The notes beneath the pieces are model-generated. The model did no database searches. It was not told where the DNA came from and saw only the letters and a program-made list of their open reading frames with translations. Positions 1 to 64,000 of a stretch of DNA of 64,000 bases are shown piece by piece; the first letter of the stretch is position 1; each line of letters starts with the position of its first letter. A program made the translations under genes and the position numbers. Location of the stretch: contig BPJV01000005.1 in NCBI GenBank assembly GCA_026004795.1, positions 1 through 64,000 of the forward strand. The letters are read 5' to 3'. This DNA is from Pirellulaceae bacterium. Its GTDB lineage: Bacteria; Planctomycetota; Planctomycetia; Pirellulales; Pirellulaceae.

Positions 1-106
1 TGCCATTTCCGCGATTTCAATCGCGGCCCCATTGAAGCACGTCAGCATCTCGCCGACTATCCAGCGTGGCCCATTTCCGCGATTTCAATCGCGGCCCCAT
101 GGATGC
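1..106. CRISPR. Distal end of a CRISPR array (two repeats, one complete spacer)
   Basis: Two copies of a repeat lie 68 bp apart (from 3 and from 71). Thirty bases match exactly, and each copy contains the palindrome CCGCGATTTCAATCGCGG, which can fold into an 8-bp stem. If the repeat is taken as 36 bp (3-38), the spacer is 32 bp (39-70). The second copy diverges in its last six bases (96-106), which is typical of the terminal repeat at the leader-distal end. The rest of the array and any cas genes would lie upstream, outside the window. With only two repeats visible the repeat length is approximate. Confidence 0.8.
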
Positions 107-546
107 GAGGGATCCTCGCGCGCGTTGAAGAAATTGCACTTATGCAACTGGAGGAATTGTCCTATGCCCGAGTGCCGCCTCCCGGGCCACAGCGCGAAGC
201 TTGGAAAAGGAAAATGGAACGGTTCGCCTCTCCTTTGCTGGCGGTCGTTCTACACGAAGGGTGGGAAGTGCCGGTCGATGAAGAGGGTGTGGAGCGGTTT
301 GACTGGCTCCCCGCGGAAGCATTCATCGACGGTGTGCATCCGTTCGCCGAGCTGATCGCAGCGAATGCGACCACACAAAACAAAACTTCGCCCGGCCCAA
401 TGTCAGCGGCCGCACGGGAAGAAGTGCAACAGTTTCTGGCGGAAAGCGGCGAAGCGGAGGACTTGCTGCGCGCCATTGGTCAACCTCCGTTCTGGGAGTG
501 GAAACGCAGGCGAGGACGCGGTTCGCGTGACGCCGATGCGAAGTAG
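103..546 (+). CDS. Hypothetical protein adjoining the CRISPR array
   Basis: Open frame of 147 codons starting at an ATG inside the degenerate last CRISPR repeat. The product is soluble and rich in Glu, Trp and Pro, with no signal peptide or membrane segment, and ends in a basic tail (WKRRRGRGSR). I do not recognise a family. The same frame is open back to base 1 through both repeats and the spacer, so the visible start may be artificial: this could be the end of a longer gene, or the array may have been inserted next to it. A later ATG at 142 is an alternative start. It is the only believable gene in the first kilobase, but its reality is not certain. Confidence 0.4.
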   Translation: MRGILARVEEIALMQLEELSYARVPPPGPQREAWKRKMERFASPLLAVVLHEGWEVPVDEEGVERFDWLPAEAFIDGVHPFAELIAANATTQNKTSPGPMSAAAREEVQQFLAESGEAEDLLRAIGQPPFWEWKRRRGRGSRDADAK

Positions 547-1017
547 TGGCAGATTGCGCGACGTGGAGTTCTCGACTGGAATCACCCACGCCCACGATGA
601 CCGCGACAGATCATCAAAAACCCCGCCATGATTGGTGACGCTCTCTGGGCCCAAGGGGCCGGGGGCTGGGCGTGGCTTCGTGCGCATTGTCATGCGGATC
701 GGGGGCAAGTCGAGGAGCGGCCGCCTGTATCGGCGCCGCACGTGCTCGAGGTGGCGGTGCGCTGGTAACCGTTTGCCCGATGGCAATCGTGGTGCTGCGG
801 GAGCATGCATGGTTGCGCAGGGTGGGAAAGCCGGGGAGAAGCCATGGCCGGTGGCGAACCTACGGGTGGTAAGTTGCCAGAAGGGGCGGGCAATCATGAA
901 CAGCGAGCGGCCAGGCAATGGGGGCGAGTGGTGGCGCCGGGGGCGGCCGACTGTCGAGCGGGCGCCCCGGAGAGGCGTGGATGGCGGCGCTATGAGTTGG
1001 AGGAAGGTGGGGGCTGG
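547..1017. other. Gene-poor stretch
   Basis: No frame on either strand gives a recognisable protein. The overlapping open frames are Arg/Pro-rich shadows of GC-rich DNA. It lies between the hypothetical gene and the end of the minus-strand YdjY gene. I see no RNA gene or clear terminator. Confidence 0.4.
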
Positions 1018-1960
1018 TCAGGCGAGGGGCTTGCCGGCGATGGTGTGGACGGTGTCGGTTTCTTGATTTACCAATTGAAGCACCAATCGGACGGGGGTGC
1101 CCCGCTCGGGGATGCGTTCGGTAAAGGCGGCGAACATCAGTCCTGCGTTCACTTGAGAGCTTTCGAACGGGACGTCCAACGTGGCGGTGGAAAAATTGGA
1201 GACGCAGATCAGGTCGCCTCCTTCAGCCATGTACACTTCCTTGCCGGTATCGGGATCTTTCCAGAAGGAACTGCCGGCGAAAACCCAGTTGCTCTCCAAC
1301 GTCTTGTCCTCGGTTCCCACCTGCCGCACCCAGAGCCGTGCGTCGGTGTGGCGCTTCTTTCCTTCTTTGTCTTTCCACAGCACAAAGACCTGGATCTCGC
1401 TCGCCGGTCGGCGGTTCGAACTGGGGTTCCCATCGCACGGGGTGTCCTGGTTCGGCGCCGATGGCCAGCAGTCCCGCGTGAACGACGAGGGCCTTGCTGA
1501 AGACGGCCACCACCGATTCGTGCTCTTTGGTGCCGACGAGGCAGGCGAACATCTCCAGTTGGCCAGCATTGAGTGCGATGTAGCCATCGACGACGAGTCG
1601 CTTCTTTTGGCGATCGACCCACACGCGACTGTGCGGGTCGAGGCGCGTCATGCCTGGCGGATCACCGAAGGTGGCTTCTACGGCGCGGAGGTATTTTTCG
1701 GCCAGCGGCGGATAGGTGGGGGCTTCTTCGGCCGACTGTGCGTCCGCATCACCGGGGGCGGGCGCCGCGGACGTGGACTCCAGCGGCGTCGCAGCCGTTG
1801 TCTCCTGCTGCGCAACGGACGCAGACGGGGTGGATTGAGCCCAGGTGCTACGGGACCAGCCGCCGAGGACGCAAAGTCCCCCCAGGGAAAAGGTCAGCAA
1901 TCCGAGTAAGCATCGAAAGGTTTTGGTAGGCAACGGGTTATCTCCTGTCGTGTGGGCCAT
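1018..1960 (-). pseudogene. YdjY-domain exported protein, apparently frameshifted
   Basis: The first frame (start ATG at 1958-1960) gives a hydrophobic signal segment (LLGLLTFSLGGLCVLGG, then an Ala-rich linker) and the first half of a YdjY-type domain, with motifs such as VWVDRQKKRLVVDGYI and GTKEHESVV. Near 1397-1404 the homology passes to another frame, which gives EIQVFVLWKDKEGKK, WVFAGSSFWKD and the rest of the domain to the stop at 1018. Reading PPTG-SEIQV needs one surplus base in GGCGAGCGAG (minus strand). Planctomycetes carry many exported YdjY proteins of unknown function. The break is either real decay or an indel error; both halves keep a normal composition, so any decay would be recent. 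It stands alone on the minus strand. Confidence 0.75.
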
Positions 1961-2258
1961 GAACGGATGTCGTTTGGGCGAGGTAGCAGTTGGTGCGCGG
2001 TCCAGAGTTCCTTCGTAGCATGGTGCGGACGGGGGACGGCGGGCGAGGGTGCGACCAGAACGCTTGCCGCGGGGAATCCTGGAGCACCTTTTGCCGCCGG
2101 TGTGGCCACTGGGGCGTCGGTGGCATTCTACCACTCGCACTTTGACATGCCGACGTCGGCAAGCACAATAGGAACACTTTCTTGGACAGCGCTCTCTTCA
2201 CTATTGCATTTTCATTATCCTTGATTCCATTCTTTTTGACTTGGGCAAAGCGGCCAAC

Positions 2259-4193
2259 ATGGATTGGATTGACCACGATTATCGCCGACCAGCGGCGCGG
2301 AGACCAGCATCGCCGGCTCCCGGCACAGGGCGGAGGGGCAAGCGGGTGACGTTGGACAAGCATGTGCGTGCGGTGGCTGGTCAGCCGGCGGTGGTGTGGG
2401 GCGAGGCCTTCGATCATGAGCTGCGGCGGCTGGCATGGCCCGATGGTCTGAGTGAGGAGTTGACGTTTTGTTGGTCGGCGGTGACGGAGGAACAAGCGGC
2501 CATTTTGCAGGCGGTGGGTTATCCGCGATCCGGATTGCCACGTGACGTGAGGGGGCGAGCCGGGAGCGCCGAGGGGCCACGCCGGACGGCGTCGTGGAGG
2601 GGACGGGGCAGCGCGCAGCGCGCCCGGTCGCCCCGGCGCTCGATCAGATGGCGTGGCAATGGTTGGACCTGGCGATCCACGATCCGACCGCCGCGGTGGG
2701 GCTGGCGGCACTGGTGTGGAAGCTGCCCGAGCATGCCAGCGATCCGAACAATGCGTGGCTTAGCGATTGGCTGGATGCCCTTGCCGATGCGCAGGTGGCG
2801 TCGGAGGCATGTGGGGATGCGTCCAGCGGGAGTGCGACTCAACACATTGCTGTTGGGGGCGGAGGTGCCGCTGCTGCTGGCCGTCGCCGCCAGCGTCCCG
2901 TTCAAGACGGCGGCGCAAGTGGCCAACCGGGCGATGGATGTGCTCGCCGAGGTGTTGGAAGTTGGCCAGGAGGATACTACGGCTTGGTTGCTGCACGGCG
3001 GCACCTTCTTGCGTGCGGGGTTGGCCAGTGTGCTGCGTTGCCGGATCTTGGCCGACCGGTTGGGATGTCGGCCCTGGTTCCCGCCGCAGCGGACGGGGTT
3101 GGCGCGATTGTTGGTGGAGGTTGCCCGGTGGGGACGGCACGATGGCACTCAATTGCTTGGCGCGCGGTGTAAGCCGGCGCGCGGTCGTCGGGTGTGGGAG
3201 GCGTTGATCGATTATGCGCGTCCCAGCTCCACGCTGCGCGCGGCCCTGGCAGCCTCGGGAATCGTGACGCCGGCGAAGAGGTCGGCAAAGAGGGTGACCG
3301 GGCTGCAGACGGGCAAGTTGGAGTCGCCCTGTTGGTATGGCGAGCCGGTGCGGGCGGCCGTGTTGCGCACGGATTGGACGCGAAAAAGTGGGCGTGTAGC
3401 GATCGATTTCGAGGGTCCGAACTTGCGGATCGAAGCGGCGGGGCCCAAAGGTGACTTGGTGCTCAGCGGTGTTTGGCCGTGCCGTGCCAGTCGCGATGGC
3501 CAGCAACTGGCACAGCCGGCGGAGTGGTCCGAGGTCTGCTGGTTTACCGACGATGATGTCGCCTACCTGGAAGTGGAGGCCCATCCTACGCCGAGCGTGC
3601 GCGTGCAACGGCAGATCATGTTGATGCGCGAGGAGCGGTTGTTGTTCTTGGCGGAGGCATTGTTAGGTGACCAGCGGGCCGAGTGGGGAGTGCACTGGCA
3701 GTTGCCCCTGGCCGAGGGAGTGCGCTGGCTTGGTGCGGAAAAGACGACCGAGGGGCGGTTGCGCACCGGTCACGGCGATGCCTTGGTGTTGCCCCTGTTT
3801 CTGCCCGAATGGCAGCGCGCGGTCCAGCGGGCAAGTTTGGGAGAGCCGTTGATGCAGCGAGGTGACCATCTTACCGGCGGTTTGCAACGCCATGCACTAA
3901 GAGTGTATGCGCCGTTGGTGATCAGCTTGCAGGGGCGGCATGCGCGACGGCCGATAACGTGGCGGTGGCTCACGGTGGGGCGTGATTTGAAAATCGTTGC
4001 TCCTGATGAAGCGGTCGCCTATCGGATGCAGATCGGAAAAGAGCAATGGGTCTTCTATCGGTCGCTGGACCAGGTCGCTCGTCGTACTGCCCTGGGAATG
4101 CATACGCTGAGCGAGTTTTTGGCGGGACGTTTCTTCGCCGACGATGGCGCGGTCGATCCTATCGTGGAGGTCGAGCCGGCCTCCGGGCCGTAA
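2259..4193 (+). CDS. Large conserved protein with a frame-swapped segment (possible heparinase-II/III-like C-terminus)
   Basis: The frame is open from ATG 2259 (or TTG 2241) to 4193, but about residues 98-190 (roughly 2550-2830) read as Arg/Trp-rich nonsense. In that interval the +2 frame gives a normal helical sequence (MAWQWLDLAIHDP, WKLPEHASDP). After about 2830 the original frame again gives natural protein (LLLGAEVPLLLAVAAS). Two compensating indels, one net -1 near 2545-2555 and one +1 near 2826-2832, explain this. The N-terminal half is helical and the C-terminal half is beta-rich (VQRQIMLMREERLLFLAE), loosely like the beta-sandwich of heparinase II/III proteins. That family call is tentative. 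The stop lies 23 bases before yggS on the same strand, suggesting co-transcription. Confidence 0.6.
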   Translation: MDWIDHDYRRPAARRPASPAPGTGRRGKRVTLDKHVRAVAGQPAVVWGEAFDHELRRLAWPDGLSEELTFCWSAVTEEQAAILQAVGYPRSGLPRDVRGRAGSAEGPRRTASWRGRGSAQRARSPRRSIRWRGNGWTWRSTIRPPRWGWRHWCGSCPSMPAIRTMRGLAIGWMPLPMRRWRRRHVGMRPAGVRLNTLLLGAEVPLLLAVAASVPFKTAAQVANRAMDVLAEVLEVGQEDTTAWLLHGGTFLRAGLASVLRCRILADRLGCRPWFPPQRTGLARLLVEVARWGRHDGTQLLGARCKPARGRRVWEALIDYARPSSTLRAALAASGIVTPAKRSAKRVTGLQTGKLESPCWYGEPVRAAVLRTDWTRKSGRVAIDFEGPNLRIEAAGPKGDLVLSGVWPCRASRDGQQLAQPAEWSEVCWFTDDDVAYLEVEAHPTPSVRVQRQIMLMREERLLFLAEALLGDQRAEWGVHWQLPLAEGVRWLGAEKTTEGRLRTGHGDALVLPLFLPEWQRAVQRASLGEPLMQRGDHLTGGLQRHALRVYAPLVISLQGRHARRPITWRWLTVGRDLKIVAPDEAVAYRMQIGKEQWVFYRSLDQVARRTALGMHTLSEFLAGRFFADDGAVDPIVEVEPASGP

Positions 4194-4216
4194 GGAGCAG
4201 GGAGCGAGGAGGAAGC

Positions 4217-4963
4217 ATGCACGAAGGAACAGGAGAGGCAACCGTGGCACGCGTGGCGGCCAATTGGCACGCGGTGGTGGAGGAAGTCGCCGACGCGTGC
4301 CAGCGGGCCAATAGGTCGGTCGAGGAGGTAACGATCATCGGGGTGACGAAGTACGTCGGGCCCGAATTGGCGGGGATTCTGTTCGAGGTGGGGTGCGCCG
4401 ACCTGGGAGAGAACCGGCCGCAAGAGCTGTGGCGCAAAGCCGCTTGGTTCCAATCGCGAGGCGGCGACCAGCACGGTGCCAGGGCGGCGAGCCTGCCGCG
4501 GTGGCATGTGATCGGCCACCTGCAACGCAACAAAGTGCGCCGCACGTTGCCGCTGATGCATCTGCTGCATAGTCTCGACAGCCTGCGGTTGGTCGAGGCG
4601 CTGGTCACCGAGTGTCGGCGGGTGCCGCAGAGCGTTCGTTGCTTGATCGAAGTCAACATCGCCGGCGATGCCAGCAAGACTGGAGTGCCGGTGGACGAAC
4701 TACCGCGGTTGGTCGAGGCGGTACGGGAGTATCCCGAGTTGGAAGTGCAGGGGCTGATGGCCATGGCCAGCCTCGATGCACGTGGGGACGATGCCCGTCG
4801 TCAGTTCGCCGCCCTGCGGCAGCTCCGCGACGACTTGCAACAGCGGTACGCGATGGCGCTGCCGCATCTGTCGATGGGGATGAGCGGCGATTTTGCCGAG
4901 GCGATCGCCGAGGGAGCGACAATGGTCCGCATCGGGTCGCGGTTGTGGGAAGGGGTCGTGTGA
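4217..4963 (+). CDS. yggS: YggS/PROSC family pyridoxal-phosphate homeostasis protein
   Basis: A 248-residue single-domain TIM-barrel PLP-binding protein of normal family length. The PLP lysine is K45 in IGVTKYVGP. It is followed by LGENRPQEL, WHVIGHLQRNK, CLIEVNIAGDASKTG, the GLM segment and the phosphate-binding SMGMSGDFAEAI and TMVRIGSRLWEG. Family members bind PLP without a known catalytic reaction and keep free PLP and amino-acid pools in balance in the cytosol. The start at ATG 4217 is supported by GAGGAGG at 4206-4212. It lies just downstream of the large conserved gene, probably in the same transcript. Confidence 0.95.
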   Translation: MHEGTGEATVARVAANWHAVVEEVADACQRANRSVEEVTIIGVTKYVGPELAGILFEVGCADLGENRPQELWRKAAWFQSRGGDQHGARAASLPRWHVIGHLQRNKVRRTLPLMHLLHSLDSLRLVEALVTECRRVPQSVRCLIEVNIAGDASKTGVPVDELPRLVEAVREYPELEVQGLMAMASLDARGDDARRQFAALRQLRDDLQQRYAMALPHLSMGMSGDFAEAIAEGATMVRIGSRLWEGVV

Positions 4964-5105
4964 CGCGCGCGGTGGGTGGCGGTGGTTCTGTGGCGTCGTC
5001 GTCAGGGAGCGCTCGAGGCTGGACGACGATTGGGGCAGGGGAGTGGCCCGACGGCCCCTACGGACGGACGAGCAGGGGAGAGGAGTAGGGGGCGGGCCCC
5101 GGCGC

Positions 5106-6302
5106 TCAAGTGGTGGTGCGGTGATTGGTCGCTGCCGCGGCGGTTGGTGCGCTCGGCGCGTGGAGCAGGGCGGCGGCATAACCGAGTACATCGTCTCGCT
5201 CGCTGCAGATCTCGCGCATCTTCGTGTAATCGCCCAATCGCTGGCTCAACTGCAACAACGTGGGAGCGATGCCCATCAGACGGGCACCGGGCGGAATGCG
5301 TTTGCGGTATTCCTCCAGGGCCTCCTCGTGCCGTCCGACGCGAGCCAGCAAGTCGATCAGCACTTCGACTGCCACCAGGCCGAACCGCTGTCGATCAACC
5401 GTATCGGCCTTGTGTTTGAAATAGCGGATTCCCGCTTCGACGCGTTGGCCAAGCAAAGCATCGAAAAAGGCCAGCGAGGCGGGATACAGGTCCAGGAACG
5501 GCTCTTCGCCGGGATAGTGATATTGCGGGTGAAGTTGCTTTCCGTAGGCCGCCACGTCTCGGGCCAGCCGCAGCGCCTCCGGATTGTCCAGCACGCGGGC
5601 AAAGCGGACGGTCGATGCCAGGTGGCTGGTATCCAAATGATAGGTGCCGTCGCGCAACAATTCTGGACGTGCGGCGAGGATTTCTTCGAGGGTGGCTTCT
5701 TGAGGTGGTGTCGACTCCCGTTGCTCGATATCGCGGCGGACGTTTTCCAGCAGTTCACCATGAACGTGGCGCACCAGCAACTCCGCAGCAATCTGTTGAT
5801 CATGGCGCGGACGCATGGCCAACGTCGATTCGAAGAGGGTAATGCTGTTGCACGTTCCTAGACGTTCCAGGGCCAATTGGTAGCCACGGCGAACGTCAAC
5901 AGCTTCGTGGAGCAATACCTCGAGCAGCTCATCGAGATTCTCGTCGGTCGGCTCGACTGCCGCCAACGCTTTGGCTGCGGCCGCGCGATCGCCCACCGGT
6001 CGCAGGTACATCCATCCTTCGCGGATCTTGCCGTCCTGCAGAAATAGTTCTCCCACCACCCGGCAGGCGTCGAGGAGGCCGCGCTCGAGTTGCAATTCTC
6101 GCTCCTCCTCCAGCCGTTCATCGGCATCGGCCTGGGTGGGAGGCAAGCCCAACTCCAAACGTAGCTGCATTTTCAGCACTTCGAACAACTCGTGGTAGCG
6201 ATGTTCCTGTTTCAGATAATTCTGCAGGTGATGAAGGATTGCCATCGGTTGGCCTTGGGCGGCCAAGGAATCGATCTGCTGAAAAATGGTGGCTTCGCTC
6301 AT
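5106..6302 (-). CDS. Conserved alpha-helical repeat protein (TPR-like)
   Basis: A soluble acidic protein of 398 residues starting at ATG 6300-6302 (MSEATIFQQI). It consists almost entirely of amphipathic helices with TPR-like spacing (for example YHELFEVLKMQLRLELGL and RHEEALEEYRKRIPPGARL). No signal peptide, membrane segment or catalytic motif is visible. An upstream ATG at 6395 would add an unlikely basic leader. It is divergent from the hemD-hemE fusion, with 127 bases between the starts that must hold both promoters. Function is unknown; a scaffolding or protein-protein interaction role is only a guess from the helical-repeat character. Confidence 0.75.
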   Translation of the reverse strand: MSEATIFQQIDSLAAQGQPMAILHHLQNYLKQEHRYHELFEVLKMQLRLELGLPPTQADADERLEEERELQLERGLLDACRVVGELFLQDGKIREGWMYLRPVGDRAAAAKALAAVEPTDENLDELLEVLLHEAVDVRRGYQLALERLGTCNSITLFESTLAMRPRHDQQIAAELLVRHVHGELLENVRRDIEQRESTPPQEATLEEILAARPELLRDGTYHLDTSHLASTVRFARVLDNPEALRLARDVAAYGKQLHPQYHYPGEEPFLDLYPASLAFFDALLGQRVEAGIRYFKHKADTVDRQRFGLVAVEVLIDLLARVGRHEEALEEYRKRIPPGARLMGIAPTLLQLSQRLGDYTKMREICSERDDVLGYAAALLHAPSAPTAAAATNHRTTT

Positions 6303-6429
6303 TAGACTCTGGTTGTCTTCCGGTATTTTTGAGGGCAGTCCCCTAGCCGATCGACCGGGATCGGGAAAAACTTGGACTCCAAGGCAATGTTTCAAAGTAT
6401 AACCGCTTGTTCAGGAAACACGAATCGGG

Positions 6430-8355
6430 ATGGCTGATATCCAAGAATCCTTCGCCGGAATGCATGTCGCTGCGCTGGAGAGCCGTAGTCGGGAGCAGAT
6501 GGAGCGCTTGATCGAGAAGTATGGCGGCGTTGCCCATGTCAGCCCTTCGATGCGCGAAGTGCCGTTGGAGGACAACCGCGAGGCCACCGACCTGGCCTAC
6601 CGGGTGATCACTGGGCAAATCAACATTGTCATCTTCATGACCGGCATCGGCTTTCGGCAGTGGCTGTCGGCCGTAGAACGGTCGGTCGATGTGCAGCGAT
6701 TGGTCCATGCGTTGAGCGACATCGTTACGGTGGCCCGTGGACCCAAACCGGCTGCCGCCATGAGGCAGGTAGGTATCCAACCTAAGTATGTGGTGCCGGA
6801 ACCGAACACCTGGCGGGAGTTGTTGCAGGTCCTAGATCACCACGTGCCGGTCGCCAACCAGCAGGTGATCCTGCAAGAATACGGGACGACCAATGCCAGC
6901 CTCATTGCTGGATTGGAAGCTCGTGGAGCCGACGTCATTCCATTGCGGTTGTATCGGTATGACCTGCCTGAGGATACCGGGCCGTTGGAGGAGAACATTC
7001 GCGCCATTATCGCCGGGCAGCGCGATGTGGTCTTGTTCACCAGCGCGCATCAAATCGTCAACATGATGCGGTTGGCCGAGCAGATGCAGGTGGTGCATCC
7101 GTTGCGACAAGGTTTGGCCCGCACGATCATCGCGTCGATCGGTCCCACCACCAGTGAAATGTTGCGGCACTTCGAGTTCCGCGTGGATATCGAACCGGAG
7201 CATCCGAAGATGGGGCACCTGGTGCAGACGGCGGCGCGCCGTGCACCGGCACTACGGGCTGGCCGCCAGGCGATCGTGGCTTTGGGAAAAACCGCCGATG
7301 AGCCGGTATTGGATCGTCAGGCTCCGTGGTACGACAGTCCGTTCATGCGAGCTTGTCGGCGGGAGGCGGCGGGAGTGACGCCCATCTGGTTGATGCGGCA
7401 GGCCGGACGGTACATGGCAGAGTATCGAAAAGTGCGCGAGAAGGTAGGGTTTCTCGAACTGTGCAAGAATCCGGCCTTATGTGCGGAGGTGATGGTCACG
7501 GCGGTGGAGCGATTGGGTGTGGATGCGGCCATTATCTTCTCCGATCTGCTACCCATTTTGGAGCCGATGGGCATGGAACTGGAATTTGCGCCGGGAGATG
7601 GACCGGTGATTCACAATCCTATTCGCGAGCTGGCGGACGTGGATCGTGTGCAAGAACTGGACGATATGGAACCGCTGGCGTTCGTGATGGAGACGGTACG
7701 GTTGACGCGTCGGGGCATCGCACCGCACATTCCGGTGATCGGCTTCGCGGGCTCGCCGTTTACCCTGGCCAGCTACATGATCGAAGGTGGTGCTAGTCGG
7801 CATTACGCGCGTACGAAAAGCTTGATGTATCGCGATGCAGGCGCCTGGGACGTGCTGATGCAGAAACTGGCTCGTACCATCGCCCGCTATTTGAACGCAC
7901 AGATTCAAGCGGGAGCTCAGTGCGTTCAATTGTTCGACTCGTGGGCCGGGTGTTTGAGCCCTACGGATTATCGACGCTATGCACAGCCTTATGTGCAGGC
8001 GATCATCGATGCGATTGTGCCCGGCGTGCCAGTGATCAATTTCGCCACGGGCAACCCGCAACTGCTCCCCGCTCTGCGCGGCGATGAGCGGACGGTCGTG
8101 GGGGTCGATTGGCGCATCGAATTGGATTGCGCGTGGGAGACCGTCGGGCATGACCGGGCCGTTCAAGGGAATCTGGACCCGGTAACCCTGTTGGCCGATG
8201 TGGCGACGATCCGGGAAGCAGCCAGCGACGTGTTGCAGCGGGCTGGTGGGCGCGCCGGTCATATTTTCAATTTGGGGCACGGTATTCTTCCGCAAACTCC
8301 CGTCGAGCACGCGATCGCACTGGTCGATGTGGTGCATGAACTGAGTCAGCGGTGA
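6430..8355 (+). CDS. hemDE: Bifunctional uroporphyrinogen-III synthase / uroporphyrinogen decarboxylase
   Basis: One 641-residue chain carries two consecutive heme-pathway enzymes. Residues 1 to about 265 resemble HemD (uroporphyrinogen-III synthase), with VIFMTGIGFRQWL, ARGPKPAAAM and LFTSAHQIVNMM, the last being the usual FTS motif. From about residue 300 the chain is a full HemE: TPIWLMRQAGRYMAEYR (residue 316 on), the catalytic Asp in IIFSDLLP, GFAGSPFTLASYMIEGG, LFDSWAG and the C-terminal FNLGHGI. HemD closes hydroxymethylbilane to uroporphyrinogen III and HemE decarboxylates it to coproporphyrinogen III, so the fusion joins successive steps. There is no stop or frameshift between the halves, so this is a true fusion. 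Other heme genes are not nearby. Confidence 0.93.
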   Translation: MADIQESFAGMHVAALESRSREQMERLIEKYGGVAHVSPSMREVPLEDNREATDLAYRVITGQINIVIFMTGIGFRQWLSAVERSVDVQRLVHALSDIVTVARGPKPAAAMRQVGIQPKYVVPEPNTWRELLQVLDHHVPVANQQVILQEYGTTNASLIAGLEARGADVIPLRLYRYDLPEDTGPLEENIRAIIAGQRDVVLFTSAHQIVNMMRLAEQMQVVHPLRQGLARTIIASIGPTTSEMLRHFEFRVDIEPEHPKMGHLVQTAARRAPALRAGRQAIVALGKTADEPVLDRQAPWYDSPFMRACRREAAGVTPIWLMRQAGRYMAEYRKVREKVGFLELCKNPALCAEVMVTAVERLGVDAAIIFSDLLPILEPMGMELEFAPGDGPVIHNPIRELADVDRVQELDDMEPLAFVMETVRLTRRGIAPHIPVIGFAGSPFTLASYMIEGGASRHYARTKSLMYRDAGAWDVLMQKLARTIARYLNAQIQAGAQCVQLFDSWAGCLSPTDYRRYAQPYVQAIIDAIVPGVPVINFATGNPQLLPALRGDERTVVGVDWRIELDCAWETVGHDRAVQGNLDPVTLLADVATIREAASDVLQRAGGRAGHIFNLGHGILPQTPVEHAIALVDVVHELSQR

Positions 8356-8517
8356 GGGGCGGGTATCGCGTCCACGTATCCGCCATGCAGTGGCGACACC
8401 ACCACACCCTGGCGAGAGTAAGAGACGCGGCGGCGAGGTGGTGTTCCTTCCCGATGGACCGCCCGTGAAGATGGTGGTGGCCAGAGGGGTGGAGCCAGTT
8501 GTTCGTCAGCAAGACTC

Positions 8518-8955
8518 TCAGGTGTCGACCTCAAAGAGCATTCGATACAGCATGGTCATGCGGCCGCGCACCCTGCGTTTTCTCCAAGCCACTGGCAGAT
8601 CGTCCCCCGTCTCCCACAAGGAGGCATCGAGAAACAGCAACGAGGGGTTTTCCACGCCACGGTGGGAAGCCCATTGACGAAGGAGTTTTTGATGCGCGCG
8701 ATTGAGGTGGTGAGCACGGCACAATTCGACAAACACCCCATCGATCGACTTCGGTTGCCGCCGATCGCGAAGGAGAAACCACCATCGCACGGCCAAACCC
8801 AGCAGGACGACCACCGCTACGGTGGCCATCATGTCCAAGCCGCGGCGAGAATTACTCGAGTGAAGTTCGAACGCTTCATGAAGTAACTCGATCCGCGACT
8901 GGGCTAGTGGTACGACCGCGTCTACCCAGGTTAACGCCAAGTGCCAGTTGGTCAT
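8518..8955 (-). CDS. Small membrane protein coupled to the HEAT-repeat gene
   Basis: A 145-residue protein with one clear membrane segment (MMATVAVVVLLGLAVRWWFLL, about residues 42-62) followed by a basic cytoplasmic part (FVELCRAHHLNRAHQKLLRQW). Its ATG (8953-8955) overlaps the TGA of the upstream HEAT-repeat gene in an ATGA arrangement, so the two are translationally coupled and probably act together. I do not recognise a family. The C-terminal part could be a small binding domain that assembles with the HEAT-repeat protein at the membrane. Confidence 0.75.
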   Translation of the reverse strand: MTNWHLALTWVDAVVPLAQSRIELLHEAFELHSSNSRRGLDMMATVAVVVLLGLAVRWWFLLRDRRQPKSIDGVFVELCRAHHLNRAHQKLLRQWASHRGVENPSLLFLDASLWETGDDLPVAWRKRRVRGRMTMLYRMLFEVDT

Positions 8956-10577
8956 GGAAACACGCCTTCGGTGGTCATTGAACCAGGGGCGTCGCTGGAG
9001 GAAGGAATCGGGGGCGAGGAACGTTTCATCAATAGACGACGAGCAGCCCGATCGGCCGCGTCTTGGATATCCGTGTTCGTATCGGCCAGCAGTTCGGGGA
9101 TCAGCTTCACCAACGGTTCGTATTCGATCGCGCTGAGCAAATCAATCGCTTTGACGCGAATCTCCAGCTTGGGGTCGTCGAGCATCTTCATCAGTTCATC
9201 GGTAAGCCGATCGGCCCAGCCCAACGCCTGGACGACGAGCAGGGCGGTGAAGCGACGCTGCGGAGAGGCATTGCGCAGTTCGCGGCGCAGTTTCTCCATC
9301 GCCTCGGGATCGACCCTGGCGGTCAGCATGGCCATGGCTTGGCACATCTGCGTGGGCCACTGGCGCATGCGCTCCATCAGATGCTCGAAGTCGAAGCGTT
9401 CGAAGAAACGTATGGCTGCCGATCGAAGCGACTTGGATTCGCTTTCCAACCATTGGCAGAGCTTCAGTAGCGTCTGCCTCGCCTCGGCGTCACCGGTCAG
9501 CAGATTCTCTTGTAGTGCTGGTACGATGGCATCAGGATGGCAGCAGCGGCCGAAATGCAGCATCTCCGCCGCGGCCTGCTCGAACGATTCTCCGCCGATG
9601 GCCGCCATCTCCAAAGCGCCTCGCAACACCAGAAAAACGTCGTCGGTGCTGGCCGCTACAATCCGCCAAAACTTCCGGTAGGTGGCTTCGCCGATGCGCC
9701 GATCGACCTGAGTCGCATCCTGGACACAGCGCAGGGGTGGCAATGATCTCAGGTGCCGCATGGTGCCCGCCATCGAGCTTTCCTCGCTCATCTCCGCCAA
9801 CTCAATCGCCAACTCGACCTCGGGGCGGGCGACCGCAATGTCGACCGCCTGGCGCGGGGCATGCGGACGCACGAGGAAACCGGCCAGCAGTTGTAGCACC
9901 TCCTTGTCGGTGCTGCTGCGCAGACGATCCAGGATCAGCGAATGGAGCGGAGAGTGCTCGTCCTCCACGACTCCGCGGAACATCGAGTCATCCCAGTGCA
10001 CCACCGCTAGCCAAGCGTCGACGAGGATCATGTTCTGATGGAATTCGAGATCGTCGAGCTGGCGTTTCAGTGCATTGATCAATTGGTTGCGTGGAGTGCG
10101 CATGTCTTTGCCGCGCCGCGCCCGCTGCCCCCAGCGGCGGCAGAGGTCGAGCACGCAGCGATTGGCCGGTGCTTGCAAGGCATGGCGATGCTTGATGGCG
10201 TAGTGCAGCACGGCATCGATGGCTTCGACCATATCCAACTCGCCCACCATGTCGATCGCCTGCTTCTTTTCCAGGAACGAACCATGCTGCAATACGTCAC
10301 CAATTGTTGCCGGGTATTTCCAGGCCTCTTTCTGGAGAAGGGCTCGGTCGTCGGCGTTCAATCGTGACCAAGCGCGAACGATCTCTTTCCTGGAAGCCTC
10401 ATCGTCACGCGCTATGAGGCTTTGCAACGCGCGTCGACGTAGGTCGGAGCGTGGGGAGGCCAAGCCTTGGGCGAGAACCGCGACAACGGCCATATTGCGC
10501 GACCGCTGCAGGACTTCCCAAGTCGCTGCGCGGGGTAATGGTAACGAAGTGCCCGTATTCACCATGGTGATCTCCAT
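8952..10577 (-). CDS. HEAT-repeat protein
   Basis: A 541-residue helical protein made of HEAT-like repeats, each about 35 residues with the hydrophobic pattern and the internal Asp/Arg of the family. Examples are DLRRRALQSLIARDDEASRKEI near the start and DDPKLEIRVKAIDLLSAIEYEPLVKLIPELLADTN near the end. No signal peptide and no catalytic motif. A second start codon lies four residues in (GTG, 10565). The final 30 residues are a Ser/Pro-rich tail. It overlaps the following membrane protein by four bases, suggesting a soluble scaffold working with a membrane anchor. Partners and role are unknown. Confidence 0.85.
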   Translation of the reverse strand: MEITMVNTGTSLPLPRAATWEVLQRSRNMAVVAVLAQGLASPRSDLRRRALQSLIARDDEASRKEIVRAWSRLNADDRALLQKEAWKYPATIGDVLQHGSFLEKKQAIDMVGELDMVEAIDAVLHYAIKHRHALQAPANRCVLDLCRRWGQRARRGKDMRTPRNQLINALKRQLDDLEFHQNMILVDAWLAVVHWDDSMFRGVVEDEHSPLHSLILDRLRSSTDKEVLQLLAGFLVRPHAPRQAVDIAVARPEVELAIELAEMSEESSMAGTMRHLRSLPPLRCVQDATQVDRRIGEATYRKFWRIVAASTDDVFLVLRGALEMAAIGGESFEQAAAEMLHFGRCCHPDAIVPALQENLLTGDAEARQTLLKLCQWLESESKSLRSAAIRFFERFDFEHLMERMRQWPTQMCQAMAMLTARVDPEAMEKLRRELRNASPQRRFTALLVVQALGWADRLTDELMKMLDDPKLEIRVKAIDLLSAIEYEPLVKLIPELLADTNTDIQDAADRAARRLLMKRSSPPIPSSSDAPGSMTTEGVFP

Positions 10578-11422
10578 ATACTTCCTGTGCCTGCGAAAAG
10601 AACGGGGGCTTGTAACTATGCCATGCGATCTTTGTCCAGGAGGTGCAAGTCTCCCAGAATGCGTATATTTCCTGGGTTGTAAGGTGGCGGGTCGGCGGCA
10701 CGGTCGGCAGAACCGTTCTAGGCCTGCAGTTTGGAAAATTTGGAATTTTCGTTGTAAGGCAGCGGTTCTGGCGAGCGTCGTATTTGAAGGAGGTCAGCAG
10801 GTTAAGCGGATTTCACGAAAGGTGCCGCCGTCTGGAGAATTTGGATTCCTCGGGACCAAAGGTGTCCGGCCGGTGACGTCTAATAGAGTGACAGATGACC
10901 GGGATGGGAGAGAGGATAAGGAGCAGGATTCATGGCCGGGGGTGTTTCAACGCGAGATGCGGTGTAGCAGGCCAAGACACCTGCGGAGGCCATCGGGGCA
11001 GGTGGTACGGAATGGCGGATGGGAAGAGGAAGCAGCAGGCCCAAGAAGGGAGGAGAAATTGTCGTAGGGACGTGCCAAATGGTCGCCATGCGACCAACAT
11101 GCGATTCGCCGATGCGTTAAATGGTGTCGCTAGCAAATGGTAATAGGCGGAATGGAGGATGATTTTTGAACCGGTAGTGTCAGGTTATTCGTACTTATGG
11201 ATTGGGAGGGCGTTGAGGAAATGGCGGATTGGCGAGACTTTAATAAATTGGCACGGAATCTGCAGAAAGCTGGGATTCAATGCAGTGGTGACGCACTGCG
11301 GATTGTTTTGGGAGATTGAGGAATTGGTAGGGTTAATCGGTTGGCAGGGAAGCACTCGGGCGTTCCGCGAGCACCTGCTGCCATGAAGGTTGTGAGGGGT
11401 TTCTATCAAGGAGGAAGACAGG
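10578..11422. other. Long intergenic region upstream of csrA
   Basis: 845 bases between the divergent HEAT-repeat gene and csrA with no convincing gene. Short open frames lack family resemblance. The part nearest csrA is noticeably AT-richer than its neighbours, as expected of promoter DNA. A perfect 7-bp inverted repeat (GAAAATT-TGG-AATTTTC, 10734-10750) lies about 160 bases upstream of the HEAT gene and could be an operator. The length suggests a long leader or a small RNA, but neither is shown. Confidence 0.35.
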
Positions 11423-11425
11423 ATG
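11407..11425 (+). promoter_or_regulatory. Ribosome binding site of csrA, overlapping GGA motifs
   Basis: The leader has CAAGGAGGAAGACAGG immediately before ATG 11423. AAGGAGGA is a near-perfect Shine-Dalgarno, unusual in this window, and it also contains GGA triplets of the kind CsrA binds. Autorepression of csrA translation through such sites is known in other bacteria; here it is inference. Confidence 0.55.
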
Positions 11426-11683
11426 TTGGTATTGAGCCGCAAAGAAGGTGAGAAGTTGGTGATTGGTGACAACATTACGCTGGTCGTTTCCAAGATCTCG
11501 GGGAATCGAGTTTCCTTGGGGATTGAAGCGCCAGCGGATGTGAAGGTGTTTCGCGGCGAGTTGCTAGAGCAACAGGGCGAGGACGCCTCCGAAGGTGCAC
11601 CCCTGCGTCGAGCGGCCACGGTCACGATCGACTTGAGCGAAGTGGTTCGGCGGAAGTTGGAGGGGGAGCGTCAAGCGGTTTGA
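11423..11683 (+). CDS. csrA: Carbon storage regulator CsrA (RsmA)
   Basis: An 86-residue CsrA starting MLVLSRKEGEKLVIGDNI, the conserved first beta strands of the dimer, followed by SGNRVSLGIEAPADVKVFRGEL, which includes the RNA-binding LGIEAP/VFR region. CsrA dimers bind GGA-containing hairpins in mRNA leaders and block or alter translation, controlling carbon storage, motility and biofilm genes. The chain is longer than the usual 60-75 residues because of an extra C-terminal tail (ATVTIDLSEVVRRKLEGERQAV) that I do not recognise. The strong ribosome site supports the start. No flagellar genes are in the window; the gene stands alone and convergent with the aminotransferase gene. Confidence 0.96.
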   Translation: MLVLSRKEGEKLVIGDNITLVVSKISGNRVSLGIEAPADVKVFRGELLEQQGEDASEGAPLRRAATVTIDLSEVVRRKLEGERQAV

Positions 11684-11702
11684 GGCGTGCGAAGGTGGAG
11701 CC

Positions 11703-12872
11703 TTAGGAAGGGGAAGGGCCTAGTAGCGGTCGAATTTCCTTGGTGGCGTGGCCGAGGAAGTGATGCGCCATCAATTCGCCCACAGCGACAGCAGGCCACT
11801 CTCCCTGGATGGCTAGTTCGTGGTGGAGGACGAACGTTCCTTCGGCGCGAGCCTGACTGTGGATAAGAGGGACGGGCTTGTCGCATCGGCGGTGCGAGCG
11901 ACGATGGAGGCCGTCGAAGCCGGGACCGACAGGAATGCCTGCCGCGCGCAAATCCCGGATGACATGCTGGCGGTAGGCTTTGAGCAGGGCTGACGCTTCG
12001 TGTTGATCGTGCACGGTAATGGTAACGGGCAGATGAAGACCCGCCTGGTAAAAACTAGGATGAGGTTCGGAAGTATAAGGAATGGTCACTGGCAGACCGT
12101 GGGGAGCTAGGCTCTGTGTGAGCGCTGCGGAAAACTCCCGGAAGTACTGTTGGCAGGTCTCGAGAATCGTCGGTAGCCACGGGAGTTGCGCCACGACAAC
12201 GCGGGCTTGGAGTTCACTCATCGCATAAGGGCCGCTTCCTGCGCCGGCGGCGATTTTACACCGCTGCATCAGGGCCGGATCGGTGGTGAGCAAGGCCCCA
12301 CCGCGTCCCGCTGATAACAGTTTGCCTCCCCCGAAACTAAGCGTGGCGAATCGCCCCCAAGTTCCCACCTGGCGGCTGTCCCGCCGCGCGGCGATGGCTT
12401 GGCAACAGTCTTCAATCAGGGCAATTCCCCGGCGCGTGCAAGTCTCCAGCAATTGCCGCGCATCTTGCGTCTGTCCGTGGACATGACTGGCAATCAACGC
12501 TCGACAACCGGGAGTGCGCTCGATCGCCTCGATAAGACGCTGCTGGTCAAGTCGCCAGCCTGTGGCCTCGGTGTCCACCAACACAGGGCGCGCTCCCACG
12601 CGCTCGATCGCCCAAGCGTTTCCCGGATAATCGTAGGCGCTCAATAGTACGCGATCACCCTCCCCGATGCCCAACGCTCTGAGACCGATCTCTAACGAGG
12701 CGGTACCGCTACTTGCCAGCAAGACTTCAGCACCGCCATACAGCTCGCTCAATCGCTCCGATAATTGCTCGTGCGCAATTCCCAGATAACGGCGATGGGC
12801 CTTTTCAGACACCGCCTGTGATAACGCATCGCGAATCGACTGTTCCAACGTCGCATAAATGGTCGATTCCAA
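11703..12872 (-). CDS. DegT/DnrJ/EryC1/StrS-type PLP aminotransferase
   Basis: A 389-residue fold-type-I PLP enzyme. LLASSGTASLEIGLRAL (about 51-67) is the phosphate-anchoring segment, IEDCCQAI includes the ring-contacting Asp155, and SFGGGKLLSAGRGGALLT includes the Schiff-base Lys184. These are the typical motifs of sugar or cyclitol aminotransferases that amino-modify nucleotide sugars or antibiotic precursors. No sugar-biosynthesis genes flank it, so the substrate cannot be named. ATG 12870-12872 fits the family N-terminus. It is divergent from the zincin-like gene with about 80 bases between starts. Confidence 0.88.
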   Translation of the reverse strand: MESTIYATLEQSIRDALSQAVSEKAHRRYLGIAHEQLSERLSELYGGAEVLLASSGTASLEIGLRALGIGEGDRVLLSAYDYPGNAWAIERVGARPVLVDTEATGWRLDQQRLIEAIERTPGCRALIASHVHGQTQDARQLLETCTRRGIALIEDCCQAIAARRDSRQVGTWGRFATLSFGGGKLLSAGRGGALLTTDPALMQRCKIAAGAGSGPYAMSELQARVVVAQLPWLPTILETCQQYFREFSAALTQSLAPHGLPVTIPYTSEPHPSFYQAGLHLPVTITVHDQHEASALLKAYRQHVIRDLRAAGIPVGPGFDGLHRRSHRRCDKPVPLIHSQARAEGTFVLHHELAIQGEWPAVAVGELMAHHFLGHATKEIRPLLGPSPS

Positions 12873-12955
12873 ACATCACCTCACCGGTTCAAGTATGCTA
12901 AATCCAGCTTCCCAACCGAACTCATTGTGTAACTCTAGCCGGTAGTACGTTGACC

Positions 12956-14164
12956 ATGCAAGGAGAACCCGGGGCTTCTCGTCTGAAGATTGAAATCGCC
13001 GTCATTCTCGCCGGTCGACTCGACCGCCTGGACCGTCATGTGATCGAAGAATCGGTAAACGAACTGAGTTCGTGCTGGCAACGATGGATGGAGGATTTCG
13101 ATTGGCAGCTTCGCGTGGTGGTGCGCGATGAATGGCCGATTGGGCACCGAGTGGAGCCGATGGAATTATTGAGTCAGGCGCGTCAAGAGCGAGATGAGTC
13201 GGGATGGGATTTCGTCATCGTCATCACTGCCGCGGATTTGATCAGTCATTATAAGCCGTCAGCGATCGCGGTGATCAGCAGCTCCTTAGACATCGCCGTC
13301 GTATCCACCGCGCGGATCGATCCTCGCGCAACCTCACCGCACAGCGCCGACAGTGAGCGGATGCGCCTGATGAAGTTGAGAGCAACTCGTCTCATGCTGT
13401 ATGCGATGGGGCATTGGTTGGGGGTTGAACATGACGACGAGTCCGCCACGGTCATGGATCGGCTTCTGTCGCTCGACCCCGATGATGCGTCGATGCACTT
13501 CAGTGACGAGCAACTGGCTGATATGAAGCACGCGCTGCATGCCATCGCAGACCAGCGACTGGAGGAGCGCGAGGAGTTTCGCCGCACTGCTGACTGGAGA
13601 TTCTACGTCCTGGCCATGTGGCAGAATCGTCAAGAGATCATTGGTGCCGTCGGTCAGGCACGCCCCTGGGAATTTCCGGTGCGACTAAGTCGATTTGCGA
13701 CTGCGGCACTGTCGGCGACGATGGTATTCTTGATGACGGCCGAAGCCTGGGATTTTTCCATGAAACAACCACCGCGAACGGTGGTGATCTTTTTCGTTCT
13801 CTCCCTGGTGGCCACCACGTTTTACGTTACGATTCGTCAGAACCTATTGGTGCGGCGCATCGGACGCCGCCTATCGGAACAGATCGTTGCCACCAATGTT
13901 TCTGCCCTGATGATTATTGCATTGGGAATGTTGACCATGTTCGCCATGCTGGTGATGCTCAGTCTGACCGCCGCGTTTACCCTGTTTCCAAAAGAAGTTG
14001 TCCAAGGATGGGCGGCGTCCGTGCAGGAACCTTTGGTCTGGTCCCACTATCTGTTGCTGGCCGGCATGGTAGGGACACTTGGTATCCTGATTGGCGCACT
14101 GGGGGCAACTTTCGAAGAAGCTCATCATTTCCAGCATGTCGTGTTTGTCGACGAAGAGATCTGA
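12956..14164 (+). CDS. Membrane protein with a degenerate metzincin-type domain
   Basis: A 402-residue protein. The first half resembles archaemetzincin-like zinc peptidases in layout. The expected HExxHxxGxxH appears as YAMGHWLGVEH: the first ligand His is Tyr149 and the catalytic Glu is Ala150, while H153, G156 and H159 keep exact spacing, and VMD (M167) could be the Met-turn. It is therefore probably a non-peptidase derivative. The second half has four hydrophobic segments (for example TVVIFFVLSLVATTFYVTI and MIIALGMLTMFAMLVMLSLTAAF). ATG 12956 is preferred; TTG 12950 is in frame. The multipass membrane protein downstream is 73 bases away on the same strand and may be a partner. Confidence 0.7.
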   Translation: MQGEPGASRLKIEIAVILAGRLDRLDRHVIEESVNELSSCWQRWMEDFDWQLRVVVRDEWPIGHRVEPMELLSQARQERDESGWDFVIVITAADLISHYKPSAIAVISSSLDIAVVSTARIDPRATSPHSADSERMRLMKLRATRLMLYAMGHWLGVEHDDESATVMDRLLSLDPDDASMHFSDEQLADMKHALHAIADQRLEEREEFRRTADWRFYVLAMWQNRQEIIGAVGQARPWEFPVRLSRFATAALSATMVFLMTAEAWDFSMKQPPRTVVIFFVLSLVATTFYVTIRQNLLVRRIGRRLSEQIVATNVSALMIIALGMLTMFAMLVMLSLTAAFTLFPKEVVQGWAASVQEPLVWSHYLLLAGMVGTLGILIGALGATFEEAHHFQHVVFVDEEI

Positions 14165-14237
14165 TGGCAGCACGGAGCAGGTCCATTCTCTCGCTGCCAC
14201 CTATTGTCAGGGCCTGAATTAACAGTGGGAGAACTAG

Positions 14238-14948
14238 ATGCATGAATTCCTTCCCCCCTCCGCGCAGCGGTTGGTCGTCTCGTATATCGGCATCCGTCGA
14301 GCAATCGGCTTAAGTGGAATGGTACTACCCGTGATGCTGGGGCCTGGCGGTTGGCTGCTCCTGGGTATCGAGATCCAGGATAATATGAGTAGCTATTATC
14401 ATACGCCGCTGCGCGATCTGTTCGTCGGTACCCTGTGTGCGATGGGAGTCTTCTTGTTCTGTTATCGAGGGCACGACTGGATCGAGGACTGGACGGCCAA
14501 TCTCGGGTGCTTTTTCGCCCTTGCAGTAGCATTCTTTCCGCTCGATCCTGGGCTGGCGCCGCTGCAACAGGATTCCTGGATCGGGTTAATTCATTGTTTG
14601 GCCGGTGGCGGATTCTTCCTCACGCTGGCCTTCTACTCGCTGGTGCATTTTCCTAGCGCCAAAGAGCATGAACTGGAACCGGAGCCTCATATTCGGCAGC
14701 GTGATCGGATCTACCGCGCCAGTGGGATCGTAATCGTGATCGCTGTGGTGATCATGGGGGGGTATCTATTTATCCTACCTGCGGAATGGAAAGAGATGCT
14801 CGATCGGTACAACGCTCTTTTCTGGTTGGAGTGGATTGCCTTGTGGGCGTTTTCTGCCGCGTGGTTGACGAAGGGACGAGTGATCATCGCCGATGTGATG
14901 ATCGATCTGCTGGCCGAGGCGGAGGAGAGGTTATTGGGTAGGCAATAG
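14238..14948 (+). CDS. Multipass membrane protein of unknown function
   Basis: A 236-residue protein with about six hydrophobic segments, among them GMVLPVMLGPGGWLLLGIEI, FVGTLCAMGVFLFCY, LGCFFALAVAFFP and IVIVIAVVIMGGYLFIL. SSYYHTPLRDLF lies between the first two. The pattern resembles DUF998-like or other small polytopic membrane families, but I cannot assign one. It follows the zincin-like membrane gene by 73 bases, probably in one transcript. No catalytic motif is evident. Confidence 0.75.
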   Translation: MHEFLPPSAQRLVVSYIGIRRAIGLSGMVLPVMLGPGGWLLLGIEIQDNMSSYYHTPLRDLFVGTLCAMGVFLFCYRGHDWIEDWTANLGCFFALAVAFFPLDPGLAPLQQDSWIGLIHCLAGGGFFLTLAFYSLVHFPSAKEHELEPEPHIRQRDRIYRASGIVIVIAVVIMGGYLFILPAEWKEMLDRYNALFWLEWIALWAFSAAWLTKGRVIIADVMIDLLAEAEERLLGRQ

Positions 14949-15128
14949 CAGACGCCAAACGTGGCTCCACCTTACCTCGCATTTCCCAGATGCCTCTTCG
15001 GGCGTGACGAGCGCCATCGCCACGGGCGGTGAGCGCTGATGGCACCGACCAGGATCAGGTATGGCCAAAGCAGTGCCTTGGGAAAGAGCTTGGGGGCTGC
15101 GTCCCTATCGCTCCCACAACTGGCTCCT

Positions 15129-16949
15129 TCATGAGGGGTCTTGGGATAAGACAAGAACGGAGTAGGGCCCGAGGGAAAGTTCTCCGGTAGCCGGAAAGCC
15201 GTCACGCGGCTGGGCGATCGCCTCGATGTCCCCAGTTGGTTGATCGGAAAACGCTTCGCTGTAACCCTTCCAATCGGAATTCAGTCGTACCCGCCAGTTG
15301 CCTGCGCATGGAAAGCCGATTTGGTAAGCATCCCAGCTGCGATTAGCGAAATTGCACACGATGACTACATCATCGCCAGGCCCATGGTCCATCCATCGCT
15401 GAAACGCGATGACTTTGTCGGTATTATTCACATGATGAACATGGATGTGTTGGCTGAGCAGACCGCGCGTGTATCCCGCTCGGTTTAATCGCAAATGAAT
15501 CAGATCGTGATAAAGCTGTAGCAGTCCACTGAATCGATCCGCTCGTTCCCAGTCCACCGGATCACCGTCGTCGAAATGCCGGTCTTCTAGCAGTTCTTGC
15601 CCCTGGAACAGCATAGGAATACCGGGAGCGACGAGCGTGGTGGCAGCAGCCAAGATGGAGAGTTTCTGCGCGTAGAAACTGTCGGCTTGGCCGGGCGTAA
15701 TTTCTTCCGGGACACGCGCCTTGCCATTGGCGACCTCATCGTGCGACTCGCTGTACACGATCCGCTGGAAAGCTTCATGGTTGTAACGAAAACAGAGTGC
15801 GTCTCGGATCTTCGTCAGATCGCGATGTTCGTCTTCTACTTGTTGCACCACCTCGCGCACGGGGTGAACAAACTGGGCATCCCACTGGGCGGTGAATCCT
15901 GCTCCACCTTCCTCTACTGATTTGGTCAACCATTCGTCCCCCTGCAGATCTTCGGCGATCAACAACGTGCCCGGAAACTTTCGTTGAATTTCACCATTGA
16001 TCCATTGCATCAGCGACCATCCTTCCGGAATATCGGAGGCATCGATTCCGTATACTCTACGAATGTAGGCCGTCATATCGTATCGTAAACCATCGACATG
16101 GTATTCTTCCAACCACATCATCGCGTTGTCATAGATGAACTGTCGGACTTCAGGTCGTCCGTAATCGGGGCGAGTTTCTCCCCAAGGAGTGGTACTGCGC
16201 CAGTCATTGTAAAAATAGATACCCCCTTTTTCGTTCTCGCTCCAACCGTCGAATCGCCATAAATCTAAGTCACTGGGGCCGAAGTGGTTGTACACGACAT
16301 CCAACACCACACCGATTCCGGCGCGGTGGGCAGCCTTCACAAAATCCTTCAGCGCCCGTGGACCGCCGTACGCTTGTTCGATGGCGAAAATATGTGCCGG
16401 ATTGTAGCCCCAAGAGTAGTCTCCGGCGAACTCGGTGACGGGCATGATTTCCACCACGTTCACCCCCAACGCGACCAAGTGAGGTAGTTGGGAGATGGCA
16501 TCATGAAAACCGCCTGGCATCTGGTCATCGCTGCGCCGAAAAGTGCCGATATGCATCTCATAGATGACCAATTCGTTGATGGCTGGCAAGCGATAATCGT
16601 CGCCTTCCCAGTCGTAGGTTGGATCATGCACGATGGCATTTCCTACGGAGTTCGTAACTTCTCTAGCGTACGGGTCGATGCGGTCAAAGGTTTGCTCGCC
16701 ACGGGTGAGGCGGTACTTGTACTGGTCGCCCACTGAGGCGTTTTCCACCACCGCATACCAATACCCGTTCTCATCCCGCTTCATCGGGTTGGCATCACCG
16801 CACCATTCATTGAACGTTCCAATGACGGTAACACGGTCTGCATGAGGGGCCCACACGCGAAAAGCGACTCCCTGTTCAAGTAGGATAGCGCCCATTCCAG
16901 GAGTGGGAGACTGGTTCGATTGCATGCGAGAAGATTCAGTGACGCTCAT
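15129..16949 (-). CDS. GH13 alpha-glucan branching-enzyme-like protein
   Basis: A 606-residue alpha-amylase superfamily enzyme. An N-terminal CBM48-type domain (FRVWAPHADRVTVIGTFNEW) precedes a complete GH13 barrel. Catalytic positions are R289/D291 in DGLRYD (nucleophile), E333 in LLIAED (acid/base) and H403-D404 in SESHDE, with DVVYNH at 217-222. A C-terminal beta domain follows. The layout fits a 1,4-alpha-glucan branching enzyme (glycogen synthesis), but the chain is shorter than classical GlgB, and a trehalose-type or other GH13 specificity is possible. It stands alone on the minus strand, with no other glycogen genes near. Confidence 0.85.
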   Translation of the reverse strand: MSVTESSRMQSNQSPTPGMGAILLEQGVAFRVWAPHADRVTVIGTFNEWCGDANPMKRDENGYWYAVVENASVGDQYKYRLTRGEQTFDRIDPYAREVTNSVGNAIVHDPTYDWEGDDYRLPAINELVIYEMHIGTFRRSDDQMPGGFHDAISQLPHLVALGVNVVEIMPVTEFAGDYSWGYNPAHIFAIEQAYGGPRALKDFVKAAHRAGIGVVLDVVYNHFGPSDLDLWRFDGWSENEKGGIYFYNDWRSTTPWGETRPDYGRPEVRQFIYDNAMMWLEEYHVDGLRYDMTAYIRRVYGIDASDIPEGWSLMQWINGEIQRKFPGTLLIAEDLQGDEWLTKSVEEGGAGFTAQWDAQFVHPVREVVQQVEDEHRDLTKIRDALCFRYNHEAFQRIVYSESHDEVANGKARVPEEITPGQADSFYAQKLSILAAATTLVAPGIPMLFQGQELLEDRHFDDGDPVDWERADRFSGLLQLYHDLIHLRLNRAGYTRGLLSQHIHVHHVNNTDKVIAFQRWMDHGPGDDVVIVCNFANRSWDAYQIGFPCAGNWRVRLNSDWKGYSEAFSDQPTGDIEAIAQPRDGFPATGELSLGPYSVLVLSQDPS

Positions 16950-17148
16950 TCATGATGACCTTTGCAGAAATTTGACACAATCCAATCGTGCCGACCCAGG
17001 GGCACTCGGTGGTCACGACCTTAAGCGGGGGCCACGGACTCAAGTCGGGGTGACGCTATTGCATTTCCAGGTTACGAGTGCAACTAGCGTTTGCACCCGA
17101 CCATGACTAGGGTAAATCGTGGTGCAATGCCATGGTGACGTCATCTGA

Positions 17149-17352
17149 CTAGCACTGGCACGATCGCTCAAAATTCTTTACTTGTTTCTCCGCTTCCTCA
17201 CGGGCAAGACCATATTTCTCTTGAATTTTTCCAATGAGCTGGTCCCGCTTACCAGCTATCACATCCAGCTCATCGTCTGTAAGCTTTCCCCACTGTTCTT
17301 TGACTTTCCCTTTCACTTGCGTCCATTTGCCTTCAATTTGATCCCAGTTCAT
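17149..17352 (-). CDS. CsbD-family (UPF0337) stress protein
   Basis: A 67-residue hydrophilic helical protein starting MNWDQIEGKWTQVKGKVKEQWGKL, with the family's GKRDQLIGKIQEKYG in the middle and an unusual CQC end. CsbD proteins accumulate in general stress responses of many bacteria; the molecular role is unknown. The start ATG 17350-17352 has GGAG-rich sequence upstream. A longer in-frame ATG at 17418 would add an unlikely hydrophobic leader. It follows the Rho_N-like gene on the same strand by 87 bases. Confidence 0.9.
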   Translation of the reverse strand: MNWDQIEGKWTQVKGKVKEQWGKLTDDELDVIAGKRDQLIGKIQEKYGLAREEAEKQVKNFERSCQC

Positions 17353-17439
17353 TCCTACGGCTCCTAATTGTGAGAGTTGGCAAAAAAATAGTATCGGCGG
17401 CATCCCACAGATCGCCATCCATCCGATGGTTCTCTGGTG

Positions 17440-17736
17440 TCATCGCGCGTCACGAATGGCTTCGACAAGTTCTTGTTTTCGCATCTTGCTGCGTCCGGAG
17501 ATTTTTCGTTCAGCGGCAAGGTTGCGCAGTTGCTCCACCGTCCATTCTTCCAGAAGTGTGTGCGGGTTCCCGGTTCCTCGAGTGGTTTTTTGGGGAGTGC
17601 GTCCCTCTCGCCGCCGTTGTTTGTTGACAGTGCGAGCAGCGATCTCTTCCGCACGTTCTTCGGAACGGCCTCGTTCGAGTTCCGACTCTTTCACGTGCTC
17701 GAATTGCCTCTTGTCTTTGTTGGACCAGCTCGGCAT
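17440..17736 (-). CDS. Small basic protein with a Rho_N-like C-terminal helix pair
   Basis: A 98-residue, strongly charged protein. The first half (HVKESELERGRSEERAEEIAARTVNKQRR) matches a small conserved family often annotated as plasmid-stabilisation or Rho_N-containing. The last 35 residues (TVEQLRNLAAERKISGRSKMRKQELVEAIR) have the SAP/Rho_N pattern of two short helices that bind nucleic acid. It lacks the rest of Rho, so it is not a termination factor. It lies upstream of csbD on the same strand and is a likely stress-related nucleic-acid-binding protein. Confidence 0.8.
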   Translation of the reverse strand: MPSWSNKDKRQFEHVKESELERGRSEERAEEIAARTVNKQRRREGRTPQKTTRGTGNPHTLLEEWTVEQLRNLAAERKISGRSKMRKQELVEAIRDAR

Positions 17737-18158
17737 GATCCCACCCTCAATGTTCCATGACTGGAAAAATGGACTCGGCTCGGCGTTTCCATCATCTGAT
17801 GACCGAGCAGTGCATAAAGAGTGCCAAAAGGTGTTTAAATAAAAGTATAAAAATAAAACACGTGCAACTTGGTGCAGATGCGTCCGGAATTAGATAATCG
17901 CAGGTCGTGACGGTGCGAGGATGATGGCTAGGCGTTGAGCGAAAGTCGACCACATTGGCTTCCGCAAAGCCAACTGTCACAGAGCACGATGAGAACCAAG
18001 GTGGTTTGGCGGTAGGTAGAAAAGGCAGGCTTCATCCTGCTGCAGCAAATGTGCACCAATCCATGCGGATCCAGAAGTTATGCACGAGCCGAGGCTCTCC
18101 GGGAATACCGATGGCGGTTCTAGCCAAGCGAGTGGGCAGGGTCGCCGGTAGAGGGCGG
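17737..18158. other. Intergenic region with AT-rich promoter-like core
   Basis: No gene is visible. A 30-bp very AT-rich tract at 17831-17861, flanked by the inverted hexamers GTGTTT and AAACAC, stands out against the GC-rich surroundings. It lies about 100 bases upstream of the Rho_N-like gene and is a plausible promoter or regulator site. The rest shows nothing. Confidence 0.4.
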
Positions 18159-18587
18159 CTACTTGGATGGCATTCCGTCGCGCTTTTGCAGATGTCTGCG
18201 TAAAAGTTCGAGGTTGCGCCGATTGGATTTGAAGGCGGCATCGAATAGATCGCCGGCTATGGGAATGCTACCGGTCAAAGAGTCTACGGCGATATTGAAT
18301 AGCATGCGTAAGATCAGCCATCTGGACGCGCCCAAGCGAGGAGCCTCAGCGAGGATCCATAGCGATAGGGCTGAGGTCACCACATCACCAATACCAGGAA
18401 CCAAGCCGATGATCGAGTCCCACCCAAACTTCAAATTGGTTCCGGGGACGGCGATCGAGTGATCCAGCCAATGGGCCAGTTTTTCGATGCGTTGCCAACG
18501 CGAGTGCGACTCAAAAGACGATGAGGTTCGCTGCGAACTGCTGGAGGAAGTGCTGGCGTGAAGGTCGGCGCGGTTACGGTCAGGCAT
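18159..18587 (-). CDS. DUF4112-domain membrane protein
   Basis: A 142-residue protein. A Ser-rich leader is followed by LAHWLDHSIAVPGTNLKFGWDSIIGLVPGIGDVVTSALSL and ILRMLFNIAVDSLTGSIPIAGDLFDAAFKSNRRN, the hallmark segments of DUF4112, with two Gly/Pro-containing membrane-associated hairpins (GLVPGIGD and GSIPIAGD). Function is unknown. The start ATG 18585-18587 is 43 bases after the double-TM2 gene, and with that gene and the PP2C phosphatase it probably forms an operon. Confidence 0.88.
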   Translation of the reverse strand: MPDRNRADLHASTSSSSSQRTSSSFESHSRWQRIEKLAHWLDHSIAVPGTNLKFGWDSIIGLVPGIGDVVTSALSLWILAEAPRLGASRWLILRMLFNIAVDSLTGSIPIAGDLFDAAFKSNRRNLELLRRHLQKRDGMPSK

Positions 18588-18630
18588 GATGAGGCAATCC
18601 AACGCGATGGTTTTTTGGGGGGAGGTAGTT

Positions 18631-19086
18631 CTAAAAGTTGGTGGGGAAACTGCGCATCGCCATGGTGTTCTTCGCGCTGACCTGTTCATTCAATGTCCAG
18701 AGATCGTACAGCCAGCCGAGGCCGAAAACAGCGCCCGTCAACAGATAGAGGATTCCTGAGATCCACTTGCCCAAATAGAAACGATGAATGCCAAAGAGCC
18801 CAAAGAACGTCAATAGAATCCAGGCTAGAGTGTAATTGTATGGCCCCTCCACGTAGCGAAGGTCGGCTTGGCGGTCCATGGAAGGGATGAGAAACAGGTC
18901 GATGATCCATCCGATAAAGAATAGTCCCAAGGTGAAGAACCAGATGGTCCCCGTAATTTGCTTCCCGTAATAAAAGCGATGGGCCCCCATGAAGCCAAAA
19001 ATCCATAGCAGGTAGCCGACCAGCATGGAGTGAGTATTGGGGCGGGCGTTCCCTTGGGGGGTCGGAAGATCAATCGTGTTCATCAT
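18631..19086 (-). CDS. Protein with two TM2 domains
   Basis: A 151-residue membrane protein with two tandem TM2 units. The first is YLLWIFGFMGAHRFYYGK followed by FFTLGLFFIGWIIDLFLIP. The second is FFGLFGIHRFYLGK followed by LTGAVFGLGWLYDLWTL. Each has the GxHRFYxGK motif between two helices and the Asp-containing second helix. TM2 proteins are small membrane proteins of unknown function. The start is ATG 19084-19086 or the immediately following ATG. It lies between a PP2C phosphatase and a DUF4112 gene on the same strand. Confidence 0.88.
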   Translation of the reverse strand: MMNTIDLPTPQGNARPNTHSMLVGYLLWIFGFMGAHRFYYGKQITGTIWFFTLGLFFIGWIIDLFLIPSMDRQADLRYVEGPYNYTLAWILLTFFGLFGIHRFYLGKWISGILYLLTGAVFGLGWLYDLWTLNEQVSAKNTMAMRSFPTNF

Positions 19087-19174
19087 TTCTCGCTTGAGAT
19101 GGTCTGGTGCAAGGACGCGGCAGTCCACCTTACCCGCTATGGGAGCCAGCAGCCGCTTTTTGTCATTATCTCCA

Positions 19175-20089
19175 TTAATCCGGGGTAGTGTCGGCGAGCC
19201 TATTGCAATCCGCAGTGGAGTCGGCCTGCGACAATGCGCCATTGGTTGATTGATAAGCAGGAGAGTCGGCAACGTGAGCAACAATCACGGTGATGTTGTC
19301 CGACCCGCCGGCGGAGAGGGGCTGATTGATCAGACGCCGGCAAAGGTCAGTAGGCTGGCGATCTTCACCCAAGATCTCGGCGATGGTCGTGGAAGGGACA
19401 TCAATAGGTAAACCGTCGCTACACAGTAGAATCGTGTCGTCTTTCTTCAGGCTACACTTGTAGACCTCCGGATCCAACTCGCGATGTCGCGTGCCCCCTA
19501 TTATATTCCACAGCACGCGGCCTAACGGTGAAATCGCAGCTTGGGCCTGGGTTAATAGACCGCGCTCGACCATGGATTGCGCCCAGGTGTGGTCGCGGGT
19601 CAACTGTACCAGTGTCCCATCGCGGTAAAGGTAACAGCGGCTATCACCGACGTGAGCAACGTACATCGTCGCTCCCAGCACGTAGGCCATGGTCAGGGTA
19701 GTGCCCATCTCATGCAGGACGGGCTCCGATTCTGCCCGCTTGATCAGCTCTTGTTGCGAGTGTTCTAGAGTGCGTTTCAGCTCATGCAGGACATCCGTTT
19801 CGCAGGCAGCGCTGAGCTGAAAGAACCATGGTAACGAGTTCAGCACATAGGTCGCAGCGGCATCGATGGCCAATTGACTTGCCTCTGCTCCTCCCGCATG
19901 GCCTCCCATGCCATCAGCTACCATGAGCAAATGTCCCTCCACATCGCTCCACCAATGGCCATTCTCATCTCCCACGACATTCGTTTCATCGATAAGCATC
20001 GAATTGCGCAACCGTGCAACAATAAAATGATCTTGGTTTTCCGAGCGACATCGACCGATGTCCGAGAGGCCAGCGCAAACTAGTGACAT
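19175..20089 (-). CDS. PP2C-family Ser/Thr protein phosphatase
   Basis: A 304-residue cytosolic PPM/PP2C phosphatase with all metal-binding motifs: SENQDHFIV, MVADGMGGHAGG, MGTTLTMA, VAHVGDSRCYLYR, LTRDHTW, LLCSDGLPID and GGSDNITVIV. These enzymes remove phosphate from Ser/Thr in cytosolic proteins using two metal ions and commonly oppose Hanks-type kinases or act in stress signalling. It heads a likely minus-strand operon with the double-TM2 and DUF4112 genes. The C-terminal 30 residues are a non-conserved tail. No kinase is in the window. Confidence 0.94.
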   Translation of the reverse strand: MSLVCAGLSDIGRCRSENQDHFIVARLRNSMLIDETNVVGDENGHWWSDVEGHLLMVADGMGGHAGGAEASQLAIDAAATYVLNSLPWFFQLSAACETDVLHELKRTLEHSQQELIKRAESEPVLHEMGTTLTMAYVLGATMYVAHVGDSRCYLYRDGTLVQLTRDHTWAQSMVERGLLTQAQAAISPLGRVLWNIIGGTRHRELDPEVYKCSLKKDDTILLCSDGLPIDVPSTTIAEILGEDRQPTDLCRRLINQPLSAGGSDNITVIVAHVADSPAYQSTNGALSQADSTADCNRLADTTPD

Positions 20090-20382
20090 TGTCGACCAAG
20101 ATCCAGCAGATTGCTTCGAGTCTTTGAGATGGTTGAGAAAGAGGGCGGGCGTTGCCGAACATCATGTTTTCCATCAAGTCCGCAAGGCCAGCGCGAAGGA
20201 GCTGCTCGCTCGCGCTGGCCACCAAACCTCAAGGTCCTCCCACCCGCCCGTCACGGCATCACCATGCCCAGCAAGGCGGCGTGTGGCATCGATGCGTCCG
20301 TCCCATCGACTCAAAGGGCCCATCAACGTGGAGCGATATTTCGCGGGTCGGAGGCGTTGAAACTGAACCAGCCCGGTCTCAT

Positions 20383-20547
20383 CTAGCTGACCACGCGACG
20401 ACCGGCGATCAGGCTGATCACAAACAGGATCAGAAAGACGACAAACAGAACTTTCGCGATCCACGCAGCGGTACCGGCGACTCCGGTAAACCCCAAAACT
20501 GCAGCGATCAATGCGATAACCAAAAACGTTAGTGCCCAACTTAACAT
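20383..20547 (-). CDS. DUF1328 (YtjA-type) small membrane protein
   Basis: A 54-residue protein, [19 protein letters not shown] at its start and ending IAGRRVVS. It has two hydrophobic segments joined by [14 protein letters not shown], the typical DUF1328 layout. AGGGAGC lies a few bases before ATG 20545-20547. These tiny inner-membrane proteins often accompany stress genes; their role is unknown. It lies among other stress or envelope genes (PP2C, EEP, YihY, DUF892). Confidence 0.9.
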
Positions 20548-21160
20548 GTTATTGCTCCCTGAAAAAACGACTTGCCCTGCGGGTGCTTCGCCCTAAATGG
20601 ACGATGCAACGACGCTTGCTGCCGGCACCCGATGATGATAGCTATACGCATATGCAACACACGTGCCATAGCGGACCTATCTACGAGCTGATCAACGATA
20701 GGGAGCAAAATATGCTTCCCAGAACGGCAATCGGGCTAGGTTTTCCCAATATATTCGTGCTTGACTGGGGAGTGGTCGACGGGGAGAGCGAAGGCATCGT
20801 TACCGTTTTGATCTGGGTTCCGGGGAGCGATGGCGGTGCGGCTGTCTGTGCGGCAACCACGTTGGCATGGAGACGATCAGCCGTTGTGGTGGTGGGCGAA
20901 GCGACTTGTAGCGGGATGCCGCGGTGGGGCGGTGTTCGCCAACCACAGAGAAGACCGAATCGTTGAGAAGGCCATCGGTGATGAGGGCCATGCTGATGCT
21001 TACTCCACGATCTGGCGGCAAAAGATCTCGGCACGGTGGGCGAAAACCAGGGTGCATCGGGATGTACGCCAACTGTCGAGAAGGTAGCCAATGATGGAGT
21101 AGGCGTTGGGTTGAGTTGCGTGGTGAACTGGGGCTTGAGAGGGGGACCGGTGGGAGAGTG
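20548..21160. other. Intergenic region without visible gene
   Basis: 613 bases between the DUF1328 gene and the end of the EEP phosphatase gene. Long open frames on both strands are composition artefacts (Thr/Pro/Arg-rich). I see no RNA or terminator with confidence. Confidence 0.35.
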
Positions 21161-22261
21161 TCACGGAGCCGCAGACACACCACGTTGCTGTGCGTCCTCA
21201 ATCCCTTGATGTAGCAGTTCGGTCGCTTCGGCAGGATCGTCCCCCTGAGGCTCCGGAGTGGTGCCGGCGTTTCTCATCACCAAGCTCAAATCCACCGATA
21301 CGGCGAAATGGTCTGAGCCGGTAATGTAGTGGCGTTGCAAATTTCGCATCGCAAATCCGTCGCTCACGAATACATGGTCGATGGGGAATCGCAGGAGAGG
21401 GTATCGGGAGTGAAACGTCCCCAAAAAATTGCGCCCCACGCGGGGGTCATTCAGGCCGCTTAGACGCTTGAATAGTCGCGTCGTATGGGACCAGGCGACG
21501 TCGTTGAAATCCCCGGCGATAATCCACGGTTCATTGCGCCGCGCAGCCACTTCCTTGGCGATTAGCACCAACTCGGCATCCCGCACGCGGCTGTCCCGTC
21601 GCTCAGGCCCCGTCGAATCGTCCACTCCAGGCGGCGTGGGATGCACGGCAACCAAATTCACCGGTTCTCCCTCGAACATAAGCTTCGCCCAGATACTGGG
21701 GCGACGTTCTTCGACCAGAAACCGCGTGCGTGGAGATTCCAACGGGAGGCGGCTCCACACACCTAGTCCCAATCCCTCGCCCCGGATTTCCTCATGGCGA
21801 TAAGGGTACACGTTCGCTAGATCGTCCAGGGCTTGCCGCCAATCCTGATCCAGCTCGACCAGAATCAGTACATCCGGCGACACGTCGCGTAATTCGCTGA
21901 TCACTGTCTCCCCGAACTGTGCCGTGTCGGTCTCGTAGTGCAAGTTGGAGACGAGCAAGCGGTAGGTCGAAGCAGCGTCGCTGGCTGCTGGCACTTCCAC
22001 TCGAAACAGCGGGGTGAACTTGACGATATGAGATGCCTGCCACAAAGTCGCCACCAGGCAAACTGCCAACCAGCCGATCAACTCGGTTCGCGAGAAACTT
22101 CGGTGATAAAACGCGATTCCGATCATTACACCAACCAGCAGGAACAACAGTTGCAGCCGCGGAAAATCCCAAACGCGAATGAACCATTGTCCAGACCGAA
22201 TCAGCGGCAGCACTGTTCCCATGATCGTGACCGCGCCGAGGATTCGAAGAAGCCAAGCCAT
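21161..22261 (-). CDS. Membrane-anchored endonuclease/exonuclease/phosphatase (EEP) family protein
   Basis: A 366-residue protein. About three N-terminal hydrophobic segments (ILGAVTIMGTVLPLI, LQLLFLLVGVMIGIAFY and WLAVCLVATLWQ) precede a DNase-I-like EEP domain. Key residues appear in order: SNLHYETD, ILVELDQDW (metal Glu), VAVHPTPP, AGDFNDVAWSHTTR (Asp/Asn), FPIDHVFVSD and TGSDHFAVSVDL (catalytic Asp-His). Related planctomycete proteins are unassigned nucleases or phosphoesterases acting outside the membrane. The start ATG 22259-22261 fits the membrane leader. It is divergent from the yihY gene by 292 bases, which hold no gene. Confidence 0.9.
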   Translation of the reverse strand: MAWLLRILGAVTIMGTVLPLIRSGQWFIRVWDFPRLQLLFLLVGVMIGIAFYHRSFSRTELIGWLAVCLVATLWQASHIVKFTPLFRVEVPAASDAASTYRLLVSNLHYETDTAQFGETVISELRDVSPDVLILVELDQDWRQALDDLANVYPYRHEEIRGEGLGLGVWSRLPLESPRTRFLVEERRPSIWAKLMFEGEPVNLVAVHPTPPGVDDSTGPERRDSRVRDAELVLIAKEVAARRNEPWIIAGDFNDVAWSHTTRLFKRLSGLNDPRVGRNFLGTFHSRYPLLRFPIDHVFVSDGFAMRNLQRHYITGSDHFAVSVDLSLVMRNAGTTPEPQGDDPAEATELLHQGIEDAQQRGVSAAP

Positions 22262-22553
22262 TTCACTACCCGTCTGTTCGTACGTCGAAAATTCTTTTCT
22301 CGCGCATTGTACGTAGGTAGTCCCCAAATGTCGTGGACCGCTGGAACAATTGGTCGAGAGGATGGGAAAGGTTTGGCGAAAAGGTAGAGTTGGGCAGGGC
22401 GGGGGCATGAGAACAGGGCTCCCTAAGATTCGGTGCCCAAGTCCTGCCGGCCAAGCCACTGGTCGCCCAGAAGAAGAATGATGCTGAGAATGACACCACC
22501 GTCCAGAATCGCCGTATGCCATGAAGTACATCGCCACAGCGAAAGGAAAAACG

Positions 22554-23492
22554 ATGCGGATCAAAGGCATCATCTTGTTTCTTCGTCGCGTGTTCGCCGA
22601 GTTCTCAGGAGATGATTGCCCGCAAATGGCCGCCGCTCTGGCGTATTACACTGTATTCTCGCTGCCGGCCGTTATGGTCATCGTTTTTTCGGTGGCGGCC
22701 ATGTTCTGGGATGCGTCGGACGTTCAGCGACTGGTGAACAGCGAGATGCAGTCGATTCTGGGAGCGGAGGGTGCCCAGCAGGTACAGGCGATGCTCGATC
22801 ATCTTGATCGATCCGGACGAAAAAAATCGGGAACACTGATGGGTATCGCCGTTCTGGTGCTGGGGGCTAGCGGTGTGATGATGCAGTTGCAGACGGCACT
22901 GAATCGAGCCTGGGGGGTAGAGTTGAGCATCGAATCGAAACGCAAGTTGCTGCTGCATATGATCGTCAAGCGGGTGGTATCCTTGGCGATGGTGTTGGCC
23001 ATTGCGTTCGTACTGGTGGTCTCTCTAGTGGTGAGCACGCTTCTACGGGCACTCCAAGAGCAGCTCGGCGGATGGTTGCCAGATTATCTTTCTGCCCGGA
23101 CTTTGATGGTGGGCAATACTGTGGCCAGCGTCGCGATATTTTCCCTCTTTTTCTCCGCCATGTACAAATTCCTGCCCGATGCGAAAATATCTTGGCGGGC
23201 CGTTTGGCCGGGAGGGCTCCTTGCCGCGGTACTCTTCCTCCTGGGACGTGGTTTGCTGAGTATGTATTTGGCCCGTAATGATGTCGCATCCGCTTACGGT
23301 GCCGCCGGCTCGGTCATACTGATCATGATCTGGGTGTATTACTCGGCAATGGCCGTACTTCTCGCAGCCGAATTTACCCAGGTTTACTCACGTCGGGTAC
23401 TTAAAATCGGCTGGCAGTCGTTGGAGGCTACCGAAGAACAACCTTCTCACGGCAACGTCTCCGCGTCGCAGTCAGAGAATCCACAACCATGA
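22554..23492 (+). CDS. YihY/virulence factor BrkB family membrane protein
   Basis: A 312-residue protein with about six membrane segments. The family motif region SGDDCPQMAAALAYYTVFSLPAVMVIVFSV is near the N-terminus and the conserved SAYGAAGSVILIMIWVYYSAMAVLLAAEFTQVY near the end. Historically misnamed RNase BN; members are inner-membrane proteins without proven function. ATG 22554 has AAAGGA upstream. ATG 22521 would add 11 residues. The C-terminal tail is hydrophilic and not conserved. Confidence 0.93.
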   Translation: MRIKGIILFLRRVFAEFSGDDCPQMAAALAYYTVFSLPAVMVIVFSVAAMFWDASDVQRLVNSEMQSILGAEGAQQVQAMLDHLDRSGRKKSGTLMGIAVLVLGASGVMMQLQTALNRAWGVELSIESKRKLLLHMIVKRVVSLAMVLAIAFVLVVSLVVSTLLRALQEQLGGWLPDYLSARTLMVGNTVASVAIFSLFFSAMYKFLPDAKISWRAVWPGGLLAAVLFLLGRGLLSMYLARNDVASAYGAAGSVILIMIWVYYSAMAVLLAAEFTQVYSRRVLKIGWQSLEATEEQPSHGNVSASQSENPQP

Positions 23493-24013
23493 CAGTTAAG
23501 AGATGTTTTCGTTGGACGATGCAATGAATTGCTAGGAACGCAGTAGGTTGGCGAAACAAACAGGTGCTTCTCCATTGATGGGACGGAACGCATACCGTTG
23601 TTTGACTGCCAATTCTCTTCAGTGAGCATTGCCGCGACTAGTTCGGGCTGCTCTTGTCCACGCGTGCGACCTAAGGGAAGAGGTGTACCCGACAGGGGGA
23701 CTGATTCCAGGACATTATGGTCAGGGTGACCGCATGAAGGTGCCTACAGAACGCTACGTTGTCGGCAGCGCACGGAGAATCTGTTGCGCGCGTCTGCGCC
23801 GCTGGAAACGTAGCCTGGAGCCCCGCTCCTTGCCTCGAGGATCTTCAAACAATAGCCTTGTGGCCGCTGATCGCCCAATACCTTTCGTGCGGGAGACATT
23901 CCAGGTGGGTGGCGGGTGCCAGATTCTGCCGCTCGGGCGGGTGTTCCGTTCACCATACGGATGGCCCCGCTGTGTCCAGGCACCCGCGAGCGGCGGAATG
24001 AGGAAAAGCGGGG
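23493..24013. other. Intergenic region without visible gene
   Basis: 521 bases between yihY and the convergent DUF892 gene. Open frames on both strands give no recognisable protein, and I see no tRNA or hairpin terminator. Possibly a degraded gene. Confidence 0.35.
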
Positions 24014-24523
24014 CTATTTGTTCGTAAAACTCATCGCCAAGAAGTTCAGGCTGCGCTCAGCTAGTCGAGTCAAGGTCTGGTTGGCTTGGCCTTCCTCGTT
24101 GAGCGTTTCCTGCAACAAATCGGCCCACTCCTTCTTGCCCAGTTTTTCTGCGAAAGCGCGAGCGGTACCGTACCCGGCCATTTCATAATGCTCGATGCGT
24201 TGTGCCGCCGCGACCACAGCTGCGTCCCGAACCTCGGGATCAATGTCGCCTTTGAGGACGTCTTCCCCTTCCTTGATCAGCCCGGCCATCCCCATGCACT
24301 TGTGACCGCCAGGCTCGTACTCCGTTTGGGAAAGAATTTGTTCAAGACGCTTTACGTGATCCTTCGTTTCTAACAGATGGTCGGCGAACGCCTGTTGAAG
24401 TTCCGCATTCGTCGCGGCCTTTTGCATTTTGGGGAGAGCTTCCAGAATCTGGTTCTCAGCACTGTACAAATCTTTCAGTTCATGGATGAGTAATTTTTCT
24501 AGGGAATCAATTTTGAGGCTCAT
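24014..24523 (-). CDS. DUF892 (YciF/YciE-type) ferritin-like protein
   Basis: A 169-residue four-helix protein: SLEKLLIHELKDLYSAENQILEALPKM, DHLLETKDHVKRLEQI, RIEHYEMAGYGTARAF and LLQETLNEEGQANQTLTRLAE. The Glu and His residues at regular helix positions (E14, E49, H53, E112, H113) match the ferritin-like DUF892 metal site. Family members appear in stress regulons; a metal-binding role is likely. The start ATG 24521-24523 follows an AAGGAGC-type site. Cytosolic. Confidence 0.92.
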   Translation of the reverse strand: MSLKIDSLEKLLIHELKDLYSAENQILEALPKMQKAATNAELQQAFADHLLETKDHVKRLEQILSQTEYEPGGHKCMGMAGLIKEGEDVLKGDIDPEVRDAAVVAAAQRIEHYEMAGYGTARAFAEKLGKKEWADLLQETLNEEGQANQTLTRLAERSLNFLAMSFTNK

Positions 24524-24549
24524 TATAAGCTCCTTTAAAAGAGTTAAAG

Positions 24550-25548
24550 CTACGAAAACAAATGCTCGCTACGGAAACGTACGACACACAAACGATCTCC
24601 AGCACCAGCCACCTCGAACGAGAGACAGCACGTGCTGTACATTGCCTCGTTAGGAGAGGTTTCAACCCCAGGTTCTGTGGGGCAAGTTAGGGGAGAGCAA
24701 TGCGACAGAAGGCCCGGAGGGATTCCATCGGGGAACTCTTCTGCGATTACCTGTTGGATATAGGATTGCCGGTTGGCAGGTTTAGGGTGGGTGCTGAGCA
24801 TCTCGGGTGGACCGTCACCACCAGCGGCTTCCTCCAGGATGCGCATGACATCGAGCATGGCTCGAGGGTCGTATCCGGCACGAGCCATCAGGCGAACTCC
24901 CCACTTATCTGATTCCAGCTCATCATCACGACCGTATTTCATGTTGATCAGTTGGCCGATGGCTGCCGCCATGTGCGCCGTTTCGGTACTTCCTCCGGCG
25001 ACTCCAGCAGCGCCGACTAACCCCTGCGTCAGCTTCAGTTTTGCCAATCGCTGTGCGCCGTGCCGCATGAGTACATGACCAATTTCATGCCCCAGGACTC
25101 CCGCTAACTGGGCATCGCTGGTGAGGCGGCGGTACAGTCCAGCGGTTATAAAGATTTGACCTCCTGGCAGGGCGAAGGCATTGATCGTGGAGTCGTCACG
25201 CAGTAAGTGGAATTCGAAAGAAAATGGGTTTTCGCCACTATTTTCCCCCGCGATTGCGTTCAGTGCGTCGACCAGGGCCGCCCCGATGCGATCGACGCGC
25301 GCCTGTCCTTCTCGATCCGGGTGCAACCCGCCGAATTGTGCAGCCATTTCGGGCGCTGCTTGCAACCCCAGCGCAATCTCTTGTTCCGGAGTGAGCGCCA
25401 CGCGTTGGGCCTCCCCGGTGACTGGATTTTGGTCCGTCATGGAATAATAGGAAACGAAGGAGACGATGGCGATGATGGCCGCCAAAAGAATACGCAAGGA
25501 AATGCCCGTGCTTCTTCGCTTGCCATAGGTTCGACTGGGCCACACCAT
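24550..25548 (-). CDS. M48-family zinc metallopeptidase
   Basis: A 332-residue membrane-anchored protease. One N-terminal hydrophobic segment (LRILLAAIIAIVSFVSYYS) precedes the M48 domain. Zinc ligands are H154 and H158 in GHEIGH, with catalytic E155, and probably E211 in DDELESDKWG. The LSTHPKPANRQ element near the end is typical. The last 45 residues (from SHCSPLTC) do not look like the family and may be an extension after loss of the original stop. Members degrade misfolded membrane or envelope proteins. It is followed by the DUF892 gene on the same strand and lies within the stress-gene cluster. Confidence 0.9.
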   Translation of the reverse strand: MVWPSRTYGKRRSTGISLRILLAAIIAIVSFVSYYSMTDQNPVTGEAQRVALTPEQEIALGLQAAPEMAAQFGGLHPDREGQARVDRIGAALVDALNAIAGENSGENPFSFEFHLLRDDSTINAFALPGGQIFITAGLYRRLTSDAQLAGVLGHEIGHVLMRHGAQRLAKLKLTQGLVGAAGVAGGSTETAHMAAAIGQLINMKYGRDDELESDKWGVRLMARAGYDPRAMLDVMRILEEAAGGDGPPEMLSTHPKPANRQSYIQQVIAEEFPDGIPPGLLSHCSPLTCPTEPGVETSPNEAMYSTCCLSFEVAGAGDRLCVVRFRSEHLFS

Positions 25549-25602
25549 ACGTCGACAAACTTTTTTGTAATGCGTTTGGGAAATGTGTTAAGGTCCGCCA
25601 AG

Positions 25603-25905
25603 TCAAAGGACGGCACGATGCGAACCGACGGGAGGTTGCCGTCCATCGAAGGCGTTGGTCAAATAATGGCGGAAGACTGAGTAGTGCAGCGCCCACATGA
25701 TCAGCAGCAGACTGCCGGTGAGGCCGAGGCTGATCGTTGGCGTGGCGGGAACCGTTGCTCCAACAAAAAGCGAGAACAATCCGTAACCTAAGAAAGCTAC
25801 CCAATCGACGGGCAAAAAGTAATCGACCAAGATGGCGACGACCGCGCTGACAAGCAGCATCCACAGGATTGTTGGTTGGTTGAGCCACACAAAGATATCT
25901 TGCAT
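25603..25905 (-). CDS. Small membrane protein, NfeD-like hydrophobic pattern
   Basis: A 100-residue protein starting MQDIFVWLNQPTILWMLL with three hydrophobic stretches (LVSAVVAILVDYFLP, FLGYGLFSLFVGATV and GLTGSLLLIMWALHYSVF). The run resembles the membrane part of NfeD-type proteins, without the C-terminal OB domain, so family membership is unsure. The start ATG 25903-25905 is preferred over upstream starts, which give Arg-rich sequence. It lies just upstream of the M48 protease on the same strand (54 bases), perhaps acting with it. Confidence 0.65.
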   Translation of the reverse strand: MQDIFVWLNQPTILWMLLVSAVVAILVDYFLPVDWVAFLGYGLFSLFVGATVPATPTISLGLTGSLLLIMWALHYSVFRHYLTNAFDGRQPPVGSHRAVL

Positions 25906-26841
25906 GTCTGCTGGTTTTCCTAATGAATGAAGGTTGAGGTTGGGCCGGGAAGAGTGGCTGAGCACCTGGTACCGCGGGAGCGGGGAGACCCGTGCCAACG
26001 GACTCACCGCTGTTCTGGTTGCTAACTCCTGGCCCCAATTTCGCCGCCGGGAATTGGTATCTTCAAACCGCGACGGAACGCCTCGAGTTAGTAGCAAAGG
26101 GCGCGCCAGTTTGTTAGTGACTACCGATCTTGCTTGTCGGCACAGCATGCACATCCGCCGCCAAGCCAGGAAAAACCGTCGTTCCCATTGCCTACGGATC
26201 ACCGCGCGTCGGATTGGTCGGTGCTGGCGTGAAGAATTTGGTGGAGGAAGGGTGATTTGATGGCCACCACGGTGGTTGTTGCTCTACCATGAGCCCTTAT
26301 CGGAACCCGATTGCGTACAAGGCAGAGTGGTCACCAGGATTGAGTAGCCAGGCCACTGCATCTTTTCCTGTTGCTGCGCCACGTCACTTCCGCGGTGGTG
26401 TGCTAGGCTTCCCCATCGTCACCAGGTTGCGCTTGTTGAATGAATCGAGAACGATGGGCTGTCGGTTGGAACGTCTCGCGGTCGTCCGGGGGCGAGTTTG
26501 CCTCTTTGGGCGAGCTGCAGCGACGTGTAGGCAGCTCTTCAACGGTTTATTCTTTTTCACTTAGTCAACGCCATGGGGCCTGGAAAGCCGCCTTAGGTTG
26601 CTCGGTAGACCAATCGGTTTTCCAGTGACGGACTACTTCAAGCCCCGCAAAGTACGTGATCGCAACGCTACACAACGCCTCGATCCTGGCTACGTGAGCA
26701 ATGGTCTCCCTTTATTGGGCTTTTGCCAGCATGAGGACTGCTCTTGCCGCCGGGCGAGTAATTGTCTAGCTACATCAGGAAATATGCTGTCCACTTGGTA
26801 CCCATCGTGGAACGCCGATTTCTTGCGAGGCGCACTTTCCA
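25906..26841. other. 936-bp region without a recognised gene
   Basis: Between the divergent NfeD-like gene and the SH3 gene. Open frames are short and unrelated to known proteins. I see no tRNA, terminator or repeats that I can defend. It must hold the promoters of both neighbours; the rest could be relic DNA. Confidence 0.35.
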
Positions 26842-29112
26842 ATGAAGAAGCAACTGCCAACGATGTTCCCCGTAGCGGCGATAAGTCTGCGGTGTCTGAT
26901 TGGCATCGTCGTTTGTGTGCTGGGGGAATCCATGGCGGTGGCGCAGGTCGAGCGGTTTGATTCTCCGCAAACGATGTACGTCGCCGAGGAGGAAGCCGAG
27001 GTTCGTTCGGGGCCAGGGGACGACTACTATCCCACCAGCACTTTACCGATGGGCCAGCCGGTGGAGGTGCATTTGCGCACGGCTGATGGCTGGTTGGGCA
27101 TTCGTCCTCCCGAGGGGAGCTACAGTTGGATTCCTGCTCGCGCCGGTTATTTGCTTCCCGGCGGGCGCGTCGTCGAGATCATGGAACCGGAAACGGTTTG
27201 TTGGATCGGATCGGAGGTAGCGTCGCCCGAGCTACTGCGTTGGCAAGTCGCACTGGGGCAGGGGGAGCAATTGGTGGTGCTGGGCGAAGCGCATCGCCAG
27301 CGCAGTGACGGCTCCTCAGAGTTGTGGTATCGAGTGGCCCCGCCGTCGGCCGAGTTTCGCTGGATCCATCGCTCGCAATGTGCTGTTGATCCGCCCCCGC
27401 CTGGTCCAGCTATCGAAGCAGCCGAGGCACAAGTAGCGGATGACCAACGAGCGATGGGGGACGAGCCTGCCAGAATCCCGGCGGACAAGCGGGTGCGACG
27501 CTTGCCTCGAGATACGGCTACCGCCTCCCGCACGCAGCGGCGCCCGGCGGAGACGAGGCAGGGGGCGGGACAATCGTCGTCGGCGGTTCGATCGGCCGGC
27601 AGTGTCGCACAGCAATCGCCAGGCTCGGAGGTCTTGCCGGCGCAATTTGTAGCAAATCAAGGGGGCGCGCAGGAGCCTGGATACCTCATGGCAGGTGAGC
27701 AATACTCCGTCATGGAGACAGTAGAGGGCGAGCAATGGGAGTATGCTAGCGATCCGCTCTATGAGGAGGATGCCCCGCTTTCCGACGATCCGTTGGACGA
27801 CCCCGAGGCGTGGCGCGGATGGCATGCGTTCGATTTCGAACTTCCCCAATGGCACTTTCCCATCTTACGTCGTCTTTTCAGCAGTCCGGAGGATGAACCG
27901 GCGGCGTTTGACCCTTTAGCCGATGATCCCTATAGTTTGGAAGTGATGCGTCCTCCGCGTCGTTCGCCGATGCTGCCTCCCCCCACCTCGACACGGTTCC
28001 GACGTAGCACGCCGAGAGTGGCTACGGAGCAGGTGGAAGTTATGGTTCCGCGTAGGCAAACGCCTTGGCGGGATCCAGCAGAATTGCGACGACGTCGCCT
28101 CGAGGGGAGGTTGGGTGATGCGCCAGCGGGAACCGATGCCCGCAGCATCTTAGAAGAAATTCAGGACAACCTATCCGCATTGGGAACCAAATCGACGACC
28201 GGGGCGATGGGCCAGTTGGGAATGCCTGGCCGAACACCGATGTCAGGTCATCCCGTGTCGGGGGAAATCTCCACAGCAGCACCTCGGAATCCAGGTGCGA
28301 TGTTGACCAGCGAAAGGGCATGGTACGGTGTAGGTGCCAGCGGTCGGGCTGCGGGAGTGGAGAGCGTTCCGGCCCTGGAGTCGGTTACCGCGACCTCGGC
28401 CACTGGTCGCGGCGAAGAAGCCTTAGCTGCGCTGCAGATCGCCTTGAGCCAGGAAGTGGCCAAGCCAACCGGTGCTTGGAATCTGGCGCCACTGCGCACA
28501 GAAATCGTTCGCCTGATCGAACACGGCGACACGCCACTGGTGCGAGGTCAGGCCCGTCTGTTGCTGGAACGTTTGGAGGAGTTTCAAGGGCATGCCAGCC
28601 GCACGGCCTTGCTGGGGACTGCTTCCTTGACCATGAGAGGAGCTGGGCAGGACACGGCATCGTTTCTGCCAATTGCCATGAGCGGCGGGCATGCGCCCGT
28701 GGGAGCTATCCCTGATGCTGCTCCCGCGGTCGGCAGTGCGGTCGTCCCTGCCGCATATGTCGCCACGGCTAAGGGAGCAGGGACGATTCCTTCGGTATCT
28801 TCTACAATGCCTGTGCCGAAGTCAGATTCCGAAACGCCCGTGTTCCGATCGCGGAGCACCGCTACCGTTGACGGTCAAATTCCGTTCGATGCCACCGGGA
28901 TTTTAGTTCCCGTCTATGCCGGGGATGCGGCCCAGCCACGCTATGCGCTGGCTGGTAGTGACGGACACATCATCGCCTACGTAACGCCGCTGGCCGGAAT
29001 GAAGCTGGATCATCATCTACATCAACCAGTCGGCGTGTACGGGCTGCGAGGCTACTTGCCGCAATTGCAGGCGCTGTATATCCAAGCGGAGCGCGTGGTC
29101 CGTTTGCCTTAA
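26842..29112 (+). CDS. Exported bacterial SH3-domain protein with long variable region
   Basis: A 756-residue exported protein. A signal-type segment (ISLRCLIGIVVCVLGESMAVAQ) precedes a bacterial SH3 domain (about 45-110; YVAEEEAEVRSGPGDDYYPT, GWLGIRPPEG, SWIPAR) and a second, weaker SH3-like unit (110-190; RWIHRSQC). The middle is Arg/Pro/Ala-rich and low in order. A C-terminal segment (GILVPVYAGDAAQPRYALAG and VGVYGLRGYLPQ) forms a small beta domain with GLRG. SH3 repeats of this kind usually bind cell-wall or matrix polymers. I know planctomycete proteins of this layout but no assigned function. It is convergent with mnmE (56 bases). Confidence 0.8.
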   Translation: MKKQLPTMFPVAAISLRCLIGIVVCVLGESMAVAQVERFDSPQTMYVAEEEAEVRSGPGDDYYPTSTLPMGQPVEVHLRTADGWLGIRPPEGSYSWIPARAGYLLPGGRVVEIMEPETVCWIGSEVASPELLRWQVALGQGEQLVVLGEAHRQRSDGSSELWYRVAPPSAEFRWIHRSQCAVDPPPPGPAIEAAEAQVADDQRAMGDEPARIPADKRVRRLPRDTATASRTQRRPAETRQGAGQSSSAVRSAGSVAQQSPGSEVLPAQFVANQGGAQEPGYLMAGEQYSVMETVEGEQWEYASDPLYEEDAPLSDDPLDDPEAWRGWHAFDFELPQWHFPILRRLFSSPEDEPAAFDPLADDPYSLEVMRPPRRSPMLPPPTSTRFRRSTPRVATEQVEVMVPRRQTPWRDPAELRRRRLEGRLGDAPAGTDARSILEEIQDNLSALGTKSTTGAMGQLGMPGRTPMSGHPVSGEISTAAPRNPGAMLTSERAWYGVGASGRAAGVESVPALESVTATSATGRGEEALAALQIALSQEVAKPTGAWNLAPLRTEIVRLIEHGDTPLVRGQARLLLERLEEFQGHASRTALLGTASLTMRGAGQDTASFLPIAMSGGHAPVGAIPDAAPAVGSAVVPAAYVATAKGAGTIPSVSSTMPVPKSDSETPVFRSRSTATVDGQIPFDATGILVPVYAGDAAQPRYALAGSDGHIIAYVTPLAGMKLDHHLHQPVGVYGLRGYLPQLQALYIQAERVVRLP

Positions 29113-29168
29113 CCGGTGCCATGGCGTGCGCCGCACCGCGTGGCGGTGCATCGCGTTGTAGGATCGCC

Positions 29169-30608
29169 TCACTTGCCGATGCAGAATCGACTGAAGATAT
29201 TATCCAGAATGTCTTCGCTGTGGACTTCACCCATGACGCCAGCCAGTCGATCGATGACCCATCGCAAGTCAGCGGCGACCAGTTCGTCGGCGGCGCCAAG
29301 GTTGACCGATGCGATGGCCGAGTGCAGCGCCTGACGAGCGGCGATCAATTCGGCGTGGCAACGTGTCAGTGTCGACAGTAGTGCGCTGCTGCGCGGCCCT
29401 TGAGTGCTGTTGCTCAACGCTTGCCGGAGGTGCTGCTTCAGCGTCTCGATCGTCTCTGGGCGATGGATGCTGACCTCCAGCGCGCCACCGGTGGCCTGGC
29501 CAGACTCCCACGCATCAGGCAGGTGCGCGGGTTGATCCGCTTTGGTCCACAGAACGGTCACGGGAGCAAACGGTTGCACCTCAGCCAATAGGGCTTGCCA
29601 TGCAGTCGGCGGTACCTGCTGGGGATCGACGCAGAGTAACAGCCAATCGGCGCGTTGCAACTGTATGCGCAAATGCTGTTGCGCCACGGCGCGCGGGCTA
29701 TCATCCTGCCACTCTTCCCAGCCCGCCGTGTCGATGCACTCTATGCGCAGGCCGCCGAGGTCGACGCTACTGCTAACGGCGTCTCGGGTGGTGCCGGCTC
29801 GATCACTGACGATGGCGTGCGGGCGACCGAGGAGAGCGTTGAACAGGCTGCTCTTGCCGGCGTTGGGGTATCCCACCAGCACCACGCGAGGCTCGCTGAG
29901 CCGGTGCCCACGTGACTCGATCTGCTGCAAGAGGCTGGCCAGTTGATGGTCGATCGCCTGCAGTCGCCCGTGCAGCGTCTCGGCGGAGATGAACTCGATG
30001 TCTTCCTCGACAAAATCCAATCCGGCTTCCAAGTGCGCCAGCAGTTCGATCATCTCGTCGCGCAGGTGCCGCACCGGATGGGACAAGTTGCCCGCCAATT
30101 GAGCGAGGGCTGCATGCAATTCCTCGGGCGTTTGCGCCTCGATCACTCCCAGTACCGCTTCGGCCTGCGCCAGGTCGAGTTTGCCGGCGAGGAACGCCCG
30201 CAACGTGAACTCGCCGGGGCGAGCCAGCCGCGCTCCACAGGCGATGGCCGTCTCCACCAGTCCTGCCAAGATGGGTAGGGAGCCGACCACGTGTAATTCA
30301 GCCGAGGGCTGGCCGGTGTAGCTGCGCGTGCTGGGCCACCACAAGCAATGGGCATCGATCGAATAGGAATCCAAAGGCGATCCTTCGACGTGCAGACGAC
30401 ACGTGCCCGGCAACCGCACCGCGCGGCCATTGGTTGGTAGTTTGGTGGCCGGGCATGAGCCGTTTGCTGGTGGCTCGCGGTCCGTGCCGATCGGAAAAAA
30501 GAATTGGCTTAGCACCGCATTGGTGCGCGGTCCGCTCAGGCGCACGATGCCCCGGACCGCTGGAGCATCCGCACTGCTGATGGCCACAATGGTATCGTCG
30601 ACGTCCAT
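29169..30608 (-). CDS. mnmE: tRNA uridine-5-carboxymethylaminomethyl modification GTPase MnmE
   Basis: A complete MnmE of about 480 residues. The N-terminal folate-binding domain includes TIVAISSADAPAVRGIVRLSGP and RPGEFTLRAFLAGKLDLAQAEAV. The central helical region surrounds a G domain with the P-loop GYPNAGKSSL, SDRAGTTRD, DTAGWEEW and the WTKAD motif. The C-terminus is DILDNIFSRFCIGK, ending in the catalytic Cys-x-x-Lys. With MnmG it adds cmnm5 to U34 of tRNAs. ATG 30606-30608 fits the family start (MDVDDTIVAIS). An earlier ATG at 30663-30665 would add 19 residues and still not overlap the upstream gene. MnmG is not in the window. Confidence 0.95.
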   Translation of the reverse strand: MDVDDTIVAISSADAPAVRGIVRLSGPRTNAVLSQFFFPIGTDREPPANGSCPATKLPTNGRAVRLPGTCRLHVEGSPLDSYSIDAHCLWWPSTRSYTGQPSAELHVVGSLPILAGLVETAIACGARLARPGEFTLRAFLAGKLDLAQAEAVLGVIEAQTPEELHAALAQLAGNLSHPVRHLRDEMIELLAHLEAGLDFVEEDIEFISAETLHGRLQAIDHQLASLLQQIESRGHRLSEPRVVLVGYPNAGKSSLFNALLGRPHAIVSDRAGTTRDAVSSSVDLGGLRIECIDTAGWEEWQDDSPRAVAQQHLRIQLQRADWLLLCVDPQQVPPTAWQALLAEVQPFAPVTVLWTKADQPAHLPDAWESGQATGGALEVSIHRPETIETLKQHLRQALSNSTQGPRSSALLSTLTRCHAELIAARQALHSAIASVNLGAADELVAADLRWVIDRLAGVMGEVHSEDILDNIFSRFCIGK

Positions 30609-30681
30609 AAGCGAAGGATTGCCGTGGTTGCGACTCGGGCGTGGTGTCGGCTGACTAGGTGCCATGGTCTCGGGGGCCAGC

Positions 30682-32016
30682 CTACGGGCCACCGGGGGAA
30701 CCAAGTTGCAGTCGGCCCGTCTCCGCTTGCCGTCGTGGCGGTGGGGATGCACCGATGGGGCCCGGAGCCGCGCCGGTTCCCACCCCGGGCGAACCGGAGG
30801 ATCCGGTGACGCTTTCCAGTCCCGGCATCTGCCCGAAAAGATCCAGGACGGCCTGGAACGCCTCGTTGAACAGTTGTTGTGTTTCGGCAGCAGCCATCAA
30901 CTTCAACTGTCCGACCAGTCCTTGGAGGAAAAAACGTGGCATGGTGAAAGATTGCGGATCCAGCTGTGTCAGCCTCTGCTTGGCTTTGTTCATCGCGGAG
31001 TCCCAATCGGAGAGCAAAGTCTTGGAAGTCCACCGGCCGTCGATTCTGATCATGTACCAGCGGACGATGGGCTTACCCTGAGCAGAGATCTCGATGACCC
31101 CCTCGTCCTTTTCTTCGTTGATAACTACGAGAGAGACTTCCTCGTCTTGGCTCATGGTAAGCGAGCGCAGGCCCTCAAACGGTGGCGGCAGTTGTTGCAT
31201 TGATCCTCCAGCAAATGTGTCCTGGAGGGCTTGCAGGGAAGGAAGGGTCTCGCCATGCAGCCTCGCCAACCACCGGATAATATTCTCCTTTTCGAAGTTG
31301 TGCTCTTCCCACAGCGACGGGTCGGCCAGGATGTCGAGGAATTGGGACAGTTGCGGCCAGGCTTCTTCCATCATGGCGCGTCGCTGGGGATCATTCTTGA
31401 AGATGGGGTGTTCCAGAATGAATTGTTTCTTCTCTCTAGCGACCGTGGCCATAAGGTTGATCAGTTCTTGCAAACTGGTGCGCAAGGGGGCGACCTTCTG
31501 CATGGCCAAGGCGAGAATCTCCGCGATGTCGTTTTGCATTTTGGGAGTAAGCATGTGCCAGAGTATCGCCGCATGGCCAGCATTTGCTTCCCGCTCGACG
31601 ATCTCCGCCCACTGGCGGAGCGTGATATCGGCGTCGAACGGGTATTGAAGCAGTTCGTCGGGATCCACGCGGGGCACTTCAGTGACCGCTCGTTTGGGTT
31701 CTGCCTTGGGCAAAGGTTTGTTAAACGCTTCGGGTTTGCCGAGCTTCAACGCGCGGAGTTGATCAGCAAAGGATAGTCGCGAGAGGGGGATCTCCGCTTC
31801 TTTCCCGTCGCTGCGACGCCGCAAGATGACGCCGTCATCGGTCAAGCGAACGAACTCGGCGCGTACTTCAGCGCCACCGATGTTCCACACGTTGGAGGAA
31901 AGGTCGCCTTGCTGGGCAATGGCGCTTGCACGATGGCCGGCAGTCAACGCGACGGAATTGGCGACGAGGCAGGCCAGGAGATGCAAGACGAGCCGGTGGC
32001 GCATGCGGCGGTGCAT
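30682..32016 (-). CDS. Exported SHD1-domain protein
   Basis: A 444-residue protein with a signal peptide (LVLHLLACLVANSVALTAGHRASAIA). A short SHD1-like unit follows (VWNIGGAEVRAEFVRLTDDGVILRRRSDGKEAEIPLSRLSFADQL), a small beta domain common in planctomycete exported proteins. The rest is helical and low in known motifs, ending in a Gly/Pro/Ser-rich tail. No catalytic residues are visible. The stop lies just upstream of mnmE on the same strand, so they may be co-transcribed, probably without a functional link. Confidence 0.75.
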   Translation of the reverse strand: MHRRMRHRLVLHLLACLVANSVALTAGHRASAIAQQGDLSSNVWNIGGAEVRAEFVRLTDDGVILRRRSDGKEAEIPLSRLSFADQLRALKLGKPEAFNKPLPKAEPKRAVTEVPRVDPDELLQYPFDADITLRQWAEIVEREANAGHAAILWHMLTPKMQNDIAEILALAMQKVAPLRTSLQELINLMATVAREKKQFILEHPIFKNDPQRRAMMEEAWPQLSQFLDILADPSLWEEHNFEKENIIRWLARLHGETLPSLQALQDTFAGGSMQQLPPPFEGLRSLTMSQDEEVSLVVINEEKDEGVIEISAQGKPIVRWYMIRIDGRWTSKTLLSDWDSAMNKAKQRLTQLDPQSFTMPRFFLQGLVGQLKLMAAAETQQLFNEAFQAVLDLFGQMPGLESVTGSSGSPGVGTGAAPGPIGASPPPRRQAETGRLQLGSPGGP

Positions 32017-32165
32017 TTTCGTCCTCTCAGCAGAGAATTGACAGGATGAAGAACGGATTCTGAAAGACTCGTTTATTGTAACTAGACCCGGCGATGCTTG
32101 TGCTCCACTTTTCCGGTGCTAGGCCGGGGCCGGCCGGGGGATGCCGCGGCCGGCATGGGCAGGGG

Positions 32166-33218
32166 TTAAGGTAACGAGTCGAAACGTGGCGGCACGTCGA
32201 CGAGGGATGGAGATTCGTTGGACGAGGAGGCACCGACATAGATTTCGCATGTACAGCGCAGCGGGCCGGTGGTCGAGGAGCGTTTGCAGCGCAACCGCAA
32301 GCCTGTCTCGGTGACTCGTACCACCACGGCGTCGACGTCGGGATCGGAAAGTTCGAAGTGCACGGTCGGTTTATGGCCAAAGGGTTGGGGAAAGGCAAGG
32401 GCGAGGACCGCTTCTCGTTGAGCGGGCGCGAAATCGATGATCATGCTGCCGCTAAGATAACGTTGGCCTGCTTCGTCAACGTCGGTGATCAACTGCAGCA
32501 GGGGAGCGTGTTCACCGCTCATGATCTCGCTGTCCTGCGTCGCTGACGCTTCATCGTCGAGGATTCCCGGGGGCTGATCAGTCGCCAACGAGGCAGAAAA
32601 ATCCACTACGAGACCAGTCGTGCTTGGCGAGGCGGACTCGGATGCCGTGTGTTGCCAGGGGGCGTGCGGCATCGTCGCGGGGGCGGGAGACGTCGTTGCC
32701 GTCGGCCGTTCAGCGGCTGGGGGCCGCGACCGCGGCGGGTGACCGCGCCATGACCAAGCGAGTTCGACCGCGCGACGGATCGCCCAGGAGAGGGACGCTG
32801 TCAACTCCCGCCAGTGTTGCCAGCGGGACCACCCCGCGTGTTGCAGGTGGTGTGCCAGCCAGGCTTCGGCTATCCCCACGCCGACAATGGCGATTAGCGA
32901 TTCTCCGATGGCAGCCGATTGGAGCGCCACCGCGCCGATCAAGTTGAGCCAGCCGACATCGATCCACAGCAAGATCCATGGACCTGCCGCTCGGTAGGCG
33001 GATACACTTCGTTGCATCAACAGTGGGGCACGAACGCAAGTAGCAAGGATGAAGGCCACCACGGCCAAGCTGCTGCCCCATCCCGGAGACCACTGCCGGG
33101 GCGGACCGACAATGGCCGCTAACCACATCAAAAAACTGCACACCATCCATGCTACCGCCAACATCGACGGTAGCGACCAACGACTCCACCAAGGCCTACC
33201 GACGGGCATGCGCCGCAT
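32166..33218 (-). CDS. Membrane protein with cytoplasmic beta-rich domain, unknown
   Basis: A 350-residue protein. Four N-terminal hydrophobic segments (including SMLAVAWMVCSFLMWLAAIV and GWGSSLAVVAFILATCV) are followed by a Pro/Ala/Ser-rich linker (about 160-200). A C-terminal beta domain (ITDVDEAGQRYLSGSMIIDF, PTVHFELSDPDVDAVVVRVTETGLRLRCKRS) follows. No family is recognised. It begins six bases after the metK stop and is probably in the metK transcript. The hydrophobic part and the linker suggest a membrane-anchored binding domain. Confidence 0.65.
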   Translation of the reverse strand: MRRMPVGRPWWSRWSLPSMLAVAWMVCSFLMWLAAIVGPPRQWSPGWGSSLAVVAFILATCVRAPLLMQRSVSAYRAAGPWILLWIDVGWLNLIGAVALQSAAIGESLIAIVGVGIAEAWLAHHLQHAGWSRWQHWRELTASLSWAIRRAVELAWSWRGHPPRSRPPAAERPTATTSPAPATMPHAPWQHTASESASPSTTGLVVDFSASLATDQPPGILDDEASATQDSEIMSGEHAPLLQLITDVDEAGQRYLSGSMIIDFAPAQREAVLALAFPQPFGHKPTVHFELSDPDVDAVVVRVTETGLRLRCKRSSTTGPLRCTCEIYVGASSSNESPSLVDVPPRFDSLP

Positions 33219-33224
33219 GAGAGT

Positions 33225-34403
33225 TTACGCCGTCACGGCCGCTACACCCAGGCGTTCGGCCAGCTCGCCGGCTCGAGAGGTGTCTTCCCAGGAGAACCCG
33301 TCCCGCCCGAAGTGCCCACCGGCTGCCGTCGCCCGGTAGATGGGGCGCTGCAGATCGAGGTACTTGATGATTCCCCCCGGGGAAAGCGGAAAGAGCTCCT
33401 TGACCGCTTCGCAAATCGCCGCATCATCGACCTTGCCAGATCCTTGGGTATCGACGTGCACGCTGACCGGGTCGCTAACCCCGATGGCGTAGGCTAGTTG
33501 CACTTCACAGCGATCGGCCAGACCAGCGGCCACGATGTTCTTGGCAACATGCCGCGCCATGTAGGCCGCGCTCCGATCGACCTTTGTCGGATCCTTGCCG
33601 CTGAACGCTCCCCCGCCGTGACGTCCCCAGCCACCGTAGGTGTCGACAATAATCTTGCGCCCGGTCAAACCACAGTCGCCATGAGGTCCGCCGACGACGA
33701 ACTTGCCGGTGGGATTGATGTGGTAGGTGATGTTCGAGGTGTCCAAGTCCTCTGGCAAGCACGGTTTGACGATTTCCTCCTGGACGAACGCGCGGATCTC
33801 AGCTTGGGTGACATCCGGAGTGTGCTGCGTGGAGACGACAACTGCGTGCACGCGTTTGGGAAGAAAGCCTTCGTACTCAATGGTTACCTGACTCTTGCTA
33901 TCCGGTCGCAGCCATGAGACCACGCCGTTCTTTCTCGCATCGGTCAGCCGATTGGTGATGCGGTGGGCAAGGGCGATGGGCAGCGGCATCAGCTCGGGAG
34001 TATCGTTGCACGCGAAGCCGAACATCAGGCCTTGGTCGCCAGCACCGATGTCTTTGTTTTGCGCCTTGTCTTCATTGACTCCTTGGGCGATATCCGGGCT
34101 CTGCTCGTCCAGGCTGACCATTACGCAGCACGTGTCGGCATTGATGCCTGCCAGGTCGTCGACATAGCCGACTTCACGGATAACATCTCGCACTACGCGC
34201 GTGTAGTTGACCTGCGCTTTGGTCGATATCTCCCCGGCGATCATCGCCAAACCTGTGGTGACGAGCGTTTCGCAGGCCACGCGGCTGGTCGGATCCTGAG
34301 CCAATAGGGCGTCCAATACTCCATCGGAGATCTGATCCGCCAGTTTGTCCGGGTGCCCCATACTGACCGATTCGCTCGTAAATAGATACTTACCACTAGC
34401 CAA
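33225..34403 (-). CDS. metK: S-adenosylmethionine synthetase
   Basis: A complete MetK of 392 residues. Motifs are [24 protein letters not shown] (ATP/Mg), [66 protein letters not shown] and [14 protein letters not shown]. It makes S-adenosylmethionine from ATP and methionine in the cytosol. The family start [14 protein letters not shown] is encoded with TTG at 34401-34403. The nearest upstream ATG (34472) would add an atypical 23-residue leader. The TTG start is therefore preferred. No SAM riboswitch is evident in the 170-base region upstream. Confidence 0.95.
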
Positions 34404-34572
34404 CGTTGATACCCCTATCCGATTCCCAGTCGATTTATCAAAGAACCCTGCACGCCCGTCACACGCCTCCATGGTCTACCGATGGCGACACCTCGACGGA
34501 CAATCGCATTAGTATACTTGCAGATGGAAAGGGGCGAAAGCGGCACATGGCAGTTGAACAACCGGTCGCGCG

Positions 34573-35001
34573 TCACTGCTCAATGGTGACCGACATCGGT
34601 TTATGGATCAACGTTCCCCGATACCCGAGATAGAGTTCCCCGTCGAGCGCAATTCCGCGAAGGCGTTCCAGGCTACCTACGACCATGAGGTGGGCCGACA
34701 GGGTTTGATGAGCAGCGATTTCCAACGGAAGTGACTTTGGACCAAAGTCGAGTGATACCCCTCAACAATAGGAGCTGCCTGCCACAAGAATGGGATAGGG
34801 ATTGTTGTTGGTAATCCGCAGTTCGATCTTTTGGTAGGGGCTGTATTCGTCGTGTAGTTCTTGCCGCTGCCCGGTGGTCTCGATTTTCACTCGGTACGCT
34901 GGTAGGTAGGTTGTCCACAAGCTCTCGATAACAGGGGCCGCGACCAAAATGGTGCCGATCGCCAGTAACAACCACGGTAGAAAAGCTTTCGCGTGTCGCA
35001 T
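34573..35001 (-). CDS. Candidate selenoprotein: membrane-anchored beta-sandwich protein with in-frame UGA
   Basis: Reading TGA as selenocysteine, the frame from ATG 34999-35001 runs 142 codons to TGA 34573-34575. Residues 5-30 form one membrane segment (AFLPWLLLAIGTILVAAPVIESLW). The rest is a predicted beta-sandwich (RVKIETTGQRQELHDEY and KIELRITNNNPYPILVAGSSYC). Codon 80 is TGA directly after Cys79. After it the frame remains natural protein (LPLEIAAHQTLSAHLMVVG, ALDGELYLGYRG and a TIEQ end), not shadow composition. A SECIS-like hairpin follows (separate entry). Alternatives are a nonsense mutation of Cys or Trp, or a sequencing error. Fold and function are unknown; neighbouring Cys-Sec suggests redox chemistry on the outer face. 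It lies upstream of metK on the same strand. Confidence 0.6.
34733..34764 (-). promoter_or_regulatory. SECIS-like hairpin after the in-frame UGA
   Basis: Counting the UGA as 1-3, nucleotides 16-21 (GACUUU) pair perfectly with 27-32 (AAAGUC), with the loop GGUCC at 22-26. The loop starts with G and its GGU is at 22-24. From memory of the E. coli fdhF SECIS, its GGU occupies the same positions. The 18 nucleotides between UGA and loop fall in the range described for bacterial SECIS elements. The lower stem is imperfect. The match is suggestive, not proof of SelB binding. Confidence 0.6.
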
Positions 35002-35096
35002 CGATTCTGACCTCACGCTTGAAGTCGCGGCTAACGGATCGCCTGCTGGATGGCCCTTCATTGTAGGTTGGCTTACTAAGGGATGGCAAATCGATT

Positions 35097-35543
35097 TTAG
35101 TAGCCCTCCTCGTCAGTGATGCTCCACGTGGGGCTGGAGCCATCGCGGGAGGCAGTTCGCGGTTGGACTTCGTAGGCATGGGGATCATCGTAATAGGTTG
35201 ATGATTCTTGCGCCGGGGCGTTTTCTGCAGGGGGAACGGTAGGCCGCGGAGTACGTTTTACTTCCTCGGTGCTCTGCGTTTTGTCGGCAAACGCCTCTGC
35301 TGCGGCGGGATCGCTGAAGATGGAACCGACGCGGCCCTCGACCGGATCGGTTCGTTCCCATTTTCCACCCACCGTAGCGTAGTCATCGAGAAAACCCGGA
35401 TGGCCGATAGCGCAGCCGCTCAACACGAGGAGGCTGGCCAGCGTAACCGTTGCCCTTGGTAGGTTCCCCTTGGTTGGCAGACAACGTGGGAGGGAAACGT
35501 CTTGGCCACTATGGAATTTCCCAACTTGTCTCTTCCGCCACAT
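35097..35543 (-). CDS. Small lipoprotein
   Basis: A 148-residue exported protein. A long charged leader is followed by a hydrophobic run ATVTLASLLVLSGC that matches a lipobox, with Cys44 as the likely lipid attachment site. The mature part (WERTDPVEGRVGSIFSDP) is followed by an acidic, Ser/Thr/Pro-rich, probably unstructured tail. I do not recognise it. The true start may be internal, because the leader before the hydrophobic run is unusually long. It lies 95 bases upstream of the candidate selenoprotein on the same strand. Confidence 0.65.
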   Translation of the reverse strand: MWRKRQVGKFHSGQDVSLPRCLPTKGNLPRATVTLASLLVLSGCAIGHPGFLDDYATVGGKWERTDPVEGRVGSIFSDPAAAEAFADKTQSTEEVKRTPRPTVPPAENAPAQESSTYYDDPHAYEVQPRTASRDGSSPTWSITDEEGY

Positions 35544-35960
35544 GTTGCTGGTTCTCGCTTTTTGTAACTGGTCAATCGTCGGTTCATCGTCCCGCCGCGG
35601 GGTGACTGCTGCGCTCCCCGGTTGGTTACTCTAAAGACTGAGATCGGCAGATTGCGACGGTGCGGTTTAGGCAAAGTTTGCAGCCTGGGCGGGGTGAGGT
35701 TGGCGGGCCGTAGCCCGTAGCGAGGGGATGCTACGCGATTACACGCCGTGGGGCGGCATCGGCATGCGGCACGCGCCGCTGATACTCGCCGAGTCAAGAG
35801 AGCGCCTGGATGGCTGTTGCAAGCAGGGCGTGGGCAGAGATTGCAAGGAGCAGTTGACGAGCCTATAACGCTGGCAGTAGTGGGGAAGGGGGCGCGGTTG
35901 ACGCCACGGCAGCGGAAGACGACGCCTTGCGAACATCAGCGGCTGGCCTACCGTAGCGGC
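35544..35960. other. Intergenic region without visible gene
   Basis: 417 bases between the mlaD stop and the lipoprotein start. Frames on both strands are Arg/Pro-rich shadows. No terminator that I can defend. Confidence 0.35.
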
Positions 35961-37160
35961 TTATTTGATGCCACCGGTTGGACGACCTGATATGACGCCG
36001 CGCAGGTCGATCAGGCGGGCCGGATCGCGAGCGATTTTATCCGTAGCGATCCGTGCATCTTCCACGATCGGCTGCAGACGGCGGGTAAGTAGTTCGACGT
36101 TTTGCAATGTGTTGATCAGCGAATAGTAGAGTTGATCGTCCTCGATCAGCTTGGCCAACGTGCCCTGACCTTGATTGACGCGGGCGGAAAGTTGGCTGAT
36201 GTTGCTTGCCGCGCCACGTAGGTCGACCAACAGGGCATCCAGATTTTGTAAAGTTCGCATGGCATCGGCTACGATCTGTTCGCCGTTCTCTCCCAGTGGT
36301 TCGGTGAGAGCTGCCATGTTTTGCATGGTCTGCTCCGCGGCGCGGCCTGCGTCTTCGAAGGAGGCCAACGTGTTTTGTGCTTGGGTCATCACTTTATCCG
36401 CTTCTTCGACTAGCGTCGGCAAGCGTTGGGCGATCGTTTCCATGGCACTCTTGATGTTCGGATCGTCGAAGACGGCGCGCACCGCATCAAGCGTACGGTT
36501 GAAGTTGCCCACCGTTTGCTCGATGCGCTGACCCAATTCACGCAGTTCGCCGTCTCCGCTGCCGAGCAATCGCCGCATGTCGCCGGCCAGTGCGGAGACT
36601 TCGTTACCGGCTCGCTCGATCGATTGCAAAGTGGTTCCAAACGAGCTTTGCATGTCGGACAAGGCATCCAGTGGGTCGGGGGCGACCACACCGCCGGAGA
36701 GGAACTGCCCATCTTCCAAGTAGGCATTGGCCAACTGCATCTCGTTTTCGTCCAACTGACCATCCTGGGGAGAGCCCCCAAGGCCATCGAACCGCGTGAT
36801 CAAGCTCTCGGTCGTCGGTGGCACGAACTCGACCACGGCATCGCCAGTGATTAAGGAACCGGCACTGATGCGCGGCAGTTCGCGGGCACGCACCTTGTAT
36901 CGTTGGTCCAGTTCCAAAGTAATATCGACCCCGCCATCATCGAGCAGGCGAAAGTCCTTGACGCGACCGATTTGTACGCCACTCTTGCGCACCGGGGTGT
37001 CCGTGGCCACGCCGGGCGCCGCCTCGAAACGAATGGTCACCGTGTAGTGGTCCACAAAAAAGTTGGGGGCGGCACCAAAGAACATGATCAGAATGATGGC
37101 GATGACCAACGAGGCCACCACCACCACGCCCACACCGAATTTGTATGCTTGTTCGTTCAT
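35961..37160 (-). CDS. mlaD: MlaD/MCE-family lipid-binding protein
   Basis: A 399-residue protein. An N-terminal membrane anchor (VGVVVVASLVIAIILIMFFG) precedes one MCE domain (VTIRFEAAPGVATDTPVRKSGVQIGRVKDFRL, with the glycine pattern of the family). A long helical C-terminal region (VRAVFDDPNIKSAMETIAQRLPTLVEEADKVM) follows, likely a coiled coil. It is the periplasmic lipid-binding component of a Mla-type ABC transporter and the third gene of the mlaE-mlaF-mlaD operon. The C-terminal helices may form a tunnel or extended bridge, as in some MCE proteins. Confidence 0.93.
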   Translation of the reverse strand: MNEQAYKFGVGVVVVASLVIAIILIMFFGAAPNFFVDHYTVTIRFEAAPGVATDTPVRKSGVQIGRVKDFRLLDDGGVDITLELDQRYKVRARELPRISAGSLITGDAVVEFVPPTTESLITRFDGLGGSPQDGQLDENEMQLANAYLEDGQFLSGGVVAPDPLDALSDMQSSFGTTLQSIERAGNEVSALAGDMRRLLGSGDGELRELGQRIEQTVGNFNRTLDAVRAVFDDPNIKSAMETIAQRLPTLVEEADKVMTQAQNTLASFEDAGRAAEQTMQNMAALTEPLGENGEQIVADAMRTLQNLDALLVDLRGAASNISQLSARVNQGQGTLAKLIEDDQLYYSLINTLQNVELLTRRLQPIVEDARIATDKIARDPARLIDLRGVISGRPTGGIK

Positions 37161-37190
37161 GGCGCAGTTTCTCCGGTCGACGCCCCACGG

Positions 37191-38090
37191 CTACCGCGGG
37201 TACTTGTCGGCCAAATCGGGAGTGTCGCGATAGGCATCCAGCGTGGCCATGCGCATCTCCATCAGCCGTTCCCCTGCTTCGCCGAGTACAAACTGGCGCA
37301 CCCGTCGGTCGTCACAGGACTCCAACTCTGACGGTGGACCGTCGAACAGGATTTGACTTTCTCCCCTCGACAAACGGTGTTGGGGATAGAGCATCACCAC
37401 TCGGTCGGCAACCTTGTACGCAGTCCGCATGTCGTGGGTGATGATGATGCTGGTCACCCCCTTGCTTTGTCGCGTACGGATCATCAATTCGTTAATGACA
37501 TCGCTCATGATCGGATCCAAGCCAGTGGTCGGTTCGTCGTAAAGGATCAGTTCGGGGTTGAGAGCCAAGGCACGAGCCAGTCCTACCCGCTTCCGCATGC
37601 CTCCCGAAAGTTCTGCTGGCCGTTTCGGGATCACCGTGTCGGGCAAACCGACCTCTGCTAAACGGTCGCTTACGATGCGCCACAGTCGCCGGCCACTGGC
37701 GATGTGGTGATGAACCAACGGGAAGGCTACGTTCTCACCCACCGTCATGCTGTCGAACAAGGCCGCATTTTGGAACACAAAGCCATGCCGACGGCGAACT
37801 TCCGTCATCTCCATTTCGCTTAACCGGTGGATATCCATGCCGTCGTAGAGCACTTGACCACTGGTCGGACGCACCAGTCCCACTATCGACTTGAGCAACA
37901 TCGTCTTTCCACATCCGCTCTCGCCGATGATGACCAGGGTCTGGCCGACGGGAACCTCGAGCGAGATGTGATCGAGAATCGTTTGTCGTCCGAAACGCAA
38001 AGTCAACTCCCGCAATTCGACCAACGGACGCCGCTGCTCCGATCCTGGTTGCGGCGTACTTGCTGCCTCGCGCGATTCAGCCATCGTCAC
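37191..38090 (-). CDS. mlaF: ABC transporter ATPase, MlaF/MkL type
   Basis: A 299-residue cytosolic ATPase. Walker A is GESGCGKT, the Q-loop NAALFDSMTVGENVAFPL, the signature LSGGMRKRVGLARAL, Walker B ELILYDEPTTGLDP and the H-loop IIITHDM. The GGMRKR signature is typical of MlaF rather than other ABC classes. A Pro/Ser leader of about 20 residues precedes it. ATG 38088-38090 or the ATG at 38084 may be used. It is 31 bases from mlaE and 30 from mlaD, so the operon order is mlaE-mlaF-mlaD. Confidence 0.95.
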   Translation of the reverse strand: MTMAESREAASTPQPGSEQRRPLVELRELTLRFGRQTILDHISLEVPVGQTLVIIGESGCGKTMLLKSIVGLVRPTSGQVLYDGMDIHRLSEMEMTEVRRRHGFVFQNAALFDSMTVGENVAFPLVHHHIASGRRLWRIVSDRLAEVGLPDTVIPKRPAELSGGMRKRVGLARALALNPELILYDEPTTGLDPIMSDVINELMIRTRQSKGVTSIIITHDMRTAYKVADRVVMLYPQHRLSRGESQILFDGPPSELESCDDRRVRQFVLGEAGERLMEMRMATLDAYRDTPDLADKYPR

Positions 38091-38121
38091 ACCTCGTCAA
38101 CGGCAAATGGGAGCCAACGGG

Positions 38122-38994
38122 CTACAACAGCTTGGCGGTCTGCGGCCAGATGGCGACGTAGATCGCATCGAGCAAGATGTTCAGCATCAAGTCGATTCCC
38201 AAAATGAGCACGAAACTGAAGACGAAGGCTGCCGTCGCCGCACGCCCCACCCCTTCGGCGCCCGCTTGACAGTGGAATCCCCGATAACAACTCACGATGG
38301 CGATCGTGCCACCAAAAAACACGCTCTTGAAAATGCCCATGAAAAAATCCCAACCACCGACAAATTGGCGGCTATTGTTCAGATATTGAAAGTGATCGAT
38401 TCCCAGAATCAACACGCTGTAAAAATAACCACCGACGATCCCCATGAAGTCGGCCATAATCGTCAAGGCGGGAATGAGCATGATACAGGCAAGAAAACGG
38501 GGCACGACCAGGTAGTGAATGGGATTCGCTCCCATGCTTACCAGAGCATCGATCTGCTCGGTCACCCGCATGGTGCCGAGCACTGCTGCCATGGCACTGC
38601 CCACCCGTCCGGCCAGCATGGTGGCAGCGAGCACAGGCCCCAGCTCGCGCACCAACGACATATTGATCACCGCCCCCAACCGGCTTTCCAGACCCAAATC
38701 GTGGAATTGCGCGTAACTCTGTACGGCTAAGACCATCCCGATAAACGTTCCGGTCAAGGCGACCACAGGGAGACTGAGAACTCCCACGTTGTAGAAATTG
38801 GGGAGGATCGTGCCGCGGCAGGGCATTCGTGTCAGCAACCAGCGAAACATGTGACCCGCAAAAATTGCCATGTCACCGACCGTCACGATGGCATGAACCA
38901 CCATCTCCCCCCAGTCATAGATCCACTGGTACAAAGGCGTGGGAATGCGCTGGGCCCACGGGGGAAGCGGACTACTGGCAGGGACCGACGACAC
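38122..38994 (-). CDS. mlaE: ABC transporter permease, MlaE type
   Basis: A permease of about 290 residues: GVLSLPVVALTGTFIGMVLAVQSYAQF, ELGPVLAATMLAGRVGSAMAAVLGTMRVTEQIDALVSMGANPIHYLVVPRFLAC and FMGIFKSVFFGGTIAIVSCYRGF, all characteristic of MlaE/MCE permeases. It carries phospholipid across the inner membrane for the Mla pathway. GTG 38992-38994 is favoured by AAGGAG nine bases before it; ATG 39087 would add 31 residues. It heads the mla operon and is divergent from trmD. Confidence 0.93.
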   Translation of the reverse strand: MSSVPASSPLPPWAQRIPTPLYQWIYDWGEMVVHAIVTVGDMAIFAGHMFRWLLTRMPCRGTILPNFYNVGVLSLPVVALTGTFIGMVLAVQSYAQFHDLGLESRLGAVINMSLVRELGPVLAATMLAGRVGSAMAAVLGTMRVTEQIDALVSMGANPIHYLVVPRFLACIMLIPALTIMADFMGIVGGYFYSVLILGIDHFQYLNNSRQFVGGWDFFMGIFKSVFFGGTIAIVSCYRGFHCQAGAEGVGRAATAAFVFSFVLILGIDLMLNILLDAIYVAIWPQTAKLL

Positions 38995-39131
38995 GAACGT
39001 CTGCTCCTTGATCGAACGAGGGTACCATTCTACAACTACGCGCTGACTACCGATTGAGCGCACTGTTAAGCTGTATCGGTCGCGCAAGGGTTTCGGCTCC
39101 AGCTTGTTCTATCAAATCTTCATGTGAGCTA

Positions 39132-39914
39132 ATGGGTGCATTGCCAGCGATTCGATATGACATCATTACCCTGTTTCCTCAAATCCTCGCGGGGTTTGTA
39201 GGAGAAAGTCTGTTGGCTAAAGCGATCGCCCGGGGGCTGATTGAAGTCCATACGCACAACCTGCGAGATTGGTCTCCGGACAAACGCCACCACAAGGTCG
39301 ATTCCCCTCCCTACGGCGGTGGGCCAGGGATGCTGATTCAGGTGGAGCCGACGGTGTTGTGTGTGGAAGCGGTGCGGCGGATGCACGAAGAGCCGGGCGA
39401 GCTCATTTTGCTGACCCCTGCCGGTCAACGGTTCGATCAACCGTTGGCTGCGGAACTGGCGACCCATCGGCGACTGATCTTTTTATGCGGACGCTATGAG
39501 GGCTTTGATCAACGCGTGGTCGATATTCTCCAGCCGCGTGAGATCAGCCTGGGGGACTTTGTGCTCAACGGCGGCGAAGTCGCCGCCATGGCGATGGTCG
39601 AAGCCACGATGCGGCTGATCCCTGGCGTGTTGGGTGATGCAGCAAGCAGCGTCGAGGACTCGTTCTCCGATGCTCAGTTGCTGGAATTTCCTCAATATAC
39701 GCGCCCCAGGACGTTCCGCGGCCATGCCGTTCCCGAGGTATTGCTCAGCGGCAACCATCAACAAATCGCCCAGTGGCGGTCCGCCCAGCGGTTGGCCCGT
39801 ACCGCACGCCAACGCCGTGATCTTCTTCAGGATGCCTCCAGCAACATGCCATGCCCCGCGTCGAATGATTCAGGCGTAGATGAAGCTGAGCAGAACCGAA
39901 GGCCTGGCTACTGA
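39132..39914 (+). CDS. trmD: tRNA (guanine-N1)-methyltransferase TrmD
   Basis: A 260-residue SPOUT methyltransferase starting MGALPAIRYDIITLFPQI. Motifs are LRDWSPDKRHHKVDSPPYGGGPGML, LIFLCGRYEGFDQRVVD, EISLGDFVLNGGEVAAM and PQYTRPRTFRG. TrmD methylates G37 of tRNAs to prevent frameshifting; GGGPGM and GRYEGFDQR are conserved SAM/tRNA-contacting elements. ATG 39132 is chosen by family homology. Unlike the common rpsP-rimM-trmD-rplS operon, none of those genes adjoin. It is divergent from the mla operon. Confidence 0.96.
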   Translation: MGALPAIRYDIITLFPQILAGFVGESLLAKAIARGLIEVHTHNLRDWSPDKRHHKVDSPPYGGGPGMLIQVEPTVLCVEAVRRMHEEPGELILLTPAGQRFDQPLAAELATHRRLIFLCGRYEGFDQRVVDILQPREISLGDFVLNGGEVAAMAMVEATMRLIPGVLGDAASSVEDSFSDAQLLEFPQYTRPRTFRGHAVPEVLLSGNHQQIAQWRSAQRLARTARQRRDLLQDASSNMPCPASNDSGVDEAEQNRRPGY

Positions 39915-40065
39915 GACCAATCCGATCTCGTCTCGTCAACATAGCGATTCGCGCCCCCCGAAGCACTGCTTGCGTGCGCCGAGCCACTACGCCCGGTGCT
40001 GCCCCCGATTGGGCACGCCGCTCATCACCGCACGATGCGAGATAAGTTGCGGAGAATTTGAAAAC

Positions 40066-40185
40066 ATGGGTGACACGAATGGCCGCCCGTTGTCCACCCA
40101 GTCAGGCATGCCGTGGGTGAACCCTTCTCACCAATCGCTCTTCCGCCGCCTGCGCAACGAGTTGTTCACCATGGAGGAGTTTTGA
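40066..40185 (+). CDS. Possible 39-residue peptide
   Basis: ATG 40066 has GGAG 11 bases upstream and opens 39 codons ending SLFRRLRNELFTMEEF. The composition is protein-like and unlike the surrounding noise. No family recognised; 150 bases after trmD on the same strand. Could be chance. Confidence 0.3.
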   Translation: MGDTNGRPLSTQSGMPWVNPSHQSLFRRLRNELFTMEEF

Positions 40186-40464
40186 AAGCCAAGTTCAAAT
40201 TCTAATGGGCTGGAGGCCGACCGCCATGAGTCGCAGGGAATCAACTGCCAAATGAGACTCGAGGCCTGGCCAAGGGGCGCTGTTTGCCCAGCATAGGCTT
40301 CACGAGCACATCCATGACCGCCCGCTTCGCAACCTGGGCTACCGGCCCCTCCATCGGAGTTCGCCGATTCGCCGGCAAGAGGAGCCCGTTACTTAACCCA
40401 AACCCTCATAACCCTGGTACAAAAAGTGGGGGCAGCCTAGGAAAAACAACGTGAATTCTATCAG

Positions 40465-40539
40465 TCGGGGTGATAGGATTTGAACCTACGACCCCCTGCT
40501 CCCAAAGCAGGTGCGCTAGCCAGACTGCGCTACACCCCG
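40465..40539 (-). tRNA. tRNA-Pro(TGG)
   Basis: The minus strand gives a full cloverleaf: acceptor CGGGGTG/CACCCCG with discriminator A, a D arm, the anticodon stem CCTGC/GCAGG around TTTGGGA (anticodon TGG) and a T arm with TTCAAAT. No CCA is encoded. Confidence 0.93.
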
Positions 40540-40781
40540 AACTGCCTCAACTGTAAACGATCCGGTGGGAGTTGACAATGCGATCTGAGGAGTCCCTCAA
40601 GTATTGGTCCGTTGAAGGCGGTCCTGTGGATCCATTCTGGTCTGGGGGCAAAGCACGAGGGAATGGCAGGCATCGGAATTGATGGTAACGCCTCAGGGCG
40701 GTCACCGCAGTGGATTTCCGCTCCATCGTACTGCCCACTTGACCGCGCCTCATAACCCAGTAATCTGAATCTTCGTTGCAA

Positions 40782-40853
40782 TGCCCGATGGTGTAATTGG
40801 CAACACGACGGATTCTGGCTCCGTTATTCTAGGTTCGAGTCCTAGTCGGGCAG
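40782..40853 (+). tRNA. tRNA-Gln(CTG)
   Basis: Cloverleaf with acceptor TGCCCGA/TCGGGCA, discriminator G, the anticodon stem ACGGA/TCCGT around TTCTGGC (anticodon CTG) and a T arm with TTCGAGT. A terminator hairpin and integrase remnants follow directly. Confidence 0.93.
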
Positions 40854-40862
40854 CTTGTGTAA

Positions 40863-41374
40863 CTACTTGTAAAGGCTGGAGGTGGCCCCAGCCTTTTTTA
40901 TTGGGTTTCCGCGGCTCTTGATGGATTCTGCCGTCTCGCTGATGAGGGGCAAATGAGGGGAAGGTGGCGACGATAAGGGGAAATTAAGGGGAAGAAATTC
41001 GGTCGCCCGCGACCAGTGTTCATCCGTCACTTGCAGGTAATGCTCTTGGGCCACGCCCGTGGAATGCCCCAGCTACTGATCGATGACGTGACTGGGGAAT
41101 TGCTCTTGCAGGTCCGTCCGGGCGCTGGAACGCCGGTTGTGAAGTCGATGTCCGCCCACTTCAACCGCAGCGCCTTGGATGGACGCCGCAGCCCAGCCCA
41201 CCGGCACCGGACGAAAATGGCTCGCCAGTCCGCATCAGGGCACGCCTCTAGCACGCGTTGGGCCGTCTGGGCATCGATGTAAGCCATCCGATCGGGTTTG
41301 ATTCCTTCTCCGCTTTGACATGCTGCATGCGGGCTTTCTTCCAACAGCCGGTCCTTAACGGCCTGGACAAACAT
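40863..41374 (-). pseudogene. Decayed tyrosine recombinase (phage-type integrase) next to tRNA-Gln
   Basis: The minus strand reads CPDADWRAIFVRCRWAGLRRPSKALRLKWADID, the region of the first catalytic Arg of tyrosine recombinases. The frame then loses its middle third. A second frame reads GHSTGVAQEHYLQVTDEHWSRATEF, the C-terminus with the nucleophile Tyr (EHYLQVT). In that frame DQ is followed by TAG where the conserved Trp (WLGHS) is expected. Missing centre, frame change and nonsense codon make it dead. It lies 9 bases from the tRNA-Gln 3' end, a classical attachment site, so it is probably the remains of an integrated island. Confidence 0.85.
40871..40899 (+). terminator. Rho-independent terminator after tRNA-Gln
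   Basis: AAAGGCTGG (40871-40879) pairs with CCAGCCTTT (40888-40896), followed by T residues (40894-40899). It ends tRNA-Gln transcription and overlaps the minus-strand C-terminal end of the integrase relic. Confidence 0.85.
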
Positions 41375-41448
41375 TGTTTTCGCTCGTTGGACGCCAAGCC
41401 GTGGATCCTAACTGCAAGTCGCACAGTTACTTGCGTCAACTCAATTGA

Positions 41449-41490
41449 TGGGTGGCACCAAATGGCAATAGGTGGTACCAAATTGCATTG
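41449..41490. repeat. Degenerate 20-bp tandem repeat
   Basis: GGTGGCACCAAATGGCAAT is followed at once by GGTGGTACCAAATTGCAT. Each unit contains a small palindrome (GGTGGCACC / GGTGGTACC). Origin unknown; within the relic region. Confidence 0.5.
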
Positions 41491-41565
41491 CGTCCTTGAC
41501 GTACATAGAAACGGTAGTCGCCGCCAGAGGACGATCAAGCTGTCGCCACCGCGCCGGTGCCGGTT

Positions 41566-41730
41566 GTCGTCGCGTAGCGACGCCCTGAAGGTAGCCCGGT
41601 CATTCATGGCCCGGGCGGCGGGGCTCCAATCCCTCTCCGCGCGTCGCGTAGCGACGCGGTGAGGCTCTGGCTGGTGGCGTGCAGGCAGAGCCTGCAAGGC
41701 ATGGTGTTCCCAGGCGGAGCCTGGGAACTA
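41566..41730. repeat. Cluster of REP-like hairpins
   Basis: GTCGCGTAGCGAC occurs twice (41569-41581 and 41643-41655; the second is embedded in a 7-bp stem of GCGTCGC/GCGACGC). Further on are GCAGGCAGAGCCTGC and GTTCCCAGGCGGAGCCTGGGAAC (a 10-bp stem, split for length: GTTCCCAGGC / GCCTGGGAAC). Intergenic palindromes of this sort occur in planctomycetes. They sit in the integrase relic region. Confidence 0.65.
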
Positions 41731-41839
41731 GAACCAGACAAACAAGAACAACGAAGTGTACGCCCCTTGAGGTAAGGCTAAATGAGCTAAACCGGTGTGT
41801 TCTCGGCAAAGTCGATGGTGATCATTCCGCCGCCGACGT

Positions 41840-42066
41840 TTAACCACGCGTTCGCGAAACCGAACCGCCGTAGGTAAACGCATCATCAGCCGTCCGACTG
41901 GCCGACACCGAGCCGGTGCTGTCCTGCTGGTCGACGAGTTTTACGCGCAGGAACGAGTTGTTGGTCGAGGAGCCCTCCCAGACATCGCGGAAACCCGCCT
42001 ACTGCCGCTCCGCGCCGGCATGGTCACTGGTCTCGTCCATCAGCAGGAATGCAAACCCCTGACTAT
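41840..42066 (-). pseudogene. Possible gene remnant
   Basis: One minus frame gives natural-looking protein (FAFLLMDETSDHAGAERQ, then after TAG, AGFRDVWEGSSTNNSFLRVKLVDQ and TADDAFTYGGSVSRTRG) up to a TAA. It is interrupted by an in-frame TAG. No family recognised. Probably a broken exported protein; could be chance. Confidence 0.3.
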
Positions 42067-42111
42067 CGCCGCTGTCGGGTGAACCAGGGGCGATAGAGGG
42101 GAAGGGCCGAT

Positions 42112-42801
42112 TTACCGGTGCGTTGGCATTAGGTTGCGGCGGAGAACTTGCCGGTTCATCAGCGAATAGGGAACTTCGTCCGCGCGAATTCCCAATCGCG
42201 AAACTGCTGAGGACGTTTTTCCTTTGGGGGCGACTACGAGCACGGCATTGGCAATCCAGAGGCAAGGAAATTGTTGAGTGGGCAAGCGAATGTTGCCGCG
42301 CAGGGGATCGGCTAAAAAAATGTGCCCGCAGCGGATGCCCCGGTACACAACGAAATGATCGAAACCATCAAGGCGAATTGCGACCACGAGGGGGACCTTC
42401 GATTCGGCCAGGTCATCGACTGAGTCGAGCTTGCCTACGGCCGCATCGTAGCCCATGCGTTCGGCCACGACTTTCAAGTCCGCCATGGACAGGCCATGTT
42501 TGGTCCGGTTCTCGAGGGCCTGAGGGGTGAGCGAAAGAGCCAGCGTTTGCAACACGTCCGCCTCGCTGACATCTTCACCCCAATAGTATCGCAACACCGT
42601 CGCCAGGGCAGCGGCTCCACACGAGTAGTCGCGCTGCTGCATGACGATGTTCTGGTTTTGCAATTCCTTCCATGATACTACCTCTTTTTGGAATATGCGA
42701 TGTGGATCTCGCACCGGTCGAGGCGGTTGGGCGGCAGCAGGCCAACCGGGAACAAGCAGGACGGTAGCCAGTAGAAACAGGTGAGGGCGTTGGTGGTGCA
42801 T
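42112..42801 (-). CDS. Exported C39-type (double-glycine) cysteine peptidase, FapD-like
   Basis: A 229-residue exported protein. A signal segment (LFLLATVLLVPGWPAAAQP) precedes a peptidase C39 domain. Catalytic Cys61 lies in QQRDYSCGAAALATVL, His149 in DGFDHFVVYRG and Asp165 in IFLADPLRGN. C39 peptidases cleave leader peptides after Gly-Gly or act in secretion systems. It is not fused to an ABC transporter. The paired upstream outer-membrane barrel recalls FapD/FapF of the Pseudomonas functional amyloid system, but no FapB/C-like repeat protein is visible. The barrel gene ends 58 bases upstream. The start ATG 42799-42801 fits the signal peptide. Confidence 0.85.
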   Translation of the reverse strand: MHHQRPHLFLLATVLLVPGWPAAAQPPRPVRDPHRIFQKEVVSWKELQNQNIVMQQRDYSCGAAALATVLRYYWGEDVSEADVLQTLALSLTPQALENRTKHGLSMADLKVVAERMGYDAAVGKLDSVDDLAESKVPLVVAIRLDGFDHFVVYRGIRCGHIFLADPLRGNIRLPTQQFPCLWIANAVLVVAPKGKTSSAVSRLGIRADEVPYSLMNRQVLRRNLMPTHR

Positions 42802-42859
42802 GGCAGGGCGCTTCCTTTCGCAGAATCCATGATGGCGACAGGAGAAACCAGTTGTTGGG

Positions 42860-43993
42860 CTAGCGAGTGATAAGAAAACCACAGCTTACCGCTGGTGATC
42901 GTTGCGTCACCCCGATCTCGACGAATGGTTCGTAGATGCGTTGACAACGAACCATGGTGGCTGCCATGCGCACCGTGCCCAGATCGTACGCGGTTCCTTC
43001 GACTCGGTTTCCGTTGATCTCCAGGTCCGTAATGAAGCTGCCCAGATAGGCCGTGCTGAGCGTGATGGTGCGGCTGGCCGCAAAACCGACGCCGAACTGG
43101 TAAAAGATTTGATCCCCCGCATCGATTTGATCGTTGCCGTAGTCCTCTTCGAAGGTGAAGCGATAGCCGCCTCCCCAAAATGCTACTACGGGGTCAAACG
43201 TGCGGTACATCAGAATACGGCTTGAGGTTGCCCAATAACCGGCCCCCATGCCACTGTCGGCCAACAGGAGCGGGCTTTGGGGATTGCCCGTCGGTGCCGT
43301 TACGTCGAACGTGGTGATCACGGCGGGACCACACATGCTCTCGGCCAGCAGGAGATAGTTGATGCCAAAGTCGAGATCTCCGATACCGCCGGAGCTCTCG
43401 TCCAAACTGAAGAATCCGTTGTAGATTTCGGTTTCCTGCCAACCAACGGTGGTGGAGGCGAAAAACTGACTATTTCGTGTCAGCCCGTAGCGCATGCCCA
43501 CCGGCATTTCCAATCGCCGGGCGGTAATAGTGGCTTCGGTAAGCGTCGTGCCGACGATCGTTGGTGCGTCCGCTTCAAAGATCGTGTAGCGGGCTCCCAC
43601 ATCCCATTGCGTGCGTCCCGGCGCAAGCAGTGGCGTTTGGGTGCGAAGGAAACTGCGTGTGTAGTCGACCGACGGCTCCCCGTATTTCACTTCCGAGGCC
43701 ACTGCGTCAGCGGCAGCCCGGCGGTACTCTTCATCGCTCACGTAATCCTCGTCAGTGCCTGCAGCGGGGTCTTGAGAGAGCAAGGAAGTATACCGTGGCC
43801 GATGGACCGCCGTATCGCCCGAGAAATCGGAGGGGGAAGAAGAAGGGGCCGGGACCCTAGTGGGGGCGCCTGAGTGAGGCGGGGGTAGTTCGTTGGGGAA
43901 AGCGATTGAAGCCCCAGCGGCGAAGCCTACGATCCCTATGGCGATCACGACCAGGCTGGAAAACAATCTTGTACATCCGTGTGGGCGATTCAT
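42860..43993 (-). CDS. Outer-membrane beta-barrel (FapF-like / transporter)
   Basis: A 377-residue exported protein. A signal segment (LVVIAIGIVGFAAGASIA) and a Pro/Ser-rich N-terminal region precede a barrel-type body of alternating aromatic/aliphatic strands. Examples are WDVGARYTIFEADAPTIVGT, EMPVGMRYGLTRNSQFFASTTVGW, GGIGDLDFGINYLLL and VVAFWGGGYRFTFEEDY. Such proteins are annotated transporter or phenol-degradation-type. In Pseudomonas FapF the amyloid subunit is exported through a similar trimeric barrel. Expression with the C39 peptidase downstream supports that reading as inference. Divergent from the Lpg1974 gene. Confidence 0.75.
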   Translation of the reverse strand: MNRPHGCTRLFSSLVVIAIGIVGFAAGASIAFPNELPPPHSGAPTRVPAPSSSPSDFSGDTAVHRPRYTSLLSQDPAAGTDEDYVSDEEYRRAAADAVASEVKYGEPSVDYTRSFLRTQTPLLAPGRTQWDVGARYTIFEADAPTIVGTTLTEATITARRLEMPVGMRYGLTRNSQFFASTTVGWQETEIYNGFFSLDESSGGIGDLDFGINYLLLAESMCGPAVITTFDVTAPTGNPQSPLLLADSGMGAGYWATSSRILMYRTFDPVVAFWGGGYRFTFEEDYGNDQIDAGDQIFYQFGVGFAASRTITLSTAYLGSFITDLEINGNRVEGTAYDLGTVRMAATMVRCQRIYEPFVEIGVTQRSPAVSCGFLITR

Positions 43994-44476
43994 TGTTAAG
44001 GACTCCGTTCACAATTCTCCTCGGGCGCTAGCAGGCGGCGGCGACAGGGACGGTTGATCGGTTGATCGGTTGAGCCGGTTCGATGTGCTCGACCGCATCC
44101 TCGTTCGACAGGGCTGCCGTGGCGTCCGCGTCATCCGCCAAATATACGCTTCAGAGAATCAATGTCGGCGGCGGCGAGGAATTTGGGCCGGACCGAATGG
44201 TGATTTTGCCTCGTGCCGACGTGATCTGGAGACTCGATATGCAGGTCTTCGTGGCAGGAAGGGTTGCGGAGAGTTTGCGGGGTGTAGGTGGTGTGTGGCA
44301 AGTGCTGGTTTTCTGGTCCATATGCTCCGGTTTGACCACGGCATGAGCACTTATTGGGGATAACCCGCTCTGGGCGGATCGATAAAACCGGTGACCAGAT
44401 GCGCTGCGTAATGCCCCATCTGCAAGACACTTTGAAACACGGATCGGTAGAGCTCCTTGAATGAGGTCAGGATGAC
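43994..44476. other. Divergent promoter region of the two barrel genes
   Basis: 483 bases with no gene. A threefold 8-bp tandem repeat (CGGTTGAT, CGGTTGAT, CGGTTGAG at 44051-44074) lies about 60 bases upstream of the minus-strand barrel gene and could be a binding site. Other content is unclear. Confidence 0.4.
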
Positions 44477-45496
44477 ATGAAAAAGCTAATTTTCTTTACG
44501 CTGAGTCTGCTAATTGCTTCTTGGCAACTGCAAGCGGGAGAACCTTGCGACATTACCGGTTGTGATGGCTGCGGTAGATCGTCGGCCTGGTATATGAACA
44601 CCGAGGGGATCTTCTTTTCGGCAATCAACGACGGTGCGTCGCAAAGCTTCCAATTGCAAGACGTCAACCAGAATATTGCGCTAACTCCAGCCGCCTCCAG
44701 CTTCGATGCGGACGAGTTCACGCTCACTCCACGCATTACACTGGGGCGCACCGGCGCGTGTGGCTGGGGAGTGCAGGCACGATACTGGCAGATGAACGTG
44801 GATGCGGGGCAGGGATATGCCGGACCTTTCGTAACACCGGCCAGCACGCCTTCCATCAGTGTGATCAACGGCAATGCGGGATTGGAAGCCTATACCGTCG
44901 ATCTGGAGGCTACGCGTTGTTTGTGCCTGTTCGGGCAAGACTTCCTGGGCACGTTCGGTGTTCGCCACGGCGCTATCGAACACAGCAATTCGCAAGCTGC
45001 GTTCGCCGTCTCCTCCGGAGGTGATAACTATCTGTTGTCGGCTTTCAACGAGCGTAGTTTCCACGGGACAGGTATCACCTACAGCCTGAGCGGGGTACGT
45101 CCGTTGCGATGCCGCAACTTCTCGCTGTACGGCGGGACTCGCTTCAGCCACCTGTTCGGCGACAACGAATCGACGGCGAGTACTTCGGTGTTTTTGGGAA
45201 GTCCGGCAGGTACGGCTTATGCCACCAACTCCGCCATCGGCTCCGACAACGATGGGTTGTTCATCGCGGAGACAACAGCCGGATTGCAGTGGGCACATGG
45301 CATCCGACGTTGCAATGCCTTGTGCTTTGCCCGAATCGGATTCGAGTACCAGTACTGGAATGCTGACGATGCCAACGCCACGGCTAGCTCCTTCGCTGCA
45401 GTTGGTGGTAGCAGCCTGGCGGCCGCGACTGCCACGGCGGGCGAACTGGAAACGCACTTTGTCGGTTTAGGATTATCGACAGGTTTCAGCTGGTAA
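44477..45496 (+). CDS. Lpg1974-family pore-forming outer-membrane protein
   Basis: A 339-residue exported protein. A signal peptide (KKLIFFTLSLLIASWQLQAG) is followed by Cys-rich CDITGCDGCG and then barrel strands with alternating residues (FTLTPRITLGRTGACGWGVQARYWQMNV, CLCLFGQDFLGTFGVRHGAIEHS and NFSLYGGTRFSHLFGDN). The C-terminus ends in aromatic FSW, as in outer-membrane proteins. Cysteines in pairs (RCLCLF, RRCNALCF) suggest disulphides. This family is abundant in planctomycetes and forms pores. ATG 44477 follows a GGTCAGGAT leader. A hairpin terminator follows the stop by about 85 bases. Confidence 0.88.
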   Translation: MKKLIFFTLSLLIASWQLQAGEPCDITGCDGCGRSSAWYMNTEGIFFSAINDGASQSFQLQDVNQNIALTPAASSFDADEFTLTPRITLGRTGACGWGVQARYWQMNVDAGQGYAGPFVTPASTPSISVINGNAGLEAYTVDLEATRCLCLFGQDFLGTFGVRHGAIEHSNSQAAFAVSSGGDNYLLSAFNERSFHGTGITYSLSGVRPLRCRNFSLYGGTRFSHLFGDNESTASTSVFLGSPAGTAYATNSAIGSDNDGLFIAETTAGLQWAHGIRRCNALCFARIGFEYQYWNADDANATASSFAAVGGSSLAAATATAGELETHFVGLGLSTGFSW

Positions 45497-45581
45497 GGTG
45501 GCTGTCTGCCCAACCGCTACTGCAGCATCACCAGGCTCCAATGTCTCTGCAGTGCAAGTACCAGAACGAATTTTCAGGAGG

Positions 45582-45622
45582 CCTTCCTCGCATCGGCGAT
45601 GCGAGGAAGGTCTCGCGTTTTT
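45582..45622 (+). terminator. Strong hairpin terminator
   Basis: CCTTCCTCGCATC (45582-45594) pairs perfectly with GATGCGAGGAAGG (45598-45610) across the loop GGC, a 13-bp stem. A T-rich tail starts about nine bases later (GTTTTTCG). It probably ends the Lpg1974 transcript. Confidence 0.75.
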
Positions 45623-46125
45623 CGTAGAACGCATGGTGCTGGCCACTGGGCCGGCAGTGCCATCAGGCCGGCACGCCGATCTCAGGCGACCCGTGCCGGT
45701 AGCGCCGGCGGGGCAGCCCGGTGCAGAACTCGTGCAGTACGCCCGGGGGCGAACCATCTTCGTCCTGCCCGAACCTTCTCAAGAGAAGTTTATTGCAAAA
45801 AGGGAGCGCGGCGGGCAAGGCGTCGGGGAGATCGATCGCTGCGCGATCTGTGAGGGAAGGGCGCCTCGGTGCGTATCAGGCCTGTTGCCGCCATTCGCCC
45901 GCCATCGAGGCCTGTGCGGCTCGTTCCCCGGGGGGATGCCTGCTATCGGTCCTTGGGGCGATCCGGGCGAGCGCTTTGAGGGCAGGTGGGAAGGGTACGG
46001 CAATGGAGTGGAACCCGAACGGTGAGGAGCCTCTGGTTATCGAGCATGGCTGCCGCACGTCGGCCGACCTCTGCGCGCTTACTCTACCATCGGCTTCTCA
46101 GGATGTTCCGCCGCCCGCCATTGCT
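45623..46125. other. Intergenic stretch without visible gene
   Basis: About 500 bases between the terminator and the end of the M28 gene. GC-rich with small palindromic fragments (GCCGGCA). Open frames are artefacts. Confidence 0.35.
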
Positions 46126-49100
46126 CTATTGTCGAGACGCGGGGGTAATCTGCAATTCCACAACTTTTCCATCGCGTCGCACTCGGATCGGTACAGCCTG
46201 GCCGACCTTCAGTGCCTCGATGGCGTAGGTATAGTCGTAGATATTCTCGATCTTCCGACCTGCCAATTCGATGATGATGTCACCGGCTTGGAGTCCAGCT
46301 AGATCCGCCGGCGCTCCTTTGGTCACCCCGCTGAGTGCGACTCCCTGGACGCTTTCCTGAGCGTAGTCGGGGATGGTTCCCAAGTAAGCCGTCATGTTGG
46401 CCCGCATCGGTTGAGGTTCCGCCGCCTGCTCGACAAACTCTGGAGGCTGTTCCGCGGTCACCAAATCGCGCAAGACGAGTGCCATCAGGTGGGCGATGCG
46501 GGCCGCTCCCTGAAAGTTCAACAGCTCGGGAACGTCGCGTGGCGTATGGTACTCAGGATGGGAGCCGGTGAAAGCAGACAAGATGGGCACGCCGTGAAGG
46601 TAGAACGTGCTGGCATCGGTCGGAAGGTAACAATCCTTCTGCAGTGTCAATGGCAAGCGGACGACCGCATTGCGTCGCTCAATGACTTCTTGCCAGTAGG
46701 GCGACGAGCCAATTCCCTGCAGAATCAGCTTCTCCCGCAGTCGGCCCACCATATCAAGGTTCAGGCAGGCGACGACGCGAGGATAAAGCGACAATCTCCG
46801 TGCTGTGGTGGGTGTCGCGGGGGGGCCGTGTGGCGGTTGGTCGGCCTGTGTCGGGCTCGACTCGTTTTTCACTGCCGTGGATAGAGAATAGTCGGGGAAC
46901 AAGTTCTCGAAATCTTCCACAAAGGCCTGCGATCCCCGCAAGCCGAGTTCCTCTCCGCTCCAAGCGGCGAAGAGCACGTCTCGGCGTGGACGAAGCTGCT
47001 CCGTGCGTACCTGCTCCGCCAGATACTCCGCGATCTCCAACAGGGCGGCAATGCCCGACGCGTTATCATCAGCGCCGCGATGTACTGCCCCCCGTTCTTC
47101 GTCCTTGGCCAGCGAGCCACTTGTACCCTTTCCCAAGTGATCGATGTGGGCTCCTACGATCACCATCTGAGGAGTCGGCTGCTGATCTTCACTGGCCGGC
47201 AGTCGAGCGAGCACATTACGCCCGTGGCTCATTATCGGTTCCACGTCGATCGACGCCGCAACCTCCACGTGGGGCAGTTCCCATCCCATGTGCAGCTGCC
47301 CATCATCGAACTCCGCTTGTATTTCCCGCAACGTTTTGTCGATTCCGCGTACCAGCACCTCGGCCACGCGATCGGATACGGAGAGTACGGCGATGCTTGA
47401 CGCTCCTAGAGTGCCATCCATTTGCAGAGGGATCAACTGCGAGCGATAAGAGCTGCGCGGTCCACTGACTAGAATCAAGCCCACAGCTCCCTTGTCGCGA
47501 GCCATCATCGCCTTGTAGCGTTCGCCGCTGTAGCGAGCCAAATGTTGGCGACGTTCCGGAGTGATCTCGGCTGGCATTCCTCGAAAGACCAGCACCCATT
47601 TGCCACGGACATCGAGGTGAACGTAACTGTCGTATTCGGCCTGGCCTTCCGCCTCGGGAGCGACGATCCCGTAGCCGGCACACACCACCGGAGCAGCAGG
47701 AATCGCACCTTCCTGAGAAAAGAACAAGGGGCGCCAGTCCCGGTCGACCTCGAACTCTTCTTGCCCAACGCGCAAGGAATTGTTTTCTCCGAGAGTCACA
47801 TCGGAAACGAACTCGAACGTATGGAAAAAAGAGCCGTTGGGGCCGGCAGGCAGTAAGCCCAGATTCTCGAGATAGGCCGCGACGTAGGCTGTTGCCAGTT
47901 TCTCACCCGGCGAACCGGTCAAACGTCCTCCCAACTCGGGACGGCATAAGTAATCGACGTGGCGACCGATGTCTGCCGCGGCGAAGTCCGGCGCGGTTTG
48001 CGATGCGGTCTGGCGCGCCAGCTCGGATGGATCACGCTCGGCCCGGGCTGCTTCCTTCAAGCCCAATAAGTGTCGGGCGGCAGCGTCATTCCATTTCGCC
48101 TCAAACAGCTGGGACTGCCCACCGGAAGTGTTGCTGGTCCATACCAGCAACTGGCCGTCGGGCGAGAACGCGGGAAGCCCATCGAACCCTGGGCGCGCTG
48201 TCACTCGAACCACCGGGCCTCGGCCATCGCCACGGACCAGGTACAACTCGAAATTCGAGAATCCGTGCAGATTGGTGGAAAAGATCAAATAGTCCCCTGA
48301 AGGATGGAAGAAGGGTGCCCAACTCATCGCTCCCAGATGGGTTATCTGCCGTTGGTTGCCTCCATCGCGGTCCATCAACATGATCTCTGCGGTGGCGCCA
48401 TTGGTAGAAAACCGTCGCCAACAAATCTGTTGGCCGTCGGGGGAAAAGAACGGTCCCCCGTCGTAACCTACCGCGTCGGTCAGCCGCCGCACGTCCGACC
48501 CATCGGCGCGCATGAGATACAGATCCATGGCGACCGCCGGATCGTGTTCGAATAGGGATGCCTCTTCTTCGGTGAGCTGGCCCGCATAGGCCCGTCGATT
48601 GGAGGCGAAGCAAATCCATTCTCCGTCCGGAGAATACGAACCCTCGGCGTCGTAGCCCATCTCAGTGGTCAAGCGGGTATATTGCTGAGTCTCCAAGTCG
48701 AATTCGACGAGGTCGAACTGGGGGTCATAATCCCAACTGTAACGGCGTTGTTGCCCCGACCGGCGAAATTCGATTTCTGCTCGTTGCTTCTCTAACGCTT
48801 GGGGGTCGAACTGCGTCGAAGCATAAAGAACCTTGCTATCGGAGGGATGGATCCAAGCGCAGGTTGTCTTGCCATAACCAGGGGAAATCCGCCGCACGTC
48901 GCCCGTTTGGCGATCCATCATATAGATCTGATAGAACGGATTATCGGGCTCTCTTTCGCTTTGGAACACCAACCAGCGTCCATCGGCGGAGAAGTACCCC
49001 TCGCCGGTGCGTTTGCCGGCAAACGTCAGTTGTCGAATCTCACTCAATAGCGCCTGCTCGTTGCCCTCGTCGTCACGGACTTCGATTTCCTGCGTGACTG

Positions 49101-49308
49101 CGGCACCGGTTTGCGGCCCGTCGTTCGGTGCGGCTTCCTGCCCCTGGACGAGCAGCGCCCCACTTACCACGAACAGAGCAACCAGCATCGCCCACCAGCC
49201 TTTCCGCCAACGCCTGTGCCAGTGTTGCCTAAGGTCGCGCCGTGTTTTCCCGATAGGAGGCACGACGGTGGGACGCAGATGATGGAACTTTGTGCACTTG
49301 TTTGCCAT
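46126..49308 (-). CDS. Exported PD40-repeat / M28 zinc peptidase / PDZ fusion
   Basis: A 1060-residue exported protein. A signal-type segment near 38-55 (GWWAMLVALFVVSGALLVQG) precedes several TolB-type PD40 repeats (about 90-400; YSPDGEWICFASNRRAY, FSPDGQQICWRRFST and FSPDGQLLVWTSNT). A PA-type insertion domain and an M28 aminopeptidase domain follow, with ligands in VGAHIDHLG, GADDNASG, SGEELGLRG, LNLDMVGR and HPEYHTPRD. A PDZ domain ends the chain (GAPADLAGLQAGDIIIELAGRKI). It is a large two-zinc exopeptidase that probably degrades peptides outside the cell, its N-terminal propeller and PDZ serving as binding platforms. Same strand as mtdB and fae. Confidence 0.92.
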   Translation of the reverse strand: MANKCTKFHHLRPTVVPPIGKTRRDLRQHWHRRWRKGWWAMLVALFVVSGALLVQGQEAAPNDGPQTGAAVTQEIEVRDDEGNEQALLSEIRQLTFAGKRTGEGYFSADGRWLVFQSEREPDNPFYQIYMMDRQTGDVRRISPGYGKTTCAWIHPSDSKVLYASTQFDPQALEKQRAEIEFRRSGQQRRYSWDYDPQFDLVEFDLETQQYTRLTTEMGYDAEGSYSPDGEWICFASNRRAYAGQLTEEEASLFEHDPAVAMDLYLMRADGSDVRRLTDAVGYDGGPFFSPDGQQICWRRFSTNGATAEIMLMDRDGGNQRQITHLGAMSWAPFFHPSGDYLIFSTNLHGFSNFELYLVRGDGRGPVVRVTARPGFDGLPAFSPDGQLLVWTSNTSGGQSQLFEAKWNDAAARHLLGLKEAARAERDPSELARQTASQTAPDFAAADIGRHVDYLCRPELGGRLTGSPGEKLATAYVAAYLENLGLLPAGPNGSFFHTFEFVSDVTLGENNSLRVGQEEFEVDRDWRPLFFSQEGAIPAAPVVCAGYGIVAPEAEGQAEYDSYVHLDVRGKWVLVFRGMPAEITPERRQHLARYSGERYKAMMARDKGAVGLILVSGPRSSYRSQLIPLQMDGTLGASSIAVLSVSDRVAEVLVRGIDKTLREIQAEFDDGQLHMGWELPHVEVAASIDVEPIMSHGRNVLARLPASEDQQPTPQMVIVGAHIDHLGKGTSGSLAKDEERGAVHRGADDNASGIAALLEIAEYLAEQVRTEQLRPRRDVLFAAWSGEELGLRGSQAFVEDFENLFPDYSLSTAVKNESSPTQADQPPHGPPATPTTARRLSLYPRVVACLNLDMVGRLREKLILQGIGSSPYWQEVIERRNAVVRLPLTLQKDCYLPTDASTFYLHGVPILSAFTGSHPEYHTPRDVPELLNFQGAARIAHLMALVLRDLVTAEQPPEFVEQAAEPQPMRANMTAYLGTIPDYAQESVQGVALSGVTKGAPADLAGLQAGDIIIELAGRKIENIYDYTYAIEALKVGQAVPIRVRRDGKVVELQITPASRQ

Positions 49309-49457
49309 GGACGATCAGCCTTCTCTCTGCCGGACGTGATGGTTTCGCAGGTGGGACGCTACCGGTCTCGTCAAGTGGTAGGGACGCCCGCCGCTGCCGG
49401 GATACTCCGGAGGGCGGCAGGCGAGGCGTCGATGAGACCATCGATAACTCTATGGTA

Positions 49458-50366
49458 CTAACTTCCTGAATGGGTTGCTTCGGCACCCAACTGGAGCCCC
49501 AGTTCATAGATGGATTGCGTATTCAGAACGCGGTCGTTGGCTTCGAACAGGCTGGCCAACGCACGACGGTGGATCTTCATCTTCAACCCGCCAACGCCGA
49601 GGGCGCCGTAGTCGAAGCGATCCCCACGCTGTACGCCGAAATCTATCGGCTCAATCCCCTCCAGCCCAGCGGGAGGCACGGCATTCAGATCGACGGCGAC
49701 GCGCAGGTGCGTCGCTTGTTGCAATAGATCGGACGATAGCAACTGCACTCCCGCAGCTCCGCAGGCGAAAACCGCTCCTGCTTGATCAACCTGCTGTCGC
49801 CACGCCTGCTCCTCGGTAGCAATGGCGGGGCGAACACGCTGGCGCACATCCGGTCCCAGCTTCGCCACCAGCCGCTCGATCGACTTCTGTGCCCGGTCCA
49901 GCGAGCGTGAACCCAAGAGCACCTGAGCACCTTCGTGCACAAGCAGTTGGGCGATTCGCGAACCGACCGGTCCGGTCCCCCCTAAGACCAAGGCCGTGGT
50001 TTCAGGCCACTGAACATGTCGCCCTGCCGCCACCACAGCGGCAGCGGCCGTGGTGTTCGAGCCATTCCCATCGACCATCACCGACATGCGGAGAGGCCCG
50101 AAGAAGGTGGCCAACACCTTATCCAGAATCTCCTCACCGACATCCACCTGGCTACCCCCGATGAACACCGCAGTGCCATGCAAGGAATCGGGGCCACGAG
50201 TGAACATGCCACCATGGATCAACGGTTCCACGTTATCTGGTCGGACGCGAGGATAACTGAGCAAGTGGTCAACGCCACTGTCGATCGCCACCACCGCATC
50301 GAAGGAGCTGGGTTGGTCATCCGTATCGAGCTGGAGCAAGATGCGTGGACGCGCTGCCATGTTCAA
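49458..50366 (-). CDS. mtdB: Methylene-tetrahydromethanopterin dehydrogenase (MtdB type)
   Basis: A 302-residue Rossmann protein. It starts MNMAARPRILLQLDTDDQPSSFDAVVAIDSGVDHLLSY, typical of MtdB. It has GGMFTRGPDSLHGTAVFIGGSQVD, the substrate loop region, and the nucleotide-binding LVLGGTGPVGSRIAQLL. The C-terminal half includes LRVAVDLNAVPPAGLEGIEP and YGALGVGGLKMKIHRRAL. MtdB oxidises methylene-H4MPT to methenyl-H4MPT in formaldehyde oxidation. A terminator separates it from fae upstream, both on the minus strand. The start may be GTG/ATG at the first or third codon. Supports H4MPT-linked C1 metabolism here. Confidence 0.9.
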   Translation of the reverse strand: MNMAARPRILLQLDTDDQPSSFDAVVAIDSGVDHLLSYPRVRPDNVEPLIHGGMFTRGPDSLHGTAVFIGGSQVDVGEEILDKVLATFFGPLRMSVMVDGNGSNTTAAAAVVAAGRHVQWPETTALVLGGTGPVGSRIAQLLVHEGAQVLLGSRSLDRAQKSIERLVAKLGPDVRQRVRPAIATEEQAWRQQVDQAGAVFACGAAGVQLLSSDLLQQATHLRVAVDLNAVPPAGLEGIEPIDFGVQRGDRFDYGALGVGGLKMKIHRRALASLFEANDRVLNTQSIYELGLQLGAEATHSGS

Positions 50367-50425
50367 GACCTCCGGACGACGCCACGAGACCTACGGAATC
50401 GGGGATGGGGCACCACAGAATCGAG

Positions 50426-50464
50426 TAAAAACAAGGAAGGAGAACAGCGAACCTGTTCTCCTTC
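50426..50464 (-). terminator. Rho-independent terminator between fae and mtdB
   Basis: On the minus strand GAAGGAGAACAG pairs with CTGTTCTCCTTC (12 bp, loop GTTCG), and CTTGTTTTTA follows, giving a T-run (plus-strand A residues 50427-50431). It likely ends the fae transcript, so mtdB needs its own promoter or read-through. Confidence 0.8.
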
Positions 50465-50611
50465 GCCTCCACCGGCCAACACACGCGGCCGGCCGCGGGC
50501 AACGGCTGGCGGTCACCGGAACGGCCGAATCAGCCCGGACGGGCACGGCGCCATCCATTGGCCAACCATCTTCTCGCCTGGATCGAGGAGCAAAATGGGG
50601 CAACATGGCTT

Positions 50612-51115
50612 CTAAGCATCAAATCCCTTGAACGGATGGGCCGCCGTATCCTTCTTGGCGATCATCTCGTCGGCGGTCGGTTTTCCTTGCATCGCGTTGG
50701 CAATCGCTTCCTTGGTCGCCTCGTAATTGTACTGGTAGATCTTGGCGTTATCTTCGGCTTCAGGATGGATGAAGACACCGCACACGATCACCAGGTCTTC
50801 GGCTTGATCTTTGGGGATGACACCTGCGGCCACCTGATCAGCCACGGCTTTGGCTACGGCGAACTGAGCCGGGCCAAACATTTGCACGGCCTGCTTCATG
50901 CCCTTGATCGTCACCTTAGTGATCATCACCGTGGAAGGCTTGACCGCAACATTCGGCTCGAGCACTGCCAGAAGATTGGTATGGCCAGCGCTCTGTCGAG
51001 CCAAGGCGTTGGCGAAGGCAATCCCTACCGGACCATCCTTCGACCCGATCATCAAATCGATGTGAGCGACTTCATTCCCTTCGCCTACCAGCGATTCTCC
51101 AACAAGCAGTGACAT
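50612..51115 (-). CDS. fae: Formaldehyde-activating enzyme Fae
   Basis: A 167-residue cytosolic protein that starts MSLLVGESLVGEGNEVAHIDLMIG, with the active-site His18. It continues GPVGIAFANALARQSAGHTNLLAVLEPN, TVMITKVTIKGMKQAVQMFGPAQ and VCGVFIHPEAEDN, and ends HPFKGFDA, matching Fae throughout. It joins formaldehyde to tetrahydromethanopterin to give methylene-H4MPT, the substrate of MtdB. The pair means at least part of the H4MPT-linked oxidation pathway is encoded here, as known for planctomycetes. It lies upstream of mtdB. Confidence 0.96.
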   Translation of the reverse strand: MSLLVGESLVGEGNEVAHIDLMIGSKDGPVGIAFANALARQSAGHTNLLAVLEPNVAVKPSTVMITKVTIKGMKQAVQMFGPAQFAVAKAVADQVAAGVIPKDQAEDLVIVCGVFIHPEAEDNAKIYQYNYEATKEAIANAMQGKPTADEMIAKKDTAAHPFKGFDA

Positions 51116-51389
51116 AGTGAGGTTCCCTTTTACATCGATTAGCAGAATTCACGGAAACGGAACGACTTACGCGGCACCCTTGCTACATCGGCAAGACAGC
51201 GTCGCATGGTGGCAGAGCGTAACAAACCAGAGTTAGAATGCAACCTCCTAAGAGCTCTCGCGTCGTTGATGGCCATAACATTCGGTGCCGTTGAAGCGAA
51301 GGTCGGGCATTCGTTTGGAGGCGACGTCGCGTCTTCCTGCCAAGCAGTATTCTTGCCACCATCGCTCTTTTCTAGGCTGTCGGTAGGCG

Positions 51390-53435
51390 CTACTTGCCCA
51401 TTTCTTCCCGTAGGTGCCCCGCCTCATAGACATTCTCCAGTGTCTCCAGCACTGCCGCCACGTGCACGGCGATGGCACGCGCTTGTTCCTCGGAGTAGTA
51501 GAAATCTGCGGTCAGGCTGTGGATGTTGCCGTCAAAAATCACCCCCACCAACCGTCCGTCACGATCCACGACGGGAGAACCGGAATTTCCCCCAATGATA
51601 TCGGCGGTACAGACGAAGTTGAGCGGAGTGTCGAGGTTCAGACGGCCCTGCTCGCGCGCCCGATGCCAGCTTTCCGGCAACACCCATTCGCCGCTCTTTC
51701 CATGGGCAGCTTCATGCTCAAAGGCCCCGCCGATTGTGGTATGTGGTTTTATCCATTGGCCATCTTCTTGGTAACCTTTGACGACGCCGAAAGCCAAGCG
51801 CAGCGTAAACGTGGCATCGGGATACACCGATTCGCCCTCGGCCTTGAACTTCGCCTCGGCGATCTTGGCATACGCCTGCCGCTCTTGTTCATCGAGAGCC
51901 TCATCGATCTGTCGCAATTCTCGGTATTCAGGATTGAGTATTCTTGCCAAAACGATCAACGGGTCGTCCGCTTGCTCGATGGCCTCGATGCCCCCGGCAG
52001 CCAATCGTCGCCGCTGCTCCACATCGAACAATTGCGTACCGGCGATAGCTTCGGTGGCCCGCTGGCGCGGCGAGAGGCCGCCAAGTACCTTCTTTACCAA
52101 GGGGGCGTCTCCCCCACGCAACTCCATGAAACGAGCGATCTCGTCGGCCAACTGAGTCCTTTCCAGGTCTGCGTACAGAGGGGCTGGTGAAAACAATTGC
52201 TGCTCTAGTGAAGCCCGATTGGAATCGCGGAACTCTCGCAAACGTTCCTCGCTGGGGCGGCGATCCTCTTGCGCCATCAGCACCAATGTTTCCGCGATTC
52301 CGTACACTCGACTGCGCAGCGTTGCCGTCCTGTTTTGCAAGTCGATGCGGCGACGCGTCGCTTCCTCGATGGCGAGCCACGGTTCATCGGTGTTGGCCGC
52401 TTGCTGCAGGCGTTTCTCGTACCGCTCTTTTTTTTCGAGAAAACGCGGGTCCTGCAGGCCGGCAAGCATCCCTCCATACGCCTTGCGGGAATTCTGGATC
52501 CCGAACAGGTCGTCTTGAGCCCGACGCCGCTGTTCCGGGCCATCCAGTGCATACTGCTGCAAAAGGATCTCCTTGCGGCGGAGGAAGTCCAGAATGCGCG
52601 GCAGGCGATGATCGCGCTGGTACTTCAGTGCGGCGACCGTCAACAACCGCTGTGTCCGTCCCGGATTGCCGCTGACGAATAACAGATCTCCCTCCTCGGC
52701 TCCGTCCGGATTGACCTGCAGGAAATGCTCGATCTGCGCAGGCTTCCCATCTTCGTAGACCCGAAACATCGTCACGTCCAGGCAGTAACGAGGGTATTCA
52801 AAGTTGTCCGCATCGCCCCCAAAGAACGCCGCTTTGGCCTCGGGAGCCCATACCAGGCGGACATCCGTGTACCGTTTGTAGCGATACAGATGGAAGCGGG
52901 CGCCTCCGTAGAGTGTGATCACATCGCTGCGCAATCCCGTCGCCTGGAGCGATTCCTTCTCGATGCGGGCCATGGCTGCCTGGCGGGCGGACGCTGCTTC
53001 GGCAGGCTCCATGTCCGGGGTCACCGCCGCATTGACCTGGTCGGTGACATCTACGATCTCCACCAATTGATTCAATTCGAGGTCCGGCGCCGGCAGTTCT
53101 TCGTCCAGCGTTCGCGCCACATACCCATCTTCCGCGAGGTTCTTCTCGGCTGTCGATAGCTTGTAAAGGGTATCGGCGGCCACGTGATGATTGGTCAACA
53201 CCAAGCCGTTGGATGAGATGAATGAGGCGGATCCACCCGAATTGAATCGAACACTCGCCAGCATCAAGTGTCGTGCCCACTGCTCATCGGCTTCGAAGTT
53301 GTACTTCTCTTTCAACAGCTTCTTGGGCAAATTATTGAACAGCCACATTCCTTCATCACCCCGTGTAGGGAACGCCCAGGCAAGGGCGACCAACAGCACG
53401 ACCATCGAGGTCGAGCATGCTCCGTGCGCACGCAT
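51390..53435 (-). CDS. Exported S46-family dipeptidyl-peptidase
   Basis: A 681-residue exported protein. ATG 53433-53435 opens a signal peptide (SMVVLLVALAWAFPTRG) followed by DEGMWLFNNLPKKLL, the usual start of mature S46 peptidases (DPP7/DPP11 type). The trypsin-like fold carries the triad: His in GLVLTNHHVAAD, Asp in GGDADNFEYPRY and Ser in IIGGNSGSPVVD. A long helical insertion domain (RTRPRILDFLRRKE onward) caps the active site. It releases dipeptides from N-termini in the periplasm. The earlier ATG 53657 is unlikely because its extra residues are Arg-rich. Confidence 0.93.
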   Translation of the reverse strand: MRAHGACSTSMVVLLVALAWAFPTRGDEGMWLFNNLPKKLLKEKYNFEADEQWARHLMLASVRFNSGGSASFISSNGLVLTNHHVAADTLYKLSTAEKNLAEDGYVARTLDEELPAPDLELNQLVEIVDVTDQVNAAVTPDMEPAEAASARQAAMARIEKESLQATGLRSDVITLYGGARFHLYRYKRYTDVRLVWAPEAKAAFFGGDADNFEYPRYCLDVTMFRVYEDGKPAQIEHFLQVNPDGAEEGDLLFVSGNPGRTQRLLTVAALKYQRDHRLPRILDFLRRKEILLQQYALDGPEQRRRAQDDLFGIQNSRKAYGGMLAGLQDPRFLEKKERYEKRLQQAANTDEPWLAIEEATRRRIDLQNRTATLRSRVYGIAETLVLMAQEDRRPSEERLREFRDSNRASLEQQLFSPAPLYADLERTQLADEIARFMELRGGDAPLVKKVLGGLSPRQRATEAIAGTQLFDVEQRRRLAAGGIEAIEQADDPLIVLARILNPEYRELRQIDEALDEQERQAYAKIAEAKFKAEGESVYPDATFTLRLAFGVVKGYQEDGQWIKPHTTIGGAFEHEAAHGKSGEWVLPESWHRAREQGRLNLDTPLNFVCTADIIGGNSGSPVVDRDGRLVGVIFDGNIHSLTADFYYSEEQARAIAVHVAAVLETLENVYEAGHLREEMGK

Positions 53436-54229
53436 TGTCCCATCCCTTTCAATAGGTGGTTGACCATCGAGCATCCCGGGAACACATCCCCCGGTGCTCG
53501 CTCCCCGCCCAACAAGTACCCCTGCAGCAATGAGCCCCCAATGCTGCGTCCAGCGCGTCGGCCTCTCTGAGCGACGCCGCGGGTGGCGCTGAGGGTGGCG
53601 CAATCTGCGGGATTGCCGAAGTTCGTCTGATTGTAATCGTTTCGCCTGGCCTCGCACCCCGGCGGAACTGGCCTACGGTCAGCAGATGATGGGAAGTTCA
53701 GGCGACGAGCGTCGGTCAGTCGTCGGCCCAGCGCAGGAGTTGCCGTAGCGGCTTGGCTCGGGCGTGGAGCGTTCCTGCGGCAGCGTGCTGTACGCTGTGC
53801 GGGGAGGGTGGGCGGGGCCTGTAGGCTGCGCGGGCCGCTCCGGACCCGGTGGGAGGCGGTGATGGAGCGCGAACCGCGGGGCGTTGAACAAACCGCGAGG
53901 CACTCGGGCTGAGGGGCATTGGCGCTTGCCATCCCGGTTGTCCAGCGAGGACAAGCAAGGCATCCGCCATCACGGCTCGGCACCTCACGATCGGTGCCCA
54001 GCCCCCAAGGCAATTGGTTGCTTCGGTGTCCTGCCTCCGCACGGCCAGAGCAACGGTGGAGAACGCAGACAGCATGATCCAATCACCCCTGCGTCGCGCC
54101 ACCGGACTGTTCGCCACCGGGGCCGAGCGGTTCCGTGATGCGTGCACGGAAAAAACGCTGCTGCCTGGTTCAAGGAGTGAGGCAGCTTTCCGCGATCTCA
54201 ACTCCCCCTGGCGACCAAGGGCAGCAGCA
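53436..54229. other. Intergenic region without visible gene
   Basis: 794 bases between the PpiD-like gene and the S46 gene. Frames are low-complexity shadows. Promoter DNA of the S46 gene must be here; I see nothing else. Confidence 0.35.
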
Positions 54230-56881
54230 TCAGTTGAACTGACTGGGATCGACCTCCCACTCCACGCCCATCTCTTGCATCACCGTGTTGTAAATGTCCA
54301 TGACCGCCATGTTGGTTCGATTCTGGGCGATCTGTCGCGGGCCCGCCTTCACCGAATCGGCTTGGAAACGCGTCAAAAGCTCCTCTTCGGGGGGGGCGAA
54401 CGCGACGACACGGGCGACGTAGAATACATCATGGTTGGCGTTGGGCGCGACCACGGTGGCACCTTCCTTGGCGGTAAACACCCGTTCCATGAACTCTTCG
54501 CCTACATTGTTCAACTCCGGCACGTCGGACACCGCGATGAACTCGCCGAACCGGCTCATCCATGAAAACGGGCTGGTGGTAACGACCAAGCCGCGCGCCT
54601 CCTCGGGCAGGGCGGCAGCCCAGGGGTCTTCGCCTCCGACAGCGACTTTTTTGGCGATTTCGTTGGCCCGCGCTTCGGCGAGCTGGCGAGCTCGTTGGCG
54701 CTTCCACGCATCCACCACGGCATCGACGACTTCGTCGTAGCTGGGCACGCGGGGCTGCTGTTCGTCGGTCTTCCAGAACAGGAACTGCTTGATGGTCAAT
54801 GATTGTCCCTGGGAGAGACCGCTGAAGTCGATGAACATGCTTTGCACCGGGTAGAAGAGCTCCAAAGTGGGGCCACTCGCCAGGCGAGCTACGGTTTCCC
54901 GCTGGATACCAAGTTCCGGAAGCGACACCTCGCTTCGTCCGATCGTGGTGGCCGCCAGTTGGTTTGCATCGACGAGACCGGTTTCTTGTACGATGAGGCC
55001 ATACTTGGCTGCTTCCGCCGCCAAGTCGGGGGCTGCGGGTGGCTGGGCATCGACGTCTCCGCCCAGCTCGTCAGCCGAGTTTTTCAACGCGCTGTATTGA
55101 CGATACGCTTGGTAGTACGGCAGCATCACCTCGTCGCGTAACGCGCGGAGGGCTTCGTTGAGTGCCGTACTGGCCGCTGCTCGGGCTAAGTCGTCGGCGA
55201 TTTGGTCGCGTGCTTCTTCGAACGACAAGGTGCGCATTTGTGGTTGGCTGTCGGTCTCACCCTGCTGGCCCGGCTCGGCGGTGTCCACCGTCCCGTTCCC
55301 GGTTGAATTGGTGGGGGCATCGGCTGGCGTCGACGGTACTTGCGGTGGAGTCGGTGCCGGGGGCTGTTCCGTTGGTGCCGGTGTCGAAGAGGCAGCATCG
55401 GAAGATGCGGGGCCATCTTGGTCGCCGCTCGTTCCTGCGGCGGAATCGGGTAAGGAAGAGGCAGAGGATTGCGGATCCGTGTCCGCTTGTTGGCTCGCTT
55501 CCTCCTCCGGTGCTTCCCCCAGGCGTGGTGGAGCTACCACCGGTGGCGGTAGGTTGGGCTGTGTGCTCTGAGCCGCCGGGGCTGGGGACGCTTGGATGGC
55601 AGCCACCAATCGCACTGCCGCTCGGCCCGGCGGTTGCAGGAAACCTTGATCCGTTTCCGCGGGGGCTTGGGGAGACTCAGCCGTTGGCGAATCGGCCGGT
55701 TGACCAGCGTCGGCCGGGTTAGCTTCCGCCTCCGGTGCCGCGTTGACCTCGGAGTTTGCCGGAGGGTTGCTCGCCTCGGGGGAGGATGGTTCCGGGGCAG
55801 GTGGTATTTCCGGCACCTCTGGAGCATCGGTTGCGGGAGGTGTCGCAGATGGTGGCATGGTCGAGGGCGCTGCTGCGGAGGCGGCCGGCGCTGCCTCGGA
55901 GGTCTCAGGGCTCTGAGGTGCTGCGGCTGAGTCGTCCGCCGACTCGGGGGGCTCGACCGGGACTTGCAGCTGGCCCAGTTTCACTCGCGATTCGTATTCT
56001 GCCCGCAGCTGTTCTTCGGTCAGCTTTTTCTTTTCTCGCTCGACGAATGCCGCCGGATCGGCTTCGATGTACTGCAGGTTGGTGCGGTAGGGAAGGGCGA
56101 ATCCGGGCTCTGGTGAATTGGGGTTGGCCACACGATTCTTGCCTGCTTCGTAGATCGATCGCAGTTCCTCTTCCGTCGGTGAGCCTGTTACCTGGTCTAG
56201 GAAGTCGTCGACCAGGACCGGAAAAGCTTCAACTTTCGCCGTCCGGTTGAGTTTCAAGAAGTCGCTAAAAGTAACACCCGGCGGGTCGGCCGAAAGCGGG
56301 GAGAGGAGAAGTTGGTTGACCAACACGGCCGTCAGTTCGGTTTTCAACATCTCACGGATTTCGAACCAGTCGAGCGTTCCATCGGTGGCGTCCAAGAGGA
56401 TCTGTTCGATGCGGGCCGAGTCGATGCGGCCATCGCAATAGTCGCGTAGGAAGCTATCGATGGCATCGTCATCCAGGGCGATGCCTAACCGTTTGCCATA
56501 TTCGGCGAAGATGCGAGTTCGGCAAATGCTTTCCAAGTCCGATTGCATGGAAATGCCGATCCCCTCGATTTGTTTGGTGTTTGGATCGACGTAGAATCCG
56601 GGAACCCGTGGCTGGCCACCTTTCTCGATCACTTCACGTGCCACGGCGACGAGAAACCGTACCAGAGCGGCATGCTTGCGGGACCAGTTTTGGGCGTCGA
56701 CTACCGTAATCCGGCCGCCTTGCCAGCGAACGATGGTTTGTTTTTCCAATCCTCCACTTTGCATCGCCTGACGGGCGTAATCGAAGACTGGGTAGACGAC
56801 GAAGGCCAGAATGGACAGCAGCACAAGACCAGCCATCCAATACTTTTGGTTTTTTCGAAATGTGGCAAACGGATTGGACAT
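54230..56881 (-). CDS. PpiD/SurA-N-like membrane-anchored chaperone with long Pro/Ala-rich linker
   Basis: An 883-residue protein with one N-terminal membrane segment (MAGLVLLSILAFVVYPVF). A SurA-N/PpiD-like helical part follows (KHAALVRFLVAVAREVIEKGG, DDAIDSFLRDYCDGRID, LLDATDGTLDWFEIREMLKTELT). Residues of about 310-560 are an extended Pro/Ala/Ser/Glu linker, longer than usual. A helical C-terminal part (FEEARDQIADDLARAAASTALNEALRALRDEV and YDEVVDAVVDAWKRQRARQLAEARA) resembles the second half of PpiD. I find no parvulin PPIase active-site motif. It is probably a periplasmic holdase or chaperone without isomerase activity. Confidence 0.8.
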   Translation of the reverse strand: MSNPFATFRKNQKYWMAGLVLLSILAFVVYPVFDYARQAMQSGGLEKQTIVRWQGGRITVVDAQNWSRKHAALVRFLVAVAREVIEKGGQPRVPGFYVDPNTKQIEGIGISMQSDLESICRTRIFAEYGKRLGIALDDDAIDSFLRDYCDGRIDSARIEQILLDATDGTLDWFEIREMLKTELTAVLVNQLLLSPLSADPPGVTFSDFLKLNRTAKVEAFPVLVDDFLDQVTGSPTEEELRSIYEAGKNRVANPNSPEPGFALPYRTNLQYIEADPAAFVEREKKKLTEEQLRAEYESRVKLGQLQVPVEPPESADDSAAAPQSPETSEAAPAASAAAPSTMPPSATPPATDAPEVPEIPPAPEPSSPEASNPPANSEVNAAPEAEANPADAGQPADSPTAESPQAPAETDQGFLQPPGRAAVRLVAAIQASPAPAAQSTQPNLPPPVVAPPRLGEAPEEEASQQADTDPQSSASSLPDSAAGTSGDQDGPASSDAASSTPAPTEQPPAPTPPQVPSTPADAPTNSTGNGTVDTAEPGQQGETDSQPQMRTLSFEEARDQIADDLARAAASTALNEALRALRDEVMLPYYQAYRQYSALKNSADELGGDVDAQPPAAPDLAAEAAKYGLIVQETGLVDANQLAATTIGRSEVSLPELGIQRETVARLASGPTLELFYPVQSMFIDFSGLSQGQSLTIKQFLFWKTDEQQPRVPSYDEVVDAVVDAWKRQRARQLAEARANEIAKKVAVGGEDPWAAALPEEARGLVVTTSPFSWMSRFGEFIAVSDVPELNNVGEEFMERVFTAKEGATVVAPNANHDVFYVARVVAFAPPEEELLTRFQADSVKAGPRQIAQNRTNMAVMDIYNTVMQEMGVEWEVDPSQFN

Positions 56882-57594
56882 CCTACAGCTTCCTGGCGAA
56901 TTGCGTGTGCCGATTCAAGAGTTCAAATTCCATGGTTCCCAAAATAATGGAAAGGTCGGATACCTTTCCGCGGATTGTAGAGCGCTGTCGCAGCGCAACA
57001 AGGATACCAGGAATCGCGGGATTTGCAGATATGAGTTTCGTTGAGTTTCGCGACTTGCCGAGGCAACGGCGGCCATCTTCGATCATGGATGCCGTCGAGC
57101 CAGCGATGGGGAGTGTTTCCCGAAAGGCGCGGCGGACCGGGAGCGACGGTGGCCGGTGCACCAGCCAGAGGGGCGGTTCCCGGTGAGGCGCTTCCTAGCT
57201 GCAACAGGCTCCAACAAGAGGGCGACCGGGAAAACGGTCGTCAACAGGGGACGCCCACGCCGCTACAATGGCCGCCGAGGTGGGCAAGTGAGCCGAGGGC
57301 CCCGCGCAATGGATGATGGACGAATGCCCTTTCCACGATTACACAGTATTATTGGCCAGGAGGTGCTGTTGGTCGCCTATCCTGTCGGCCGCTAGGCGAT
57401 TGCGAATCGGTGGTGCGGCCTCGGTTTCCGGTTGACGTTGCCTTGAATGTTGAGGCAAGCTGGTAGGCCCGTGGGCGTCTGTCGATCGTGTGGTTGGTAT
57501 ATCATGAGCTGCCGCGGCGAAGATCACTGTGGCCCGTGACGCGATGCTCGGCTGTTGCATTGGGACTTTTTCCTCTCCGGTTTGATGAGAATCC
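56882..57594. other. Intergenic region between PpiD-like gene and topA
   Basis: 713 bases with no gene that I can defend. Contains divergent promoters; AT-rich patches lie at 57340-57360 and 57500. Open frames have shadow composition. Confidence 0.35.
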
Positions 57595-60276
57595 ATGACC
57601 AAAGAAAAAGCGCTAGTCATCGTTGAATCGCCGGCCAAGGCGAGGACCATTTCCAAATTTCTGGGCGATGACTATACGGTGGAGGCGAGCATCGGGCACA
57701 TTCGCGACTTGCCCACGGGGGCGAAAGAGGTCCCTGAGGACGTGAAGTCGAAGGATTGGGCCTATCTGGGGGTCGATGTCGAGCATGACTTCGAGCCAGT
57801 GTACATCATCCCCTCGGAGAAAAAGAAGCAGGTCAAGAAGCTGAAGGATCTGTTGAAAAATGCTCGTGAACTGTACCTGGCCACCGACGAGGATCGGGAG
57901 GGGGAAGCGATCTCCTGGCACTTGCAGCAAGTGCTGAAACCCAAAGTGCCGGTGCGCCGTTTGGTATTTCATGAGATCACGCGAGACGCAATTCAAAAAG
58001 CCCTGCAATCACCACGAGAGATTGACGAGGCATTGGTCCGCGCGCAGGAGACGCGGCGCATTCTGGATCGGTTGTACGGGTACGATGTGTCGCAATTGTT
58101 GTGGAAGAAGATTCGGCCGAAATTGTCTGCTGGCCGAGTTCAGAGCGTGGCGGTTCGTTTGATTGTGGACCGAGAGCGGGAGCGGATGCGGTTCCGTGCG
58201 GCCACGTACGCCGACCTGGAAGCGACGTTGGCGACCGATCAGGGGGCGACCTTCACGGCGACGCTGGTCAGCTATCAGGGACGTCGTCTCCCCACCGGCA
58301 AGGACTTTGATCCGGATACGGGCAAACTGAAAGATCCCCAGCTGCTGCTCTTGGACGAGACTGCCGCACGCCGCTTGGCCGAGCAACTGGAAGGCAAGCC
58401 GTTTCGGGTGACGCAAGTGGAGACCCGCCAATTCAAGGAGAGACCGAAGCCGCCGTTTACCACGAGCACGCTCCAGCAGGAGGCCAATCGCAAGTTGGGC
58501 TTCACCGCGCGGCGTACCATGCAGATCGCTCAATATCTGTACGAGAACGGGTTCATCACCTACATGCGAACCGACTCGACGACCCTGTCCAATGAGGCTA
58601 TCCAGGCGGCCAGGGAGTTGGTGCGTGCCGAGTATGGCGATGAGTATCTGTCTCCCCAACCAAGGCAGTATTCGTCGAAAGTAAAGAACGCTCAGGAGGC
58701 TCACGAGGCGATCCGGCCCGCCGGCCATCCGTTCGAGTTGCCCCAGCGGTTGAAGGGCCAGTTGAACGATGAGCAATTCAAGCTGTTCGAGTTGATTTGG
58801 AAAAGGACGATCGCCTGTCAGATGCAGGATGCTGAAAAGAAACGGGTCACCGTAACGATCGAGGCCGATGGGGCCGTCTTCCAAGCATCGGGAACGACGA
58901 TCGAATTCGATGGGTTCCTGCGCGCTTATGTCGAAGGGAGTGACAATCCTGAAGAGGAGTTGGCTGCGCGGGAAACGCTGTTGCCGCCCCTGGCCGAACG
59001 CCAACAACTGGAATGTCGGCAGCTGGCGACGAAGGTCCACACGACTCAGCCTCCTCCGCGGTACACCGAAGCCTCGTTGACCCGCACGCTGGAAGAAAAA
59101 GGGATCGGCAGACCGAGCACGTACGCATCGATCATCGACACGATTCTCCGACGAGAATACGTGTTCAAAAAGGGCAACGCGCTGGTGCCCACGTGGACCG
59201 CCTTCGCGGTCATTGGGCTGCTTGAAGAACATTTCCCCGAGTTGGTCGATTACGAATTCACCGCGCAGATGGAAGACTACCTCGATGCCATCAGCCGGGC
59301 GGAGAAGGAGCACTTGGAATACCTCCGAGATTTCTATTTCGGGGAAGGGAAGGGGTTGAAGCCGCTGCTGGAGAGCAAGACCCAAGAGATCGATCCTCGT
59401 GAGACATGCCGCATTTTGGTCGGTACGCCCACCGAGGGGGAACACCGCGAGGAGGTCTATGTACGTGTGGGCCGTTACGGACCGTATATCGAACAAGGCG
59501 AGCGCCGCGCTAGTATTCCCGATGACCTGCCGCCGGACGAGTTGACGCTGGAGAAGGCGGTGGAGCTTTTAGATGCCGCAGCCGTGGGAGAGGAGCCCTT
59601 GGGGCATTGCGACAAAACCGGCAATCCGATCTTTGTCAAATCGGGGCGCTTCGGCGCCTACGTCCAGATGGTCGATCCGGAAGGCAAGGAGAAGCCGAAA
59701 AATGCTAGTTTGCTGAAAGGGATGGATCCGAACACCTTGGAGATCGAGACTGCCAGGCGGTTGCTGGAGCTGCCTCGTGATCTTGGGCCCCACCCTGAAT
59801 CGGGCGAAACCATAGTTGCCGCCAACGGACGTTACGGACCGTACGTCAAGTGCGGGAGCGAAACGCGCAGTTTGCCTGATGATCTTTCTCCATTGGACAT
59901 TACGTTGGAGCAAGCCGTCGAGTTGCTCAAGCAGCCCAAACGCCGCGGGAGAACAGCGAAGAAGAGTGAACCATTGAAGATGTTCGCGGACAGTCCGGTG
60001 ACGGGCAAGCCCATTCAGTTGCTAGATGGCCGCTATGGGCCCTACGTCACCGATGGCGAGACCAATGCGAGTATTCCTCGTGACATGTCGCCGGACGAGC
60101 TGACGTTCGAACAGGCGGTGGAGCTGCTGGCCGCACGTGCAGCCGCCGGAGGCAGCAAACGCCAGAAAGCCACGAAGAAGAAGGCCACCAAGAAAAAGGC
60201 CGCGACCAAGAAGGCTTCCGCCAAGAAAAAGACCACGAAAAAGAAGGCCGCGACCAAAAAAACGCCAGGAGCTTGA
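57595..60276 (+). CDS. topA: DNA topoisomerase I with lysine-rich tail
   Basis: An 893-residue type-IA topoisomerase. The TOPRIM domain includes ALVIVESPAKARTISKFL and LYLATDEDREGEAISWHL. The catalytic Tyr is near residue 323 in FITYMRTDSTTLS. Later motifs include SKVKNAQEAHEAIRPAG and EKGIGRPSTYASIIDTIL. The C-terminus has about three to four Topo C-repeats (for example GRFGAYVQM, GRYGPYVKC and GRYGPYVTD) in place of classical zinc fingers. It ends in a KKATKKKAATKKA-type tail like a histone-H1 tail. It relaxes negative supercoils. ATG 57595 is chosen by homology. Confidence 0.96.
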   Translation: MTKEKALVIVESPAKARTISKFLGDDYTVEASIGHIRDLPTGAKEVPEDVKSKDWAYLGVDVEHDFEPVYIIPSEKKKQVKKLKDLLKNARELYLATDEDREGEAISWHLQQVLKPKVPVRRLVFHEITRDAIQKALQSPREIDEALVRAQETRRILDRLYGYDVSQLLWKKIRPKLSAGRVQSVAVRLIVDRERERMRFRAATYADLEATLATDQGATFTATLVSYQGRRLPTGKDFDPDTGKLKDPQLLLLDETAARRLAEQLEGKPFRVTQVETRQFKERPKPPFTTSTLQQEANRKLGFTARRTMQIAQYLYENGFITYMRTDSTTLSNEAIQAARELVRAEYGDEYLSPQPRQYSSKVKNAQEAHEAIRPAGHPFELPQRLKGQLNDEQFKLFELIWKRTIACQMQDAEKKRVTVTIEADGAVFQASGTTIEFDGFLRAYVEGSDNPEEELAARETLLPPLAERQQLECRQLATKVHTTQPPPRYTEASLTRTLEEKGIGRPSTYASIIDTILRREYVFKKGNALVPTWTAFAVIGLLEEHFPELVDYEFTAQMEDYLDAISRAEKEHLEYLRDFYFGEGKGLKPLLESKTQEIDPRETCRILVGTPTEGEHREEVYVRVGRYGPYIEQGERRASIPDDLPPDELTLEKAVELLDAAAVGEEPLGHCDKTGNPIFVKSGRFGAYVQMVDPEGKEKPKNASLLKGMDPNTLEIETARRLLELPRDLGPHPESGETIVAANGRYGPYVKCGSETRSLPDDLSPLDITLEQAVELLKQPKRRGRTAKKSEPLKMFADSPVTGKPIQLLDGRYGPYVTDGETNASIPRDMSPDELTFEQAVELLAARAAAGGSKRQKATKKKATKKKAATKKASAKKKTTKKKAATKKTPGA

Positions 60277-60523
60277 TCCTTTTAGATGGCTGGCCAGGAC
60301 CACGGTAGGAGTCAAGCGGCGAAGTTGGTCTCGTGCGACGCAACACGGCCGAACCGATGCCGCGTTGTCAGGCGGGCGAGGGATCGGCAGGGAGCACGTG
60401 AGGACTCATTACCTCACGGTCGGCCAACAGCATGAGGAAGAGGTCTTTTCGTATGGCCGCGCGTGGCGGATGTTAATCGAAAGGACACCATCACCGTTGG
60501 TCGACGCCCCTCGGCTGCTGCAG

Positions 60524-60736
60524 TTAGATGACCACGTCGACCCTGCCGCTGCTGATTTGGGCCGCTGCCTGCTGAGCCAATTGTTCGGCTTGTTGTAACA
60601 GTTCGATGGCAGCATCTCCCTGCGCGCGTTGGGCATCGAGGGACTTCTTGGCCACCAAAACGGACGCACGTTGCTGAATCTGCTGTTGTTGAAACTGCGA
60701 GGCAGATTTCGGTGTAAGGTTGGTATTGATCATCAC
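60524..60736 (-). CDS. Small YjfB-like peptide
   Basis: A 70-residue hydrophilic helical peptide, QQQQIQQRASVLVAKKSLDAQRAQGDAAIELLQQAEQLA in the core. The pattern (VLVxKKxLDxQxxxxxxxxxLLQ) resembles YjfB-type putative motility proteins. Start at ATG 60736 or the next ATG 60733. Divergent from recQ. Membership is by pattern only. Confidence 0.6.
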   Translation of the reverse strand: MMINTNLTPKSASQFQQQQIQQRASVLVAKKSLDAQRAQGDAAIELLQQAEQLAQQAAAQISSGRVDVVI

Positions 60737-60877
60737 GTCTCTCTTATTCGGACAGTCGACACCATCGCCCTGTTGATAATCTAGCTCCTAATTCCCAATC
60801 GGATCGGGACAGGGTCGGGTTGTGAGGGTGGTGCGGGGTCGGGCGATATGCGTGATTGGTGTTAGGGCGTTGGTGAG

Positions 60878-62908
60878 ATGAATGCGGAGGGATTCATGGG
60901 GGCATCGGCAGCACGTAGGAACGCGAGGCGAGAAAGCGTGGGAACCACGGAGGGGGTCGGTGGACCACCCGAATGGAGGAGGGTGATGCGTTCCACCTTT
61001 GGGTTGGAGGAGTTTCGGCCGGGGCAGGAGGAGGTCATCGCACGGTTGATGGCGGGTAAGTCGGCGGCTGCGATTTTTCCCACCGGGGGTGGAAAGTCCC
61101 TGTGTTATCAGTTGCCAGCGCTGCTTCTCGAGGGGCTGACGTTGGTAGTCAGTCCGTTGATGGCGCTGATGCGCGAGCAGGTGGATTTCTTGCTCGCCCG
61201 GGGGGTGGCGGCAGCCCGGCTGGATTCCTCGCTCAGCGGAGAGCAGTTGCGTGCGGTGGGTGAACAGTTGCGCCGGGGCGAGGTGCGCATCTTGTACGTG
61301 GCGCCGGAGCGTTTCTTCAACGAGCGATTCCGAGCCATGTTGGGACAGTTGAAGATCGATTTGTTGGCCATCGATGAGGCCCACTGTATCAGCCAATGGG
61401 GGCACAACTTTCGCCCCGATTATTTGAAGCTCGCCCTCGCGGCGCGGGAATTTGATGTCGCGCGGGTGCTGGCGTTGACTGCCACGGCGACCCCCGAGGT
61501 GGTCAAAGATATCGGCGATCAGTTTGGAATCGCCAGTGAGGATGTGGTTACCACCCCCTTTTATCGCTCCAACCTGCGCCTCGAATGTCGTCTATGCACC
61601 GATCGATCGAGAGAATCCCAGCTCCATCAGCTGATGGCCGATACAGCGGGGACGAAGCGGTTGATTTACGTGACGTTTCAGCGCACGGCGGAAGAACTGG
61701 GTGAACAACTCCATGAGCTCGGTTTTCCGGCGCGTGCCTACCATGCGGGAATGGACGATCAACAGCGACGCCAAGTTCAGGACTGGTTTGCGTCGACCGC
61801 CGATGCCATTGTGGTGGCCACGATTGCTTTCGGGATGGGAATTGATGTCGCGGACATTCGAGCCATCGTTCATTACAACCCGTCGAAGTCGCTCGAAAGC
61901 TATGCCCAAGAGATTGGCCGCGCCGGCCGCGACGGGAGAGAGTCGCGATGCGTGACCTTGTTGGTGCCCGACGATCGAATTGCCTTGGACAACTTCGCCT
62001 ATGGGGACACGCCGGCGTGGGAGGACGTGCGACGTCTGGTAGAGATCTTGGCCGGCCAACCCCAGCAGTTTTACGTGAGTTATTACGCGCTGGGCCGAGA
62101 GTGTGATCTGCGCGACGCGGTGCTACGCACCATGATGACAGAGATGGAATTGGAGGGGTTCATCGAAGCGGTGGCTCCTCGGTACGAGGAATGTCGTTTC
62201 AAGCCACTGGTGTCCAGCAACCGCATTCTGGAGAATTTTCAAGGGGAACCTCGCCGCTTTGCCCATGCGGTTCTCGCCATGACGGTGAAACGCAAGGTGT
62301 GGTTTGATTTGAATTTGACGACGGTTGCGGACCGATTGCAGGTGGACCGTCAGCGGATTATTCGCATGCTCGACTATTTCGAGCAACAGGGGTGGATCGA
62401 GCTGAAGCTTTCCGGATTGGTGCACGGTTACCGTTATCGGCGGCGGATCGACAACGTTGACGATCTTGCTGCCAGACTGCATGAAAGAGCGATGGAGCGT
62501 CAACGTCAGGCACTAGCTCGTATCGATTCCCTCTACGATTGGTATACCGCCCAGGAATGCCTGCATGGGAGGTTGTGCCGGCACTTTGGACAACATTTGG
62601 CTCAACCGTGTGGCCACTGTCAGGTCTGTGCAGGGCAACCCCTCGATGCGGTGGACATGGACGATTCGCCACGGAGGGTTGGTGACAGTGCGTTGCAGAT
62701 GGTGCGCCAATTGGCAGCGAGGCATCCCGATGTTTTGCGGACTTCCTGGCAACGAGCACGGTTCTTGGCGGGGCTCAGTTCACCACGGATGGTGGCCAGT
62801 CGACTGACGCGGCATGCCGGCTTTGGTTGTTGTCGGGCTGTCCCCTTCGAACGAATCCTCGAGTCGGTGGGACCATGGCCGGAGGCCGGTGAATCGGGTG
62901 GCCGGTGA
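60878..62908 (+). CDS. recQ: RecQ-family DNA helicase
   Basis: A 676-residue SF2 helicase. The N-terminal motifs are FRPGQEEVIARL, FPTGGGKSLCYQLPA (Walker A), VVSPLMALM, LLAIDEAHCISQWGHNFRPDY (DEAH and RecQ aromatic loop), ALTATATP, AYHAGM, VATIAFGMGID and EIGRAGRDGR. The C-terminal zinc region includes CLHGRLCRHFGQHLAQPCGHCQVC. RQC/winged-helix sequence (WFDLNLTTVADRLQVDRQ) lies between. It unwinds 3'-5' for recombination and repair. ATG 60878 is followed by a non-conserved leader, and ATG 60896 or 60986 are alternatives. The C-terminal tail lacks a clear HRDC domain. Confidence 0.95.
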   Translation: MNAEGFMGASAARRNARRESVGTTEGVGGPPEWRRVMRSTFGLEEFRPGQEEVIARLMAGKSAAAIFPTGGGKSLCYQLPALLLEGLTLVVSPLMALMREQVDFLLARGVAAARLDSSLSGEQLRAVGEQLRRGEVRILYVAPERFFNERFRAMLGQLKIDLLAIDEAHCISQWGHNFRPDYLKLALAAREFDVARVLALTATATPEVVKDIGDQFGIASEDVVTTPFYRSNLRLECRLCTDRSRESQLHQLMADTAGTKRLIYVTFQRTAEELGEQLHELGFPARAYHAGMDDQQRRQVQDWFASTADAIVVATIAFGMGIDVADIRAIVHYNPSKSLESYAQEIGRAGRDGRESRCVTLLVPDDRIALDNFAYGDTPAWEDVRRLVEILAGQPQQFYVSYYALGRECDLRDAVLRTMMTEMELEGFIEAVAPRYEECRFKPLVSSNRILENFQGEPRRFAHAVLAMTVKRKVWFDLNLTTVADRLQVDRQRIIRMLDYFEQQGWIELKLSGLVHGYRYRRRIDNVDDLAARLHERAMERQRQALARIDSLYDWYTAQECLHGRLCRHFGQHLAQPCGHCQVCAGQPLDAVDMDDSPRRVGDSALQMVRQLAARHPDVLRTSWQRARFLAGLSSPRMVASRLTRHAGFGCCRAVPFERILESVGPWPEAGESGGR

Positions 62909-63083
62909 ATCGGGTGACCCAGTGCGTGAAGTCCGATGGGGAAGGGGGAGGGTGGCCAAGGCAGTGCTTGGTGGCCATGGAAGTGCGGTGATGGTCGCCT
63001 ACAATAAACCCACGGGGTGCAGGTCGTTCTGCACGGTAGATTCGATCCGCGGTTGTAGTGGACGTGGGATAGGAGCGGAGTTG

Positions 63084-64000
63084 ATGAGGCAGGCAACGCG
63101 TGTGGGAGGGCTCCCCCCACTACGCATCGGCAATCTCGATATCGGTTTTCCTGTGGTGCAGGCGGCGCTGAGTGGCTACAGCGACTGGCCTATGCGCGTC
63201 ATCGCGCGGCGACACGGAGCCAGTTATACCCTTTGTGAGGTGATGCTTGATCAGTTCCTCGTCCAGGTGAAAGATCGACAGAAAAACCGGCATTTCCTCC
63301 ACATCAGCGATGAGGAACGACCGGTGGGCGGTCAGTTGATGGGGGCGGAGCCGGAGCAGTTCGCTGCCGGGGCGGCGCGCTTGGTACAGGCCGGATTTGA
63401 CGTGATCGACATCAATTTTGGTTGCCCGGTGAAGAAGGTGTTGGGACGCTGTCGCGGGGGGTACCATTTGAGCCAGCCACCGGTCGCGTTGGAGATTATC
63501 CGACGCACGCGGGACATCGTGCCCAGTGAGATTCCGGTCACGGTGAAAATGCGGCGTGGGATCGATGATACGCCAGCGGCACGCGACGCGTTCTACCAGA
63601 TCTTGGAGGGGGCCTGGGACGCCGGGGTAGCCGCGGTCACGATTCACGGTCGCACGGTTGAGCAGCGGTATCAAGGACCGAGTCGCTGGGAATTCTTGCA
63701 AGAAGTGTGTCAGGCATTTCCCACGAAAACGATCCTCGGTAGCGGGGACCTGTTTACCGCCGCCGATTGTCTGCGAATGATCCGGACGACCGGTGTGCGC
63801 GGTGTGACGGTGGCCCGTGGCGCCATTGGGAATCCCTGGATCTTTCATCAGGCCCGCTGTCTGGCCGAAACTGGCCAGTTGCCGCCGCCACCGAGCGTTG
63901 GTGAGCAGCGGGAGGTGTTACGCGAGCATTGGCAGTTGGCCGAACAGCTTTATGGAGAAGAACGGGCCGCCCGGCTGATGCGGAAGTTTGGGATCAAGTA
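63084..64000 (+). CDS. tRNA-dihydrouridine synthase (truncated by window end)
   Basis: The frame starts at ATG 63084 after AGGAGCGG and runs off the window. It reads VVQAALSGYSDWPMRVIARRHG, GGQLMGAEPEQFAAGAARLV, DVIDINFGCPVKKVLGRCRGG (with the catalytic Cys in GCP), PVTVKMRRGID, AVTIHGRTVEQRYQG and GVTVARGAIGNPWIF. This is the Dus TIM-barrel FMN enzyme that reduces uridine in tRNA D loops. The subtype (DusA/B/C) is undetermined, and the C-terminal tRNA-binding part lies outside. Confidence 0.92.
   Translation, partial: MRQATRVGGLPPLRIGNLDIGFPVVQAALSGYSDWPMRVIARRHGASYTLCEVMLDQFLVQVKDRQKNRHFLHISDEERPVGGQLMGAEPEQFAAGAARLVQAGFDVIDINFGCPVKKVLGRCRGGYHLSQPPVALEIIRRTRDIVPSEIPVTVKMRRGIDDTPAARDAFYQILEGAWDAGVAAVTIHGRTVEQRYQGPSRWEFLQEVCQAFPTKTILGSGDLFTAADCLRMIRTTGVRGVTVARGAIGNPWIFHQARCLAETGQLPPPPSVGEQREVLREHWQLAEQLYGEERAARLMRKFGIK

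Follow-up and report, generated by a model that had tools for sequence, protein, structure and literature searches.

A predicted planctomycete selenoprotein family with an Ig-like domain and a conserved SECIS-type hairpin behind its in-frame UGA

The window analyzed here, a stretch of 64,000 nucleotides from a Pirellulaceae genome (contig BPJV01000005.1), carries a minus-strand gene whose reading frame passes through a TGA (Table 1). Codon 79 is TGT (Cys79), TGA follows directly as codon 80, and 62 sense codons separate it from a second TGA at 34575-34573, which is the final stop of the gene. The mechanical ORF list stops this frame at TGA 80. Thus, the first-pass annotation was right both on the in-frame TGA after Cys79 with 62 codons behind it and on its statement that only 79 residues would be called by a gene finder that treats UGA as a stop. 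The upstream neighbor is an ORF (35097-35543) that is lipoprotein-like by eye and has no Pfam match, while the downstream neighbor codes for an S-adenosylmethionine synthetase (33225-34472). The genome itself (5.59 Mb, 17 contigs) is 96.8% complete and belongs to the same family as G305, a genome that also carries relatives of this gene.

Table 1. Features of the predicted selenoprotein gene, in window coordinates
Feature	Position	Strand	Evidence
Selenoprotein gene (predicted)	34573..35001	-	ATG at 35001, 142 residues, Sec at 80, final stop TGA; with the window-free profile, read-through 39.8 bits vs 13.7 for the first 79 residues
TGA codon 80, very probably read as selenocysteine	34762..34764	-	The same alignment column is TGA in 28 other loci and TGT in one homologue
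SECIS-type hairpin GACUUU-GGUCC-AAAGUC	34733..34749	-	6 bp, 5-nt loop; covarying over 30 aligned loci
N-terminal membrane helix, residues 7-32 (predicted)	34906..34983	-	AlphaFold2 model and hydrophobic stretch in the sequence
Ig-like beta domain, residues 38-125 (predicted)	34627..34890	-	AlphaFold2 model, mean pLDDT 74; relatives match Pfam DUF1573 and other Ig-type families weakly
GAGG, likely ribosome-binding site	35011..35014	-	9 nt upstream of the ATG; read from the sequence

The AlphaFold2 model of the window protein (mean pLDDT 74, pTM 0.58) comprises a helix at residues 7-32 and a beta domain, followed by a tail (residues 127-142) with pLDDT under 50. Cys79-Sec80 is located between strands 71-76 and 82-85. 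On the basis of this model, the protein is predicted to consist of a membrane helix and an Ig-like domain, and a periplasmic location of the domain is inferred from the N-terminal helix. A Foldseek search against the PDB returned nothing at E ≤ 0.001, the first row being an archaeal filament (E 0.007), and the list contained weakly similar PapD-, MSP-, HYDIN-, and PCuAC-like Ig folds. Pfam matches in members of the family described below were also weak, namely DUF1573 in 8 of 22, PapD-like in three, HYDIN-type in three, and ASH in two.

Behind the TGA, the perfect 6-bp hairpin with a GGUCC loop reported in the first-pass annotation was confirmed, with GGU at nucleotides 22-24 counting from the U of UGA. 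RNAfold adds one G-C pair to it, resulting in 7 bp and a 3-nt loop. The published bSECIS model (PMC13188914, Fig. 2 legend) has a loop of 3-9 nt, a stem of 4-16 bp, a G in the first two loop positions, a spacing of 16-37 nt, and a minimum free energy at or below -7.5 kcal/mol, the folding length being unstated there. The window hairpin meets these criteria for loop (5 nt, GGUCC), stem (6 bp), loop G, and spacing (18 nt). Its energy is -9.7 kcal/mol for 42 nt and -6.7 kcal/mol for the 23-nt core, and -7.5 is reached only by the longer stretch. The SECIS element of Escherichia coli fdhF has GGU in its loop. Like fdhF-type bacterial SECIS elements, the window hairpin sits right behind the UGA and has a small loop starting with GGU, which lies 18 nt after the UGA and hence inside the 16-37 nt of the published model (PMC13188914, section 5); the point of difference is its energy, which reaches the published limit for the 42-nt stretch but not for the core alone.

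Taken alone, however, this hairpin is weak evidence and is not clearly beyond chance. Shuffled sequences folded as well in 44 of 200 cases for the 42-nt stretch and in 5 of 200 for the 23-nt core, and random synonymous coding of the window peptide produced an equally long stem in 20% of draws and an equally low energy in 12%. We also searched the genome with a hairpin model (R1) of which the window is itself part. The window was the top match (26.6 bits), and the four other matches (22.7 bits or less) showed no family context by eye.

Other loci carry the same TGA as the window gene. Searching the read-through protein against 397 genomes of the class yielded a homologue with Cys in place of Sec (L021 in G305, E 1e-6) and, among the weak matches, a locus with TGA at the same place (L026 in G382). 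A four-row profile then led to another 20 loci whose TGA falls in the same column, and a 22-row profile run on 241 genomes to seven more in the window's own family. These profile searches bring the count to at least 29 TGA loci in 23 genomes, the window included, or at least 28 besides it; the counts are lower bounds since the genome searches scored only part of the first-look candidates. Among 392 genomes of the phylum searched at E ≤ 1e-6, eight matched and only the window had the TGA. The homologues and the Cys at residue 80 that the first-pass annotation had proposed looking for, by translating through the TGA, were thus found. Its claim of a new selenoprotein is supported, with the correction that the gene is not isolated and represents one member of a planctomycete family.

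Several loci were set aside. Of 28 loci read from the 397-genome search, L021, L024, L026, and L028 were accepted by eye as family or distant family, and the others were judged unrelated. L010 (G004) was rejected with an E of 0.009, several stops, and a position opposite to larger ORFs, as were L101 (G007) and L099 (G071), whose TGA is its final stop. Five weak TGA-bearing matches with E from 0.03 to 0.09 (G134, G203 C44, G159, G199, and G421) remained outside the counts. A first pattern scan of contigs gave 38 matches, none of which was confirmed, and a second one gave a single locus, L079, on contig C15 of G305. L090 (G153) was excluded from alignments A3 and A7 because of an extra in-frame TAA near its end and kept in the hairpin rows and the window-free profile. 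L089 (G288) has a TAG before the conserved part; these two stops may reflect decayed genes or errors in the metagenome-assembled genomes. Another genome, G185, contains four copies of the TGA type, two of them within about 3 kb with repeated neighbors at L082, which corresponds to a local expansion.

The family is very diverse, the window sharing only 15-24% with other members in alignment A7. There, 28 rows place their TGA in a single column, and the six rows that lack TGA in that column all carry Cys. Cys directly precedes Sec in 24 of the 29 TGA loci, a Cys is found at position +4 in 25 (the exceptions being the window, L085, L096, and L138), and Sec is followed by Gly in 18. A Cys-Sec pair outside a membrane anchor, as initially proposed, is supported by this frequency of Cys before the TGA and by the modeled helix 7-32 preceding the beta domain. 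The motif has to be corrected, as the family commonly has Cys-Sec-x3-Cys and the window member lacks the +4 Cys.

In the family as a whole, the hairpin becomes informative, being conserved and covarying. It was found at the same place in 30 of 30 rows (the 29 TGA loci and L021), and the recurrence of both the TGA column and the hairpin at the same place in 28 other loci is far beyond chance. MAFFT brought the stems of the 30 rows into register on sequence alone, and RNAalifold recovered the inner five pairs unaided. The stems are group-specific (GCUUC/GAAGC, ACUUU/AAAGU, GUGUUUC/GAAACAC, GCGUUUC/GAAACGC, and UCGGUC/GGCCGA), and the peptide varies partly along with these differences between groups. 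Using a six-pair register, 89.4% of 180 cells were paired vs. 77.5% in shuffles. Changes on both sides occurred in five of the six pairs, which was reached by 2 of 500 shuffles, and there were 23 double-change cells compared to 6.0 in shuffled data. The covariation score was 0.337 vs. 0.137, with none of 500 shuffles reaching it. The count of further pair types was unremarkable, as 91 of 500 shuffles reached it. Of the 30 rows, 12 do not form the outermost pair, and the fit of L138 and L142 to the register is poor. When the partner strand was slid by 1-3 columns, pairing dropped to 25-41%, but this control is biased toward the hairpin since the structure was named from the same sequences. Kinship of the genomes also inflates the covariation counts. 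Combined over the 30 rows, the synonymous-coding test gave P values of about 1e-6 for the stem and 7e-10 for the energy; it treats related rows as independent, and its true strength is therefore less.

The Cys homologue L021 has TGT at the Sec position and retains the hairpin GACUUUGGUUCAAAGUC, which taken alone is also non-significant in the synonymous-coding test. Such a combination would be expected of a recent change from Sec to Cys, a possibility with which the tree is consistent without being strong. There, the window is on a long branch and groups with L141 (Sec) and L021 (Cys) with support of 94/86, not starred. Genome G305 holds both this Cys form with its SECIS-like hairpin (L021:1348-1830) and a separate TGA form (L138).

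The codons behind the TGA evolve as coding sequence. With a profile built without the window, the last 62 residues alone scored 6.7 bits, and joining them to the first 79 raised the score from 13.7 to 39.8 bits. The 6.7 bits exceed all 829 of 1000 shuffles that obtained a score (best 4.3), and the other frames of the DNA behind the TGA were below 0 or without a score. Comparing L139 with L140 over 65 codons after the TGA, we counted 12, 3, and 39 differences at codon positions 1, 2, and 3, respectively. Position 3 differed most in 12 of 12 pairs, clearly in close pairs and hardly in distant ones, such as the window and L141 with 37, 30, and 38 differences.

The machinery for selenocysteine is present in the window genome, as SelA (504 bits), SelB (332 bits), SelD (239 bits), and tRNA-Sec (77.9 bits) all exceeded their cut-offs. 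ARAGORN also calls the tRNA-SeC, and the SelD and SelA genes lie 1.3 kb apart on contig C8. Across genomes, SelA was matched at E ≤ 1e-60 in 215 of 397 class genomes, including all 17 TGA genomes of that draw. Of the six TGA genomes outside the draw, five had SelA. Hence, 22 of 23 genomes carrying the TGA form have SelA, compared to 215 of 397 in the class. The only one without a match, G483, has a completeness of 84%, and SelA is present in two of its congeners. SelA is widespread in the class, and the association is inflated by relatedness among the genomes.

Taken together, UGA 80 is very likely decoded as selenocysteine in this family, with a probability of roughly 0.93, because the codon is retained in distant relatives together with the RNA hairpin downstream of it. 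This conclusion is supported by comparison, without protein or selenium data. SelB with Sec-tRNA-Sec, guided by the hairpin behind the codon, would read UGA 80 and give a 142-residue protein. Members of the family would share an N-terminal membrane helix, one Ig-like domain, and a Sec that is usually preceded by Cys and usually followed by another Cys after three residues, with Cys replacing Sec in some relatives.

To see what surrounds these genes, we looked at 28 TGA-gene regions. Of these, 13 contain a protein of ~360 aa with a C-terminal helix, 8 contain a MauE-DUF1573 fusion, and 10 contain a DUF1559 pilin-like protein. The profiles for these neighbors were built from members of the same regions (8, 2, and 2 sequences, respectively), and contig ends truncate several of the regions. 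Components of a cassette encoding secreted and membrane proteins are thus present in about half of the regions of the relatives; inspection by eye showed Cys-rich secreted proteins next to L081, L083, L093, and L102, and the regions of Cys-type relatives L104, L145, and L146 also hold cassette parts. Near the selenoprotein gene of two loci, MauE-type membrane proteins are fused to a DUF1573-like domain (L102:1117-2172 and L092:2748-3647). In L092, the MauE part matches PF07291 of Pfam at 1.6e-9; the match in L102, at 1.3e-4, is below the cut-off. None of the ~360-aa protein, MauE-DUF1573, or DUF1559 was found in the window region 30000-40000, where the selenoprotein gene stands alone. A second DUF1573-like frame is present elsewhere in the window genome (L100:2483-2878, contig C2); it contains an in-frame TGA (Cys-Ser-TGA-Ala) and stays open for 59 codons beyond it. 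Downstream of this frame, a Cys-rich secreted protein and a protein of 356 aa are encoded, and a DUF1559 match lies upstream, a cassette that resembles those of the relatives. No clear hairpin was seen in this frame, and its part behind the TGA had no score against the family profile.

The likeliest function of the protein is a thiol/selenol redox role, although this is inferred rather than shown and could as well prove wrong as right. The domain would face the periplasm, and Cys79-Sec80 would act as a redox pair that makes and resolves selenenyl-sulfide or disulfide bonds in secreted proteins. In some of the relatives, the MauE-type protein with its DUF1573-like domain may be a partner serving as an electron conduit, and at some loci the Cys-rich secreted protein may be a substrate. 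We are inclined to doubt these partners more than the redox role itself. They are inferred from the relatives' neighborhoods, and the inference rests on relatives because the window gene lies outside the cassette. A bolder reading, which can only be offered as a possibility, is a planctomycete selenium-dependent system for secreted proteins. A membrane-anchored Cys-Sec-x3-Cys selenoprotein with an Ig fold would exchange electrons via a MauE-DUF1573 membrane partner, and disulfides would be set in the Cys-rich secreted and pilin-like DUF1559 proteins of the same cassette. If true, this would represent a thiol oxidoreductase with a scaffold other than the thioredoxin fold. Most characterized selenoproteins have a thioredoxin-like fold (PMC13188914, section 7).

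Among the alternatives, the one that survives best keeps the selenoprotein and has Cys79-Sec80 bind a metal, such as copper, without dithiol redox chemistry. Cys-Sec pairs could bind soft metals, and Foldseek relates the Ig-like fold weakly to PCuAC and other copper chaperones. On the other hand, these copper-chaperone matches are weak, with none at E ≤ 0.001, and MauE-type redox neighbors are found in part of the relatives. Metal binding thus remains conceivable. It is very improbable that TGA 80 is an ordinary stop, leading to a 79-residue product or a decayed gene with a leftover frame behind it. The mechanical ORF list does end there and the hairpin is weak in the single sequence, but the same-column TGA in 28 other loci, the conserved, coding-type sequence behind it, the covarying hairpin, and the Cys homologue all argue against a stop. 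Reading of the UGA as Trp or Cys by suppression is no more credible. The Cys homologue suggests that Cys insertion would be tolerated; however, the Sec machinery including tRNA-Sec is present, the hairpin has the published bacterial spacing (PMC13188914, section 5), and family genes themselves end in TGA (e.g., the window gene, L086, L087, and L091). Finally, a sequencing or assembly error for TGC, TGT, or TGG in the window genome, where the TGA is taken from the assembly alone, can be practically ruled out because relatives carry the same TGA (same codon in 29 loci, 23 assemblies).

With the selenocysteine reading, one more selenoprotein family is gained, whose genes are cut in half by any gene finder that ends frames at UGA, and PMC4807772 was the only selenoprotein literature found for planctomycetes. 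We could not match this planctomycete family to a described one, and it is probably new as far as our searches reach. No NCBIfam model (June 2026) exceeded its cut-off in the scan, which covered 29 of the 30 loci and left out only L090. Below the cut-offs, four families appeared in one member each, as well as choice_anch_D, midcut_by_XrtH, and PRK07021. None of the 119 families in Table 1 of PMC13188914 is listed with a Cys-Sec-x3-Cys motif, and no paper in the searched literature, including PMC12013277, PMC4807772, and PMC9312934, was recognized as treating the family; journal coverage was incomplete and supplements were outside the search. The predicted Ig-like fold, along with the recurring secreted and membrane neighbors in part of the relatives, makes a role for the family testable.

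The nearest row in that table is the DUF1573 domain selenoprotein (PF07610, motif UGC), to which the family is likely related at a distance. Both have an Ig-like domain, Sec-Gly is found in 18 of the 29 family loci, and PF07610 gave weak matches in 8 of 22 members and, in addition, in L139 (best E 0.00058, 20.3 bits). The family scores shown (L139 20.3, L092 14.6) are, however, under the 26.1-bit gathering cut-off, the other matches among the eight had a best E of 0.007 (for scale, 26.7 bits went with an E of 5.6e-6), and the window protein itself had no DUF1573 match in Pfam. The DUF1573 selenoprotein also has a Sec-Gly-Cys motif, compared to Cys-Sec-x3-Cys in the new family, which in addition has an N-terminal membrane helix. 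MauE-type redox membrane proteins (PF07291) are linked to the family as neighbors in 8 of 28 TGA regions, with their fused DUF1573-like domain, but they are not the same protein as the selenoprotein and are not near the window gene. Some likeness was also seen to the OS_HP2 family (seleno)protein (NF041425), as L092 matches nearly the whole 98-position model (E 0.04). This best score is only 14.2 bits vs. a cut-off of 100, it concerns one of 29 loci scanned, and the window had no match. Of note, the domain fused to the MauE protein of L092 matches the OS_HP2 (seleno)protein at 1.7e-8, without a TGA.
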